Assembly (NCBI GenBank): GCA_010672585.1
Contig: JAAHGF010000041.1
Location: forward strand, 1-51,386
Source: Okeania sp. SIO1I7
GTDB lineage: Bacteria; Cyanobacteriota; Cyanobacteriia; Cyanobacteriales; Microcoleaceae
Direction: 5' to 3'
DNA length: 51,386 bases
A program made the position numbers and the translations under genes. Shown here piece by piece: positions 1 through 51,386 of the stretch. The first letter of the stretch is position 1, and each line of letters starts with the position of its first letter. Below the pieces are notes generated by a model. The model ran no database searches, was not told the origin of the DNA, and was given only the letters and a program-made list of their open reading frames with translations.

Positions 1-45
1 GAAATTGAACCAGATCCATCCTATAATCTTCAGGATGATAAATAA
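1..45 (+). CDS. C-terminal end of an unidentified protein (partial)
   Basis: Frame 1 is open from the first base and ends at TAA 43-45, giving the tail EIEPDPSYNLQDDK. The tail is acidic and hydrophilic, as at many protein ends. The gene begins outside the window, and 14 residues are too few to assign a family. It could also be a chance open stretch. The following 840 bases hold no convincing gene. Confidence 0.35.
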   Translation, partial: EIEPDPSYNLQDDK

Positions 46-842
46 TATGATAAAAGAAGATAACTCCAGATTTGATTTTATTTCTAATGTCATCACCCAG
101 TAGTTAGCGTAAATATTACACTAACTATTTTTTTGTATTTGTCCAAAGTCCAAATTAATATTCTCCCCAGGCAATGAATTAGCCCTGCTCCCAGGAGGGG
201 AAGACAGGAGAAAACCCACCCCTAACCCCTCCGGTGGAGGGGAGAAATTGGAATGAGCGAGGAGGTAGGAGCTAAGTTTTGTTCCTTGATTTTTCTGTCA
301 TCCTCTTGCCTAAAATACGAACCATGTATGAGGGTCAAGAGCTGATTCCCAGGCACTACAATTCGACCCCAAAAAGCCTAAAGTCTTTATATGTCAATGC
401 TTTTAGATTTAATCAGCAAGCCCTAATTACATGGCTAGTGCAGGATGGCGGAAATAACTAACCAGTTAAAAAAGGTTCAAAAGCTTGTACAATAACCTTT
501 CTTCCCTTCAGCATAGCTGCCTCCAGCATAGCTGCCTTTTTGCACTAGATAGATAATTTTGCTCATTTTCCACTTCATCATACCTATAGTCAATCAAATA
601 ATTCTCCTCACTCACTTTTCTCCCTTTATTCCCTATTTCCTAATTGTTAAGTATTCTAAAGGGATTAAATTTTGAGGAAGCGGATTTCACATTAGAAGAG
701 ATAAAAAAAACTCAATATTTTGCAAACACTTTCTCAGACTAATATGTGAAATTTTTTCTAGAAAAAATATATTTTTAGTGTTGAATGTATGACTCAGGAG
801 GATTAAATTGATGTAATTAAAATCATCCTGATTCCTATATAG
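46..842. other. Intergenic, repeat-derived
   Basis: No supported gene. It holds a short tandem duplication of CAGCATAGCTGCCT near 510-540. It also holds a diverged copy (about 380-432) of a dispersed repeat recognisable by TTTTAGATTTAATCAGCAA, which recurs near 22780-22806 and 48553-48585. A 60-codon frame at 279-461 lies over this repeat, starts at TTG and is not credible as a gene. Confidence 0.6.
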
Positions 843-879
843 AGATTGAGAATAAGCGGATATAGACTATTCTCAATCT
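843..879. promoter_or_regulatory. Perfect 12-bp inverted repeat in the leader of a small gene
   Basis: AGATTGAGAATA (843-854) and TATTCTCAATCT (868-879) are perfect inverted complements around a 13-nt loop. The ATG of the small peptide gene follows 8 bases after the stem. In RNA the hairpin would crowd the ribosome-binding region, so it could regulate translation; as DNA it could be a dimer operator. There is no T-run, so a terminator is unlikely. Confidence 0.5.
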
Positions 880-887
880 TTAAAGTT

Positions 888-1091
888 ATGAACAAACAAA
901 TATTTTCAATTGTTTTGGTGAATTTTGCATTAGCAGTAATCGGTATTATTCCAGAAATAACAAGTAATTTAACTAATGTAAAATTAGACAAATTACAATC
1001 TGAAGACAAAATTCAATCCGAGCTTATTGCTCAGAGAGAGCCATTTAAACGAGGTGACAGTCGTACAGATAGAAAAAGCGAAGAGAAATAG
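888..1091 (+). CDS. Small secreted or membrane peptide (67 aa), hypothetical
   Basis: I chose the ATG at 888 (MNKQIFSIV) because it begins a classic N-terminal signal: two charged residues, then a hydrophobic stretch (IFSIVLVNFALAVIGII). An in-frame upstream start at 846 would run through the inverted repeat. The mature part is polar and ends in a very basic/acidic tail, EPFKRGDSRTDRKSEEK. Short precursors with a signal peptide and a C-terminal arginine/glycine motif occur among cyanobacterial PatX/PatS-type peptides. The motif here (RGDSR) is only loosely like RGSGR, so I do not assign that function. The gene is isolated, lies behind a 12-bp inverted repeat, and is followed by a cluster of mobile repeats. 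Confidence 0.5.
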   Translation: MNKQIFSIVLVNFALAVIGIIPEITSNLTNVKLDKLQSEDKIQSELIAQREPFKRGDSRTDRKSEEK

Positions 1092-1201
1092 AAATACAGC
1101 ATCATTCAGAATGAATAAGTCATAAGAATCATTTGAATAACTGAGGGTAATTATGCATAAATTATTCAGTAAGTAGGTAAAATTAAATAGTAAGTATTCA
1201 A

Positions 1202-1645
1202 GCGGACATGATATTATTCGGACATTATATCATACCTCAAATCACCAACGCCAAAAGAAGAAAGAAAGAATAAAGGGAGCAATAAGGAGAAAGTTTTTTG
1301 ATCACGCTCTGATCCGGACATGATATTACTCATACCAATTAACTTAAAAAATGTCACAAATAGTTGGAAACTGATGAAGTGAAATAATAAGCTGAAATTA
1401 GTGTAAAATATAGGTTTTAAGTACCTCAAATATCACTTATGACTGAAATGAAGTGTGTCTTATATCATGTCCGGTTAAACAGTGATAAATAAATAACTAC
1501 GGAGTCCTCAGGAGTCAACCCACCCGCGGGCCCCGACCGTGGAGGGGAAGTCAGGAGTCAGGAGGAAAGAGGGAAGAAAGAAGAAGAACTGGAGTTGAAG
1601 GAGAAAGTTTTTTTATAACTAATTATCCGGACATGATATTACATT
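1202..1645. repeat. Cluster of CCGGACATGATAT repeats
   Basis: The 13-mer CCGGACATGATAT or its complement occurs near 1203, 1315, 1454 and 1627. The copies at 1454 and 1627 face each other as terminal inverted repeats of an element of about 190 bp. Other members lie near 12056, 19259/19373 (an inverted pair), 28209 and 48950, and a variant pair (ATATCAAATCCG) lies near 46060/46270. Between the inward-facing ends are simple GGAGTCAGGAG-type repeats. The pattern suggests a non-autonomous element family. Confidence 0.65.
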
Positions 1646-1938
1646 CTGAGGAGACCTCAGAATTACACACTCGCTTCTGAGTTTTGACTTCTGACTTTAA
1701 TGAAACGGTATCACGCATCTCTAAAAATGCTTACAGCGCTTTTCATATTGATGAACCACATCTTCACAATCACAACCCTGTAGGGACGTTCCATGGAACG
1801 TCCCTACTGTGGTCTACCCAAATGAAAACTGCTGTAAGTATTCCATTTCCTTACTACTGTACTACTTAAAATTTAAGACTCTGCCAATTCCCATCTAAAG
1901 CGTCACGTATTCACCAGGGCTTAAATTAGGACTTAATA

Positions 1939-2182
1939 TTGACATACTCCCGACGTTGCCCTTACGGGACAACGCGGGATTCTTCAGTCTGGGAAACCCT
2001 GACCGCTGTTTAGACAGAGGTGATGTCCTCCCCCTGTTTTGAACTTGAGAATAACAAAATGTAGCTAGCTTGTCAAGGGCTTGTGAACGTTTAGCTTATG
2101 AAGGTATCCGAATCCAGGCCCTGGCTTTCCCATCCCTCCGCTCCCCTGCGGGAGAGCGCGGGACTTCCCGCCAGGAAAGTTA
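1939..2182 (-). mobile_element. IS200/IS605-like non-autonomous element, copy A
   Basis: This stretch of about 244 bp matches 23815-24057 in opposite orientation almost base for base. It has hairpins at both ends: a CGTTG-CCCTTACGG-GACAACG stem near 1953-1975 and GGCGGGAAGTCCCGC near 2159-2175. Subterminal hairpins of this kind and an end such as GGGAGTATGTCAA are typical of tnpB-bearing IS200/IS605 elements in cyanobacteria (family knowledge). No transposase or tnpB frame of useful length remains. Its inner end abuts the stop codon of bamA, so it now forms the 3' flank of that gene. Orientation is given by the putative right end at 1939. Confidence 0.6.
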
Positions 2183-5100
2183 AAAACGCTCACCAATACC
2201 GAAGTGGAAACGAGTATCACCTTCATCATTAATAGCGTAATCAACTCTAATTGGACCGAGAGGAGATTGTACCCGAATACCAGCACCATAACCTATACCA
2301 TCTCCTGGTTTCTCCCTCACACCTCCAGGATTACCAATAACAGAACTTTGACTATCAAATACTGTTGCAGCATCAATAAATAAAGCGCCTCCAAGAAATC
2401 TAAATACAGGAAAGCGATACTCAACAGTTCCCAACAAGAATGTACGACCTGCTCCTACAGAACCTTCATCATATCCACGAACTGTGTTAGTACCACCTAG
2501 AGGAAAAGCTTCATAAGGAGGTAAATCTCCAATTATATGACCACCTTGTATATTAAAGGCCAAAGCTTCAGGTCCATCAATGAAATTAGTAAAGTCTACT
2601 GGAATATAGAAACTGTAATTAGCTCGTAAACGATTCAATGCGATCTCTGCGGAACCTATAGGAATAGACTGTTCTGTACCAATTCTTAGTAAACTACCAG
2701 AAGTAGGTTGTCGGCGATTATTGCGTCGATCATTGATAATACCAAATTGAAGAGTAAGTAGATCGTCTTCCCCAGAGTCATCAACAGTCAATTTATTACC
2801 TAATTCATCTCTGGGTTCAGTATCACCATCACTATCCTGAATTTCTACTCGTTCATATTTTATTCCCAAAGAAGCTGTCCACTCCGGTTCGACAAATGGA
2901 TTAGGAATAAACGGACGAGTGAAGCTAACTCCACCTCCTGTACGAATAACTCGTGGGTTATCACCATTAGGCAGATCGACATCGCGCTGATCGTTTTCGT
3001 CGTCAGAATCAAAAATCACCGAAATTGCCCGTCTTCTGAAGGCATTAACAGTGTAAGAAAGGCGGTGGTCATCTCCACCTACCCAGGGGTCGGTAAAGCT
3101 AATATCAGCAAGTAATAATCGTTCACCTACTTGAAACTCGCCACCTAATTTCTGATTATTACCACCAATGTTTTGTTGTTGATAACTGACTGTACCAAAT
3201 AATCCACTGGCAGAACTAACCCCACCGCCAAATGCTAGAGAACCTGTACTTTTCTCTACAATATTCACAATCACATTTGCCTTGTTAGGATCGTCTGGTG
3301 CTGGTTCTAAACCCAACGTAACATCTTCAAAAATTCCTAAACCAAACACTCTCCTAATATCTTTTTCTGCTGTTTGTCGCTCAAAGATATCTCCTGGTTG
3401 AAGTTGAATTTCTCTGGTGATGATATATTCACGAGTACGACCTTCAATTAAATTACCTTCTTCATCTGTTGTTTCTCCTTCTGCATTCACAAAGCGCACT
3501 TGAATATCTTTAATTTCTCCTTCTGCAACTTCCAGAGTAACTGCACCATCGTCACTGACTTGAGGGGCGCCGATCACTTGTCCGAGAACGTAACCATTAT
3601 CTTGATACCATTGGTTAACTTGTTCGACACCTTGTTCAAAAATTTTCAGATTTAGAGTTTCACCATATTGCTCTGCGAATATTCTGTCTACTTCACTTTC
3701 AGGGAATACTTGAGCACCTTCTATTGTTACAGAGTTCAATACAGGGTTGGGTTCAACTTCAAAAGTTACTCGTACACCAAGGGGAGTATCTTCTGGTAAT
3801 GCTTTCACGTTTCGGAAGAAACCAGTGGCAAATATGGCGTTAATGTCTCTCTGTAGTTGAGAGCGAGTTGTGGTGCGTCCAGCTTGAGTGCTAATTACTT
3901 GGTACACTTGGTCTTCTAGTTCTCCGTCTACTCCACTAACTACAACTTCGGCGACTAGCACTAAGGGTTCTGCTTCTTCTGTAGAGGGTTCTGTTGGTTG
4001 TGATTGAGAAAGAGTAAATTCTTCTGATTCTATTGCGGAGGGTGGGGTGTCGCTATCTGGTTCTTCGAGGACTTCATGTTCTGGAGATGAAATTTGGGCC
4101 AAATTATCTGATGGGTCTAATGTTGATGTGAATTTCTGTTGATTTTGAGTAATTTCACCATTAGATAAATTTACTTTTTGAGAAAGGATAGAATCAAACT
4201 GTTTATTTATGGTTGGTTCTAATTTAGTTTCTACACCCTTTGCTAACTCAAAATTCTGAGGATTTTCCCTCTGATTCTCTACAATTTCTGAAGTAGGAAT
4301 ATCCGCAGCAAACTGTTTATTTATGGTTGGTTCTAATTTAGTTTCTACACCCTTTGCTAACTCAAAATTCTGAGGATTTTCCCTCTGATTCTCTACAATT
4401 TCTGAAGTAAGAATATCCGCAGCAAACTGTTTATTTATGTTTAGCTCTAATTTAGTTTCTACACCCTTTGCTAACTGGAAATTCTGAGGATTTTCCCTCC
4501 AGTCATTCACAATTTCTGAAGTAGTAATATCCGCATCAAACTGTTTATTTATGTTTGGCTCTAATTTAGTTTCTCCACCCTTTGCTAACTCAAAAATTTG
4601 AGGATTTTCCCTTTGATTTTCGACAATTTCTGAAGTAGGAATATCCGCATCAAACTGTTTATTTATGTTTGGCTCTAATTTAGTTTCTCCACCCTTTGCT
4701 AACTCAAAAATTTGAGGATTTTCCCTTTGATTTTCGACAATTTCTGAAGTAGGAATATCCGCAGCAAACTGTTTATTTATGGTTGGCTCTAATTTAGTTT
4801 CTCCACCCTTTGCCAACTGGAAATTATCAGAATTTTCCAGGCTATTTTCGACAATTTCTACATCAGGAATATCAGAAACAAACTGTTTATTTATGGTCGG
4901 TTCTAATTTAGTTTCTCCACCCTTTGCCAACTGGAAATTATCAGAATTTCCCAGGCTATTTTCGACAATTTCTACATCAGAAATATCCGCAGCAAACTGT
5001 TTATTTATGTTTGGCTCTAATTTAGTTTCTCCACCCTTTGCCAACTGGAAATTATCAGAATTTCCCAGGCTATTTTCGACAATTTCTACATCAGAAATAT

Positions 5101-5932
5101 CAGAAGTAAATTGTTTATTTGTAGTCGGTTCTAATTTAGTTTCTCCACCCTTTGCCAACTGGAAATTATCAGAATTTCCCAGGCTATTTTCGACAATTTC
5201 TACATCAGGAATATCAGAAGTAAATTGTTTATTTGTAGTCGGTTCTAATTTAGTTTCTCCAACCTTTGTTAACTGGAAATTATCAGAATTTCCCAGGCTA
5301 TTTTCGACAATTTCTACATCAGGAATATCAGAAATAAACTGTTTATTTGTAGTCGGTTCTAATTTAGTTTCTCCACCCTTTGCCAACTGGAAATTATCAG
5401 AATTTTCCCGGCTATTTTCGACAATTTCTGAAGTAGTAATATGAGAAACAAACTGTTTATTTGTAGTTGGTTCTAATTTAGTTTCTACTGTTTTATTAAT
5501 TAGAGCTAGTTGAGGAATATGTTGATTTTCAAAATTTTCTAAAGCGAAAGCGAAAAATTCTGCAAATTCCTTATTAACAACAGAACTGTACTTACTATTT
5601 AAACTTTTACCAATAATTACAGGTTTTGTAATTTCTCTAACCTTAATAAAATCATAAAAATCAAGTTTTGCTGCTTCTTTTGACCAAGATATATCAGAAA
5701 AATTATTATCAATACTGCCAAATACTTTTTTTGAAGGTAAATTAGACCCTAACTCTAAAAAATATTTAGTAGCAGAAAATTTGTTAAATTGTTTTCTTGA
5801 ATTAATCGATATAGCAATAAAATTACTATCTATATCAGAATTACTCTTCGGTATTTTAGCATTAGCAGATTTTGAAATTCCAAAAGTTGTTGAAGCAGCA
5901 AAAATGATCGCTAAGAACGGAGACAACCGCAT
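2180..5932 (-). CDS. bamA: BamA/Omp85 outer-membrane assembly protein with an expanded N-terminal repeat array
   Basis: Central subunit for folding and inserting beta-barrel proteins into the outer membrane. At 1250 residues it is far longer than typical cyanobacterial BamA proteins. Layout: signal peptide about 1-25; low-complexity region to 148; eleven 38-residue repeats about 149-566 (each starting ETKLEP and containing NKQF and EIVEN); acidic, Ser/Pro-rich linker to about 655; three POTRA domains (about 656-730, 731-805, 806-895); and a 16-strand-type barrel from about 896 to the end. The barrel shows the lid motif VRGY near 1151 and the C-terminal phenylalanine (GIGERF) expected of an Omp85 barrel. 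It lies 79 bp downstream of purC on the same strand. In many cyanobacteria bamA is followed by lpxC-fabZ-lpxA-lpxB; here an IS-like element and repeats follow instead. The POTRA and barrel parts look intact. Confidence 0.93.
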   Translation of the reverse strand: MRLSPFLAIIFAASTTFGISKSANAKIPKSNSDIDSNFIAISINSRKQFNKFSATKYFLELGSNLPSKKVFGSIDNNFSDISWSKEAAKLDFYDFIKVREITKPVIIGKSLNSKYSSVVNKEFAEFFAFALENFENQHIPQLALINKTVETKLEPTTNKQFVSHITTSEIVENSRENSDNFQLAKGGETKLEPTTNKQFISDIPDVEIVENSLGNSDNFQLTKVGETKLEPTTNKQFTSDIPDVEIVENSLGNSDNFQLAKGGETKLEPTTNKQFTSDISDVEIVENSLGNSDNFQLAKGGETKLEPNINKQFAADISDVEIVENSLGNSDNFQLAKGGETKLEPTINKQFVSDIPDVEIVENSLENSDNFQLAKGGETKLEPTINKQFAADIPTSEIVENQRENPQIFELAKGGETKLEPNINKQFDADIPTSEIVENQRENPQIFELAKGGETKLEPNINKQFDADITTSEIVNDWRENPQNFQLAKGVETKLELNINKQFAADILTSEIVENQRENPQNFELAKGVETKLEPTINKQFAADIPTSEIVENQRENPQNFELAKGVETKLEPTINKQFDSILSQKVNLSNGEITQNQQKFTSTLDPSDNLAQISSPEHEVLEEPDSDTPPSAIESEEFTLSQSQPTEPSTEEAEPLVLVAEVVVSGVDGELEDQVYQVISTQAGRTTTRSQLQRDINAIFATGFFRNVKALPEDTPLGVRVTFEVEPNPVLNSVTIEGAQVFPESEVDRIFAEQYGETLNLKIFEQGVEQVNQWYQDNGYVLGQVIGAPQVSDDGAVTLEVAEGEIKDIQVRFVNAEGETTDEEGNLIEGRTREYIITREIQLQPGDIFERQTAEKDIRRVFGLGIFEDVTLGLEPAPDDPNKANVIVNIVEKSTGSLAFGGGVSSASGLFGTVSYQQQNIGGNNQKLGGEFQVGERLLLADISFTDPWVGGDDHRLSYTVNAFRRRAISVIFDSDDENDQRDVDLPNGDNPRVIRTGGGVSFTRPFIPNPFVEPEWTASLGIKYERVEIQDSDGDTEPRDELGNKLTVDDSGEDDLLTLQFGIINDRRNNRRQPTSGSLLRIGTEQSIPIGSAEIALNRLRANYSFYIPVDFTNFIDGPEALAFNIQGGHIIGDLPPYEAFPLGGTNTVRGYDEGSVGAGRTFLLGTVEYRFPVFRFLGGALFIDAATVFDSQSSVIGNPGGVREKPGDGIGYGAGIRVQSPLGPIRVDYAINDEGDTRFHFGIGERF
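4235..5487 (-). repeat. Eleven tandem 114-bp units inside bamA
   Basis: The period is exactly 114 bp (38 codons), measured between successive ETKLEP codons. A twelfth, partial unit runs on to about 4190. Units 1-6 carry variants of DVEIVENSLGNSDNFQ, while units 7-11 carry TSEIVENQRENPQ, so two subfamilies were amplified separately. The conserved frame keeps the array in phase with the downstream domains. Confidence 0.95.
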
Positions 5933-6011
5933 ATTATTCTATCCCCTACAATCCACACACCAGTTAAATTTTTCATACAAACCGTAAAATTGTACACCAT
6001 TGCCAGGGTTC

Positions 6012-6740
6012 TCAACCCGTCTGAGCCAAAATCCTTTCTAAGACTTGTTGATATGCTGTTTCTACATTACCAAGATCGCGACGGAAGCGGTCTTTGTCCA
6101 TTACTCTCAAATTTGAATCAGTTTGAGATTGGTCCCAAAGTCGGCAGCTATCTGGACTTATTTCGTCCGCAAGAATCAAATTATTTTGCCAATCTAGGCC
6201 AAATTCGATTTTGAAGTCCACCAAAGTAATTTGGCATTGGTTAAAGAAATTTTTGAGAATATCATTAATTTTTAGGGCAAAAGTCCGTATTTGCTCCAAT
6301 TGCTCTGGGGTCGCTAATTCCATTATTAAGAGGCGATCGCGTGTCAAAAGTGGGTCCTGAAGACTATCATTTTTATAGCAATATTCTACTAAGGGAAACT
6401 TCAACACAGTTCCTTCTGCTAATCCAGTTTGTTTGCAAAGACTACCTGCAGCAATATTTCTCACAATAACTTCGATCAGCAAAATTTTCACCTTTCGGAC
6501 TCTCATTTTATCTGGTGCAGGACAGTCAATAAAATGAGTAGGTATACCATTAGCTTCCAGTAGTTTAAATATATGACTAGAAATAGTACAATTAATTTTA
6601 CCTTTCCCAGTTATTGTGCCTCTTTTTTGAGCATTAAATGCTGTGGCATCATCTTTAAAATAAGTAAGTAATATTTCTGGGTCGTCAGTAGTATATAAAA
6701 TTTTTGCTTTACCTTCATAAAGCTTTTGATTAGATAACAT
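6012..6740 (-). CDS. purC: Phosphoribosylaminoimidazole-succinocarboxamide synthase (SAICAR synthetase)
   Basis: Catalyses the ATP-dependent joining of CAIR and aspartate in de novo purine synthesis, in the cytoplasm. The 242-residue length is normal for bacterial PurC. The N-terminus KLYEGKAKILYTTDDPEILL is the family's nucleotide-binding opening. It is followed by DDATAFNAQKRGTITGKG, the substrate segment VEVIVRN-like IEVIVRNIAAGSL, and LVDFKIEFG and LADEISPDSCRLWD, all hallmark PurC motifs. Start ATG at 6740. It is the upstream gene of a probable two-gene transcription unit with bamA, an order seen in other cyanobacteria. Confidence 0.97.
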   Translation of the reverse strand: MLSNQKLYEGKAKILYTTDDPEILLTYFKDDATAFNAQKRGTITGKGKINCTISSHIFKLLEANGIPTHFIDCPAPDKMRVRKVKILLIEVIVRNIAAGSLCKQTGLAEGTVLKFPLVEYCYKNDSLQDPLLTRDRLLIMELATPEQLEQIRTFALKINDILKNFFNQCQITLVDFKIEFGLDWQNNLILADEISPDSCRLWDQSQTDSNLRVMDKDRFRRDLGNVETAYQQVLERILAQTG

Positions 6741-7171
6741 AAAAATTCTTGATATAGAAACTAAAAATAGAGTGAAGAGCGATTGTTATAACATTTCATG
6801 GAAGTCAGAAGTCAAAAGTCAAAAGTTAAAAGTCAAAAGTTATATTTGATCGGCCAAAAACTTTGACAAGATACAAGACAATACTTTCAGGCAATTATTT
6901 GACATTTATCAGGAGCGAAACCATTTGTGACATCCTTAAAGTGAATTGTTATTACTAATTACTCTTTTATGTGCATATCACAGTAGAAGTTTAATGTCAA
7001 TATTTCTATCAAGATTGAAGCTGTCTATAATCTTAAAAGATTGTTATAGACAGATAACAAAATTAGATTAGATTAAACAAAATTAATGTTCAATGTCTTG
7101 TCCAAGGGTCTTTTTTCTGAGAGGATAAGAAGGCATCGGAATTTCTTCAATCAGCTCAAGGAATTAAACAG
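6741..7171. other. Intergenic with simple repeats
   Basis: No gene seen. It contains a run of AAAAGTCAAAAGTC-type decamers (about 6799-6841) and a diverged dispersed repeat (about 6925-6960, ATTTGTGACATCCTTAAAGT) that recurs inverted near 21560-21600. Promoters for purC (leftward) and the SH3 gene (rightward) must lie here, but I cannot place them with confidence. Confidence 0.5.
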
Positions 7172-7549
7172 ATGATAAATTGGACAAAATCTGTAGCAGT
7201 GAGTACTTTATTATCAATTGCTGCTATTGGTAGTATGAGTCTTACTTCGATAGCAGTAGGATCGCCTCAGAATACTAAAAGTGTAGAGCAATCTATCACT
7301 ACAATCCCCACCGAAGCGGAAGAGCAACTCGCTCATAGTTATGGTCATGGTAGTAAGCATTACGGTAGTTGTCGTCGAGTGGCAACTCGTCATCGCAACT
7401 TGCGGGTGAGGACATATCCTTGGGGTAAAGTTATAAACAGATTACATCGAGGTACTCGTGTTCGTGTTATTGGTTACGATGGTGCTTGGGCAAAAATTTC
7501 ATATCCTTGTTATGGTTATGTATATGCTCATTATTTGAAACATTGTTAA
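7172..7549 (+). CDS. Secreted SH3-domain (SH3b-like) protein
   Basis: A protein of 125 residues. Residues 1-30 form a signal peptide (charged MINWTK, then hydrophobic VAVSTLLSIAAIGSMSL, small residues before the likely cut). The mature part has a spacer and then one bacterial SH3 fold (about 65-125): NLRVRTYPWGKVINRLHRGT, then VRVIGYDGAWAKISYP and a final YVYAHYLKHC. The pattern N-hR-x-yP-x-G-x-h-hxh-G is that of SH3_3 domains. Such proteins usually sit in the periplasm or at the cell wall and bind peptidoglycan or regulate its hydrolases. Two Cys pairs (in CRR, SYPC and KHC) may form disulfides. It is monocistronic, and a transposon-end relic follows immediately. Confidence 0.8.
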   Translation: MINWTKSVAVSTLLSIAAIGSMSLTSIAVGSPQNTKSVEQSITTIPTEAEEQLAHSYGHGSKHYGSCRRVATRHRNLRVRTYPWGKVINRLHRGTRVRVIGYDGAWAKISYPCYGYVYAHYLKHC

Positions 7550-7556
7550 ACCTAAA

Positions 7557-8017
7557 AAGCGTCGGGAGGAAGTACGCAGCGCCTGTTTTAACGGCTGGAT
7601 GAATAACGACGCGCGGGTTTTAACCCGGAGTAAAAGTCTGGTATAATAGAAATAGTAAGTAAGAACAAGGTTTGTCGCCATGACCTTTAGCTAGTACGGT
7701 GAAATTCCGGTGGACAGGAGACGGGGAATTAACTTCCTACGACGGCTGAAAGCAAGTAGGCAGCTAGAGCAGCGAGAAGATTACTCCAACCAGCGCGAGT
7801 AAAACCACTCGTGAAAGCTAACAAAAAAAAGTAGACTCACAGCTAGATTTCCGTCTATGCCGAGGAGTTTAGGAGTCTGTTGACAGGCTTTAAGCAAATG
7901 TGGATTTATGAGGGGCTGCGTGCGGAAGTAGATTCCGCACTTTAAACGCCCCGTCCCATTTGCGGTGGACTAACCACAGAATCCAGGGTGTTTCAACCCC
8001 TGGAGATGTCAACTCAT
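7557..8017 (+). ncRNA. Relic of a tnpB-type element right end with omega-RNA-like structure
   Basis: No coding frame fits, but the stretch is GC-richer than its surroundings and full of stems. These include TGCGGAA/TTCCGCA (7921-7939) inside an outer GGGGC/GCCCC stem, and CCAGGGgtgtttcaACCCCTGG near the end, followed by AGATGTCAAC. The ordering (TGTTTTAAC...GGATGAA at the left; a final GC-hairpin plus GTCAA at the right) parallels the relics at 21599-22131 and 23751-24270. In IS200/IS605 and IS607 elements the omega-RNA (reRNA) of TnpB comes from the 3' end of the element and runs through the right end, with the guide in the flank (established for the family). No tnpB is present. Assignment is by layout and remembered family features, not by a search. 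Confidence 0.45.
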
Positions 8018-8326
8018 CAAATAAATTTTGCTAGGAAAGATCGCAGAGGACTAAGAGTTACTGCGATCGTACTTCCAAACTGCACTAGACGTTCCAAATA
8101 ATATAGAACCCATTTGGTATCTTCATAAATATTAAGTTTTTTTAGTTAGGAGACAGGAGACAGGAGGGAAGATGTGGGGAGAAATAATACAAAAAATTCA
8201 ACACTCCTTCAGATGATTTTTCCTCAAAATTGATGCACGAAAAGACTTGACTACCATAATTCTATAGTTCTCAAATGGGTTCTATAGATCGAGAGCAAAC
8301 AACAAACAAAGAAAAAGGAGTCAAAA

Positions 8327-9208
8327 GTGAGCGATTCAATAATTGAATTACTAGACGAACTACCTAGTAATAATCTAACAGTAAAAACACTCAATGCTCT
8401 AGATTTCGTAGTACCTGGCGAGTGGGAAAATGTAGTAGGTTTTGATAAAACTATTGAAGTAATTACAGGTGAGACAGATGCAGACAGAATTATGGATATC
8501 CGCAACAAAGCGATCGAGCTATACAATGACGCGGATAATGGATATCAGGGAGCTATATGGTATTACAACCTAGTTGATAATGTAGACGGCGCTCTTGCTG
8601 CAGCAGCTATGGCAGAAATAGTCAGTGAAAAAATCCCCTTTTTAAGCTTTTTAGGAAGCTTAACTCCCAAAGCTGATACAACTCAATCTGTTGACTTGTG
8701 CCTAAAAATTGTAGCAGAGTTGATAGCTTATAGTAAACTCAATGGTCTGCCCATTCTTAATCCAGGAGAATTTGTCACAAACCTGACTGAGGAGTATAGT
8801 GGTCCATCTCTAATGCGAATGGCTGCCTTAGTTTGTCTTGATGGTTTGATACCTTTGGGTCCAGACTTCCTGCAAAAAGTACAAGATACCCTTGATGGAG
8901 AAGGTGAAAGTGCTTTTGCAGATAATGCAGTTTTTGGAGCAATTAGCGACACTATTCCTGGAGATGACAAATTTGGCTTTATTAGTGAGACCTTCGGAGC
9001 AGTTCAAGGGTGGATGGATAACTTGGTTGGGTCAGTTGGTTTAACCCCAGAAAGTATTTTTGACAAAATTGGTGGCTTTATCGACTTTTCTGATGACGCT
9101 TTAGATGTTGTAGCTGCATTTCTAGATAAAACCACAAATTACTTTCAACATACAGGTACTCAATCTGTAGCTAGAAAGTTGATACAGCGTGCAGCAGAAG
9201 AAGCATAA
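8327..9208 (+). CDS. Conserved hypothetical protein (293 aa), acidic, mostly helical
   Basis: Starts at GTG 8327; a strong GAAAAAGGAG ribosome-binding site lies 6 bases upstream, which decides the start. No signal peptide and no clear enzyme motif. The protein is acidic, with amphipathic helices rich in Ala, Asp and Glu. It contains hydrophobic stretches (DGALAAAAMAEIVSEKIPFL; FGAISDTIPG-like; FGAVQGWMDNLVG) that could associate with membranes or form a helical bundle. I do not recognise the family. It stands alone between a transposon relic and agrE; a hairpin terminator candidate follows about 210 bp downstream. Confidence 0.7.
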   Translation: MSDSIIELLDELPSNNLTVKTLNALDFVVPGEWENVVGFDKTIEVITGETDADRIMDIRNKAIELYNDADNGYQGAIWYYNLVDNVDGALAAAAMAEIVSEKIPFLSFLGSLTPKADTTQSVDLCLKIVAELIAYSKLNGLPILNPGEFVTNLTEEYSGPSLMRMAALVCLDGLIPLGPDFLQKVQDTLDGEGESAFADNAVFGAISDTIPGDDKFGFISETFGAVQGWMDNLVGSVGLTPESIFDKIGGFIDFSDDALDVVAAFLDKTTNYFQHTGTQSVARKLIQRAAEEA

Positions 9209-9616
9209 TTAACGAAGTCAGAAGTCAGAAGTTAACCCACCCCTAGCCCCTCCCCCGACCGTGGAGGGGAAGTAGGGGATTTGAGCAAGCCTCCAAAAAC
9301 ATTTTACCAATCAAGGCGGGGTCGTGCGACCCAATTATTTTGATAATTCTCATTACAAACAGCATTTGATGTAACGCTACTGTGATAATATAAAGTCTTA
9401 GCCTTTTCAAGCTAAAATGCCACTCCTAAATAATTTTAGGAGTGGGTTTTCCATTGGCTATCAAACAAACTAAGTAGACCAATATATAAGCAGTCGAAGC
9501 AAAGCTTAGGATATTCCTAAATGCTCAAACGATCGTCAGAGATTACTTCTGACTTCTGACTTCTGACTTCTGACTTGCGCGTAGCGCTATACACGACATC
9601 TACCCGGTAATAAATT
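9209..9616. other. Intergenic region before agrE
   Basis: Contains a CCCCTCCCCCGACCGTGGAGGGGA palindrome-like stretch (about 9243-9268) also found near 1520-1550 and 22585-22615, the hairpin at 9420-9445, and a run of ACTTCTGACT decamers (9543-9577). No gene seen. Confidence 0.5.
9420..9450 (+). terminator. Hairpin, probable terminator
   Basis: CCACTCCTAAA (9420-9430) pairs perfectly with TTTAGGAGTGG (9435-9445) and is followed by GTTTTCC, a short T-run. It is best assigned to the gene ending at 9208, though the distance is long for one. The T-run is weak, so termination may be partial. Confidence 0.5.
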
Positions 9617-11728
9617 ATGAATGATTCAATTCGCTTTCTGATGTGTGCCCCCGACCACTATGATGTAGACTATGTAATTAATCCTTGGATGGAGGGAAAT
9701 ATCCATAAATCCTCACGCGATCGCTCCGTCGAACAATGGTATAAACTCCACGACATTATTAAAGAAAACGCGGTCTTAGACCTAGTACCACCTCAAAAAG
9801 GATGGCCTGACATGGTATTCACTGCCAATGCAGGTCTGATTCTGGGAAATACTGTTGTTCTCAGTCGTTTTTACCACAAGGAACGTCAAGGAGAAGAACC
9901 CCATTTCAAAGAATGGTTCCTAAATCAGGGTTTTATCGTTCACGAACTCCCCAAAGACCTCCCCTTTGAAGGAGCAGGAGATGCTCTCCTAGATAGAGAA
10001 GGTCGTTATCTTTGGGCAGGGTATGGCTTTCGTTCAGAATTAGACTCCCATCCACTTCTGGCAAAATGGTTAGACATCGAAGTACTATCACTGAGACTTA
10101 TAGACGAGCGCTTTTATCATCTTGATACCTGCTTCTGTCCTCTAACAGGAGGTTACTTACTTTACTATCCTCCGGCATTCGACTCTTACTCCAACCGCCT
10201 AATTGAAATGCGAGTGCCACCAGAAAAACGAATAACTGTAGCAGAAGCAGATGCAGTTAATTTTGCCTGCAATGCAGTTAACATCAACCAAACCATCATT
10301 ATGAACAAGGTGAGTGAAAGCTTGAAATCACTCCTTACCGAAGTAGGTTTCAACGTCATTGAAACACCTCTAAGTGAATTTCTCAAAGCAGGTGGTGCAG
10401 CGAAATGCCTCACTCTGAGAGTTACAGAACCAATTATACCCGATCGCCATGCCGTTGTCCAAGTTGAAAGTCGTACCATTCGTATGGAAGGACATTTACT
10501 AGACTCTGGTTTGATCAACCAAGCTTTAGATTTAATCGTTGAAGGTGGGGGTAGTTTCAAAGTACTCAACTTTAATCTCGGAGAACAACGTCAAAGCACT
10601 TCCCTCGCTGAAGTGAAAGTTTCTGCACCTTCCCATGAGGTCATGGAAGAAATAATGAGTCAACTCATTGACATTGGTGCAGTAGTGCCAACCGAGGATG
10701 TGGAGGATGCTAAGTTGGAGTCAGTGGAACAAGATGGTGTTGCCCCTGATGATTTTTATGTATCTACTATTTATCCTACTGAAGTTAGAGTCAAAGGTCA
10801 GTGGATACGAGTACAAAATCAAAGAATGGATGGAGCGATCGCCATTACTGAAACTGACGGTAAGATTCAAGCAAAATGTAAAGTGTTGCGGGATGTAAAA
10901 ATTGGCGAAAAAGTGGTGGTAGATACGATCGGTCTTCGCTCTATCCGCAAAACAGAATCCCGTGAAAAACGAAATAAAGAAGAGTTCAGTTTTATGTCTT
11001 CTGGCGTTTCTAGCGAACGTAGAGTAGAATTGGTTGTCGAACAAGTAGCTTGGGAATTACGGCAAATTCGCGATCGCGGAGGCAAAATAGTAGTTACAGC
11101 AGGTCCAGTTGTGATTCACACTGGTGGTAGCGAACATTTAGCACATTTGATTCGTCAAGGATATGTGCAAGCGTTGTTGGGTGGTAATGCTATAGCAGTT
11201 CACGATATTGAACAATCACTGATGGGAACTTCCCTGGGTGTGGATATGAAACAGGGAGTTGCAGTTCATGGTGGACATCGACATCATCTGAAGACTATTA
11301 ATACTATTCGGCGTTGTGGTAGCATTGCTCAAGCAGTTGAGACTGGTGTTTTGAAAAAGGGTGTGATGTATGAGTGTGTTAAGAATGATGTACCTTTCTG
11401 TTTAGCAGGTTCGATTCGTGATGACGGACCTCTACCTGATACTCAGATGGATTTGATTAAGGCACAGGAAGAATATACAGAGTTGTTGAAAGGTGCTAAT
11501 ATGGTTTTGATGTTGTCAACTATGTTGCATTCTATTGGAGTAGGAAATATGACACCTGCTGGAGTGAAGATGGTTTGTGTGGATATTAATCCAGCAGTGG
11601 TGACTAAATTGAGCGATCGAGGTTCTATTGAATCAGTGGGAGTTGTGACTGATGTTGGTTTGTTCCTCAGTTTATTGGTTGCCCAGTTAGAGCAGTTGAC
11701 AAGTCCTTATTCTGTAGTTCAAGCATAA
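9617..11728 (+). CDS. agrE: Bifunctional arginine dihydrolase / ornithine cyclodeaminase (AgrE/ArgZ type)
   Basis: This cyanobacterial enzyme hydrolyses arginine to ornithine, ammonia and CO2. The C-terminal part in AgrE converts ornithine to proline, linking arginine (and cyanophycin) breakdown to nitrogen supply. It has 703 residues, the normal length. The N-terminal guanidino-modifying domain (about 1-285) opens with RFLMCAPDHYDVDYVINPWM. It contains DMVFTANAG, PFEGAGDAL and the nucleophile in GGAAKCLTLRV; counting codons puts this cysteine at 264, matching the catalytic Cys of ArgZ. A middle LOR/SDH-type segment (about 290-400) follows. The C-terminal NAD-binding ornithine cyclodeaminase-like part (about 410-695) has GGNAIAVHDIEQSLMG and VDINPAVVTKLSDRG. 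Start ATG at 9617. Monocistronic. HIP1 sites lie within the gene. Confidence 0.93.
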   Translation: MNDSIRFLMCAPDHYDVDYVINPWMEGNIHKSSRDRSVEQWYKLHDIIKENAVLDLVPPQKGWPDMVFTANAGLILGNTVVLSRFYHKERQGEEPHFKEWFLNQGFIVHELPKDLPFEGAGDALLDREGRYLWAGYGFRSELDSHPLLAKWLDIEVLSLRLIDERFYHLDTCFCPLTGGYLLYYPPAFDSYSNRLIEMRVPPEKRITVAEADAVNFACNAVNINQTIIMNKVSESLKSLLTEVGFNVIETPLSEFLKAGGAAKCLTLRVTEPIIPDRHAVVQVESRTIRMEGHLLDSGLINQALDLIVEGGGSFKVLNFNLGEQRQSTSLAEVKVSAPSHEVMEEIMSQLIDIGAVVPTEDVEDAKLESVEQDGVAPDDFYVSTIYPTEVRVKGQWIRVQNQRMDGAIAITETDGKIQAKCKVLRDVKIGEKVVVDTIGLRSIRKTESREKRNKEEFSFMSSGVSSERRVELVVEQVAWELRQIRDRGGKIVVTAGPVVIHTGGSEHLAHLIRQGYVQALLGGNAIAVHDIEQSLMGTSLGVDMKQGVAVHGGHRHHLKTINTIRRCGSIAQAVETGVLKKGVMYECVKNDVPFCLAGSIRDDGPLPDTQMDLIKAQEEYTELLKGANMVLMLSTMLHSIGVGNMTPAGVKMVCVDINPAVVTKLSDRGSIESVGVVTDVGLFLSLLVAQLEQLTSPYSVVQA

Positions 11729-13163
11729 CTTTAGAAGTTGGTGGTGGTGCATTGTAATGGTAGTGCATTGTCATTATTTTTGTTACCAGGCACGGCAGTG
11801 GGAGCATCTTGCTCCCGTGCTAATACCGTTTCACTAAAGTCATAAGTCATAAGTCATAAGTGATATTTTAGGTACTTAAAACCTCTACTATACGATAATT
11901 TCAGCTTATTATTAGACATCTGGTAAAAATCAAAAATAAAATCAATTATCACACAGAAATTATCAATTTTTTCCCCTCCTGGGAGGGGGAGGGGCTAGGG
12001 GTGGGTTCCCTACTGCCTATGCGTGGAGGAGATGTCTATTTGACTTCATCAGTTATATCATGTCCGTTGGGGCGCGTTTGTGTAAACCTAAGGGTGAATA
12101 TCTACAGGAAATTTAGGTTTTTTTCTTACTCAATAGCCTTCCTCCCTCTTCCCTCTTCCTTATTAATTGTTGAATCCTACCTCCTCGCTCCCATACCCGT
12201 TCCTCCTGTCTCCTGTCTCCTACCCCTACTAAAAGACTAGTGAAGCGCAAACCCTAAGTAAAGTCTTTCAATAACTTTTATTATTAATAACATTCTTTAT
12301 TTCATTCTTGGCATCAGAACTAAATTCTCATAAGAAGAGAAAAGTTATGGCCAATCACTAAAGTCAGCTTTTTTCTTAATGCGTCAAGTTATAGAAGCTA
12401 ATGAGTGAAAATGTCTAATTTATTGAATTGATTAATACTAATACCATTTCTCAAAAATAATGCTATACTTATGCAAAACTTCAATGATTAAGTAATTAGT
12501 AGAATTCAATAACGTGAAAAGCGATTATTAGCAAGTAGCGTGTTAATTATTCTTATGTTTATTATTCCCCTACTCCCCCCCTCAAGAAAACATAGAAAAG
12601 TTTTTGAGATTTTGTATAATCTGGCCACTTTTAACCAAGCACCACAAAAATAATTTTTATTTTTCTTAAGCACCCAAGGCAGAATTAATACTTCATCCAA
12701 CCAGCTATCAGAACTCATATTAAATGTCTCTTCTCTTTTGACCCAATTTCATGTTTAATAATGTATAGCATATTGGTAGCTAATGTAGTATAGCTTAATC
12801 TTAATCCCAGTTAAGCAATTGGCTGAACATCTAAGAACCCTTTACTTCATTAAGTCCAAACTGCTATAAATTTTAGATAACTTGAAAATAAAAAAGAGTA
12901 GTTAGCCAGGGAAATAGAAATTAATTATGTATTGACTAAAGAAGAGACGACTTGAATCTGAGGTTTTCTAATCTATTTTTTGCAATTGTCAAATATGCTC
13001 ATGTTAATTCAATTTAATCAGTTGATTTCAACTGCCATAAGTCTTTGATTATTTGCGAAATCCATTAATTATATTACCTTAATTATGGAAATTTAATCAT
13101 TAATTTTTTGTGAATTAAACATTAATTTCCTGCAAAAAAATAACAATTAATTAGCTGATTTAT
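11729..13163. other. Long intergenic region (1.4 kb), repeat-derived
   Basis: No supported gene; frames here are short and AT-driven. About 11854-11918 is an inverted copy of the sequence at 1383-1444 (GGTACTTAAAACCTCTACTA, then CAGCTTATTATT). About 11967-12005 is a CCCCTCCTGGGAGGGGGAGG-type palindromic repeat shared with 31628-31655 and 49097-49120. An ATATCATGTCCG repeat end lies near 12056. The last 600 bp before mrpC are very AT-rich and may hold that operon's promoter. Confidence 0.55.
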
Positions 13164-13502
13164 ATGTTAGAAGCTTGTATATTTTTAACCATATTATTTG
13201 GATTTTTCGGCATCATATTTAAGAAAAATCTGGTGATGAAAATCGTCTCAATGGATATTATGAGTACGGGAGTTATTGCCTATTATGTGCTAGTAGCATC
13301 CCTAGATGGTTTGTTTACACCAATTGCGGACAAAACCAAAAATGTTGCTTATTCCGACCCCGTTCCCCAGGCCGTTATCTTAACAGCAATTGTAATTGGC
13401 TTTTCAATTCAAGCTTTGATGTTGGTGGGTGTGATGAAGTTGGCAAAGGATAATCCCACTTTGGAAACTAGCGCAATCGAAGAAAATAACACACCATCAT
13501 AA
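13164..13502 (+). CDS. mrpC: Mrp Na+/H+ antiporter subunit C
   Basis: First gene of the Mrp (Mnh/Sha) cation/proton antiporter operon. Mrp complexes use several membrane subunits, related to complex I, to expel Na+ in exchange for H+. The 112-residue product has three membrane helices. It is NuoK-like, with NLVMKIVSMDIMSTGVIAYY early and PQAVILTAIVIGFSIQALML in the third helix. PQAVILTAIVI is the conserved MrpC motif. A 241-bp gap full of repeats separates it from mrpD1, whereas later genes overlap. Cyanobacterial operons of this order (CD1D2EFGAB) have been linked to Na+ balance, alkaline pH and inorganic carbon supply. Confidence 0.9.
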   Translation: MLEACIFLTILFGFFGIIFKKNLVMKIVSMDIMSTGVIAYYVLVASLDGLFTPIADKTKNVAYSDPVPQAVILTAIVIGFSIQALMLVGVMKLAKDNPTLETSAIEENNTPS

Positions 13503-13509
13503 GCAAAAA

Positions 13510-13743
13510 TTCAGCTCTCAAGTCTCCCCTTTTAAGGGGATGAAAAGCAGTCGATATTCGGAGCTTCCCGTAGGGTGGGACGGCAAGGTTTCCTCGCCAT
13601 ATTCAATCGACCAATAGAAACTAATACTTCAGTATTTTCTTGCTTCTTGCTTTCCTAGGTCATGCTGCGCAAACAGCGGTCGGTACTGTTAACGAAGTTC
13701 CGACCATAGGAGGCTAACTGATAACTGATAACTAATAACTGAA
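13510..13743. repeat. Repeat insertion between mrpC and mrpD1
   Basis: The left part (CTCCCCTTTTAAGGGG, then GTCGATATTCGGAGCTTCCC and ending CAATCGACC) is a member of the TCTCC/STRR family, including its inner GGTCGAT...ATCGACC module. The right part (CATGCTGCGCAAACAGCGG, then TAACGAAGTTCC and GATAACTGATAACTAATAAC) resembles the ends of the GTAAGCATT MITE family. Neighbouring mrp genes overlap or lie close, so this is probably inserted DNA within the operon. Confidence 0.65.
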
Positions 13744-15180
13744 ATGACCAATATTACGATCGCCTGGATGGCATTACCATTTTTTCTTGGGTTTGTGATT
13801 TATTTACTACCCAAACTAGACCGCTTTCTCGCACTGGGAATAGCATTAGTTTCAGCTAACTATGCCTTGGCGATATTTTCAACCCAATCACTGTTAAATA
13901 TACAGTTACTAGATAATTTTGGTGTAACTTTAACCATCGACCAACTGAGTGGCTTTTTTATCATCACTAATGCTATAGTAACACTCGCAGTTATTATTTA
14001 CAGTTGGAGTAGCGAAAAAACTGCTTTTTTCTATATGCAAGTTGTGATTCTGCATGGTAGCGTCAACTCTGCCTTTATATGTGCAGATTTTATTAGTTTG
14101 TATGTAGCATTAGAAGTAATCAGTATTGGTGCATTTCTTCTCATTACCTATCCGCGTACAGATAGATCAATTTGGGTAGGATTGCGCTATCTGTTTGTCA
14201 GTAATACGGCAATGCTGTTTTATCTGGTAGGAGCAGTACTGGTATATAAAGCACATCATTCCTTTAGTTTTGCAGGTTTGCGCGGTTCGCCTCCTGAAGC
14301 AGTTGCTCTGATATTTCTAGGATTATTAGTTAAGGGGGGTATCTTTGTCTCAGGATTTTGGTTACCTTTAACCCACTCAGAATCACAGAGTCAAGTATCA
14401 GCAATGTTATCAGGAGTTGTGGTCAAATCTGGAGTGTTTCCCTTAGTGCGTTGTGCCCTATTTTTAGAGGAGATCGATCCAATAGTGAGAATTTTTGGTG
14501 TGACGACAGCATTATTAGGAGTAGGTTATGCCATTGTGGAAAAAGATACCAAGCGTACCCTAGCATTTAGCACCATTTCTCAATTGGGTTTTATTATGGC
14601 CGCGCCAGAAGTAGGAGGATTTTATGCATTGACTCACGGATTGGTGAAATCAGCACTTTTTCTCATATCAGGTATTTTACCCAGTCGTAATTTTCAGGAG
14701 TTGCAAGACCAACCGCTCAAGAACTCAATCTGGATAGCTTTAGCGATCGCTAGTTTTTCAATTTCTGGTTTTCCCCTATTGTCTGGTTTTGGGGCTAAAA
14801 TATTGACCTCCAAGAATTTATTAGCTTGGCAGGTTGTAGCAATGAATGTTGCTACAGTAGGAACAACAATTGTATTTGCCAAATTTATCTTTCTCCCCCA
14901 CAAAAAGAGCGAAGAAAAAGGGAAAGCATCATTTGGGTTTTGGTGGGCGATGGTAATTTTACTCGGCGGATTGATTGTAGCAAATGCTGTTTATTACCAA
15001 GCTTATACCTTAAGTAATATACTGAAACCTCTAGTAACTATTAGTATCGGTTGGTTAGCATATCTTTTGATTTTTAGGAAGTTAATTCTGAAATTCCCTC
15101 GTGGGGTCGAGAAATTCGATCATTTGATTGGGGTAATGAGTCTAATGTTGATTATCGTTTTCTGGATGGTGCAGATATGA
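13744..15180 (+). CDS. mrpD1: Mrp antiporter subunit D (first copy), NuoM/NuoN-like
   Basis: A polytopic proton/cation channel subunit of 478 residues, with about 13-14 predicted helices and the proton-conducting membrane transporter fold shared with complex I. Visible key sites are the helix-5-type glutamate (YVALEVISIGAF), the lysine in SGVVVKSGVFPLVRCA and the lysine in HGLVKSALFL, the residues that line the ion path in this family. Its start (MTNITI) is almost identical in DNA to that of the next gene, showing a tandem gene duplication. Its stop overlaps the start of mrpD2 by four bases (ATGA), so the two are translationally coupled. No ribosome-binding site stands out before 13744; ATAACTGATAACT repeats lie there. 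Confidence 0.93.
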   Translation: MTNITIAWMALPFFLGFVIYLLPKLDRFLALGIALVSANYALAIFSTQSLLNIQLLDNFGVTLTIDQLSGFFIITNAIVTLAVIIYSWSSEKTAFFYMQVVILHGSVNSAFICADFISLYVALEVISIGAFLLITYPRTDRSIWVGLRYLFVSNTAMLFYLVGAVLVYKAHHSFSFAGLRGSPPEAVALIFLGLLVKGGIFVSGFWLPLTHSESQSQVSAMLSGVVVKSGVFPLVRCALFLEEIDPIVRIFGVTTALLGVGYAIVEKDTKRTLAFSTISQLGFIMAAPEVGGFYALTHGLVKSALFLISGILPSRNFQELQDQPLKNSIWIALAIASFSISGFPLLSGFGAKILTSKNLLAWQVVAMNVATVGTTIVFAKFIFLPHKKSEEKGKASFGFWWAMVILLGGLIVANAVYYQAYTLSNILKPLVTISIGWLAYLLIFRKLILKFPRGVEKFDHLIGVMSLMLIIVFWMVQI

Positions 15181-16631
15181 CCAATATTACGATCGTCTGG
15201 ATGGCATTACCCTTTTTTATTGGTTTCGTTATCTATTTATTACCCAAACTAGACCGCTTTCTTGCACTGGGGATAGCATTGGTTTCGACTAACTATGCGT
15301 TGGCGATATTTGTAGATCCGTCTCCTTTGAACATACAGTTACTCGATAATTTCGGTGTAACTTTAATCATCGACCAACTGAGTGGCTTTTTTATCATCAC
15401 TAATGCTCTAGTAACACTCGCAGTTATTTTTTACTGTTGGAGTAGCGAAAAAACTGCTTTTTTCTATATGCAAATAGTGATTCTGCATGGTAGCGTTAAT
15501 GCTACTTTTATCTGTGCAGACTTTATGAGCGTGTATGTAGCACTAGAGGTGATCGGTATTGCTGCGTTCCTCCTGGTAGCTTATCCGCGTACAGATAGAT
15601 CGATTTGGGTAGGGTTGCGCTATCTGTTTGTCAGTAATACGGCAATGCTGTTTTATTTGGTAGGAGCAGTAATCGTATATAAGGCACATCATTCCTTTTA
15701 TTTTGCTGGTTTGCGTGGTTCGCCTCCCGAAGCGATCGCCCTCATATTTTTGGGATTATTGTCCAAGGGTGGTATCTTTGTCTCAGGGTTATGGTTGCCT
15801 TTAACCCACTCCGAATCACAGAGTCCTGTATCAGCAATGTTATCAGGAGTAGTGGTCAAAGCTGGTGTTTTTCCTCTAGTGCGTTGTGCGCTAATATTAG
15901 AGGAAATCGATCCAATCGTGAGATTTTTTGGTGTTAGTACAGCACTTCTAGGGGTGGGTTATGCCGTATTTGAAAAAGATACTAAACGGATGCTGGCATT
16001 TCATACTATTTCGCAGTTAGGTTTTGTGCTTGCTGCGCCAGTAGTAGCGGGTTTCTATGCTTTGACCCACGGTTTAGTTAAATCTGCTTTGTTTTTAATT
16101 GCAGGGGTTCTACCAAGCCGTAATTTTAAAGAATTGCATTATAAACCCATTGATAATCAGATTTGGGTAGCTTTAGTGATCGCTAGTTTTTCTATCTCTG
16201 GTTTCCCACTATTGTCTGGTTTTGGGGCAAAAGTGTTAACCTCTAAAAATCTGTTACCCTGGCAGGTTGTTGGGATGAATATTGCTGCTGTGGGAACAGC
16301 CATTTCTTTTGCGAAATTCATTTTTCTCCCCCACCAGAAAAACGAGGAAAAAATCAAAGTCAAACTGGGTTTTTGGTGGGCAATAGTGGTCTTACTCGGG
16401 GGATTAATTGTGGCAAATGCTTTTTATTATGAAGCTTACACCCTCAAGAATATAATCAAACCACTGGTAAGTATAGCTATTGGTTGGCTAGCATATCTAT
16501 TTATTTTTAAGAAATTGGCGATTAAATTCCCCCGTGTGGTCGAAGAATTTGACCATCTGATTGGGTTTATGAGCTTCATGTTAATTTTACTTTTCTGGAT
16601 AGTATGGACACAATCGGGTTTTTCAATATAA
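15177..16631 (+). CDS. mrpD2: Mrp antiporter subunit D (second copy)
   Basis: A 484-residue paralogue of the preceding gene, highly similar along its whole length, including the channel-lining glutamate (YVALEVIGIAAF) and lysines (GVVVKAGVFPLVRCA; HGLVKSALFL). It starts within the ATGA overlap with mrpD1. Two D-type subunits are the usual arrangement in cyanobacterial mrp operons. The C-terminus is odd: after LLFWIV, its final residues WTQSGFSI are encoded by a decayed duplicate of the mrpE 5' end (see 16604-16681), whereas D1 ends MVQI at that point. Confidence 0.93.
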   Translation: MTNITIVWMALPFFIGFVIYLLPKLDRFLALGIALVSTNYALAIFVDPSPLNIQLLDNFGVTLIIDQLSGFFIITNALVTLAVIFYCWSSEKTAFFYMQIVILHGSVNATFICADFMSVYVALEVIGIAAFLLVAYPRTDRSIWVGLRYLFVSNTAMLFYLVGAVIVYKAHHSFYFAGLRGSPPEAIALIFLGLLSKGGIFVSGLWLPLTHSESQSPVSAMLSGVVVKAGVFPLVRCALILEEIDPIVRFFGVSTALLGVGYAVFEKDTKRMLAFHTISQLGFVLAAPVVAGFYALTHGLVKSALFLIAGVLPSRNFKELHYKPIDNQIWVALVIASFSISGFPLLSGFGAKVLTSKNLLPWQVVGMNIAAVGTAISFAKFIFLPHQKNEEKIKVKLGFWWAIVVLLGGLIVANAFYYEAYTLKNIIKPLVSIAIGWLAYLFIFKKLAIKFPRVVEEFDHLIGFMSFMLILLFWIVWTQSGFSI

Positions 16632-16681
16632 TATTATGACTGACAATATGGTTTTTACTCACTGCCAACTTCAGTCTAGCC
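16604..16681 (+). pseudogene. Vestigial duplicate of the mrpE 5' end
   Basis: From ATG 16604 the DNA reads MDTIGFFNIIL, stop, LTIWFLLTANFSLA. The true mrpE (16732) begins MDAIAFFNIILRLTIWFLLTADFSVA. The offset is 128 bp. The codon for Arg12 (CGA) is TGA in the vestige. The relic overlaps the end of mrpD2 in another frame and supplies its last codons. Confidence 0.85.
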
Positions 16682-16731
16682 ATCAATTGAGCGAATTTTC
16701 TTAACTGATTACTTTTTAATTACTGAATAGT

Positions 16732-17127
16732 ATGGACGCAATTGCATTTTTCAATATAATATTACGACTGACAATATGGTTTTTACTTACCGCTGATTTT
16801 AGTGTGGCAAATATTATCATTGGTGTCAGTATCGCCTTTTTATTACCCCGCAGTCGTAAGTCATTAGGCGCTCTAAAAGATTGGTTAGACGTGTTATGGG
16901 AAATTGTGGTCGCAATTCCCCAGGCATATATAGAAGCAATACAAATCATGCTTCGACCCCATAATGATGAAGTGTTGGTTTGCGAAAAAGTTAAACCAAA
17001 ACGAACGCCAGGATTGATATTTCTGGATATATTTTTGATTACTTTTACCCCTAAAAGCATTGTTTTGAAATACCACGAACAAGGTTGGTATGAAGTACAC
17101 GTAGTGCAACGGAGGAAAAACAAATGA
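16732..17127 (+). CDS. mrpE: Mrp antiporter subunit E
   Basis: A 131-residue membrane protein of the MrpE/MnhE family. It has hydrophobic helices near the N-terminus (FFNIILRLTIWFLLTA; VANIIIGVSIAFLLP), then a basic segment. The conserved C-terminal half (TPGLIFLDIFLITFTPKSIVLK) ends in a basic tail. MrpE is needed for assembly or full activity of the antiporter. Its last codons overlap the start of mrpF (ATGA). It starts 100 bp after mrpD2, the gap created by the duplication described for the mrpE vestige. Confidence 0.88.
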   Translation: MDAIAFFNIILRLTIWFLLTADFSVANIIIGVSIAFLLPRSRKSLGALKDWLDVLWEIVVAIPQAYIEAIQIMLRPHNDEVLVCEKVKPKRTPGLIFLDIFLITFTPKSIVLKYHEQGWYEVHVVQRRKNK

Positions 17128-17375
17128 ACTATGTTTTGATTTCTATGATTTTAGCTCTGCTCATACCCATTTATGAAGCTTGGCAAGATAATAATATTTG
17201 GCAGAAAATACTCGCTTTTGCTAGTATTGCCACCAAAACCTCGATTATGATGTTGGTGGTATCAGTTTTGCGAGATGATTGGTCAATTGGAGTAGTTGCA
17301 GTTATCATTCTGAGTGTGGGTAATGCGGGATTAATGCTACTGGCAAATTTAATCAAAAGGTTAAACGAAGTATGA
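17124..17375 (+). CDS. mrpF: Mrp antiporter subunit F
   Basis: An 83-residue protein with three hydrophobic segments (MNYVLISMILALLIPIYEAW; ATKTSIMMLVVSVLRDD; VVAVIILSVGNAGLML). Length and position between E and G match MrpF/MnhF (PhaF). Sequence motifs in this small family are weak, so context carries most of the assignment. Overlaps both neighbours by four bases. Confidence 0.82.
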   Translation: MNYVLISMILALLIPIYEAWQDNNIWQKILAFASIATKTSIMMLVVSVLRDDWSIGVVAVIILSVGNAGLMLLANLIKRLNEV

Positions 17376-17650
17376 TTGACATTTTAAGTTATAGCTTGAT
17401 AGTTATCGGAATTATTTTCTGGTTCTGGGGAACATTCCCTCTGCTCGGGAATAGATCGGTTTTATTTAAACTCCATAGTCTTTCGGTAGCGGATACCCTT
17501 GGATCGATGAGTATTGTTGTCGGTTTACTACTCAAAATTCCTGTTGAATGGCCGTTATTGCTCCTAGCACTGATTACTTTGGCAATTTGGAATACGGTTT
17601 TGGGATATGTGTTGGCATATTGCTCTAGTAGTGGAGGGAAAAATGATTGA
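17372..17650 (+). CDS. mrpG: Mrp antiporter subunit G
   Basis: A 92-residue, three-helix protein. The segment LFKLHSLSVADTLGSMSIVVG is the typical MrpG core (H-x-x-x-x-x-D-T-h-G). Starts in the ATGA overlap with mrpF and overlaps the next gene by 8 bases. MrpG is a structural membrane subunit of the antiporter. Confidence 0.88.
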   Translation: MIDILSYSLIVIGIIFWFWGTFPLLGNRSVLFKLHSLSVADTLGSMSIVVGLLLKIPVEWPLLLLALITLAIWNTVLGYVLAYCSSSGGKND

Positions 17651-18203
17651 TAGTTATGTTTATGTCATCATTGCTCTACTACCATTATCCGCTTTGATAC
17701 TGGTATTTCAAGTTAATCCCTATAATGCTTTAATTATCCGAGCCATTTTAGGAGCAGTAGCAGCTTTGGTATATGCAGTTTTAGGAGCTGCAGATGTAGC
17801 TTTAACTGAAGCTTTAGTCGGTACAATGTTAGCTATTACTCTTTATGTTGTGGCAGTTCGTTCCTCTTTAGTAATGCGTCTGGGAATAGTTAAAGAGGTA
17901 GAGGTAGAAACAGACAGTGGTTTTACTAAATTAATCGCTAAGATCAGAAAAACTATTAATAAATATCATTTGCGTCTTGAATTAGTTGAATATCCCAACA
18001 AACAAGCTTTAGAATGGGCATTGATAGGTAAAGAGGTTCACGCTATCTGTAGTAAATCAGAACAATTAGAACCAGACAGCGAACCCACTTATCAAACTAG
18101 CATTAGAGTGCATCGTCTTTTTGAGATTATGCAAACCGAACTAACTTCATCAAAAACAATTCTGACCTACATAACTGTACCAAACTTGGAGGGAAAACAT
18201 TAA
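17643..18203 (+). CDS. mrpA: MrpA C-terminal-like (DUF4040/MbhD-type) antiporter subunit
   Basis: A 186-residue protein. I chose ATG 17643 because GGAGGG lies 4 bases upstream; a longer frame from 17607 would lie inside mrpG. The N-terminal 80 residues hold three helices with the conserved AALVYAVLGAADVALTEALV, the DUF4040/MbhD motif found at the C-terminal end of fused MrpA proteins. The remainder is soluble and not recognised. In this operon type the long NuoL-like MrpA is absent and only this module carries the A name. Overlaps mrpB by one base. Confidence 0.82.
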   Translation: MIDSYVYVIIALLPLSALILVFQVNPYNALIIRAILGAVAALVYAVLGAADVALTEALVGTMLAITLYVVAVRSSLVMRLGIVKEVEVETDSGFTKLIAKIRKTINKYHLRLELVEYPNKQALEWALIGKEVHAICSKSEQLEPDSEPTYQTSIRVHRLFEIMQTELTSSKTILTYITVPNLEGKH

Positions 18204-18865
18204 TGAAATGGGTTTATCTTATAGCTGGAATAGCATTGTTCATCAAAGTGTTAGTTATGCCAAACCCACAAGCACAATGGGAAGAAATTTCTATTGTAGG
18301 AGCGATCGTAGATGATAGTGGAGTACCAAATGCAGTTTCTGGCATCATTTTTAGAAATCGACTCTACGACACAATTTTTGAAGTAGTGGTATTTACGATC
18401 GCTATTTTGGGCGTGGGTTTTCTCCTCGCAAATGAAAAACCCACTGAAAAAGTTTATCAATTTAGCGATCAACCTTCAATTGTGCTAGCGCGTTTGGGAG
18501 CTACTATTACAGCGCTGGTGAGTATTGAGCTGGCAATTAGGGGGCATTTGAGTCCTGGTGGTGGGTTTGCTGCTGGGGTTGCTGGGGGAACTGCTATTGG
18601 TTTGATTGCCATTACTTCATCATCTGAGTATATGGAGAAAATCTATAAAAAATGGAATGCTGCTACTTGGGAAAAGGTTTCGGTTTTAATATTCATTGTA
18701 TTGGCAGCTATAACTCTGATGGGATTGGAATTACCTAAAGGAGAGTTGGGTACTCTTGTTAGTGGGGGAATTCTGCCGATACTTAATATTTTGGTGGCAC
18801 TAAAAGTAGCATTGGGTTCGTGGGCAGTGATTTTGTTGTTTATTCGTTATCGGGGGTTGTTGTGA
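18203..18865 (+). CDS. mrpB: Mrp antiporter subunit B
   Basis: A 220-residue membrane protein. The first part (1-85) resembles MbhE/MrpA-tail segments (NAVSGIIFRNRLYDTIFEV). The second is MnhB-like, with RGHLSPGGGFAAGVAGGTAI, whose H-x-P-GGGF-GG signature is diagnostic of MrpB. The last gene of the operon; it begins on the last base of the preceding stop codon region. Downstream comes only repeat DNA, with no clear terminator. Confidence 0.9.
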   Translation: MKWVYLIAGIALFIKVLVMPNPQAQWEEISIVGAIVDDSGVPNAVSGIIFRNRLYDTIFEVVVFTIAILGVGFLLANEKPTEKVYQFSDQPSIVLARLGATITALVSIELAIRGHLSPGGGFAAGVAGGTAIGLIAITSSSEYMEKIYKKWNAATWEKVSVLIFIVLAAITLMGLELPKGELGTLVSGGILPILNILVALKVALGSWAVILLFIRYRGLL

Positions 18866-19475
18866 GGAAGATGGGGAGATGGGGGGATGGGGTGATGGGT
18901 GGGTTGTCTCCTACCCCTACTACTCATACTTTTTCAGCAAACCCTAATTATTTTCTTGAGCCGGGGAGTAGGGGAGTGAGGAAGTGGGGAAGAAGTAAAA
19001 ATTAGAATAATTAATACTAACTAGCTAATAATTACCAAAAATGTTATTTGGCTTGTGTTAATTACTTAATAATTGAAGTGCTACTTAAGTTAAGCATTAA
19101 TCCATGTTCAACAATTAATAATGAATAATGAATAATGAATAATTACCTCTCCTTGAAAGAAGAGGATTGACAAAGAGATGAAAATTTTTCTTTATTATCA
19201 CCTTAAAAGGGGAGGCACATACCCACAATTTTTCGGTAATTGGTATCAGATATGAATCATATCATGTCCGGTAGCATCGTTTGTGTATAGAATTAGGTTG
19301 AAATTGCGGGAAACCCTTCTGCCTCCTGCCTCCTGCCTCCTGCCTTACCTCCTCCAAAGTGTAAGTATTCAGCCGGACATGATATCAAACTACCACTACT
19401 GCAAAAATAATGAAATACGCTATTGATAGATATGTACCCTTAATCTAAATAAAAGGCCACTACTTAAGAATACTA
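18866..19475. repeat. Repeat-filled gap between mrpB and ftsH
   Basis: Contains GGGGAGATGGGGGGATGGGG-type simple repeats (18870-18900). A copy of the TCTCC/STRR family (about 19118-19245) has AATAATG heptamers at one end, ACCTCTCCTTGAAAGAAGAGG, and a TTTTCGGTAA end. An inverted pair of ATATCATGTCCGG ends (19258 and 19372-19386) encloses a TGCCTCCTGCCTCC run. No gene seen. Confidence 0.65.
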
Positions 19476-21467
19476 ATGAAAAATTTCTGGAAACAAATAG
19501 AAACAGATGGGCCGAATAAAATTAACAACCATCACCCATCGCCACGCAACCCTAAAGCTAATACCCAAAATACCAAAACTATTATTTTTCAAAAATATAA
19601 AAAACTTATATGGAGAATTTTGGCGACTGGGATAATTGCTCAAGGTGCCTTACTAGGAACTCCAGCTTTTGCTAATAAAGCTAATAATCAAAACACTCTC
19701 ACCTATACTCAACTATTAGAGAAAATTAACGCTGGAGAAGTTACAGAAATAGATGCTTATCCCTCTCAAGGAATTGCTAAAGTTAGCCTGAAAGGGCAAA
19801 AAAGTAATGAATCTATGTATACCGTCAATTTATTTGAGTATAACCCAGAGCTACTGGACCGAGTTCGCGCTCAAAAAATTGACTTTGAACTGAAGCGCTC
19901 TCCTGACAATAGCGCTGCTATGGGTATTATATTCAATATCCTCATTGTCTTTGTAGTTATCATTGTACTGCTAAGTATTCTGCGTCGTTCTAGTCAGTCA
20001 CAGGGAAATGCTTTAAACTTTGGCAAGTCCAGGGCACGTTTTCAGATGGAGGCCAAAACAGGAGTATTATTCGATGATGTGGCAGGTATCGAAGAAGCAA
20101 AAGAAGAACTTCAGGAAGTAGTTAGTTTCCTCAAAAAGCCAGAAAAATTTACAGCTATTGGGGCAAAAATTCCTAAAGGAGTACTTTTGGTAGGACCTCC
20201 GGGAACAGGTAAGACTCTATTGGCAAAAGCGATCGCTGGAGAAGCAGGAGTTCCATTTTTCAGTATCTCTGGCTCAGAATTTGTGGAAATGTTCGTGGGT
20301 GTGGGAGCTTCTCGCGTCAGGGACTTATTTCGCAAAGCTAAAGAAAATGCTCCTTGCATCATATTTATAGATGAAATAGATGCGGTGGGTAGACAACGAG
20401 GTGCTGGTATTGGTGGGGGTAATGATGAACGGGAACAAACCCTTAACCAGTTACTTACAGAGATGGATGGGTTTGAAGGCAATACGGGCATAATTATTAT
20501 CGCTGCAACTAACCGCCCTGATGTCTTGGATGCTGCATTATTACGTCCTGGTCGGTTTGATAGACAAGTAACTGTAGATTTACCTACTTATAATGGACGC
20601 TTGGGAATTTTGGAAGTCCATGCTCGGAATAAAAAACTAACTTCAGAGGTTTCCTTAGAGGCGATCGCTCGACGGACACCAGGTTTTTCAGGAGCAGATT
20701 TGGCGAATATGCTGAATGAAGCAGCTATTCTGACTGCTAGAAGACGTAAGGAAGCAATTACACCTTCAGAAATTGATGATGCTATTGACCGAGTGACCAT
20801 CGGTTTGAGTTTAACTCCATTATTGGATAGTAAGAAAAAACGATTAATTGCTTACCATGAAGTCGGACACGCTTTATTAATGACTTTGCTCAAAAATTCT
20901 GACCCTCTGAATAAGGTGAGTATTATTCCTCGTTCTGGAGGAGTGGGTGGTTTTGCTCAACCAATTATGGATGAGGGAATGGTTGACAGTGGGTTATATA
21001 CCCGCTCTTGGTTAATAGATAGAATTACAATTTCTCTAGGTGGACGTGCTGCGGAGGAAGAGATTTTTGGCCCTGCGGAGGTAACGGTGGGAGCTGCTAA
21101 CGATATTAGGAGTGTGGCTAATTTGACCCGTGAAATGGTAACTCGTTATGGAATGTCTGATTTAGGGCCAGTTGCTTTAGAGAATCCTAGTGAGGAAGTC
21201 TTTTTGGGTCGAGGTTGGCAGTCACAGTCAGAATATTCAGAGGAAGTAGCTACTAAAATTGACCATCAAGTTCGAGCAATAGCTGTTCATTGTTATGAGG
21301 AAGCTCGCCGAATCATTAGAGAAAATCGTGTTGTGATGGACAGGTTGGTAGACCTTTTAATAGAAAAGGAAACTATTGAGGGTGAAGAGTTCCGGAGAAT
21401 TGTTTCGGAATACACAACATTACCTGAGAAACAGGCTCTTTCTGTTTCTTTAGAAAAGAAAAGTTAG
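19476..21467 (+). CDS. ftsH: ATP-dependent membrane zinc protease FtsH
   Basis: A membrane-anchored AAA+ protease that extracts and degrades membrane proteins; cyanobacterial FtsH hexamers turn over damaged photosystem II D1, among other roles. 663 residues. A basic N-terminal extension (1-42) precedes TM1 (about 43-65, ending TPAFA), the lumen/periplasm-facing domain to about 145, and TM2 (about 148-170). Walker A GPPGTGKT is at 240-247 and Walker B IIFIDEID near 295. The arginine-finger region [15 protein letters not shown] and ATNRPDVLD follow. The zinc site HEVGH is near 461-465, and a distal metal ligand lies in the GAANDIRS segment. Which paralogue (FtsH1-4) it is cannot be settled by eye. 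Monocistronic. Confidence 0.96.
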
Positions 21468-21598
21468 GGTTTAATCTATAAACAGGGAATAGGGAACAGG
21501 GAACAGGCAAAAGTGGGAAAATATTTCCCTGTATAAGGTTTATTATCAGCATAAGTCCTAATACTAATTCACTTTAAAGATGTTACAAATAGTTTAAA

Positions 21599-22131
21599 AT
21601 TACCGAAAAGCGACGTTGAAAGCCCCCGTGTTTTAACCTATGCTTTATAAACATCTTTCTTCACATAAAACTTGACAAAAATATTATTTGATGTATTAGA
21701 GGCTGAAAGCTCCTAGTGTCGTTGCGATCGCAACGACAAAAAACAACTTTTAGGAGCACACAAGTTAGTCAATTTGTCAAAGCTTGTAAAACCAACAAAA
21801 TGCTCGTAAGCTTTTGATAGTAGGCATTATCCACTTTTGTAAATAATTTTGCTTATAAAGCATAGGTGTTTTAACCGGGGGATGAAAACAAGCGAGTCGT
21901 TTAGACTAGACAACTTTAGTTGTCCTGTGCTATTACCTGGATGTACAAATGTTTAGACAAAAGTAAGCAGAAAGCTAGGTTTAGACTTAAGCTGACTGTG
22001 TAGGGGCACCTTGACTTGTCCCCAAAGAATATATCTTTGGTCAGCTAAGAAGAAACGGAGCAACAAGGATTTATCCTGTTGCGTAGTATCAACTTAGAAT
22101 CCCCTAGGCAACAGCTGCGGGGAGTAGTCAA
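21599..22131 (+). mobile_element. tnpB-type element right-end relic (copy C), interrupted by a MITE
   Basis: Shares a long match with 23751-24270: TTACCGAAAAGCGACGTTGA at the left, TGTTTTAACCGGGGGATGAA in the middle, and a GC hairpin (CCCC-TAGGC...CTGC-GGGG) followed by AGTAGTCAA at the right. The end layout resembles the 7557-8017 relic and the omega-RNA/right end of IS200/IS605-type elements. A 230-bp element (21637-21866) splits it. No tnpB or tnpA frame is present. Confidence 0.55.
21637..21866. mobile_element. 230-bp MITE with 14-bp perfect terminal inverted repeats
   Basis: Ends are CCTATGCTTTATAA (21637-21650) and its exact complement TTATAAAGCATAGG (21853-21866). An 8-bp target duplication, TGTTTTAA, flanks it at 21629-21636 and 21867-21874. 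The related copy at 23751-24270 has the uninterrupted site. Inside is a CGTTGCGATCGCAACG palindrome containing a HIP1 octamer. No frame long enough for a transposase. Confidence 0.92.
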
Positions 22132-22441
22132 ATAAGTGAAATAATTTCCTGAAATTACTGTGGCATAAAAAGTTTGGAGCCTATAAAATCTTACTTTTAA
22201 CTTTTGACTGTCAGATATGCGTCTTACTTTCTGAAGAAACCTCAGAATTACGCACTCGCTTTTGACTTTTAACTTCCGTGAAACGGTATAATCAACCCAT
22301 TCTTTGCTATATAGCACTATGCAATTAGGGTGCGGACAATACTAAATGCTGAAAGTAAGTCAGAGATTACTTTTGACTTTTGTACGGGCGTTAGCGGCAG
22401 CTCTAGGTGAGCAAATGGCCATTTCCCCTACTGACTTCTAA

Positions 22442-22846
22442 CTTACCGAATAATTAAGGTTTAAAGCCTCTCCTTTAGAAAAAATTTTCCCTACCACGTC
22501 AATCCTATCCATTTTCGAGGAGAGGTAATAATTAATTAGGGTTTACGCTCAAAAGTCTTATGGGTGAGGGGTAGGAGACAACCCACCCCTCGCCCCTCCC
22601 CCGACCGTGGAGGGGAATACAGGAGGAACAGGGTACGAGCGAGGAGGTAGGAGTAACAATTGTCAATTTGGGATTTTTATGCCCAACTATGAGCCTAAAA
22701 TATTAACACGCATGAGCATCAATAGCTGAAAAATTTGCACTTTTTAAAGGCCCCAAAAAGGCACTTACCTTTATCTGTAAATACTTTTAGATTTAATCAG
22801 CAAAGCAATAATTATTAATTATTAATTATTAATTATTAATTATTGA
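22442..22846. repeat. Repeat region beside the M23 peptidase gene
   Basis: 22442-22542 is a short TCTCC/STRR family member (TTACCGAATAATTAAGGTTT ... GAGGAGAGGTAATAATTAATT). Near 22580-22615 lies the CCCCTCCCCCGACCGTGGAG repeat. At 22780-22806 is the TTTTAGATTTAATCAGCAA dispersed repeat. At 22808-22845 is a TTAATTA heptamer (STRR) array that ends almost at the stop codon of the peptidase. Confidence 0.7.
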
Positions 22847-22847
22847 A

Positions 22848-23510
22848 CTATCTACCTTGTAAGCCTGATAGACTCCTGGTTTGTTGAGCATACATCTCTC
22901 GTAAAATTAAACCAGGGTCTACCCAACGACCCCCATATTTCAAACCCCAATGAAGATGGGGGCCACTGGTTCTACCAGTCATTCCCACTCTCGCTATTCG
23001 AGTCCCAGCGGGTAGCACTTGACCTTGAAGTAGCATAATTCCACCACCACGATCTACTAAATAACGACGTCCACCATGAGTTTCTACGCCTCCTTGAACG
23101 TGGCAGTAAACGTGTTCCCAATAGCCTGACTTAACAACAATACCAGTACCACATCGCCTATCTTCCCAGACTTCTACAACTTTGCCTGCCCACCAATTTC
23201 GGATGTAGCTTCCCCGAGGTGCTGCTAGGTCTAACCCATAATGAAATCCCCCTCCTCTAGGGCCAAAGGGGGATGTATATCCTTGAAAGTTTTCTACTGG
23301 AAAGGAAGCGTTTTGCCAGTTATTGATGTAGGCTATTTGTTGATTATTAATTGTGGGTTCTTGAGCTGTGACTAATTCTTGTTTGAGTCCTGTGGTGGTG
23401 AATCCAACTCCGATAATTCCTAGTAATAGTAAAATTTTTTTTGATTTATTAAAATACTGCTTTATAGGATTAGATACCAAAGGCAAACCAAGAGGGATTG
23501 GATTTGACAT
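22848..23510 (-). CDS. M23 family (LytM-like) metallopeptidase
   Basis: A 220-residue secreted or membrane-anchored zinc endopeptidase of the type that cuts peptidoglycan cross-links or acts in division and cell separation. An N-terminal hydrophobic segment (about 25-42, KILLLLGIIGVGFTTTGL) follows a basic stretch, as in a signal anchor. The catalytic domain fills residues 75-205, with the first motif H-x-G-x-D in FHYGLDLAAP (zinc ligands His and Asp) and the second, HLHWG, near 186 (catalytic and ligand His). TSPFGPRGGGFHYG is the usual entry to the domain. No LysM or coiled-coil partner domain. Flanked on both sides by the paired relics C and D. Confidence 0.92.
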   Translation of the reverse strand: MSNPIPLGLPLVSNPIKQYFNKSKKILLLLGIIGVGFTTTGLKQELVTAQEPTINNQQIAYINNWQNASFPVENFQGYTSPFGPRGGGFHYGLDLAAPRGSYIRNWWAGKVVEVWEDRRCGTGIVVKSGYWEHVYCHVQGGVETHGGRRYLVDRGGGIMLLQGQVLPAGTRIARVGMTGRTSGPHLHWGLKYGGRWVDPGLILREMYAQQTRSLSGLQGR

Positions 23511-23750
23511 GGTTTTTATTCACTCCTCAATTACTTGTTACCAGAGATGATTTGATACATCTGAAGATTCTGAGGAATTGTATCATCAATTTAACTAAGT
23601 CGCCATTAATAAGTAGCATTGTTAGCTATAGGCAAATCTATGAGTTTTTTTCCAGAAATTTAGAGGTTAACGCTAGATATAGAAAAAAAAACTATAGTGC
23701 TACATATATGTAGTGTTTTAATGGCTAAAAGCGGAAATCCTGACATCTTT

Positions 23751-24270
23751 TTACCGAAAAGCGACGTTGAGAGCAAGCGTGTTTTAACCGGGGGATGAAA
23801 ACAAGCGAGTCGTTTAACTTTCCTGGCGGGAAGTCCCGCGCTCTCCCGCAGGGGAGCGTCGTATGGGAAAGCCAGGGCCAGGATTCGGATACCTTCATAA
23901 GCTAAACGTTCACAAGCCCTTGACAAGCTAGCTACATTTTGTTATTCTCCAGTTCAAAACAGGGGGAGGACATCACCTCTGTCTAAACAGCGGTCAGGGT
24001 TTCCCAGACTGAAGAATCCCGCGTTGTCCCGTAAGGGCAACGTCGGGAGTATGTCAAGTTGTCCTGTGCTATGATGTTGATTTACAAATGTTTAGACAAA
24101 AGTAAACAGAAAGCTAGGTTTAGACTTAAGCTGACTGTGTAGGGGCACTTTGACTTGTCCCCAGAGAATATATCTTTGGTCAGCTAAGGAGAAAACGAAG
24201 CAACAAGGATTTATCCTGTTGCGTAGTATCAACTTAGAATCCCCTCGGCAAGAGCCTGGGGAGTAGTCAA
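23751..24270 (+). mobile_element. tnpB-type element right-end relic (copy D), interrupted by copy B element
   Basis: Second copy of the relic at 21599-22131, same orientation. It retains the continuous TGTTTTAACCGGGGGATGAA site that is split in copy C. Instead it is interrupted after GCGAGTCGTTTA by the 243-bp element at 23815-24057, then continues GTTGTCCTGTGCTAT. It ends CCCCTCGGCAAGAGCCTGGG-GAGTAGTCAA, a clear hairpin plus end signal. No coding frame. Confidence 0.55.
23815..24057 (+). mobile_element. IS200/IS605-like non-autonomous element, copy B
   Basis: Nearly identical to copy A (1939-2182) in reverse orientation, from TTAACTTTCCTGGCGGGAAG to GGGAGTATGTCAA. Hairpins at both ends: GGCGGGAAGTCCCGC with CTCCCGCAGGGGAG, and CGTTGTCCCGTAAGGGCAACG. 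The middle contains AGGGGGAGGACATCACC and CAGGGTTTCCCAGACTGAAG, which recall omega-RNA segments of tnpB elements. Copy B differs from copy A at only a few bases, so both moved or converted recently. Confidence 0.65.
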
Positions 24271-24418
24271 TCATTTGGCTCAATATAGAATTAGTCTATT
24301 TGTGTATTAGTCTAAGAAAAGGGAGCAGGGACATCAAAAGCTCTAAACTCAGGCAACACAAGATTTTCCCTTCTTCCTTCTTCCCTCTTCCCTCTTCCCT
24401 CTTCCTTCTCACAAAATT

Positions 24419-25798
24419 TCAAGTTGGTATTTCAATCGCAAATTCCGCTCCTTTTTCAGGAGAAGAAATACATTTTATTCTCCCTTGATGTTGTTCAACA
24501 ATAATTTGATAACTGATTGATAATCCTAAACCTGTGCTTTGACTGACTGGTTTAGTTGTAAAAAAGGGGTCGAATATTTTAGAGTAATTTTCCTCTGTTA
24601 TACCCAAGCCATTATCAGAAATATAAATCCCGAGCCAATCATTTTCTAATTTTTCTGTTCTGATAGAAATTTTTGGTTTTTCTTCTGCAAATTTATTCTG
24701 ATAAAATTTTATTTCTAGTGCATCAATGGCATTATTAATAATATTCATTATTGCTTGCTTTAATGGGTTAGGATAACAATTAATTAAAGGCAGCTTGCCA
24801 TAATATTGAATGACTTTAATCTGAAACAATGGATTTTCTAAACGGGGTTGAATAATTAGTAATATACTGTCAAGAATTACATGAATATCTACAGATATTA
24901 TTTTTGTTTTATCTAAGCGAGAGAAAACTTGCAATGACTTAACAATTTTACTAATACGGTTCGCTCCTCCTTCCATTGAATCTAATAACTTGGGTAAATC
25001 TTCTTCAATATAATCCAATTCAATTTCTTCAATTTTGTCTGCAATTTCATCGGGTAAATTTGAATAGTTTTTATGCAAAAAGTGAACTAAATCTAATAAA
25101 TCTTTAGTATAGCGCCCGACGTAATCTAAATTACCCAAAATAAAGGTGACAGGATTATTAATCTCATGGGCAACTCCGGCAACCATTTGCCCTAAACTAG
25201 ACATTTTTTCAGCATGAATGAGTTGAGCTTGAGTCTTTTTCAATTTTTCCAGAGTTTCTTGTAAATAAATATTTTGCTGTTTTAATGCTTTTTCACCTAA
25301 CTGGCGCTCAATTTCGGATGCAGCTCGAGCTGCAAATATTTTTAATATAGATTTTTGTTGTTCATAATTGTTTTTTAAAGGTTTAGTATCTAAACCTGCA
25401 ATATGACCTATACTTTTTCCATGACTATCTATAATAGCAATCCCTAAATAACTTTCCGCTTCCAATGTTAATAAATCTCGATCTTTTGGGAAAAGTTGTT
25501 GAATTGAATGGGGATAAATTGCTAGACCTGTTTGATAAACAGCACCACAAGGAGTTCCATCTAAATAGTATTGAAAGTTGGATATAAATTTGTCTCCTGA
25601 CCAAAAAGCTAACACCCTAACTTGTGGCTGAGAACTGTCTAAACATTCTGCAATAAATCCATATTTTATTTGTAAAACTTGAGAAAGATATTGAGCACAA
25701 GCGTAAAAAAATTCTTCGCCAATTTTAGATGCAACTCCCGCAACAATAAGTTTGAGATGATATTCCCAGTCAAAATTATCAATATTATCAATTGTCAT
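24419..25798 (-). CDS. GAF-domain sensor histidine kinase
   Basis: A cytoplasmic two-component sensor kinase of 459 residues. A GAF-like sensor domain occupies about 15-165 (KIGEEFFYACAQYLSQVL, then LGIAIIDSHGKSIGHIAGLD). A short coiled coil (about 165-195) follows. The HisKA dimerisation helix has phospho-acceptor His211 in VAGVAHEINNPV, and HATPase_c follows, with an N-box (MNIINNAIDAL), G1 (ISDNGLGI), F-box (FDPFFTTKP) and G2 (GLGLSISY). No membrane helix and no receiver domain, so its partner must be encoded elsewhere; no response regulator gene lies next to it. Architecture is similar to the kinase at 47030-48439. Confidence 0.92.
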   Translation of the reverse strand: MTIDNIDNFDWEYHLKLIVAGVASKIGEEFFYACAQYLSQVLQIKYGFIAECLDSSQPQVRVLAFWSGDKFISNFQYYLDGTPCGAVYQTGLAIYPHSIQQLFPKDRDLLTLEAESYLGIAIIDSHGKSIGHIAGLDTKPLKNNYEQQKSILKIFAARAASEIERQLGEKALKQQNIYLQETLEKLKKTQAQLIHAEKMSSLGQMVAGVAHEINNPVTFILGNLDYVGRYTKDLLDLVHFLHKNYSNLPDEIADKIEEIELDYIEEDLPKLLDSMEGGANRISKIVKSLQVFSRLDKTKIISVDIHVILDSILLIIQPRLENPLFQIKVIQYYGKLPLINCYPNPLKQAIMNIINNAIDALEIKFYQNKFAEEKPKISIRTEKLENDWLGIYISDNGLGITEENYSKIFDPFFTTKPVSQSTGLGLSISYQIIVEQHQGRIKCISSPEKGAEFAIEIPT

Positions 25799-25935
25799 TA
25801 AATTTATTGAGGATATCTCGCTAAGAATGTACCTATAATAACTTATGTAATTTGAGATTTTTCATAGATAATATCTCTGTGCATAATTGGATTTCCTGAT
25901 TCTAAGAGCTGATTCCTTAACTCAAGCTGTTTTCA

Positions 25936-26198
25936 ACAATTAATAATTAATAATTAACAATTACCTCTCCTTGAAAAGAAGAGGATTGACCCGGAGCGTG
26001 AAAATTTTTTCTTTTCTCTTGGTCGATGGTAGGCCAGCGGGGACCCCTCGCCATCCCACCCTACGGGAAGCTCCGAACAGAGAACTCCGTTCCGCTGACG
26101 CGAAACGCGACAGCGTTGCGTTACGCCAGTTTTGCGAAGCAAAAGCAAACGACCGCTTTTCTCCTTTAAAGGAGAGGCTTTAAAGCTTAATTATTCGG
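25936..26198. repeat. TCTCC/STRR family element with enlarged inner module
   Basis: Begins with AATTAATAATTAAC heptamers, then TTACCTCTCCTTGAAAAGAA, and ends CTTTAAAGGAGAGGCTTTAA then TTATTCGGTAA. Its GGTCGAT inner module is enlarged by GC-rich sequence (CTGACGCGAAACGCGACAGC; GTTTTGCGAAGCAAAAGC). The next MITE begins in the terminal GTAA. Confidence 0.7.
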
Positions 26199-26413
26199 TA
26201 AGCATTTCCTCCGGAATGCTGCGCAAACAGCAGTCAGCTATCAGCTAGCCTCATAAGGTCGGAACTGCGGACTTCAGCTTTATTATCTTTAGTGGACAAT
26301 TAGAGCTGCGTTGTTTTTGTGCTTCAATTCTTTGTTTAAAAATGTAGTAGAAGTTAAGCAAATACTTGGTTCATTCATTTTTATTGCTGAATGCGAGCTA
26401 GCTGAATGCTTAC
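26198..26413. mobile_element. GTAAGCATT-family MITE, 216 bp
   Basis: Starts GTAAGCATTTCCTCCGGAAT and ends GCTAGCTGAATGCTTAC, giving terminal inverted repeats GTAAGCATT. It contains TGCTGCGCAAACAGC and CAGTCAGCTATCAGC, shared with the copy inside the split AbrB-like gene (32954-33183). Here the flanks show no matching target duplication, perhaps because it lies against another repeat. Confidence 0.75.
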
Positions 26414-26667
26414 AAGCTGTTAGCTCCACATGAACCAGGAAAATTCTTATTTGACTTTGCTTTGAGGAATATTAAACCTCGAAGAGCATAAGTTGTCCAA
26501 CCTAAGTCTAACAAGCAACAAATCCTCTTAATACTGACTTCATAAATCAGATATAACAACCTTTTTTGAGCGGGTAGAATTTGCCAAAAATTCTATACTT
26601 TTCTGAAATTTGCTATAATCAAAGGATTTAAAATTTTTTTGAATAAAATAATTTAAGATTTTAAAAA

Positions 26668-27054
26668 ATGATTCTAGAAGAAATTTTTCCCTTTAGACTG
26701 GCCATAGATGCCACAGCGATCGCAGGTGCATCTCTCTGGTCTTTGGCCTTATATTGGGGTTTTTCCCCTCTGAGTGAGTGGGTGAGATTACAACTTAACC
26801 GTTGGTTTAATTTTGCAGAAAGAGCATTGTATACATCCGAGGAGGAATTTGAAAAGACGCGTAAAGCTAGAGAATCTCAAAATGCTTTTTATGCTTCTAT
26901 TTTTAGTATTGTGCCTTTTTTAATTGTAGGCAGTTTATGCAATTGGGGTGTAGAAATTGGTTTAGATAAAAGTTGGTCAATTAGTATAGGGATAATTGTT
27001 TGTGTAACTGGTGCTGTTTATGAGTTAGGAAGAAGAGATAGTACATCTTCTTAA
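26668..27054 (+). CDS. Small membrane protein, hypothetical (128 aa)
   Basis: ATG at 26668. Three or so hydrophobic segments: about 10-30 (RLAIDATAIAGASLWSLALY), 72-92 (YASIFSIVPFLIVGSLCNWG) and 101-119 (WSISIGIIVCVTGAVYELG). Between them is a charged amphipathic loop (FAERALYTSEEEFEKTRKAR). The frame and codon use look like a real gene, but I do not recognise the family. Isolated between repeat clusters. Confidence 0.65.
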   Translation: MILEEIFPFRLAIDATAIAGASLWSLALYWGFSPLSEWVRLQLNRWFNFAERALYTSEEEFEKTRKARESQNAFYASIFSIVPFLIVGSLCNWGVEIGLDKSWSISIGIIVCVTGAVYELGRRDSTSS

Positions 27055-27067
27055 AGAAGGGAATAGT

Positions 27068-27400
27068 TTAATAATTAATAATTAATAATTAATAATTAAT
27101 AATTACCTCTCCTTGAAAGCGGATAAGTAGAGCAGGCTAAAAAAAAGAAGTTGTATTTTTAATCAAAAAACCCCTAAAGGTAATGAATATAAATTTTTGA
27201 GCTAATTTACAATTTGATACATAGCGCCAAAAATTTACCATGTTCTACTTAGGATTGACTAAAAGGAAAAATTTTTCTCTCTTGGTCGATTAGATATGGT
27301 TAGGAAACCCATCCATCCTACCCTACGGGAAGCTCCGAAGATCGACCGCTTGTTTCTCCTTTAAAGGAGAGGCTTTAAAGTTTAATTATTTGGTAATATA
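27068..27400. repeat. TCTCC/STRR family element
   Basis: TAATTAA heptamer array (27071-27104), TTACCTCTCCTTGAAAGCGG, a 130-bp AT-rich insertion, the inner module GGTCGATTAG...GATCGACC with CCTACGGGAAGCTCCGAA, then CTTTAAAGGAGAGGCTTTAA and a TTATTTGGTAA end. Confidence 0.7.
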
Positions 27401-27496
27401 AGGAGCAGGATAGGAAACAAGTAAAAAATATTTACCTCGTCAACTGTACCTCATAATTTTGGAAATTGCTGTAGTTGAATCATCAAGACTATATAT

Positions 27497-28156
27497 ATGA
27501 AAATAGACCAAAATTTTCCTTTTCCTACCGATGTAGAAACAGCGATCGCTCTGCAACAAAAACTCCGTCATCAAGTAATAACTGAAGACCAATTTGGAAC
27601 TATTAAATATGTAGCTGGTATTGATGTTGGTTATAGTGATTCAGATCGGATTACTCAAGCAGCAGTAGCAGTTTTAAGTTTTCCACAATTGGAATTATTA
27701 GAACAGTCTATAGTTAAACGTCCTACTTCTTTTTCTTATGTTCCTGGATTATTATCTTTTCGAGAGATACCTGCTATTTTAGATGCTTTAGAAAAGCTAA
27801 ATATTATTCCTGAATTATTGCTTTGTGATGGTCAAGGATTGATTCATCCTCGTCGATTTGGTATAGCTTGTCATTTGGGAGTTTTAGTTAATATCCCTAG
27901 TATTGGTGTAGCTAAATCTCACTATATTGGTCAACATAATTCTGTTGGTTTAGAAAGGGGTAATTGGCAACCAATAATAGATGAAGAAGAAGTGATTGGT
28001 GCAGTTGTGAGAACTCGTGCTGGAGTTAAGCCAATTTATGTTTCAATTGGTCATAGAATTAGCTTAACAACTGCCATAAATTATGTGTTGAAATGTACTA
28101 CTAAATATCGGTTACCTGAAACAACTCGTTGGGCAGATAAATTAGCTTCTAACTAA
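27497..28156 (+). CDS. nfi: Endonuclease V (deoxyinosine 3'-endonuclease)
   Basis: A DNA repair nuclease that nicks near deoxyinosine and other deaminated bases. 219 residues, normal length. The family motifs are in order: AGIDVGYS (first metal Asp), [16 protein letters not shown] with the catalytic Glu in [25 protein letters not shown] with the second metal Asp in CDGQG, and SIGVAKS. The C-terminal lysine/arginine-rich [15 protein letters not shown] is also characteristic. Start ATG 27497. Monocistronic among repeats. Confidence 0.96.
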
Positions 28157-28676
28157 GAAGGAAGAAGGAAGAAGGAAGAAGGAAGAAGAAAGAGGGAAGA
28201 AGGAAGAAGTAATATCATGTCTGGTTAAATACTTATAAATAACTATGGAGGAGTCAGGAGAGAAAAAGAAGGAAGAAGGAAGAAGAAAATAACCCAAAAA
28301 ATTGTACAGTAAATTCTAGATTAATGTTGTATAGCTAACGGGATAAATATTTTTTGCTTTTCCCTATCCTGCTCCTTATCTTACCGAATAATTAAGGTTT
28401 AAAGCCTCTTCTTTAAAGGAGAAACAAGCGGTCGAGAGATGGCGAGGTCTCCTAGCCATATCCAATCTACCAAGAGAGAAAAAATTTTCCTTTTAGTGGT
28501 ACTTAGACATTTTTTGATAGGAAAAATGCGTCAAAGTCAGTCTAGACAAAGAAATTACGTCTGCCCATCTATATTTGAGTCTATTTTATGTTTATTTTGT
28601 GTAAGTTCCATTAGTCAATTCTCTCCTTGAAAAGAAGATATAATTATTAATTATTAATTATTAATTATTAATTGTT
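28157..28676. repeat. Simple repeats and an inverted TCTCC/STRR element
   Basis: 28157-28210 is GGAAGAAGGAAGAA repeats. A TAATATCATGTCTGG repeat end lies near 28208. About 28380-28676 is a TCTCC/STRR element in the other orientation: TTACCGAATAATTAAGGTTT, CTTTAAAGGAGAAACAAGCG, a short inner module ending ATCTACC, and then TCTCCTTGAAAAGAAGATAT followed by a TTAATTA array. A 63-codon frame at 28439 lies within it and is not a gene. Confidence 0.65.
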
Positions 28677-28723
28677 AAACTATTTCTACAATTGTTCAAT
28701 CTTTAAATACTAAAAAATCTACT

Positions 28724-29863
28724 GTGGAAGTAAAATATGCTCTTGTTCACGAATGGTTAACACCGAAAGCAACTGGAGGTTCAGAACTGGTTGTTAAGGA
28801 AATTCTCAAACATATTAATGCAGATTTATATGCTTTAATTGATTTCGAGTCAAGCAATCCTGAAAGCTATCTTTATCAACGTAAAATAGGCAAAACATTT
28901 TTACAAAATTTGCCTTTAGCTCGTAACGGAGTACAAAAATATTTACCTCTATTACCAATAGCAATTGAACAATTAGACCTACGAGAATATGATGTGATTT
29001 TATCTTCTTCTCATGCAGTTGCTAAAGCTGTTATTACTACACCTTATCAATTACATATTTGCTATTGTCATACTCCTATGCGTTATGCTTGGGATTTAAC
29101 TTTTGACTATCTCAATAGTAGTAAATTAGGCAAAGGTATCCCTGGAATTTTGACCAGATATATTTTACATAGACTCAGAGAATGGGATGTAGTTTCTGCT
29201 AATCGAGTAGATTATTTTATTGCTAATTCTCAACATACAGCTAGAAGAATATGGCGTTGTTATCGACGTGAAGCTGAGGTGATTTATCCGCCAGTAAATG
29301 TAGAAAAATTTCCTTTTAAATCTCAGAAACAAGATTTTTATCTGACAGTTTGTAGATTAGTGAGTTACAAAAAAGTATCTTTAATTGTTAAAGCTTTTAA
29401 TCAGTTAGGACGAGATTTAATAATTATTGGTGCTGGTGAAGAATTAAATAAATTACGTCATCTTGCTAAACCTAATGTGAAAATTATGGGTTGGCAAACT
29501 GAAGAAGTAGTTACTCAATATATGTCAGAAGCTAAAGGTTTTATTTATGCTGCTTGTGAAGATTTTGGGATGGCTTTAGTAGAGGCACAAGCTTGCGGTA
29601 CGCCAGTTATTGCTTATGGTCTAGGTGGAGCAACAGAAACAGTTTTAGATATGAGAAAATATCCGGATTCGGCAACTGGTTTATTGTTTGCTGAACAGAC
29701 AGAAAAATCATTAATAGAAGCAGTAGAAAAATTTGAAAATTCTCAGGCATATTTTCAGCCGGAAATTCTCAGAAAACACGCCTATAAATTTTCTCCAGAA
29801 GTGTTTCAAAAACGTTACTTAAATTTTGTGGAAAAGTGTTACGAGGGAAAAGGTAATGGGTAA
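28724..29863 (+). CDS. GT4-family glycosyltransferase (group 1)
   Basis: 379 residues, probably transferring a sugar from a nucleotide-sugar donor to a lipid or polysaccharide acceptor at the inner membrane. It has the GT-B layout. The N-terminal acceptor domain opens ALVHEWLTPKATGGSELVVK and has the HTPMRYAWDL motif (seen as CYCHTPMRYAW). The donor domain contains VCRLVSYKKVSLIV, GAGEELNKLRHLA and the E-x7-E motif in CEDFGMALVEAQACGTPVIA. The start is GTG 28724 (MEVKYAL); no better in-frame start is visible. Substrate is unknown. No other polysaccharide genes are next to it. Confidence 0.88.
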   Translation: MEVKYALVHEWLTPKATGGSELVVKEILKHINADLYALIDFESSNPESYLYQRKIGKTFLQNLPLARNGVQKYLPLLPIAIEQLDLREYDVILSSSHAVAKAVITTPYQLHICYCHTPMRYAWDLTFDYLNSSKLGKGIPGILTRYILHRLREWDVVSANRVDYFIANSQHTARRIWRCYRREAEVIYPPVNVEKFPFKSQKQDFYLTVCRLVSYKKVSLIVKAFNQLGRDLIIIGAGEELNKLRHLAKPNVKIMGWQTEEVVTQYMSEAKGFIYAACEDFGMALVEAQACGTPVIAYGLGGATETVLDMRKYPDSATGLLFAEQTEKSLIEAVEKFENSQAYFQPEILRKHAYKFSPEVFQKRYLNFVEKCYEGKGNG

Positions 29864-30103
29864 CGAGCAAAATATTTATTATCATAAAAATCAAATTAGA
29901 GACTGTTGGTCATTTCAGTTATCAGTTATCAGTTATCAGTTATCAGTACCTCTGCAATAAGGAGGCAAGAAAATACGGAATTCTCTTTTTTTTCCCTTAA
30001 AAGGGGGGGCTTTAGACCACGATTTTTGGGTAAAATAACTATTAAGAAACTTGTTGTTCGACTCCTATTGCACAAATTTGCTTTTGAATCAAAAATAGAA
30101 AAA

Positions 30104-30520
30104 ATGGCAGCAAAAGATATTTTCCATGAAGCTGTAAAACGAGCTTTAGAGAAAGACCAATGGATTATTACCAAAGATCCACTAGAATTAGAATGGGAAG
30201 AAGTTCTAGTTAAGATTGATTTAGGTGCAGAAAGATTAATTGCTGCTAATAGAGGCAACGAAAAAATTGCTGTGGAAATTAAGATCTTTGTCAGTATATC
30301 TGCTCTCAGTAGTTTTCATACTGCTTTAGGTCAGTTTTTGAACTACCGCATTATGCTAGAAGTGAATGACCCAGAAAGGTTGCTTTATCTAGCAGTTCCT
30401 GTTGAAGCTTATCAAACTTTCTTTCAGAGTCGTTTAGCTCAGGTGGTAATTAAGCGTTATCAACTTAAACTTATTATTTACAAACCCAAAACGGAGGAAA
30501 TTATTCAATGGATAAGTTAG
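30104..30520 (+). CDS. xisH: XisH-family protein (element excision controlling factor-like)
   Basis: I use ATG 30104 (MAAKDIFHEAVKRAL); the longer frame from 29906 is repeat DNA. 138 residues, which equals the reconstructed length of the second copy at 34916-35459. Key segments: DQWIITKDPL, GAERLIAA, the EKIAVEIKIF motif (a PD-(D/E)xK-type core) and a C-terminal KLIIYKPKTEEIIQWI. XisH and XisI were first described as needed for excision of the fdxN element in Anabaena. They occur widely in cyanobacteria without that element, usually as adjacent pairs of unknown role. It overlaps xisI by 13 bases. Confidence 0.88.
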   Translation: MAAKDIFHEAVKRALEKDQWIITKDPLELEWEEVLVKIDLGAERLIAANRGNEKIAVEIKIFVSISALSSFHTALGQFLNYRIMLEVNDPERLLYLAVPVEAYQTFFQSRLAQVVIKRYQLKLIIYKPKTEEIIQWIS

Positions 30521-30843
30521 AAAATTATCGTTCCTGCATTGAAATTTTGTTAGAAAAGTATGCTCAATTTCAAACTGAAAATAAAGAGGTAGAAAATCAA
30601 CTATTTTTTGACCCAATACGAAATCATTATCAATTTATGCGAGTAGGTTGGAAAGATTTAGAACGAATTTATTATACCGTTTTACATTTTGATATTAAAG
30701 ATGGAAAAATTTGGCTTCAGCAAAATGCAACGGAGAGTGATGTTGGTCAATAATTAATAGAAATGGGCGTTGATAAAGAGGATATTGTATTAGGGCTACA
30801 TCCACCTTATAAGCGTCCTTATACAGGCTATGGTGTTGCTTAA
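30508..30843 (+). pseudogene. xisI: xisI interrupted by an in-frame stop codon
   Basis: ATG 30508 opens MDKLENYRSCIEILLEKYA, typical XisI. The frame hits TAA at 30751-30753 after ESDVGQ. Read past that stop, it continues LIEMGVDKEDIVLGLHPPYK and RPYTGYGVA to TAA 30841-30843, which is exactly the XisI C-terminal motif (compare LIEKGVPAQDIVLAYHPPNL in the intact copy at 34590-34928). Total would be 111 codons. CAA-TAA suggests a CAA-to-TAA point mutation, so the gene is a fresh pseudogene or makes an 81-residue truncated protein. Confidence 0.9.
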
Positions 30844-30894
30844 ATAACCACCTAAAATACACCTAAAATAGAACAAAATTGATAATAATTGACT

Positions 30895-31476
30895 ATGAGA
30901 ACTGTTTTAGATTTAAAACCATTAATTACATTAACAAAAGAAGATTTTTATCAACTTTGTCAAGTTAATCCAGAGGTATCATTAGAACTTAGTCGTAATG
31001 GAGAATTGATTATTATGTCACCTGTAGGTGGAGAAAGTGGTAATCAAGAGGCTAATTTAATTGCTGATGTTATTATTTGGAATCGAAAAACTCAGTTAGG
31101 ATGTGTATTTAGCTCCTCAACAATATTTAATTTACCTGGTGGTGGTAGTCGCTCTCCTGATGTCTCATGGGTAAAACGAGAAAAATGGGAAGCTTTAACT
31201 GTCGATGAAAGGAAAAAGTTTCCGCCTATTTGTCCTGATTTTGTGATTGAATTACGCTCTCCTAGCGTTTGCGCAGCATTCCGCAGGAATAGATTAAAAC
31301 CTCTACAAGAAAAAATGAAAGAATATTTAGATTGTGGTTTGAGATTAGGATGGTTAATTAATCCTCAAGATAAAACTGTAGAAATTTATCGCCCTCAAAA
31401 ACCTGTGGAAATATTAACTTTACCTATATCTTTATCTGGAGAAGATGTTTTACCTGGATTTAATTTATTAATCTAA
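30895..31476 (+). CDS. Uma2-family (DUF820) putative restriction-like endonuclease
   Basis: 193 residues from ATG 30895 (an in-frame TTG two codons upstream is less likely). Uma2 proteins have a PD-(D/E)xK nuclease fold and are hugely expanded in cyanobacteria; their role is unknown. The core residues are visible in LELSRNGELIIMSPVGGESG, GGSRSPDVSWV and PDFVIELRSPS, with C-terminal LRLGWLINPQDKTVEIYRP. An odd stretch, VCAAFRRNR, follows ELRSPS, where the family normally continues directly to LKPLQEKM. It is encoded by TTTGCGCAGCATTCCGCAGG, a repeat found elsewhere in the window, so this is an in-frame repeat insertion. Confidence 0.85.
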   Translation: MRTVLDLKPLITLTKEDFYQLCQVNPEVSLELSRNGELIIMSPVGGESGNQEANLIADVIIWNRKTQLGCVFSSSTIFNLPGGGSRSPDVSWVKREKWEALTVDERKKFPPICPDFVIELRSPSVCAAFRRNRLKPLQEKMKEYLDCGLRLGWLINPQDKTVEIYRPQKPVEILTLPISLSGEDVLPGFNLLI

Positions 31477-31830
31477 GCATTCAGCGGTCAGCTATCAGCT
31501 ATTAGCTAGTCATTTCAGTTATCAGTTATCAGTTATCAAAATAATATGGGTCTAAAACCCCGCCTTTTAAGGCACAATATTTTTGGAGAGTTGCTCAAAA
31601 TCCCCGTTAAAAAAATAACTTCTGACTTCCCCTCCTGGGAGGGGGAGGGGCGAGGGGTGGGTTGACTTCTGACTTTTGACTTCGTTAACAGTACCTCTGT
31701 AATAAGGAGGCTTGAAATACGGAATTATCTTTTTTTTATACCTTTAAAAGGGGAGGCGCATACCCACAATTTATCGGTAAGATTTTATTAAAACAAAATC
31801 TTGTAAATTTATTAGTTTTTGATGAAAAAG
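31477..31830. repeat. Repeat mosaic between Uma2 gene and methyltransferase gene
   Basis: Starts, directly after the stop codon, with one end of the GTAAGCATT MITE family (TAAGCATTCAGCGGTCAGCT). Then come TCAGTTATCAGTTATC repeats, a CCCCTCCTGGGAGGGGGAGG repeat (31628-31655), GTTAACAGTACCTCTGTAAT and a partial TCTCC-family right part ending TTATCGGTAA (about 31727-31782). No gene seen. Confidence 0.6.
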
Positions 31831-32682
31831 TTACAGATTTGGTTTGAGATAAAACCATTTCATAATTGTTGGACGCCCTTCTGATAATAGTCGTCTGCGA
31901 TCGAGTAATCCGTAATCTTGTAATTCCTCATAACAGTAAGAACAATTTGCCTTGATAACATGGCTTATACTTTCAATAACAGTGATCGAATGAGTATCAG
32001 AAAAGCATTTTCGCAATGTAGAGGAAATACTAGGATCAATAAAATCATGTATTTCAATTAATAAATCACAGTTCGCGAAGAAGGAAACATCTTGTTGCGT
32101 AAATAGTTGTTTTTCATAGCCCTCACAATCACTAATAATCAGAGCTTTTTTTGTAAATGGAATACTTTTAAGGGTATTTATATCACAGAAAGATCCAGTA
32201 GTTACTCTATCAGCTACATTGTTAATTTGAGCCATTTGTCTACATAAATCTATTGCTTGACTCTTTATATCATATGCAAAGACTCTAGCAGTTGGTATTC
32301 GCATTGCTAAACCAACTGCATAATATCCTTCTGCACATCCTATATCAACTATTTCACTATAATCCGTGTTACATATTTTGCCTATAATTTGATGAAGTTC
32401 TGATTCATATGAACCTACAATTTTAGGGATTAAAGCACTACCAACTGATTTCTGGTCAGGATATTTCATCCCTTTAAAAGGACCGTTTTTAACGATTAAA
32501 TCAGGAGATATTGATAAAACTTCATCTTTATGATTAACAACCTGTTTACAGTTTGGTTCTTGTAAAATAATCCTTTCAGACTTAATAAATTCCGAAGCCC
32601 TAACTACAGTATTATAAAGTATTCTCCAACCAATATCATTTTGGAGAATTTGGGAAACAATATTTTTGAAAAAATATTTCAT
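31831..32682 (-). CDS. SAM-dependent methyltransferase-like protein
   Basis: 283 residues, ATG at 32682. The Rossmann-fold SAM motif I is clear, IVDIGCAEGYYAVGLA (about 110-126). It is followed by motif II, ARVFAYDIKSQAIDLC, and a motif IV-like KALIISDCEGYEKQLF, reminiscent of FkbM-type proteins. No membrane segment. Substrate unknown. A glycosyltransferase lies 2 kb away, but there is no operon link. Flanked by repeats. Confidence 0.82.
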   Translation of the reverse strand: MKYFFKNIVSQILQNDIGWRILYNTVVRASEFIKSERIILQEPNCKQVVNHKDEVLSISPDLIVKNGPFKGMKYPDQKSVGSALIPKIVGSYESELHQIIGKICNTDYSEIVDIGCAEGYYAVGLAMRIPTARVFAYDIKSQAIDLCRQMAQINNVADRVTTGSFCDINTLKSIPFTKKALIISDCEGYEKQLFTQQDVSFFANCDLLIEIHDFIDPSISSTLRKCFSDTHSITVIESISHVIKANCSYCYEELQDYGLLDRRRLLSEGRPTIMKWFYLKPNL

Positions 32683-32848
32683 AATTTGATCTTTTATGAC
32701 ATAGTGATTTGAACTTTAACTACTTTATCATAAATTGGTCTAATGCTAATGCTAGAGAAGCTGTTACGAAGTGCCAACTCCAATTTCACAATTTTTAGTT
32801 ATTTTTTAAACTGTTTTGATAACGTACTTTCTGCACAATTTTGCAAAT

Positions 32849-33302
32849 TTATTCTGTTATTAATTGATTAGGATCGGGGTTAGTTGCTTCAACTCGTCGC
32901 TCCCATTCATTCCAGTCAAAACCTTTTTTAATCTTCTGAAAAACTAAGCTATCGTAAGCATTCAGCAGTCAGCTATCAGCCATCAGCTATTACTGTTAGT
33001 TTACGATAAAAGCAATATTTAATTGTTTTACTACAAAAGTTAGTTCCCTTGTCCTCAAAGTCAGTTGTTAATTTAAACACTGTCCTATATGAGAGAGTCT
33101 TGTTGCTGTTAACGCAGTTCCTCCGAAGGAGGCTAGCTGACAGCTAATAGCTGTTTGCGCAGCAGTCCGCAGGAAATACTTACAAGCTATCTTCTGTCAT
33201 TGTAATTTTATAGCGATCGCCTGGAGTAAGTTGCTGTTGAATTTCCGCAGGAATTTTTAACTGTCTGTCTGGGGTAAAATGAACTATAATTTCTCGTTTC
33301 AT
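32849..33302 (-). pseudogene. AbrB/SpoVT-like antitoxin gene split by a MITE
   Basis: From ATG 33302 the frame reads MKREIIVHFTPDRQLKIPAE and continues through a DRYKITMTEDSL segment, the AbrB/MazE-type swapped-hairpin pattern. It then stops in the MITE after 40 residues. Past the MITE the DNA continues the same protein: KKGFDWNEWERRVEATNPD and NQLITE, ending at 32849. Removing the 230-bp element and one 8-bp target copy restores an exact 72-codon frame. Family knowledge suggests a VapB/AbrB-type antitoxin; no toxin gene is adjacent. Confidence 0.85.
32954..33183. mobile_element. GTAAGCATT-family MITE, 230 bp, with 8-bp target duplication
   Basis: Ends GTAAGCATTCAGCAGTCAGC and (complement of the right end) GTAAGTATTTCCTGCGGACT. 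Flanked by AAGCTATC at 32946-32953 and 33184-33191. No transposase frame. It disrupts the AbrB-like gene. Relatives: 26198-26413 and 48516-48689, plus single ends near 13660 and 31474. Confidence 0.93.
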
Positions 33303-33452
33303 AGATACTTTTAGTTGTTGATTTTATAATAATTATTGTGTCTCAGAAACTATTATTATTGTCAAATATGACAAGGGATTTTGTACCTCACGCTTTTTGG
33401 AAATTGCTATAATATTTTTAATAATTCAAATGTTCTTAAGGGAAAAATTACT

Positions 33453-34385
33453 ATGGATTTTGTTAGTCCCAAAGTTGATTATGCTTTTAAAAAAATATTT
33501 GGTTCCGAGGAAAGCACAGAAATTTTAATCAGTTTCCTAAATGCCATAATTTATAATGGAGAAAAAACAATTGAGTCTTTAAGGATTATTAACCCCTTTA
33601 ATCAGGGTCAAGTAATCAGTTTAAAGGATACCTATTTAGATATAAAAGCAGTTTTATTTGATGGTTCGGTTGTAGTTATTGAAATGCAAGTAGCATCGAT
33701 GACTGGTTTTAGTAAGCGAGTCATGTACAATTTAATTAAAGGTTATGGCAACCAGTTAAAAACAGGAGATGATTATCTTCTACTACGTCCGGCAATAGTA
33801 GTAACGATTATAGACTTTATCTTCTTTAAAGACAAAAAAGTAGTAGATGTAATTAATTCTTTTGTGTTTAAACATGAAGATAAAAACTGGAAATATCCCG
33901 ATGTAGAATTGCGACTAATATTTGTGGAGTTACCGAAGTTTAAAAAAACTTTGGCCGAGTTAGAAACTTTGACAGAGAAGTGGATTTTCTTTCTTAAAGA
34001 AGCTGCTCGCTTAGATTATATTCCAGAGAATTTGGGAGTAGTTGCAGAAATTGAACAAGCTTTAAACATTGCTAATAAAATTAACATGACACCAGAAGAG
34101 TTAGAAATGGTTGAACGTCGGGCCATAGCATTGCAGGATGAAAGAGGACGAATAGCTTATGCAGAAGCTAAAGGAGAAGCTACAGGAGAAGTAAGAGGAC
34201 GTCTATCTGAAGCGATCGCTTTTGTTATGCGTTTACTGAAAAAAAGATTTAAAGATATTCCCACTTCAATAAATAATCAAATTGAAGATTTACCTGTTGA
34301 AGAGTTGGAAAGTTTAGGAGAAGATTTGTTAGATTTCAACAGTCTAGAAGATTTGGAGAGTTGGTTAAATTCTCGCAACCCCTGA
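33453..34385 (+). CDS. Rpn/PD-(D/E)XK nuclease family putative transposase
   Basis: 310 residues. I chose ATG 33453 (MDFVSPKVDYAFKKIFGSEE), because this is the conserved opening of the family; the longer frame from 33381 is intergenic repeat. Members (PDDEXK_2, RpnC/YhgA-like) are nuclease-fold proteins linked to recA-independent recombination or called transposases. The core is TYLDIKAVLFDGSVVVIEMQ (D...ExQ type). A charged helical region rich in E, A and K with GEATGEVRGRLSEA precedes a C-terminal DUF4351-like helical segment (LKKRFKDIPTSINNQIEDLP). Intact. It is the only plausible mobile-element enzyme here, but nothing ties it to the MITEs. Confidence 0.88.
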   Translation: MDFVSPKVDYAFKKIFGSEESTEILISFLNAIIYNGEKTIESLRIINPFNQGQVISLKDTYLDIKAVLFDGSVVVIEMQVASMTGFSKRVMYNLIKGYGNQLKTGDDYLLLRPAIVVTIIDFIFFKDKKVVDVINSFVFKHEDKNWKYPDVELRLIFVELPKFKKTLAELETLTEKWIFFLKEAARLDYIPENLGVVAEIEQALNIANKINMTPEELEMVERRAIALQDERGRIAYAEAKGEATGEVRGRLSEAIAFVMRLLKKRFKDIPTSINNQIEDLPVEELESLGEDLLDFNSLEDLESWLNSRNP

Positions 34386-34501
34386 AAAGTTAAAAGTCAA
34401 AAGTCAAAAGTCAAAAGTTAAAAGTAAGATTTGATAGGTTCAAAACTTTCAATTCAAAAGTCAAATTATAAAAAGATGAAAAAGATGGCATACTCCTCAA
34501 G

Positions 34502-34551
34502 AGTCATCTTAAGATGACTTAAATTATTAGCCAAGGATTGAAATCCTTGGC
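34502..34551. terminator. Two back-to-back palindromes between convergent genes
   Basis: AGTCATCTTAAGATGACT (34502-34519) is a perfect 18-bp palindrome. GCCAAGGATT-ga-AATCCTTGGC (34530-34551) is a perfect 10-bp stem. They lie between the Rpn gene (+) and xisI (-). Neither has a long T-run, so bidirectional transcription end or mRNA stabiliser is an inference. Confidence 0.45.
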
Positions 34552-34589
34552 GAGTTTGGCGAGCCATATCATCCGCTTTACAATAATAG

Positions 34590-34928
34590 TTAATTTTGGG
34601 CAAATTCTGTATATTTCCTCAGATTAGGTGGATGATATGCTAAAACAATATCTTGTGCTGGAACTCCTTTTTCTATTAATTGGTCGGCGATCGCTTCTTC
34701 AATCCCATCATGTTGTACCCAGATTTTTCCATCAATAATATCGACATGAATAGCACAACCATAAATTCTGGTATTGTTATTTTTCCACCCTAAATTAACA
34801 AGTTGATAGTGGTCTCTTTCACAGTCAAAAACAGTTTGACTTTTGATTGGGTCATTAGGAGAACGTAACTTAGCCCTTGCTATTAGTAATTCCTGAATTA
34901 ATTGACGATATAAATCTAATTTATCCAT
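34590..34928 (-). CDS. xisI: XisI-family protein (intact copy)
   Basis: 112 residues, normal for XisI. It opens MDKLDLYRQLIQELLIARAK. The middle YQLVNLGWKNNNTRIYGCAI and the tail GVPAQDIVLAYHPPNLRKYT are the family signature. It overlaps the 3' end of the upstream xisH by 13 bases, exactly as in the pair at 30104-30843. Its xisH partner is broken, so this XisI may now be orphaned. HIP1 octamers lie in and beside the gene. Confidence 0.9.
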   Translation of the reverse strand: MDKLDLYRQLIQELLIARAKLRSPNDPIKSQTVFDCERDHYQLVNLGWKNNNTRIYGCAIHVDIIDGKIWVQHDGIEEAIADQLIEKGVPAQDIVLAYHPPNLRKYTEFAQN

Positions 34929-35459
34929 TGAGCGATCGCCTCCTTTTCAACATCATAAATAATTAAGGGAATTTGGTTATGATGAATTACAGTTTGAATA
35001 AATGGATACTTGAAAAACCGTTTATAAATATCTAAAGGAACTGCTAAATACAATCGTCTTTCTGATTCTTGTTCTTCCAAAGCAATACGATAATTAATGA
35101 ATTGCCCGACTGCAGTATGAAATTCAGAAATTGTTGAAGCTGCCAAAAAAGTTTTAATTTCAACAGCAATTTTTTCATCATCTTTTGTTGCAGCAATTAA
35201 CCTTTCTGTACCTAAACCAATATAAAAATCAACAAATCCTAAATCAATACTATAGGGGTCTTCAATAATTAATAATTAATAATTAATAATTAATAATTAC
35301 CTCTCCTTGAAAAGAAGAGGATTGACTAAAAGGAAATTTTTTTCTTGTTTCTCCTTTAAAGGAGAGCCTTCAAGCCTTAATTATTCGGTGAGTAATTATC
35401 CAACCCTGATTCTCAAGAGCAGTTCTAACAAGCTGATGAAAAATATCTTTTGCAGGCAT
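34916..35459 (-). pseudogene. xisH: xisH split by a 127-bp repeat element
   Basis: The first 24 codons (35459 down to 35388) read MPAKDIFHQLVRTALENQGW and IITH. The gene resumes at 35260 with DPYSIDLGFVDFYIGLGTER and runs to 34916. Excising 35261-35387 gives a 138-residue protein, the same length as the intact copy. 127 bp is not a multiple of three, so the present gene is frame-shifted and also meets stops. A 76-codon downstream frame from 35146 is only a fragment of it. Confidence 0.93.
35261..35387. mobile_element. TCTCC/STRR element, minimal form, inserted in xisH
   Basis: AATAATT heptamers (35264-35297), then ACCTCTCCTTGAAAAGAAGA, GGATTGACTAAAAGG, CTCCTTTAAAGGAGAGCCTT and TTAATTATTCG. 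Because both flanks are known coding sequence, this copy defines the element limits: the heptamer array is part of the inserted unit. No clear target duplication. Confidence 0.85.
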
Positions 35460-35472
35460 TGTACCGTTTTAG

Positions 35473-36009
35473 GGAAGTTAAAATTCAAAAGTCAAAAGTA
35501 AGATTTTATAGGCTCAAAACTTTGACTGATAACTGATAACTGATTTGTTGGGTTGCGCTGGCGCTTAACCCAACCTACAATAGAATCAATTTTTAAATTA
35601 ATTATCATTATGTCGGTGCAAAACCAAACAAAACTTAATCAACCATCTTTAGAAAAACATCTAAAAAATTACTTTGGTTATGATTCATTTCGCCCTGGGC
35701 AAAAACAAATTATTGAAACAGCACTTCAACAAACAGTTTCACGGAAGTTAAAAGTCAAAATTCAAAAGTCAAAAGTAAGATTTTATAGGCTCAAAACTTT
35801 GACTGATAACTGATAACTGATTTGTTGGGTTGCGCTGGCGCTTAACCCAACCTACAATAGAATCAATTTTTAAATTAATTATCATTATGTCGGTGCAAAA
35901 TCAAACAAAACTTAATCAACCATCTTTAGAAAAACATCTAAAAAATTACTTTGGTTATGATTCATTTCGCCCTGGGCAAAAACAAATTATTGAAACAGCA
36001 CTTCAACAA
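35473..36009. repeat. Tandem duplication of the recQ upstream region and 5' end
   Basis: The segment from GGAAGTTAAAATTC (35473) to CTTCAACAAA (35734) is repeated from 35743 to about 36009, offset 270-277 bp (a 7-bp length change in a simple repeat). Only a few bases differ (for example CCAAAC versus TCAAAC after GTGCAAAA), so the event is recent. Confidence 0.95.
35610..35813 (+). pseudogene. Truncated duplicate of the recQ 5' end
   Basis: Reads MSVQNQTKLNQPSLEKHLKN and on to IIETALQQ, identical to RecQ residues 1-41. It then leaves the recQ sequence at TVSRKLKVKIQ and stops at 35813. A by-product of the tandem duplication; it carries its own copy of the recQ upstream region. Confidence 0.9.
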
Positions 36010-38082
36010 AAAGATATGTTAATTGTTATGCCTACTGGTGGGGGAAAATCTTTATGTTTTCAATTACCAGCATTACTCAAACCAGGCTTAACAATAGTAG
36101 TATCTCCTCTCATTTCTTTGATGCAAGACCAAGTAGCAAGTTTACAAGATAATGGTATTGCTGCGACATTTTTAAATAGTAGTCTTGCACTGACAGAAAC
36201 TCGCAAACGAGAAACAGATATTATCCAGGGCAAAATAAAACTTTTATATGTTGCTCCAGAGAGATTATTGTCAGAGAGATTTTTACCATTTTTAGAGTTA
36301 ATTAATACTCAACAAGGTATCTCTACTTTTGCCATAGATGAAGCTCATTGTGTTTCAGAATGGGGTCACGATTTTCGCCCGGAATATCGACAGTTACAAA
36401 TGTTACGAGAAAGTTATCCAAATGTGCCGATGATGGCTTTAACTGCTACGGCAACAAAACGAGTCCGGGGAGATATTATTGCTCAATTAAATTTACAACA
36501 ACCTTATATTCATATTGCTAGTTTTTTCCGTTCAAATTTATATTATGAAGTCCGTCAAAAAACTAATGCTAAAAATACTTTTGCTGAAACATTACAGATA
36601 ATTAGAAAACTTGGTGGTTCTGGAATAGTCTATTGTAATAGTCGAAAAAAAGTTGATGAAATTGCTTATAAACTACGACAAAATCGTGTATCTGCTTTAC
36701 CTTATCATGCTGGAATGGATGATGAGGAAAGAGCGATTAATCAAACTAAATTTATCCGAGATGATATTGATGTAATTGTGGCAACTGTGGCTTTTGGTAT
36801 GGGTATTAATAAGCCAGATGTCAGATTTGTAATTCATTACGATCTGCCTAAAAATATCGAGAGTTATTATCAGGAAACTGGTCGAGCTGGTCGAGATGGG
36901 GAACCTGCTAAATGTACTCTATTTTTTAGTTATGGCGATAAGAAAAGTATTGAATATTTAATCGCTCAAAAACTTGATGAACAAGAACAAAGAATTGGTT
37001 ATCAACAGTTAAGGAGAATTCTTGATTATGCTGATGCTACTGATTGTCGCCACCGAATTTTATTAGGCTATTTTGGTGAAGATTTGCCCGAAAATTGTGG
37101 AAACTGTGATAATTGTAAATATCCCAAACCAATAGAGGATTGGACGATTGAAGCAATGAAGTTTTTGTCCTGTGTGGCGAGAACTAAAGAACGGTTTGGA
37201 ATGAATCATATTATTGATGTTTTAAGAGGTTCTAAAAGTCAGAAAGTTTTAGACAAAAAACATGACAAACTTTCTACTTATGCTATTGGTAAAGATAGAA
37301 GTGCTGATGAATGGAAACATTTAGCAAAATCTCTCTTACATCAAGGTTTAATGGATGAAACAACTGATGGTTATTCAGTGTTGAAACTTAATCAAAATAG
37401 TTGGGATGTAATGGGGCGAAGAAAAAAGGTAGAAATTGCGATAGAAAAGAAACATAAAATCGAAAAAACTACTACTTCTTTAGCCGCAGATGAACTAAGA
37501 TTATTTGAAGAATTACGGGCATTGCGGAAACGAATTGCTGATGAAGAAAATGTGCCTCCTTATGTAGTTTTTCAAGATACAACATTACAACAAATGGCAC
37601 AGAAACGACCTCAAACTTTGGATGAATTTATGAATATTTCTGGAGTAGGTAGTCGGAAACAAGATAAGTATGGAAAAAAGTTTATTCAAGCGATTAGAAA
37701 TTATTGTGCAGAGTCTGGTTTACCTACTAATTCGGAACCGATTCGAGAATTAGCAAAAGTTGTAGATAATGTTCCTTCTTTTACTCAAATAGAAACATTA
37801 GAATTGCATAAACAAGGATTAAGTATTGATGCTATTGCTAATCAAAGAGGAATTAGTTCTGGTACTGTTACTGGTCATTTAGCCGAATTAATAGAAAAGG
37901 AGCAACCAGTAGATATTGATAAATTAGTAACACCAAAACATCAGGAAAAAATTATTGCTGCAATAGAAGAAGTAGGAGATGGAGCATTAAAACCTATTTA
38001 TGAATATTTACAAGAACGTTATAATTATAATGAAATTAAATTAGTTAGAGCATATTGGCGGAGCGATCGCTTAGATTTTTAG
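35887..38082 (+). CDS. recQ: RecQ ATP-dependent DNA helicase
   Basis: 731 residues; 3'-5' helicase acting in recombination repair and on stalled forks. I chose ATG 35887 (MSVQNQTK), the position shared with the duplicate; an upstream frame from 35830 lies in intergenic sequence. Motif order: FGYDSFRPGQ (motif 0), MPTGGGKSLCFQLPA (Walker A), AIDEAHCVSEWGHDFRPEY (DEAH box plus RecQ loop), TATATKRVR, GIVYCNSRK, and QETGRAGRDG (motif VI). A Zn-binding RQC part has CRHRILLGYFGE and CGNCDNC. A winged helix follows, then an HRDC domain (about 510-590), and a C-terminal RQC-like helical tail. Complete. Confidence 0.97.
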   Translation: MSVQNQTKLNQPSLEKHLKNYFGYDSFRPGQKQIIETALQQKDMLIVMPTGGGKSLCFQLPALLKPGLTIVVSPLISLMQDQVASLQDNGIAATFLNSSLALTETRKRETDIIQGKIKLLYVAPERLLSERFLPFLELINTQQGISTFAIDEAHCVSEWGHDFRPEYRQLQMLRESYPNVPMMALTATATKRVRGDIIAQLNLQQPYIHIASFFRSNLYYEVRQKTNAKNTFAETLQIIRKLGGSGIVYCNSRKKVDEIAYKLRQNRVSALPYHAGMDDEERAINQTKFIRDDIDVIVATVAFGMGINKPDVRFVIHYDLPKNIESYYQETGRAGRDGEPAKCTLFFSYGDKKSIEYLIAQKLDEQEQRIGYQQLRRILDYADATDCRHRILLGYFGEDLPENCGNCDNCKYPKPIEDWTIEAMKFLSCVARTKERFGMNHIIDVLRGSKSQKVLDKKHDKLSTYAIGKDRSADEWKHLAKSLLHQGLMDETTDGYSVLKLNQNSWDVMGRRKKVEIAIEKKHKIEKTTTSLAADELRLFEELRALRKRIADEENVPPYVVFQDTTLQQMAQKRPQTLDEFMNISGVGSRKQDKYGKKFIQAIRNYCAESGLPTNSEPIRELAKVVDNVPSFTQIETLELHKQGLSIDAIANQRGISSGTVTGHLAELIEKEQPVDIDKLVTPKHQEKIIAAIEEVGDGALKPIYEYLQERYNYNEIKLVRAYWRSDRLDF

Positions 38083-38685
38083 GTTGCAGAAGAAAGAAGG
38101 AAGAAGGAAGAAGGAAGAAGGAAGAAGGAAAAGCTATTGGTAGGGTGTGTTAGCGGTAGCGTAACTGAGCAAACCCTACATCCAAGGGAGCAAGATACCA
38201 CCAATGGAATAAAACACAACCAAGGGAGCAAGATGCTCCCACTATTTTTGTTCTTGACCAAAATAATTACACGGGACTTACCCATGCTTCACCTGAAAAA
38301 CGCCATATGTAGGGGCGAATGGCATTCGCCCTCAGTGGGAGAAAGATGCCACCAAGAGAACAAGATACCACCAAGGGAGCAAGATACCACCAAGGGAGCA
38401 AGATACCACCAAGGGAGCAAGATACCACCAAGGGAGCAAGATGCTCCCACTATTTTTGTCCTTGACCAGAATAATTACACAGGACTTACCCATGCTTCAC
38501 CTTAAAAACACCATATGTAGGGGTGAATGGCATTTGCGTTCCGCAAAGCTCCGCTAACGCCCTCAGTGTCCGTGCGTAAGTCCTTTTGTAGTGCGGGCAT
38601 CTTGCCCGCTAGATGTGTACCTCACGGATGTACGGGCGAACGGCCGTTTGCTTCCCATAACTATCATTAACGCCCCTACCGACTC
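38083..38685. repeat. Repeat block with 19-bp tandem array
   Basis: 38090-38130 is GGAAGAAGGAAGAA. 38341-38445 holds about five units of ACCACCAAGGGAGCAAGAT. A 100-bp unit (ATGCTCCCACTATTTTTGTT ... GACTTACCCATGCTTCACCT ... CCATATGTAGGGGCGAATGG) occurs at about 38231-38332 and 38440-38535. GCGTAAGTCC near 38574 could be an opposite end. A 122-codon frame across this block is a product of the repeats, not a gene. Confidence 0.8.
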
Positions 38686-39798
38686 CTAACTCTCTACCCA
38701 ACGCCGAAAAAGTTCCACTGCAAACCGCAAGTTTCCCTCGGTTTCGATAATGACATCGTGGCGAGCAAGAGTTTCAAGAGCATCATTTAATTTACTTTCT
38801 TCTAAACCTGTAATTTCCTGGATAGTGGCACGACTACAACCTTCTGGATAGTCAGCTAAACCTCTAAGAATATCTTGCTGTCCCGGTGCATCTTGAGCAG
38901 CTTGACACCAAACTCCCGTGAAATAATAACGCCCATTCTGGAATAGTTCATTTTGACGAATAATAGCTTCCACATCTGCAACGGTAAAAACTGACTCCCG
39001 TGGTTTTCCCTGCTCAAACATTTGATCGTTGTAGCGACGGACAAGTAAAAATCCCAGTAGTTGTACTAGATAGGGTTGTCCGAATGTGAGGTCATAAATG
39101 CGGTCCATTGCTTCTAGTTCGTAGTTGAGCAGGAAGTCTGGGTTTGGGTTGGCAAGGAGTTGCCTGGTTGTTGCTCTATTCAAAAAACCTACGCGGATGG
39201 GAATAACGCTGGCAAAAAATGGCTGAAAGTAATCTTCTGTCATTTCTTCAAGAGTGTGCAACCCGGCGAAGGCAAAGGCAATTTTCGGACTCATCTGCAC
39301 GAACCCCCGTAATACTGCCATGAAGTTAGGGGGGAGTTGTTGGGCGTTAATTAGGTCTTCAATGGTTTCAAATTCATCGAGGGCAATAATTAAGCCTTTG
39401 TTGTCTAATTTTTGAATTGCCTGTTTTAAGTAGAGTTTAAAAGTTCGTTGGGGAAGTTTCAGGAGTTCGTCTGTGTTGGGTGGGGGAAGGTTAATAGCAT
39501 CTGAAATTTCATCACTGATTGCTAAAAATACTTCACCCATTCCCTGAGAAATAGCTCCCAAACCTTGGAGGTTAACATAAACAACTTGAAAATCTGCACT
39601 GCAAGAGCGAGCAAAATACCGTAAAATTGATCCTTTTCCCATGCGACGATGACCGTAGAGAACAACAGACTGTAGTTGAGAACTCATAACCCACAGTTCT
39701 TTAAGCTTTCTAATAATTTCTTCCCTAACTACAGATAAGTTGCCCTCTACTGGGTCGCCAATGATGTATGGATTTTCTATAGGTTGAGTAATAGACAT
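38686..39798 (-). CDS. AAA/STAND-type ATPase with C-terminal winged helix
   Basis: 370 residues from ATG 39798 (MSITQPIENPYI), preferred over an in-frame start six codons upstream. An Orc/ATPase_2-like NTPase: Walker A in VVLYGHRRMGKGSILR, Walker B GLIIALDEFE, a sensor-like IAFAFAGLHTLEEM, and a lid region with PYLVQLLGFLLV. The C-terminal 70 residues resemble a winged helix (CSRATIQEITGLEESKLNDA). Proteins of this type are common in cyanobacteria, and some belong to conflict or signalling systems; no function is known. Same strand as the next two upstream genes, but gaps of 70-145 bp give no clear operon. Confidence 0.82.
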   Translation of the reverse strand: MSITQPIENPYIIGDPVEGNLSVVREEIIRKLKELWVMSSQLQSVVLYGHRRMGKGSILRYFARSCSADFQVVYVNLQGLGAISQGMGEVFLAISDEISDAINLPPPNTDELLKLPQRTFKLYLKQAIQKLDNKGLIIALDEFETIEDLINAQQLPPNFMAVLRGFVQMSPKIAFAFAGLHTLEEMTEDYFQPFFASVIPIRVGFLNRATTRQLLANPNPDFLLNYELEAMDRIYDLTFGQPYLVQLLGFLLVRRYNDQMFEQGKPRESVFTVADVEAIIRQNELFQNGRYYFTGVWCQAAQDAPGQQDILRGLADYPEGCSRATIQEITGLEESKLNDALETLARHDVIIETEGNLRFAVELFRRWVES

Positions 39799-39943
39799 CA
39801 CGGGGAACAGAATCACTATTTTTTTTCATCTTAAGAACATTAATAATTGAAATGTTGTAGGGTCAAATGGCCATTCGCCCCTACTTTTAGGTTTCCAGTA
39901 TCCCCACAAGTACATCAACTAATGAATGCTTACTATAATTTCA

Positions 39944-40882
39944 TTAATTTTCTCCTCCAAATCTAGCTAATAGTTCCTCACGAGATAAGTTAGATAACTG
40001 TAAAATTAGCCTGTTCAAATCTTCTTTTGGTAACTCCATAATCTGTTCAATAATTACCTCTAGCTGGTTATCTAATTGGCCAAAGCGAAATACAAGTAAA
40101 TTTTCAAGCATTTCTCGACGTCCTTCTTGTCTTCCTTCCTGTATTCCTTCTTGTCTTCCTTCTTGTTTTCCCGACTGAGTAGCCTTTTCTAAACGTTGGG
40201 AAAAAAGTGGTGATAATCTCATAATTAACTCCCTATCTTCTGGATCTTTATCTGGATTTACTTCTATATTACTCAGCAAATCTGCTAATAACAATAAAGC
40301 ATTTTCTCGATGGATATTATCCTTGGGTAATGCTTCTAATTCATCAATAGCTTGAGACTGTACTTTTCCCCTACCTAATATTCTTAGCCATAGAGTTTCT
40401 GGAGTTTTTGGTAATTGATGAATCACTACTATTGCTGTGCGGAAATATTCTCCTAAAAAGTAAATTCCCGAACACCAGTTTTCTTCATCTAAAATGGCTC
40501 TAAATTCATCTAATATTTTCTGAGAAGCTGTAGGAGTTAATATCCATAATTTCGGATAATCATCCATAGAAATACGAGTTTTATTTCGGTTTGCTTCCCG
40601 TTTGATTTCTCCTTTAACTTCCAGTAATTTAAGAAGACAACTATCAATTTCATCAGGGGTGACAGGATTACGATAAGGTTCAAATAAAGCTGAAGTTGTA
40701 GCCAAACTACCTAATAATCCTAATTCTTCTGGATTTCCTTGAAGTTGTGATTGGGGTGAAAACCAAACATCTATTTGTCTGACCTCTCCCCTAACTTCAC
40801 GGGGTGCTTTTACTTCCCCAATACTTGATAGTAATTCTTCTAAATATTGTTTGGCAAATTGATCGTGGGGAAATATAGTCAT
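39944..40882 (-). CDS. DUF4351-containing, Rpn-related cyanobacterial protein
   Basis: 312 residues. The N-terminal part (FPHDQFAKQYLEELLSSIGE, EVRQIDVWFSP) resembles the large cyanobacterial family of Rpn/PD-(D/E)XK-like proteins. The region 235-262 is a Lys/Gln/Glu/Gly-rich repeat (KQEGRQEGIQEGRQEGRREM). The C-terminal 50 residues are the DUF4351 helical module (LLVFRFGQLDNQLEVIIEQI, EDLNRLILQLSNLS). Catalytic residues are not evident, so it may be an inactive relative. Function unknown. Confidence 0.78.
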   Translation of the reverse strand: MTIFPHDQFAKQYLEELLSSIGEVKAPREVRGEVRQIDVWFSPQSQLQGNPEELGLLGSLATTSALFEPYRNPVTPDEIDSCLLKLLEVKGEIKREANRNKTRISMDDYPKLWILTPTASQKILDEFRAILDEENWCSGIYFLGEYFRTAIVVIHQLPKTPETLWLRILGRGKVQSQAIDELEALPKDNIHRENALLLLADLLSNIEVNPDKDPEDRELIMRLSPLFSQRLEKATQSGKQEGRQEGIQEGRQEGRREMLENLLVFRFGQLDNQLEVIIEQIMELPKEDLNRLILQLSNLSREELLARFGGEN

Positions 40883-40951
40883 TTTTGTGAAAAAAGGAAG
40901 GAATAGGGAATAAAGAATAGTTGGAACTATACCTCATAGATTAAAGAACTG

Positions 40952-42058
40952 CTATTGCTTTTTCCTCTCAAATTTTTCATAACATTGATGCTTTACTTTA
41001 CCAGGATAACCACCACTTGTTTTAATAATCTCTGAAATCTCATCCTCACTAAACTTAATTCCTTGATATTCTTGCTCTAAAAAATCAGCATGAAGGCGAC
41101 TTTCAATAAAAGCACGAATGGTTTCCTGATTCCAGGGTTCCAAAGTTTCTGGAGTGTAAATATTTTTAAATGGAGAAGTTTTATCCCCACTATATGGAAA
41201 TAAAATATCCAGTGGTTTAGAAGCAGCAACTACCAAACGTAAAGGAGGAACTGTATCACTTGCTAATCCTCGTAACTGACCACGAAGTTGATTGGTAAAC
41301 CAGTCATAACTCATATTTTCTACCACATCAAGCAATAGTAAAATTCGATATTTCTTGATATTTCTATTTAATTTATAACCGCTACACTTTTCAATACCAA
41401 CTTCATCACAAAGTGCTGCATAAAAATCATCATCACTATGAATATGCTGCAAATCTATATAAATTGACTTTCTAGGTTGCCTGAGATATTGACTAGCTTT
41501 TTGAGCGATCGCCCTCAACAGAGAAGATTTTCCCACTCCACTCTCACCAATAATAGCAACACTACTACCACTATTAAGTACCTCAAAAATTCTATTAATT
41601 TCTCGCTCTCTATTAAAAAATAACTTTGGATTATCTATAATTCCTGTCAATGGAATAAATGGATTAGAAACTTGTTGTTGAGATTCTGGTAAAACATCAA
41701 AATTGTTAACAGTAGAAACTTTTTGTGGAAATTCTGTTAAAATATCAGGATTTTCTTTTCGAGTATACCAAGTCTTATATTCTCTTTCCAGCCAATTGAA
41801 GATTTCTTTAGATTTACCTTTTCTATCATGGTCTATATCTTTACAAATAATTTTTAATTGACGAAAAACTGCTTTTCTGTAATATTCAAATGTGTATTTA
41901 GAGTAATTACTAAGGAATTGCTCGCGAAATTTTTCTTCCGTCAAATTTTCATTTTTTATGTCAAATCTCTTTAAAAAAAAATCTCTATCTTCACCCTTCA
42001 AATCAGCTTGGTTAGCAATAGTTACCAAAAATTCATCCCACTGTTCAAAGTTCCTCAT
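40952..42058 (-). CDS. STAND-like NTPase with N-terminal helical adaptor-like domain
   Basis: 368 residues. Residues 1-95 form a charged helical domain (MRNFEQWDEFLVTIANQADL ... FEYYRKAVFRQLKIIC) that I do not recognise. A linker follows, and then an NTPase domain (about 130-360): NPKLFFNREREINRIFEVL, Walker A AIIGESGVGKSSLLRAI and Walker B ILLLLDVVE, followed by RLVVAASKPL. The C-terminal SGGYPGKVKHQCYEKFERK resembles the lid of AAA_16/STAND ATPases. Such N-terminal adaptor plus NTPase proteins are typical of cyanobacterial signalling or conflict systems, where an effector carries a matching adaptor domain; that role is an inference. Start ATG 42058. Confidence 0.8.
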   Translation of the reverse strand: MRNFEQWDEFLVTIANQADLKGEDRDFFLKRFDIKNENLTEEKFREQFLSNYSKYTFEYYRKAVFRQLKIICKDIDHDRKGKSKEIFNWLEREYKTWYTRKENPDILTEFPQKVSTVNNFDVLPESQQQVSNPFIPLTGIIDNPKLFFNREREINRIFEVLNSGSSVAIIGESGVGKSSLLRAIAQKASQYLRQPRKSIYIDLQHIHSDDDFYAALCDEVGIEKCSGYKLNRNIKKYRILLLLDVVENMSYDWFTNQLRGQLRGLASDTVPPLRLVVAASKPLDILFPYSGDKTSPFKNIYTPETLEPWNQETIRAFIESRLHADFLEQEYQGIKFSEDEISEIIKTSGGYPGKVKHQCYEKFERKKQ

Positions 42059-42129
42059 CAGTCTAATTTGTACTTTCTCTTCATTGAGTATAGCTGAAAA
42101 TGTGCTTTTTCACAAAAGGGTAAATTATT

Positions 42130-42171
42130 TACCCCAAATTACCTCAAATTACCCCAAATTACTCTTAATTA
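42130..42171. promoter_or_regulatory. Four direct repeats with exact 10-bp period upstream of an NTPase gene
   Basis: ACCCCAAATT, ACCTCAAATT, ACCCCAAATT, ACTCTTAATT follow one another at exactly 10-bp steps (42131-42170). They lie 70-115 bp upstream of the NTPase start on the minus strand and 90 bp before the zinc-ribbon gene on the plus strand. Helical phasing suggests a bend or a cooperative protein-binding site shared by two divergent genes. Confidence 0.5.
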
Positions 42172-42263
42172 GAATTAGGGTAGAGTCAAAAAGTCTACCT
42201 GTACAGCCAAATAACAATTAAATATCCTGAAATTGTAGGTTAATTTTAGGAACAACAAAAGTC

Positions 42264-42437
42264 ATGCAAAAAGAATGTAAGCAAAATAATTGCTTATGGG
42301 TAAAAGATAACAACAACAGCAACCATTATATGTGTCTTAGGTGTGGTAGAGAACGTTGGTTAAACAAGAGAAAATGGGGATTATATGGTCTATTGATTGT
42401 ACTCAAAGCAGTTGTTTCTACCCTTTTTCTGGATTGA
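42264..42437 (+). CDS. 57-residue zinc-ribbon protein with C-terminal hydrophobic segment
   Basis: ATG 42264 to TGA 42435-42437. It opens MQKECKQNNCLWVKDNNNSN and has C-x4-C early (ECKQNNC) and C-x2-C later (MCLRCGRE), a plausible four-cysteine zinc ribbon. The tail (WGLYGLLIVLKAVVSTLFLD) is hydrophobic enough for one membrane helix. Codon use is gene-like, and upstream TTTTAGGAACAAC gives a weak ribosome-binding site. Divergent from the STAND-like NTPase. Family not recognised. Confidence 0.6.
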   Translation: MQKECKQNNCLWVKDNNNSNHYMCLRCGRERWLNKRKWGLYGLLIVLKAVVSTLFLD

Positions 42438-42494
42438 AATTCTGTGAATAAACAAACGTTAAAATCAGAGGTAAGTAGGTAGGTCTAATTAAAA

Positions 42495-42590
42495 TAGGAC
42501 TTACGCAGTACAAAGTATTTCCGTCCCAAGCGACCTACAGGGAAGCAATCTCAAATCCTAAATTTTCGTACCTTATGCGTAAGTCCTGTA
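42495..42590. mobile_element. 96-bp hairpin MITE, GGACTTACGCA ends
   Basis: Left end TAGGACTTACGCAGTAC; right end ATGCGTAAGTCCTGTA. Inverted ends GGACTTACGCA bounded by TA on both sides, as expected for IS630/Tc1-type derivatives (family knowledge). Single-ended relatives are near 44404 (ACAGGACTTACGCAAAC) and 38574. Confidence 0.7.
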
Positions 42591-42606
42591 AAGGTTAAAA
42601 AAAATG

Positions 42607-42755
42607 GGCGTTGCTGATTCTAGGTATGATTTGGCCCCCCTAGCCCCCCAATTTTGGGGGGAATAAAACTCTAAAAGTCCCCCAATTTTGGGGGATGCGC
42701 GGGGGCTTAACCAGAACCAAACAATCGCGCATTCATACTTCAATTCAGCAACGCC
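42607..42755. mobile_element. 149-bp MITE with GGCGTTGCTGA ends and 8-bp target duplication
   Basis: Ends GGCGTTGCTGATTC and (complement of right end) GGCGTTGCTGAATT. Flanking AAAAAATG at 42599-42606 and 42756-42763. Inside are two CCCCCCAATTTTGGGGG palindromes. A single related end lies near 44367. No transposase. Confidence 0.9.
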
Positions 42756-42858
42756 AAAAAATGTAGGGACAGGTTGAACCGAAAGCTTTAACTTAAGCGC
42801 GATCGAGTTCTAAAAACCTGCCCTCTAATATTGCTTAGAAGTTAGGTACAAATGGGAA

Positions 42859-44184
42859 CTAAGCTCGCAAAACAAAGTCGTCTGCAGTTAAAGCAGGAAG
42901 TACATTAGCAAACTGAGCACCGTTACCAAAACCTTCTGCAGCGCCATTTGGATTATAGAACAAATTACCAGCTTCTGTACTGTGAACAATTAAAGCTTCA
43001 GAAGTAGCAGCAGCTTCATCTGAGTCAACCACAGCAAATTCGCCATCAACACTAAATCCTTCTCCAGCATCACTTGTGATAGCAGCAAAAGTACTCAGGT
43101 CAAGGAGTATCAAGTCTTGCTCTTGATTGAAATCAGTAATTGTATCTACACCTACATCATCCGTCGAAAATGTATCATTAGTGTTAAAGATAAAGCGGTC
43201 AATACTTGCACCACCAGTTAGAGTATCGTTACCAGCACCACCATTGATGCGATCGCGACCTTGACCACCACTTAAAATATCATCACCATCACCGCCAAGT
43301 AGAATATCGTTTCCAATCCGACCTGCCAAAATATCATCATCATCACCACCTCTGAGCAGGTCGTTACCTCCACCACCAACTAACCAGTCTCTTCCATCAA
43401 AACCATTTAAAGTATCATCACCTCCAAGACCGGAGAGAAAATCCTCTGTCTCGAAACCGTTGATAAGCTCGCTGTCAGAACTACCGACCGTATTTTGTAA
43501 AACACTGATGCGCGCTATTTGATTACCTTCACCATCATCTTCTGTCGTGAAATCAGCGTCAGAGCGTTCTTGTAAAATATTTCCTTGTTCGTCGCTACCT
43601 TCTCGTTCACTGCCAATAAAACCAGGGTGTAACATAACAGTTCCATTTTCATCTGTTCCTGTATCTGGAACTTCTTGACCTAGCGCTGCTGTATTGTCAG
43701 GTTCTTCGTCATTTACTTCTGTTCCTGCATCCCAAACTCCCTGTCCAGTAACAACAAAATCAGCTCCTAAGAAATTACCATTGTCATCAAAAATCTCAAA
43801 AGCAACGGGATTGCCATTACCAATGAAAGCATCATTACTGGGCAGGATCATAGAAGCATAGCTAAAGTATCTGTCCTGAGTTTCATCTACGGTAAATCCC
43901 CCAACACCAATATCTCCTAGGAAAAAATCTGGTCCAACTATTCCTTGAGTATTACCAGCTCCACTACTGGTAAATTCAGTAGATAGGGTAGTTGTAAATC
44001 CACCTGTTGGGTCAATAATAGCATCTTCAGCTAACCTTTCCAAACCAGGAGTAGCAGCTTCGCCTTCATTAAAAAGATCGAAGCCACCATCATGAAATCC
44101 CACCCACATCGGGGAGAAGAATATACTACTATTTTCGCTTGCTCCAGAAGCTACGTTACTAGATACAATTGTAATATTAGTCAT
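42859..44184 (-). CDS. Spondin-domain protein with RTX calcium-binding repeats
   Basis: 441 residues, very acidic, no signal peptide, consistent with type I secretion. The N-terminal half matches the Spondin_N pattern seen in bacterial secreted proteins: [37 protein letters not shown]-like [18 protein letters not shown]. The C-terminal half (about 245-335) has RTX nonapeptides GG-x-G-x-D-x-L ([50 protein letters not shown]). A terminal domain of the type that ends such exported proteins follows ([20 protein letters not shown]). Probably extracellular, folding when it binds Ca2+; likely in adhesion or matrix. No T1SS genes are nearby. Confidence 0.9.
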
Positions 44185-44854
44185 AAATTTTTTTCCTCAG
44201 TAATGACCAGATTGATCCACAAGAGTTTAGCATAACAAATACAATTTGTGAACAGATAGGATATATTTATGCCTTGTTTTGATACATATAAACTAATTTA
44301 ACTTGATTCAAATCAACTAATTAAGGCTAAATTAAAATGGGACAAAATAGAAATAATGTCTAAAAGGCGTTGCTGAAGCGCGTGTCTGATATTAATCTTA
44401 ATTACAGGACTTACGCAAACTCACCTTTTTCTACTATTGCAGGGAAAGAGATACTTGGGACATTTTTTATTCCCTATTTTCTGTTAACCGTTTCGTTTTA
44501 CCTTTGACTATTGTCCTCACCAACTATTTCTTTACTATCAAAAAAATATTTGACGCTGCTGAATACAATTTAAGTCTCATAAATAGCGCCAAATAAAAAG
44601 GATATTTTCAAGAGGTACAAAGTTTTACGAGTTGAGGGAATAGGGAATAGAGATTAGTATTCAACTGTACCTCACGCTTCCTCAAAAGTGCTGTAAGTAG
44701 ATAAATATACATCTCCAATAATCAACAATTAAATCAATTATTTCCCTATATTCCCTACTCCCTAACTAGATACATCAATTATTTCTTCAATAGTATTAGA
44801 AATACTTTTCCCACAGATGAGCTGTTCCCTGTTGTCTGTTTCCTGATATATAAG
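44185..44854. other. Intergenic with fragments of several repeats
   Basis: Single MITE ends: AAAGGCGTTGCTGAAGCG (44367) and TACAGGACTTACGCAAAC (44404). A GTACCTCACGCTTCCTCAAA repeat (44676-44705) has relatives near 27439 and 33382 (GTACCTCACGCTTTTTGG...). No gene seen. Confidence 0.55.
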
Positions 44855-45757
44855 TCAAGCTACAGATTCAGATTGAACTTTTACTCTTTCGACTTCTAAA
44901 CAAACTTGCTCTACTGTCGGAGTAAAACCCAGAAATAGTTGCACCTTTTTGGCAAATTCTTCTGGGTTACCACTGACATAGAAGTTAGTACAGTGCGGAG
45001 GGCGATCGCTTGATATCCCCAAACGTTGAAGCTCCCGAGCAGCAGTGCTAACAACAGCGATGGCAGGGTCTACTATTTGGACTGAATTACCTAAAATTTG
45101 TCTAAAGAAATGAAGTAGATGGGGATAGTGAGTACAACCTAAGATCAGGGTATCTATCTGTTGTACAATTAGGGATTCAAGATATTGTCGCACTACTTCA
45201 AAAGTATACACATCATTAATGCGACCTTCTTCAATTAATGGTACTAAAGCAGGTGCTCCTACTTGAAATACCAAAACTGAAGGATCTAATTTAAGAATAG
45301 TATTCAGATAAGCATTGCTGTTGACTGTCTGTCGAGTGGCGATGACACCTATTTTTTTGCTACCTCTGTTGACAACTGTATTTGCACCAGGTTCAATCAT
45401 ACCAATAATGGGAAAATTGTATTCAACTGCTACTCGATCTATTGCTGCAGCAGTGGCAGTATTGCAGGCAACGATCGCCATTTTTACGCCTTGATTTTGC
45501 ATCCATGTTAGCACTTGACGTACAAATCTTACAATATCTGCCTGAGATTTTGTACCATAGGGGAGTCGTGCTGTATCGGCAAAATATATAAAGGTCTCTC
45601 TGGAGAGTTGGCGATATGATTCTTTTAAGACACCAATTCCACCCACACCACTATCAAAGATGCCAATTGGATATCTTTGTAGTTGTCTAAATTGAGTTTT
45701 CCCTGGGTAAGAGGTAATATATTTACCCTTATTAAATTGATAAAAAATATTTGTCAT
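44855..45757 (-). CDS. murI: Glutamate racemase
   Basis: Interconverts L- and D-glutamate for peptidoglycan synthesis, in the cytoplasm. I prefer ATG 45757 (MTNIFYQFNKGKY), giving 300 residues; an in-frame start 14 codons earlier (45799) would add a hydrophobic stretch unusual for the family. Motifs: IGIFDSGVGGIGVLKE, FADTARLPYGTKS, the first catalytic cysteine in IVACNTATAAAID, and the second in LILGCTHYPHLLHF. The C-terminal 20 residues (LEVERVKVQSESVA) extend slightly beyond the core. Monocistronic. Confidence 0.96.
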   Translation of the reverse strand: MTNIFYQFNKGKYITSYPGKTQFRQLQRYPIGIFDSGVGGIGVLKESYRQLSRETFIYFADTARLPYGTKSQADIVRFVRQVLTWMQNQGVKMAIVACNTATAAAIDRVAVEYNFPIIGMIEPGANTVVNRGSKKIGVIATRQTVNSNAYLNTILKLDPSVLVFQVGAPALVPLIEEGRINDVYTFEVVRQYLESLIVQQIDTLILGCTHYPHLLHFFRQILGNSVQIVDPAIAVVSTAARELQRLGISSDRPPHCTNFYVSGNPEEFAKKVQLFLGFTPTVEQVCLEVERVKVQSESVA

Positions 45758-45799
45758 CGTTACAATAGAATTGACAAAAAATAGTAGGTTTGGAGCCAA

Positions 45800-46282
45800 A
45801 CCTTTCTAGATAGGAATAAATTAGGGTTAGCATCTGAATTTGCTGCTGACCCTTTACCTTTAAGCACTATAGTGTCGATCGAAACCGGATTTAGTATGAA
45901 TCTTAAATCTAATTGTTGAGATTACTCATCTGAGCCAAAATTTAAAAAAAAGAAGTCAAAAGTCAAATATTAGGTATTACTTATGGAAAACACAATGGCA
46001 AAATTTTTTCTTAAGAAGTATTTGATGTAGCTGGTGCAAACAAGAAATCTTATATCAAATCCGGTAGCATCGGTGTAATTAGATGGGGAGATGGGGAGAT
46101 ATTTGGTAATGGTTGAAGATGGAACATTTTTTACCGAAAAATTGTGGTTTAAAGCTTTCCCTTTTAAGGGGATAATAAATAAAAATTTTCTTTTGAGTCA
46201 ATCCTCTTCTTTTCAAGGAGAGGTAATTATTCATTATTCATTATTCATTATTGAAGTCCCGAATTAAACGGATTTGATATTA
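45800..46282. repeat. Repeat region with nested elements
   Basis: An inverted pair ATATCAAATCCGGTAGCATC (about 46062) and AACGGATTTGATATTAC (about 46266-46282) flanks about 220 bp. Inside it sits a TCTCC/STRR element (about 46127-46255: TTACCGAAAAATTGTGG ... TCCTCTTCTTTTCAAGGAGA and ATTATTC heptamers). So one repeat type lies within another. 45950-45970 is a short AAAGTCAAAAGTC run. No gene seen. Confidence 0.65.
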
Positions 46283-46674
46283 CTCTATTTTGCGAGTTAA
46301 GTAACTCTAAATAATTTTATTAATAATCAAGATTCTTTAGCTAATAATATTGATTTATATTTAGAGATATCTAATACTTTTTTATTGAAAATTGCTATAA
46401 ATTGTCTGAGATTACCATATATAAATAAATTTTTATGGATAATTATATAGAGATAAATAGCTCAAGATAATTTGATAAAAATAAAGATAAAGATTATTTT
46501 TAGGTAAAGGAAAGGTTAAGGATATGATGAAAACTATCAATAAACTTAGAAATTTTAGATGTTAGTCTAGTATAAATACTGAATTTGAAGTAAAATACAA
46601 AAATACATAGTTTATAATTTTTGTAAAATATGTTTATATCTGTAGACCGGAATATTCAAGAATGTTAGTAATTA

Positions 46675-46990
46675 GCTCTTCAAAAAACAGGCAACGGCAT
46701 ATTTGATTGGAACCTCAAGACAAACTAAATATTTTATTCCATAAACTGAAAAGCAATTTTGGGATATTCTGACTCAGAAATTGTCCACTTGGTTTCAAGG
46801 TGATAGAGGTCAGCAATGCTAAACAGGGTTAGGAGCAAATTCAGGTTTTTTATCCTCAGTTAATAATTACTGATTTGGTAATGCTTTTAGTGAATTAATG
46901 TAAAGAATTTGGGCATCAGAAAACCATCAAGATTTACCAGTTATTGCTTCATCTAGAAGTGTATTTGAATTAGTTCGGCATCTTAGCTAA
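46675..46990 (+). pseudogene. Decayed PAS-REC signalling gene
   Basis: Frame from 46675 reads ALQKTGNGIFDWNLKTN, stop, IFYSIN, stop, KAILGYSDSEIVHLVSR, a recognisable PAS domain (family: GDGIWDWNL...NWK..LGY...E). Later frames read YPQLIITDLVMLLVN and then, shifted by one, RIWASENHQDLPVIASSRSV, matching a receiver domain around its phospho-Asp (LIITDLVMP) and after. At least four stops and one frame-shift, with a gap where domains were lost. It lies 40 bp before an intact kinase gene. Confidence 0.75.
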
Positions 46991-47029
46991 AAGGATTTCA
47001 GAACAAATTACTCAAATTTTACAATAGTC

Positions 47030-48439
47030 ATGAATTATTCTTTACTACCTATGTTTCCTTACTTAAATAACCATCTTGATTTAGGCTCCACTGTAAAAGA
47101 TTTACCACTTCATAGTATCCGAGTTGAAATTGATGAATCAGGAATTAGATTAGCTAAATTTTTTGAAGAAAATCCTCTACTTCCAGGTATTATTTTAACA
47201 AGTTCTGGTAGATTCATTGGTATGATTTCTCAACAGCAATTTATCAAAACGTTGAGTCGCCAATATGGAAGAGAAATTTTTTTAAATCGTTCTGTTAAGG
47301 TCTTATACGACTTTATTAAGTATGAATTATTAATCTTCCCAGGAGATACACCTATTGTGGATGCTGCTGATAAAGCAGTAAAGAGACCTCAAGAATTTAT
47401 TTATGAACCAGTTATTGTAGAAAATTCTCCAGAAGATTATCAAGTCTTAGAAACTCAAAAGTTACTGATTGCTCAATCTTATATTCATCAACTTGCTAAA
47501 GATTTATTACAGAAACAAACTCAAGCACAACTAATTCAAACTGAGAAACTTGTAATGTTAGGGCAAATGGTGGCAGGTTTAGCCCATGAATTGAGAAATC
47601 CAATTAATTGTGTGGCAGGTAATTCTAAGTTTATGTCTGGTTATTATCAAGACTTTATTAAATTGATTAATACTTATGATAAAAATATTCCTGAACCGAT
47701 AAAAGAAGTTGAAGATTTAAAAGAAGATATTGATTTTGAATTTGTTAAACAGGATTATTTGGAGATGATGAATAGTATAGAAATTTCGGCTGACCGGATG
47801 ATGCAACTGGTTAGTAGTCTCCGCAATTTTTCTCACATGGAAGGTACTAAACACAAAGAAACAAATATTAATGAATGTTTGGATGGTACTCTATTAATTT
47901 TAAAGAATCGTTGGAAGATTAGTGGAGTTGAAATTATTAAAAATTATGGGGATTTACCGTTGATTTTGTGTCATTCTGGTCAAGTTAGTCAAGTTTTTAT
48001 GAACTTGATTACGAATGCTCTTGATGCTCTAGAAGAGTATCAAGAAAAAGAAACTGATAGTAGACCTGGTAAAATATGGATTCATACTGAAGTTAAAAAT
48101 TTATCTAAAAATACAGCTCAAAATGTGGATAAATCTGCTAATGACATAGAATTAAATTCTATTTATGAAGTGAAAGGTAGTGTGATTCCTACTAAAGAAA
48201 CTAAAGCAATTTATGGTTGGCTCTCAATTCGTATCGTTGATAATGGTCCTGGTATTCCCTACGAAATTCAAAAGCAAATTTTTGATAGATTTTTTACTAC
48301 AAAAGCTGTAGGTAAAGGTACTGGTTTAGGGCTGGCAATTAGTTATCAAATTGTTGTTGATAACCATCAGGGAAAGTTACATATTAATTCAACTCCAGGA
48401 GTAGGAACTGAATTTGAAATATTGTTGCCTATAAAGTAA
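47030..48439 (+). CDS. Sensor histidine kinase with CBS-like N-terminal domain
   Basis: 469 residues, cytoplasmic. The first 140 residues (LPLHSIRVEIDESGIRLAKF, LPGIILTSSGRFIGMISQQQ, then FPGDTPIVDAADKAVKRPQE) resemble a pair of CBS motifs, which often bind adenosine nucleotides. A coiled coil leads to HisKA with phospho-acceptor His186 in VAGLAHELRNPINCV. HATPase_c shows MNLITNALDALEE (N-box), IRIVDNGPGIPYEI (G1), FDRFFTTKAVGKGTGLGLAI (F and G2 boxes). No receiver domain. The adjacent upstream PAS-REC gene, possibly its former partner, is destroyed. Confidence 0.9.
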   Translation: MNYSLLPMFPYLNNHLDLGSTVKDLPLHSIRVEIDESGIRLAKFFEENPLLPGIILTSSGRFIGMISQQQFIKTLSRQYGREIFLNRSVKVLYDFIKYELLIFPGDTPIVDAADKAVKRPQEFIYEPVIVENSPEDYQVLETQKLLIAQSYIHQLAKDLLQKQTQAQLIQTEKLVMLGQMVAGLAHELRNPINCVAGNSKFMSGYYQDFIKLINTYDKNIPEPIKEVEDLKEDIDFEFVKQDYLEMMNSIEISADRMMQLVSSLRNFSHMEGTKHKETNINECLDGTLLILKNRWKISGVEIIKNYGDLPLILCHSGQVSQVFMNLITNALDALEEYQEKETDSRPGKIWIHTEVKNLSKNTAQNVDKSANDIELNSIYEVKGSVIPTKETKAIYGWLSIRIVDNGPGIPYEIQKQIFDRFFTTKAVGKGTGLGLAISYQIVVDNHQGKLHINSTPGVGTEFEILLPIK

Positions 48440-48515
48440 AATTTATTAGGTTAATTAGTTGTTTTTGATTTAGCAAAAAATTTGAACCTATGTCAATTCA
48501 GTTATCAGTTATAGC

Positions 48516-48689
48516 GTCTGCATTCAATTGCCTTAAAGGCTAAAATCTTTATCTGTAAATACTTTTCGATTTAATCAGCAAGCCTAAGTAAAATTAAAAG
48601 TATTGGAAAAAACTGACCTTGATTTTAGAGTGTATATTTATTATTTGTGAAACAATTAATAGCTGACCGCAAGCTAGCTGAATGCTTAC
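48516..48689. mobile_element. GTAAGCATT-family MITE, 174 bp, with 8-bp target duplication
   Basis: Starts GTCTGCATTCAATTGCC and ends GCTAGCTGAATGCTTAC. Flanked by GTTATAGC at 48508-48515 and 48690-48697. It contains the TTTTCGATTTAATCAGCAA dispersed repeat. Same right end as 26198-26413. Confidence 0.88.
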
Positions 48690-48697
48690 GTTATAGC

Positions 48698-49234
48698 ATA
48701 AGGAAGAAGTAAGAAGAAGGAAAGTTAATTATTAATATTCCGTTGTTTTAGATATTTCATAAGTCAAGAGTCGTCATGGCAGTTCCTATAGAAGTCTTTA
48801 ATATACGATTGTATAAAAATATATTAATTAATGATGATACAGCTTAATTTCGGGAATAATTTTAGATTTTTTCGTGTAATTAAAAAGCGTTTCCTGACGG
48901 AATGCTCCACAAAATTTTACAGGTATTGCACAGATTTCTATATCATGTTCGGTCTAATACCAATTTGAAAAAAGAATGTTACGAATAGTAAGAGGGATAA
49001 AAAAACTTTACAGGAGATGTCCCTTTGACAAAAAAGATAATTTACGCCCTAAAAAATGGTATGAAAGCCATTCCCATACGACTCCTGACTCCTGACTTCC
49101 CCTCCTGGGAGGGGCTAGGGGTGGGTTGACTCCTAAGAAATACCCTAGCTATTTGTAGCAAATATTTATCAATTTGGTATAAATAATTATTAGAATATAA
49201 TAAAACTTTTAGTTGCACTTCAGTTATTTCTTTT
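48698..49234. other. Intergenic without recognisable gene
   Basis: Contains an ATATCATGTTCGG repeat end (48950), an AATACCAATTTGAAAAAAGA dispersed repeat, and a CCCCTCCTGGGAGGGGCTAG repeat (49097-49120). Nothing coding. Confidence 0.5.
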
Positions 49235-49440
49235 ACGGAATAATTAAGGTTTAAAGCCTCTCCTTTAAAGGAGAAACAAGCGGTCGATATTCGCAGCTTC
49301 CCGTAGGGTGGGATGGCGAGGAGAACTCACCATATCCAATCGACCAAGAGAGAAAAAATTTTCATAATTAGTCAATCCTCTTCTTTTCCAGGAGAGGTAA
49401 TAATTAATTATTAATTATTAATTATTAATTATTAATTGTT
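49235..49440. repeat. TCTCC/STRR family element with inner module (most complete form)
   Basis: TTTACGGAATAATTAAGG at the left, CTCTCCTTTAAAGGAGAAAC, inner module GGTCGATATTCGCAGCTTCC ... CCAATCGACC, CAAGAGAGAAAAAATTTTCA, TCCTCTTCTTTTCCAGGAGA, then a TTAATTA array (49399-49438). Confidence 0.8.
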
Positions 49441-49467
49441 GAAAGTATGGTTAGTACAACTCAATTA

Positions 49468-49668
49468 CTAACTGCTATCTTTAATCCATTTCCTAATTGA
49501 AGTAGGGCTAAAAGGGTTATTCTTACGATTTCTATAACCCTCAAACTCTAATTTTTCAGCTATATCCTGATAATTAAGCCCATCACGATAAAGTTCTAAA
49601 GCTCTTTGTTTGTGAAGTTTTGTAGGACTATATTTTGAAGAGAGAGGTTGATTTACCTGATTGGACAA
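49468..49668 (-). CDS. Small HTH protein resembling the recombinase DNA-binding tail
   Basis: 66 residues. HKQRALELYRDGLNYQDIAE and KLEFEGYRNRKNNPFSPTSI-RKWI follow the pattern of the 'Recombinase' HTH of serine recombinases (IA..L...G...R.G..FS..TVR.I). Alone it cannot be an enzyme, so it may be a regulator or a fragment. It starts 11 bp downstream of the ribbon-helix-helix gene, so they are probably co-transcribed. Confidence 0.6.
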   Translation of the reverse strand: MSNQVNQPLSSKYSPTKLHKQRALELYRDGLNYQDIAEKLEFEGYRNRKNNPFSPTSIRKWIKDSS

Positions 49669-49679
49669 ATAATCTCCAA

Positions 49680-49925
49680 TCAGGCCAATAACTTTCCCTC
49701 AGAAATCATAGATTTTTTTTGCTCATCTTTAGATTCAAGAGAATCAAGCCATTCCTCAATAATCAGTCTACAAATTTCTGTTGTAGACTTTCCGCTCTGT
49801 TTCGCAACTTTCTCTAATTTGGGCATCTTCTTTTTACTAATCCTCAGACCTATAGATTTTTTAGTCAAGGCTTCAGGGTCTTCTTTAAATGTCCCATCAG
49901 AGTTTCTCGGTCTTCGTTTCTTCAT
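49680..49925 (-). CDS. Ribbon-helix-helix-like small DNA-binding protein
   Basis: 81 residues, basic N-terminus (MKKRRPRNSDGTFKEDPEAL). A CopG/Arc-type pattern follows: KKSIGLRISKKKMPKLEKVA as beta-strand and helix 1, then SGKSTTEICRLIIEEWLDSL as turn and helix 2. First gene of a likely two-gene unit with the HTH protein. Such proteins often regulate their own promoter; repeats at 49937-50039 are candidate sites. Confidence 0.65.
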   Translation of the reverse strand: MKKRRPRNSDGTFKEDPEALTKKSIGLRISKKKMPKLEKVAKQSGKSTTEICRLIIEEWLDSLESKDEQKKSMISEGKLLA

Positions 49926-49936
49926 ACCTTTAACCT

Positions 49937-50043
49937 TTGCTAGCCATTGCTAAATTCTATTTTAGCAAGGGATATAAAGTTTGATAACAAATACATTTAT
50001 CTAGACCAATCCCTTGACATCCATTGCTAGCCTTGGCTATCAT
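49937..50043. promoter_or_regulatory. Divergent regulatory region with repeated TTGCTAGCC operator-like sites
   Basis: TTGCTAGCCATTGCTA (49937-49952) and TTGCTAGCCTTGGCTA (50024-50039) are near-identical 16-mers. CCCTTGCTAAA lies inverted between them (49961-49971). The second site sits within the spacer of a possible promoter for the rightward gene: TTGACA (50014-50019) and TATCAT (50038-50043), spacing 18. Confidence 0.6.
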
Positions 50044-50156
50044 ACATTCTAGTAGGTTAGATAGGGGTAAAAGTCTCTTCATCAGTAAATTGAGAAACTG
50101 AATTTCTATTTTGATCTATCTGAGTCAAATAACTCAATTATTAAGGAGAAATAAAA

Positions 50157-50492
50157 ATGAATATTCAAGAAATAGTTATTGAGCAAATCTGCGAGGAGTT
50201 TAAAATCGATCCCAATAACCATAATCAGAAACTTTCAGTAGACAACCTCAAAGATATTATTCGATGTACAACAAATAAAATGCTGATGGCACATTTTCAA
50301 ATTTTACTAGATAACTATCTCGAAAATAGTGATAAAAATTCTGCTCTAAATCAACTCAGTGTTTTCGCGAATATAGAATCTGAAAATGATGTCAATGACA
50401 TCAAAAAATTAAGTGGTTTTCACGATATAGGCAAACAAATTGCAAATATTGAAGTTAGATTTCTAGAAACCAATCTTGGCTTAAGAACTTAG
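50157..50492 (+). CDS. Hypothetical protein (111 aa)
   Basis: ATG 50157 with a strong AAGGAG ribosome-binding site 8 bases upstream (50143-50148), which fixes the start. Soluble, acidic, all-helical in appearance (MNIQEIVIEQICEEFKIDPN; KMLMAHFQILLDNYLENSDK; IKKLSGFHDIGKQIANIEVR). No motif recognised. It is divergent from the RHH/HTH pair across a 230-bp region with operator-like repeats, so it may be regulated by one of them. Confidence 0.7.
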   Translation: MNIQEIVIEQICEEFKIDPNNHNQKLSVDNLKDIIRCTTNKMLMAHFQILLDNYLENSDKNSALNQLSVFANIESENDVNDIKKLSGFHDIGKQIANIEVRFLETNLGLRT

Positions 50493-51040
50493 TTTTAATA
50501 ATTAAATAATCTCTTTGAGCTTGAAGAAGGAAGAAGGAAGAAGGAAGAAGGAAAAAAAAGTGTATTGGAATAATCTTTTACAAGACACTCCGCATCTACC
50601 CAATTATAGACATCATTTAGACAGTGGGATATTAAACCCATAAATAACAAAGAGTAACAAATTTTATGATAATTTTTGTTTGACAAACTTTCAATAAATT
50701 TATCTAACTGATTTTGATGAAGTTAATTATTCGCAAAAAAAACTACTAAATAATATAGAAAAATAAATAATTAATTAAACTTAATTTCCTAGTGGAAGTA
50801 AAAAAAACAAAACAAATCAGAAATTGTGGCTCGAAAAAACTAGAAAATTCAACATCTTTCCTCAAATCAGGAGGTTGAAAAGGTCAAACAATTTTACTAC
50901 TAAGAATACCTAAAGCTATTAATCCTGAATTTACTCCTCTTTTAGAAGAAAGGCAGAAGGCAGAAGAGAAGAAAAGGTTAAAAGGGATTTTGAGAGTAAG
51001 CAATAATGTTATCCATCCCTCATTAAACTTTCTTTTAACC
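50493..51040. other. Intergenic before psbA end
   Basis: Starts with GGAAGAAGGAAGAA simple repeats (50524-50552). The rest is AT-rich with no supported gene. Confidence 0.5.
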
Positions 51041-51042
51041 AA

Positions 51043-51076
51043 AAAAAAAGCCCTCTAAATAGAGGACTTTTTTTAA
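51043..51076 (-). terminator. Rho-independent terminator of psbA
   Basis: On the minus strand AGTCCTCT (51068-51061) pairs with AGAGGGCT (51056-51049) around TATT-type loop ATTT, followed by nine T's (51049-51041 read as complement). A T-run on the other side too means it could work in both directions. Confidence 0.85.
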
Positions 51077-51096
51077 TTCAATCAATCAACTAGAAA

Positions 51097-51386
<290 letters not shown>

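Follow-up and report, generated by a model that had tools for sequence, protein, structure and literature searches.

The DNA analysed here, hereafter the window, is a stretch of 51,386 nucleotides that corresponds to contig C46 of the 9.48 Mb genome (G000) of Okeania sp. SIO1I7. It contains a short element at positions 7552–8012, immediately 3′ of an AAAC tetranucleotide. An initial annotation, made from the sequence alone, had placed a stand-alone structured RNA at 7557–8017; the element is confirmed by our analysis, while both of its ends are shifted by 5 bases. The stretch is non-coding, as had been claimed, with no forward open reading frame of 60 aa or more inside it. The statement that it is richer in GC than its surroundings holds clearly on the right side only (0.41–0.48 against 0.34–0.37), because the GC content on the left ranges from 0.30 to 0.46, the gene adjoining that side having values of 0.44–0.46. 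Shortly to the right of the element, at positions 8102–8200, lies a repeat that has dozens of genomic matches. The features of the locus are listed below, where R1 denotes a covariance model built from 27 tnpB-less copies of the element and copy counts refer to 55 aligned near-full copies.

7548–7551, forward strand: AAAC target and presumed TAM, part of the target and outside the element; each base conserved in 53–54 of 55 copies.
7552–8012, forward strand: whole non-autonomous IS200/IS605-type element; its limits are set by empty sites and by the two ends common to 55 near-full copies.
7552–7629, forward strand: left end with two hairpins, CTAAAAA..GGGAGGAAG..TGGATGAATAACGAC..CGGGTTTTAACCCG; matched by nhmmer, at E 2e-24 to 5e-20, to four elements that contain sequence of both tnpA and tnpB.
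7630–7830, forward strand: middle block private to the tnpB-less copies, within which the 55 copies have a mean column identity of 0.90.
7639–7647, forward strand: extended -10 promoter-like box TGGTATAAT, with a -35-like TTAACC at 7620; TGnTATAMT in 49 of 55 copies.
7831–8012, forward strand: predicted omegaRNA scaffold; 155 bits with R1, homologous to tnpB 3′ ends, fold z = -5.4.
7844–7857, forward strand: stem P5 (TAGAT/GTCTA); one pair changes from G-C to A-U, in 7 of 55 copies.
7874–7889, forward strand: stem P6 (AGTCTG/CAGGCT); one pair with a two-sided change, 98.2% of cells paired.
7894–7963, forward strand: stem P7 (GCAAATG.GGA/TCCCATTTGC), with an optional insert in its loop; two-sided changes at 4 of 10 pairs.
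7909–7953, forward strand: optional 45-nt nested stem (GGGGC..GTGCGGAA), the nested stem of the initial annotation; in 30 of 55 copies, no two-sided change.
7965–7977, forward strand: stem P8 (GTGG/CCAC); one pair changes from G-C to A-U, in 4 of 55 copies.
7983–8003, forward strand: right-end hairpin P9 (CCAGGG/CCCTGG), also present in the right end of the close tnpB family (CCAGGGTGTTTTAACCCCTGG); no two-sided change.
8003–8012, forward strand: right tip GAGATGTCAA, with terminal TCAA as the presumed cleavage site; invariant in 55 of 55 copies.
8013–8032, forward strand: presumed guide CTCATCAAATAAATTTTGCT in the host flank, positioned by analogy with the ISDra2 reRNA as described in the passages available from PMC8612924.

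The near-full copies were obtained from 76 fetched loci by keeping every place that covers both ends, 29 partial matches being dropped. Including that of the window, the 55 copies (365–499 bp, 11 of them from the same genome) display sharp common ends in unrelated flanks and come from nine genomes carrying three genus labels (G000 and G040–G043; G004; G055–G057); at this length, they are too short to hold tnpB. In their left flanks, the conserved AAAC is followed by (C/A)TAAAA, and nothing is clearly conserved further upstream. Within the genome of the window, the best 40 of 501 candidates include at least 12 further matches (E < 1e-30, 72–97% identity over about 200–490 bases). In the taxonomic family, matches, some of them short and weak, occur in 16 of 61 genomes, in 12 of the 52 good-quality genomes and under 6 of the 11 genus labels. 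An exact-pattern search with a piece of the middle block gave 56 contig stretches, all from Okeania, Hydrocoleum sp. CS-953 or Microcoleaceae MO_207.B10. No match to the element was found in plasmids or phages by blastn, nor in viral contigs by one exact pattern.

The mobility of the element is documented by empty sites. For seven of the 11 near-full copies of this genome, the left flank with its AAAC was joined to the right flank and compared with four genomes of the same genus. Among the matches listed, four copies have a clean empty site, with no break between AAAC and the right flank: L038, L040 (in three genomes), L041 and L044. At each of these sites, the sequence after AAAC agrees with the flank of the copy over at least 18 nt, without a mismatch. 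The other sites are less regular: the L037 site in G042 has 12 extra bases at the junction; the site of the window copy lacks the element in G042, with a lower identity and a 6-nt gap just beyond AAAC, is occupied by a different stretch of more than 100 bases in G040, and has a non-homologous right flank in G043; finally, the L039 site is covered by none of the matches listed. The joined flanks form one open frame across AAAC for L039 (100 codons), L047 (85 codons) and L038 (55 codons), and no such frame was found for L037, L040, L041 and L044. By eye, L047 looks tnpB-like. Altogether, the element inserts 3′ of AAAC without target duplication. This is the mode of IS200/IS605 transposons, which enter 3′ of a fixed tetranucleotide and do not duplicate it. 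Sharp ends, a fixed target and ends held in common with tnpA-bearing elements thus identify it as a mobile, transposase-free IS200/IS605-type element of the PATE kind, and this mobile, multi-copy nature goes beyond what the initial annotation had read from the sequence, as does the existence of the tnpA/tnpB parents described below.

One further locus, L042 (C1:545551-546035), is chimeric: the left end of another family (GGGAGCATGAAAGCCATCG..) is followed by the 3′ half of the element, and modules seem to be exchanged between families.

The parents were recognised by their left ends, which we sought upstream of seven tnpB loci of the close family. The left end of the element, preceded by AAAC, is present at four of them (L268, L269, L271 and L272; nhmmer E 2e-24 to 5e-20); both the left end and the tnpA region are absent from L266 and L270, and the left end is absent from L267. 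These parent elements, found in the host and sister genomes (the one in the host lying at C28:70504-72434), are 1908–1936 bp long including AAAC and contain the same left end, tnpA, tnpB and the omegaRNA. More specifically, the Y1 transposase is encoded between the left end and tnpB on the opposite strand (PF01797, 135.9 bits in L269). None of the four has both genes unbroken: in the C205 element tnpB is open and tnpA lies in two frames, in those of C124 and C308 tnpA is open and tnpB broken, and that of C28 combines a split tnpB with a shortened tnpA frame. The comparison therefore resolves the stand-alone element into a parental left end (7552–7629), a private middle (7630–7830) and a parental omegaRNA (7831–8012).

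When the middle block was searched against 30 loci, mostly of the parent type, the only good match was L265, itself a stand-alone copy; three other loci matched it weakly, at a short genomic repeat. The possibility that the block is left over from tnpA or tnpB was rejected, homology to it not being found in the parents beyond the weak matches at this repeat. At its 5′ side lies the promoter-like box listed above; since a consensus scan of the single sequence finds this box at chance level (1 against 1.4), it is its conservation among the copies that makes it a candidate promoter. Separately, a short repeat of the TTTGCGTAGCATTCCGTAGGAAAAG type occurs in frame in the tnpB genes of L246, L247, L261 and L279 (as the insert VCVAFRRKR) and also in the private middle of many stand-alone copies; by eye, a related insert apparently lies where each of the two close-family tnpB genes of the host genome is split.

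The 3′ part of the element is strongly structured. The terminal 182 nt are predicted to fold with -72.8 kcal/mol (z = -5.4), none of 200 shuffles being as stable, compared with z = -3.2 for positions 7653–8012 and z = -2.4 for the whole element (2 of 100 shuffles as stable). The stems proposed initially are present, namely GGGGC/GCCCC enclosing GTGCGGAA/TTCCGCAC, and CCAGGG/CCCTGG. In the alignment of 55 rows, 59 locally named pairs are 94.0% paired, and sliding one partner by 1–3 columns lowers the pairing to 35–50%. Two-sided changes occur at nine pairs against 4.4 (sd 1.3) in shuffles, one of 500 reaching nine, and the covariation score is 0.071 against 0.045 (sd 0.002), reached by none of 500, these controls overstating the significance since the rows are related copies. 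In the 3′ domain alone, for which the set comprised 27 of the 28 distinct rows that lack the optional insert of 45 nt, five pairs show two-sided changes against 1.8 (sd 1.0), three of 500 shuffles reaching this value. A measure of further pair types stayed within the range of the shuffles (122 of 500 for the 55 rows, 256 of 500 for the 3′ domain). Note that the helices were picked by eye from the same alignment after RNAalifold, a source of bias for which the slide and shuffle controls were applied; unguided RNAalifold on the full alignment gave only two pairs with two-sided changes and long-range pairs with little covariation. Finally, G-U cells outnumber A-C cells in the omegaRNA stems (114 against 19), as expected for RNA, the numbers of pairs showing each being nearly equal (16 against 15). 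Covariation, which the initial annotation had proposed to look for, is thus present in the named helices of tnpB-less copies.

The R1 model, though built from such copies, leads to tnpB genes. It was run on four genomes, with scores for 150 candidates per genome. At least 65 matches reach 100 bits (14 in G000, 28 in G041, 20 in G042 and 3 in G055), and these we take as the stand-alone class. The 3′ ends of close-family tnpB genes scored 51.9–60.2 bits at seven loci picked from the model's own matches; at four loci chosen by protein similarity alone (L278–L281), all four 3′ ends matched, with 31.5–48.7 bits. In a negative control of 13 loci, ten with the other common right end of the genome and three HEARO loci, the best score was 6.9 bits. 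We also viewed 17 weaker places (24.6–60.2 bits): a tnpB frame runs into the RNA in six (L246, L247, L258, L260, L261 and L262), broken tnpB sequence lies upstream of the RNA in five (L250, L251, L252, L256 and L259), and no tnpB frame of 100 aa reaches the RNA in the other six (L248, L249, L253, L257, L263 and L264). The last six comprise remnants, one truncated stand-alone copy (L257) and, for the weakest, probably chance matches.

In the sister genome G042, three loci (L258, L260 and L261) contain unbroken tnpB frames of about 430 aa, and the RNA begins within their last ~40 codons and ends in the common terminal hairpin CCAGGGTGTTTTAACCCCTGG, or a variant of it differing by one pair, followed by AGACATCAA. 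At L258, for example, the RNA (1241–1422) starts before the end of the frame at 1360 and so overlaps the C-terminal codons. The L258 protein matches guided_TnpB (NF040570) with 160.9 bits, for a cut-off of 100, and OrfB_IS605 with 60.1 bits; the partner TnpB scores above the cut-off for PF01385 and just below it for PF07282 (25.8 against 26.3). The motifs GID, TEESYTS and NAD, which we take to contain the catalytic D-E-D residues of RuvC, are invariant in all eight aligned TnpB proteins. A profile of these eight proteins gave ten matches in the PDB, to chains of the IS605 OrfB type and of Cas12f (best E 1e-7), whereas a phmmer search with a single TnpB gave none among solved structures. A tnpB family with the same 3′ end as the element thus exists and, together with the covariation, this supports the original reading of the locus as an omega-RNA-like region without tnpB, i.e. 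a guide RNA apart from its nuclease. The remark that the element ends as tnpB right ends do was also borne out: the genome contains 33 instances of GAATCC-stem-GATGTCAA, tnpB right ends included, and one of the reversed pattern. Judged from this homology and from its fold, the 3′ ~180 nt of the element are an omegaRNA, which is likely to be, or to have been, under selection as RNA.

In the host genome, the two close-family tnpB genes (on C49 and C28) each fall into two frames, the split lying near codon 68, and an intact close-family partner was not found. Unbroken ones occur in G042, where the three frames coexist with about 20 stand-alone matches. The open tnpB genes of the host belong to a wider family and are 53–57% identical; four have frames of 439–470 aa, their right ends are GTAGTCAA or GAGGTCAA with other hairpins, and their left end is TTAC in the three cases where it was found. 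A TnpB family with the right end GGGGAGGATGTCAA was rejected as a partner, its left end being different and R1 giving no match. As a side observation, G000 is rich in TnpB, with at least 150 matches to PF07282 (the best 150 of 293 candidates).

None of the PF07282 matches listed falls on the contig of the window, which contains two other omegaRNA-like stretches, at 21963–22131 and 24102–24270 (R1 scores of 35.8 and 39.3 bits). They end in GTAGTCAA, like the TTAC-type TnpB family of the genome, and lie in or next to two relics named C and D in the initial annotation; the window thus seems to hold three stand-alone omegaRNA copies from two families. The element had been said to share its start with these relics. 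The layout of the left end is indeed common to them and the full sequence differs: the pattern TTTTAAC..GGATGAA occurs three times in the window against 0.10 expected, one occurrence being the element itself and the other two (21869 and 23782) carrying 3 mismatches. By eye, relic D seems to be interrupted at 23820–24055 by a small element ending in GAATCCCGCG..CGGGAGTATGTCAA.

As for the guide, it would start immediately past the right end, with CTCATCAAATAAATT, i.e. one base before the TCATCAAATAAATT given at the time. A target of this guide next to a TAM had been suggested as something to look for, and an exact AAAC-flanked match was not found in five genomes. With 2–3 mismatches, the search of the five genomes gave 21 places, the flank of the element itself included, against 41 for the reversed pattern; in the host genome alone, it gave six against one.

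Our preferred reading, to which we assign a probability of roughly 0.65, is that the element is a non-autonomous transposon that has kept an omegaRNA of a TnpB family, and probably transcribes it from its own promoter, without tnpA and tnpB, the parental TnpA and TnpB being supplied in trans. The parts of this reading are not equally secure. That the element is a non-autonomous transposon with an omegaRNA is almost certain. Since it carries a guide RNA and no enzyme, it probably lives off the TnpB and the transposase of its larger relatives, and we slightly favour the view that its RNA guides a TnpB in trans in cells with an intact parental TnpB. Loading of a TnpB from another locus, as envisaged initially, is what we infer in general; in the host genome itself, both of the closest tnpB genes are split. 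More tentatively, and with somewhat less than even odds, the copies may form a satellite lineage that uses both parental proteins and has a promoter and a private RNA of about 200 nt of its own, the guides of many loci feeding one TnpB and being multiplexed like a natural guide array.

The proposed cycle would run as follows. The parental TnpA would excise and insert the element as single-stranded DNA. Transcription would start at about 7654 and proceed through GATGTCAA at the right end into the flank, the parental TnpB would bind the 3′ ~180 nt of this RNA, and the first ~16–20 nt of the flank would serve as the guide, by analogy with the ISDra2 reRNA in the passages cited above. TnpB would then cut the empty site left by excision (AAAC plus a match to the guide), and repair from the sister copy would restore the element. 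The AAAC and the flank identity of at least 18 nt observed at the clean empty sites are what this cleavage model needs. Supply in trans is biochemically possible, because ISDra2 TnpB and reRNA expressed from separate plasmids form an active complex, according to the part of PMC8612924 at hand.

The alternatives weighed below carry weights that are not strictly exclusive of this reading. The most serious one, which we regard as unlikely but worth retaining, is passive hitchhiking: the element would be an ordinary PATE, TnpA needs the ends only, and the omegaRNA would be kept by adjoining the right end, with no RNA function. PATEs are indeed described, in the passages available, as arising by core deletion of IS605-type transposons and as being moved in trans (PMC3119063, PMC7290912). 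The middle block has no recognised function, and R1 also finds omegaRNA remnants of the parent families without a tnpB frame, among the six such loci of the 17 weaker ones. However, passive retention is at odds with the pattern of conservation, mean column identity over the 55 copies being higher in the 3′ domain (0.93) than in the left end (0.86), and with the covariation of stems P5–P8, all of which stop 35 nt or more short of the right tip. The promoter-like box is conserved as well, and the scaffold has been kept although the lineage, judged from the single private middle block common to the 55 copies, is old and extends across at least three genus labels. Hitchhiking nevertheless keeps its place because the host genome is without an unsplit close-family tnpB, its open tnpB genes are only 53–57% identical, and the numbers of pairs showing G-U and A-C are close to each other.

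Instead of guiding cleavage, the RNA might titrate or inhibit the TnpB that it binds, or regulate genes nearby; we consider such a decoy or brake improbable. An excess of RNA over nuclease would suit a decoy, and the host genome has at least 14 stand-alone matches at 100 bits or more against two close-family tnpB copies (among the best 150 of 2921 candidates); the private middle could also add a function. But all 55 copies retain the right tip and the flank position that a guide requires, and the data give no pointer to inhibition. A group I or II intron, an IStron-like self-splicing element or an unrelated structured RNA is very improbable: the locus is a structured RNA candidate of 460 nt with a private 5′ block, yet its ends, its target and its right-end RNA are those of a tnpA-tnpB family, and Rfam, intron families included, gave no match in the window at gathering scores and none in the element at E values up to 5. 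An omegaRNA of the IscB/HEARO type can practically be discarded, for although the host genome has eight HEARO matches, three of them above the cut-off, all eight lie on other contigs, the window contains no match to RF02033, none of three HEARO loci is recognised by R1, and the architecture is TnpB-like, with the scaffold at the right end and the guide beyond it.

Stand-alone IscB omegaRNAs, i.e. guide RNAs apart from their nuclease, exist in OMEGA systems. The element would resemble them in this separation and differ from them in both the nuclease and the RNA.

The closest counterparts among mobile elements are the PATEs of Haloquadratum walsbyi and Halanaerobium, transposase-free derivatives of IS605-type transposons (passages of PMC3119063 and PMC7290912); in one of these passages, a Halanaerobium PATE is said to retain, besides 28 nt of the left end and 160 nt of the right end, the final 58 nt of tnpB. 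Like PATEs as described there, the element is transposase-free, has IS605-type ends, makes no target duplication and is presumably moved in trans. In contrast, these passages present PATEs as end-only remnants without an RNA role, whereas the element combines a complete, covarying omegaRNA with a private block and a promoter-like box over at least three genus labels. In ISDra2, the reRNA lies at the 3′ end of the transposon and overlaps tnpB codons, the guide comprises ~16 nt of the flank, and the TAM is the target, TTGAT (available passages of PMC8612924). With this system, on the same passages, the element shares the location of the RNA at the 3′ end, its overlap with tnpB codons in the parent, the flank guide and the identity of TAM and target; unlike it, where the RNA comes from a tnpB locus, it has no nuclease gene and uses AAAC instead of TTGAT. 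In the cases covered by the part of PMC10278001 available, TnpB processes its own mRNA into omegaRNA. RAGATH-18-derived RNAs (PMC11061315) are likewise structured and linked to TnpB, but they belong to IS607 elements, with tnpB upstream of the RNA; they were compared with the element by Rfam scans only. Among the open-licence papers listed by the searches, judged by titles and the starts of abstracts, nuclease-less elements carrying a TnpB omegaRNA were not found; the type of element (PATE) is thus known, and a lineage keeping the complete guide RNA was not found there.

The guides known from the passages cited are products of tnpB loci, whereas here a multi-copy, long-lived lineage would keep the entire guide RNA, together with a promoter box, in elements that have no nuclease. 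If the proposed reading is true, TnpB guidance works in trans in nature, and transposons have RNA-guided parasites of their own. Many guides could then feed one nuclease, which is the kind of step that would be needed toward CRISPR arrays.
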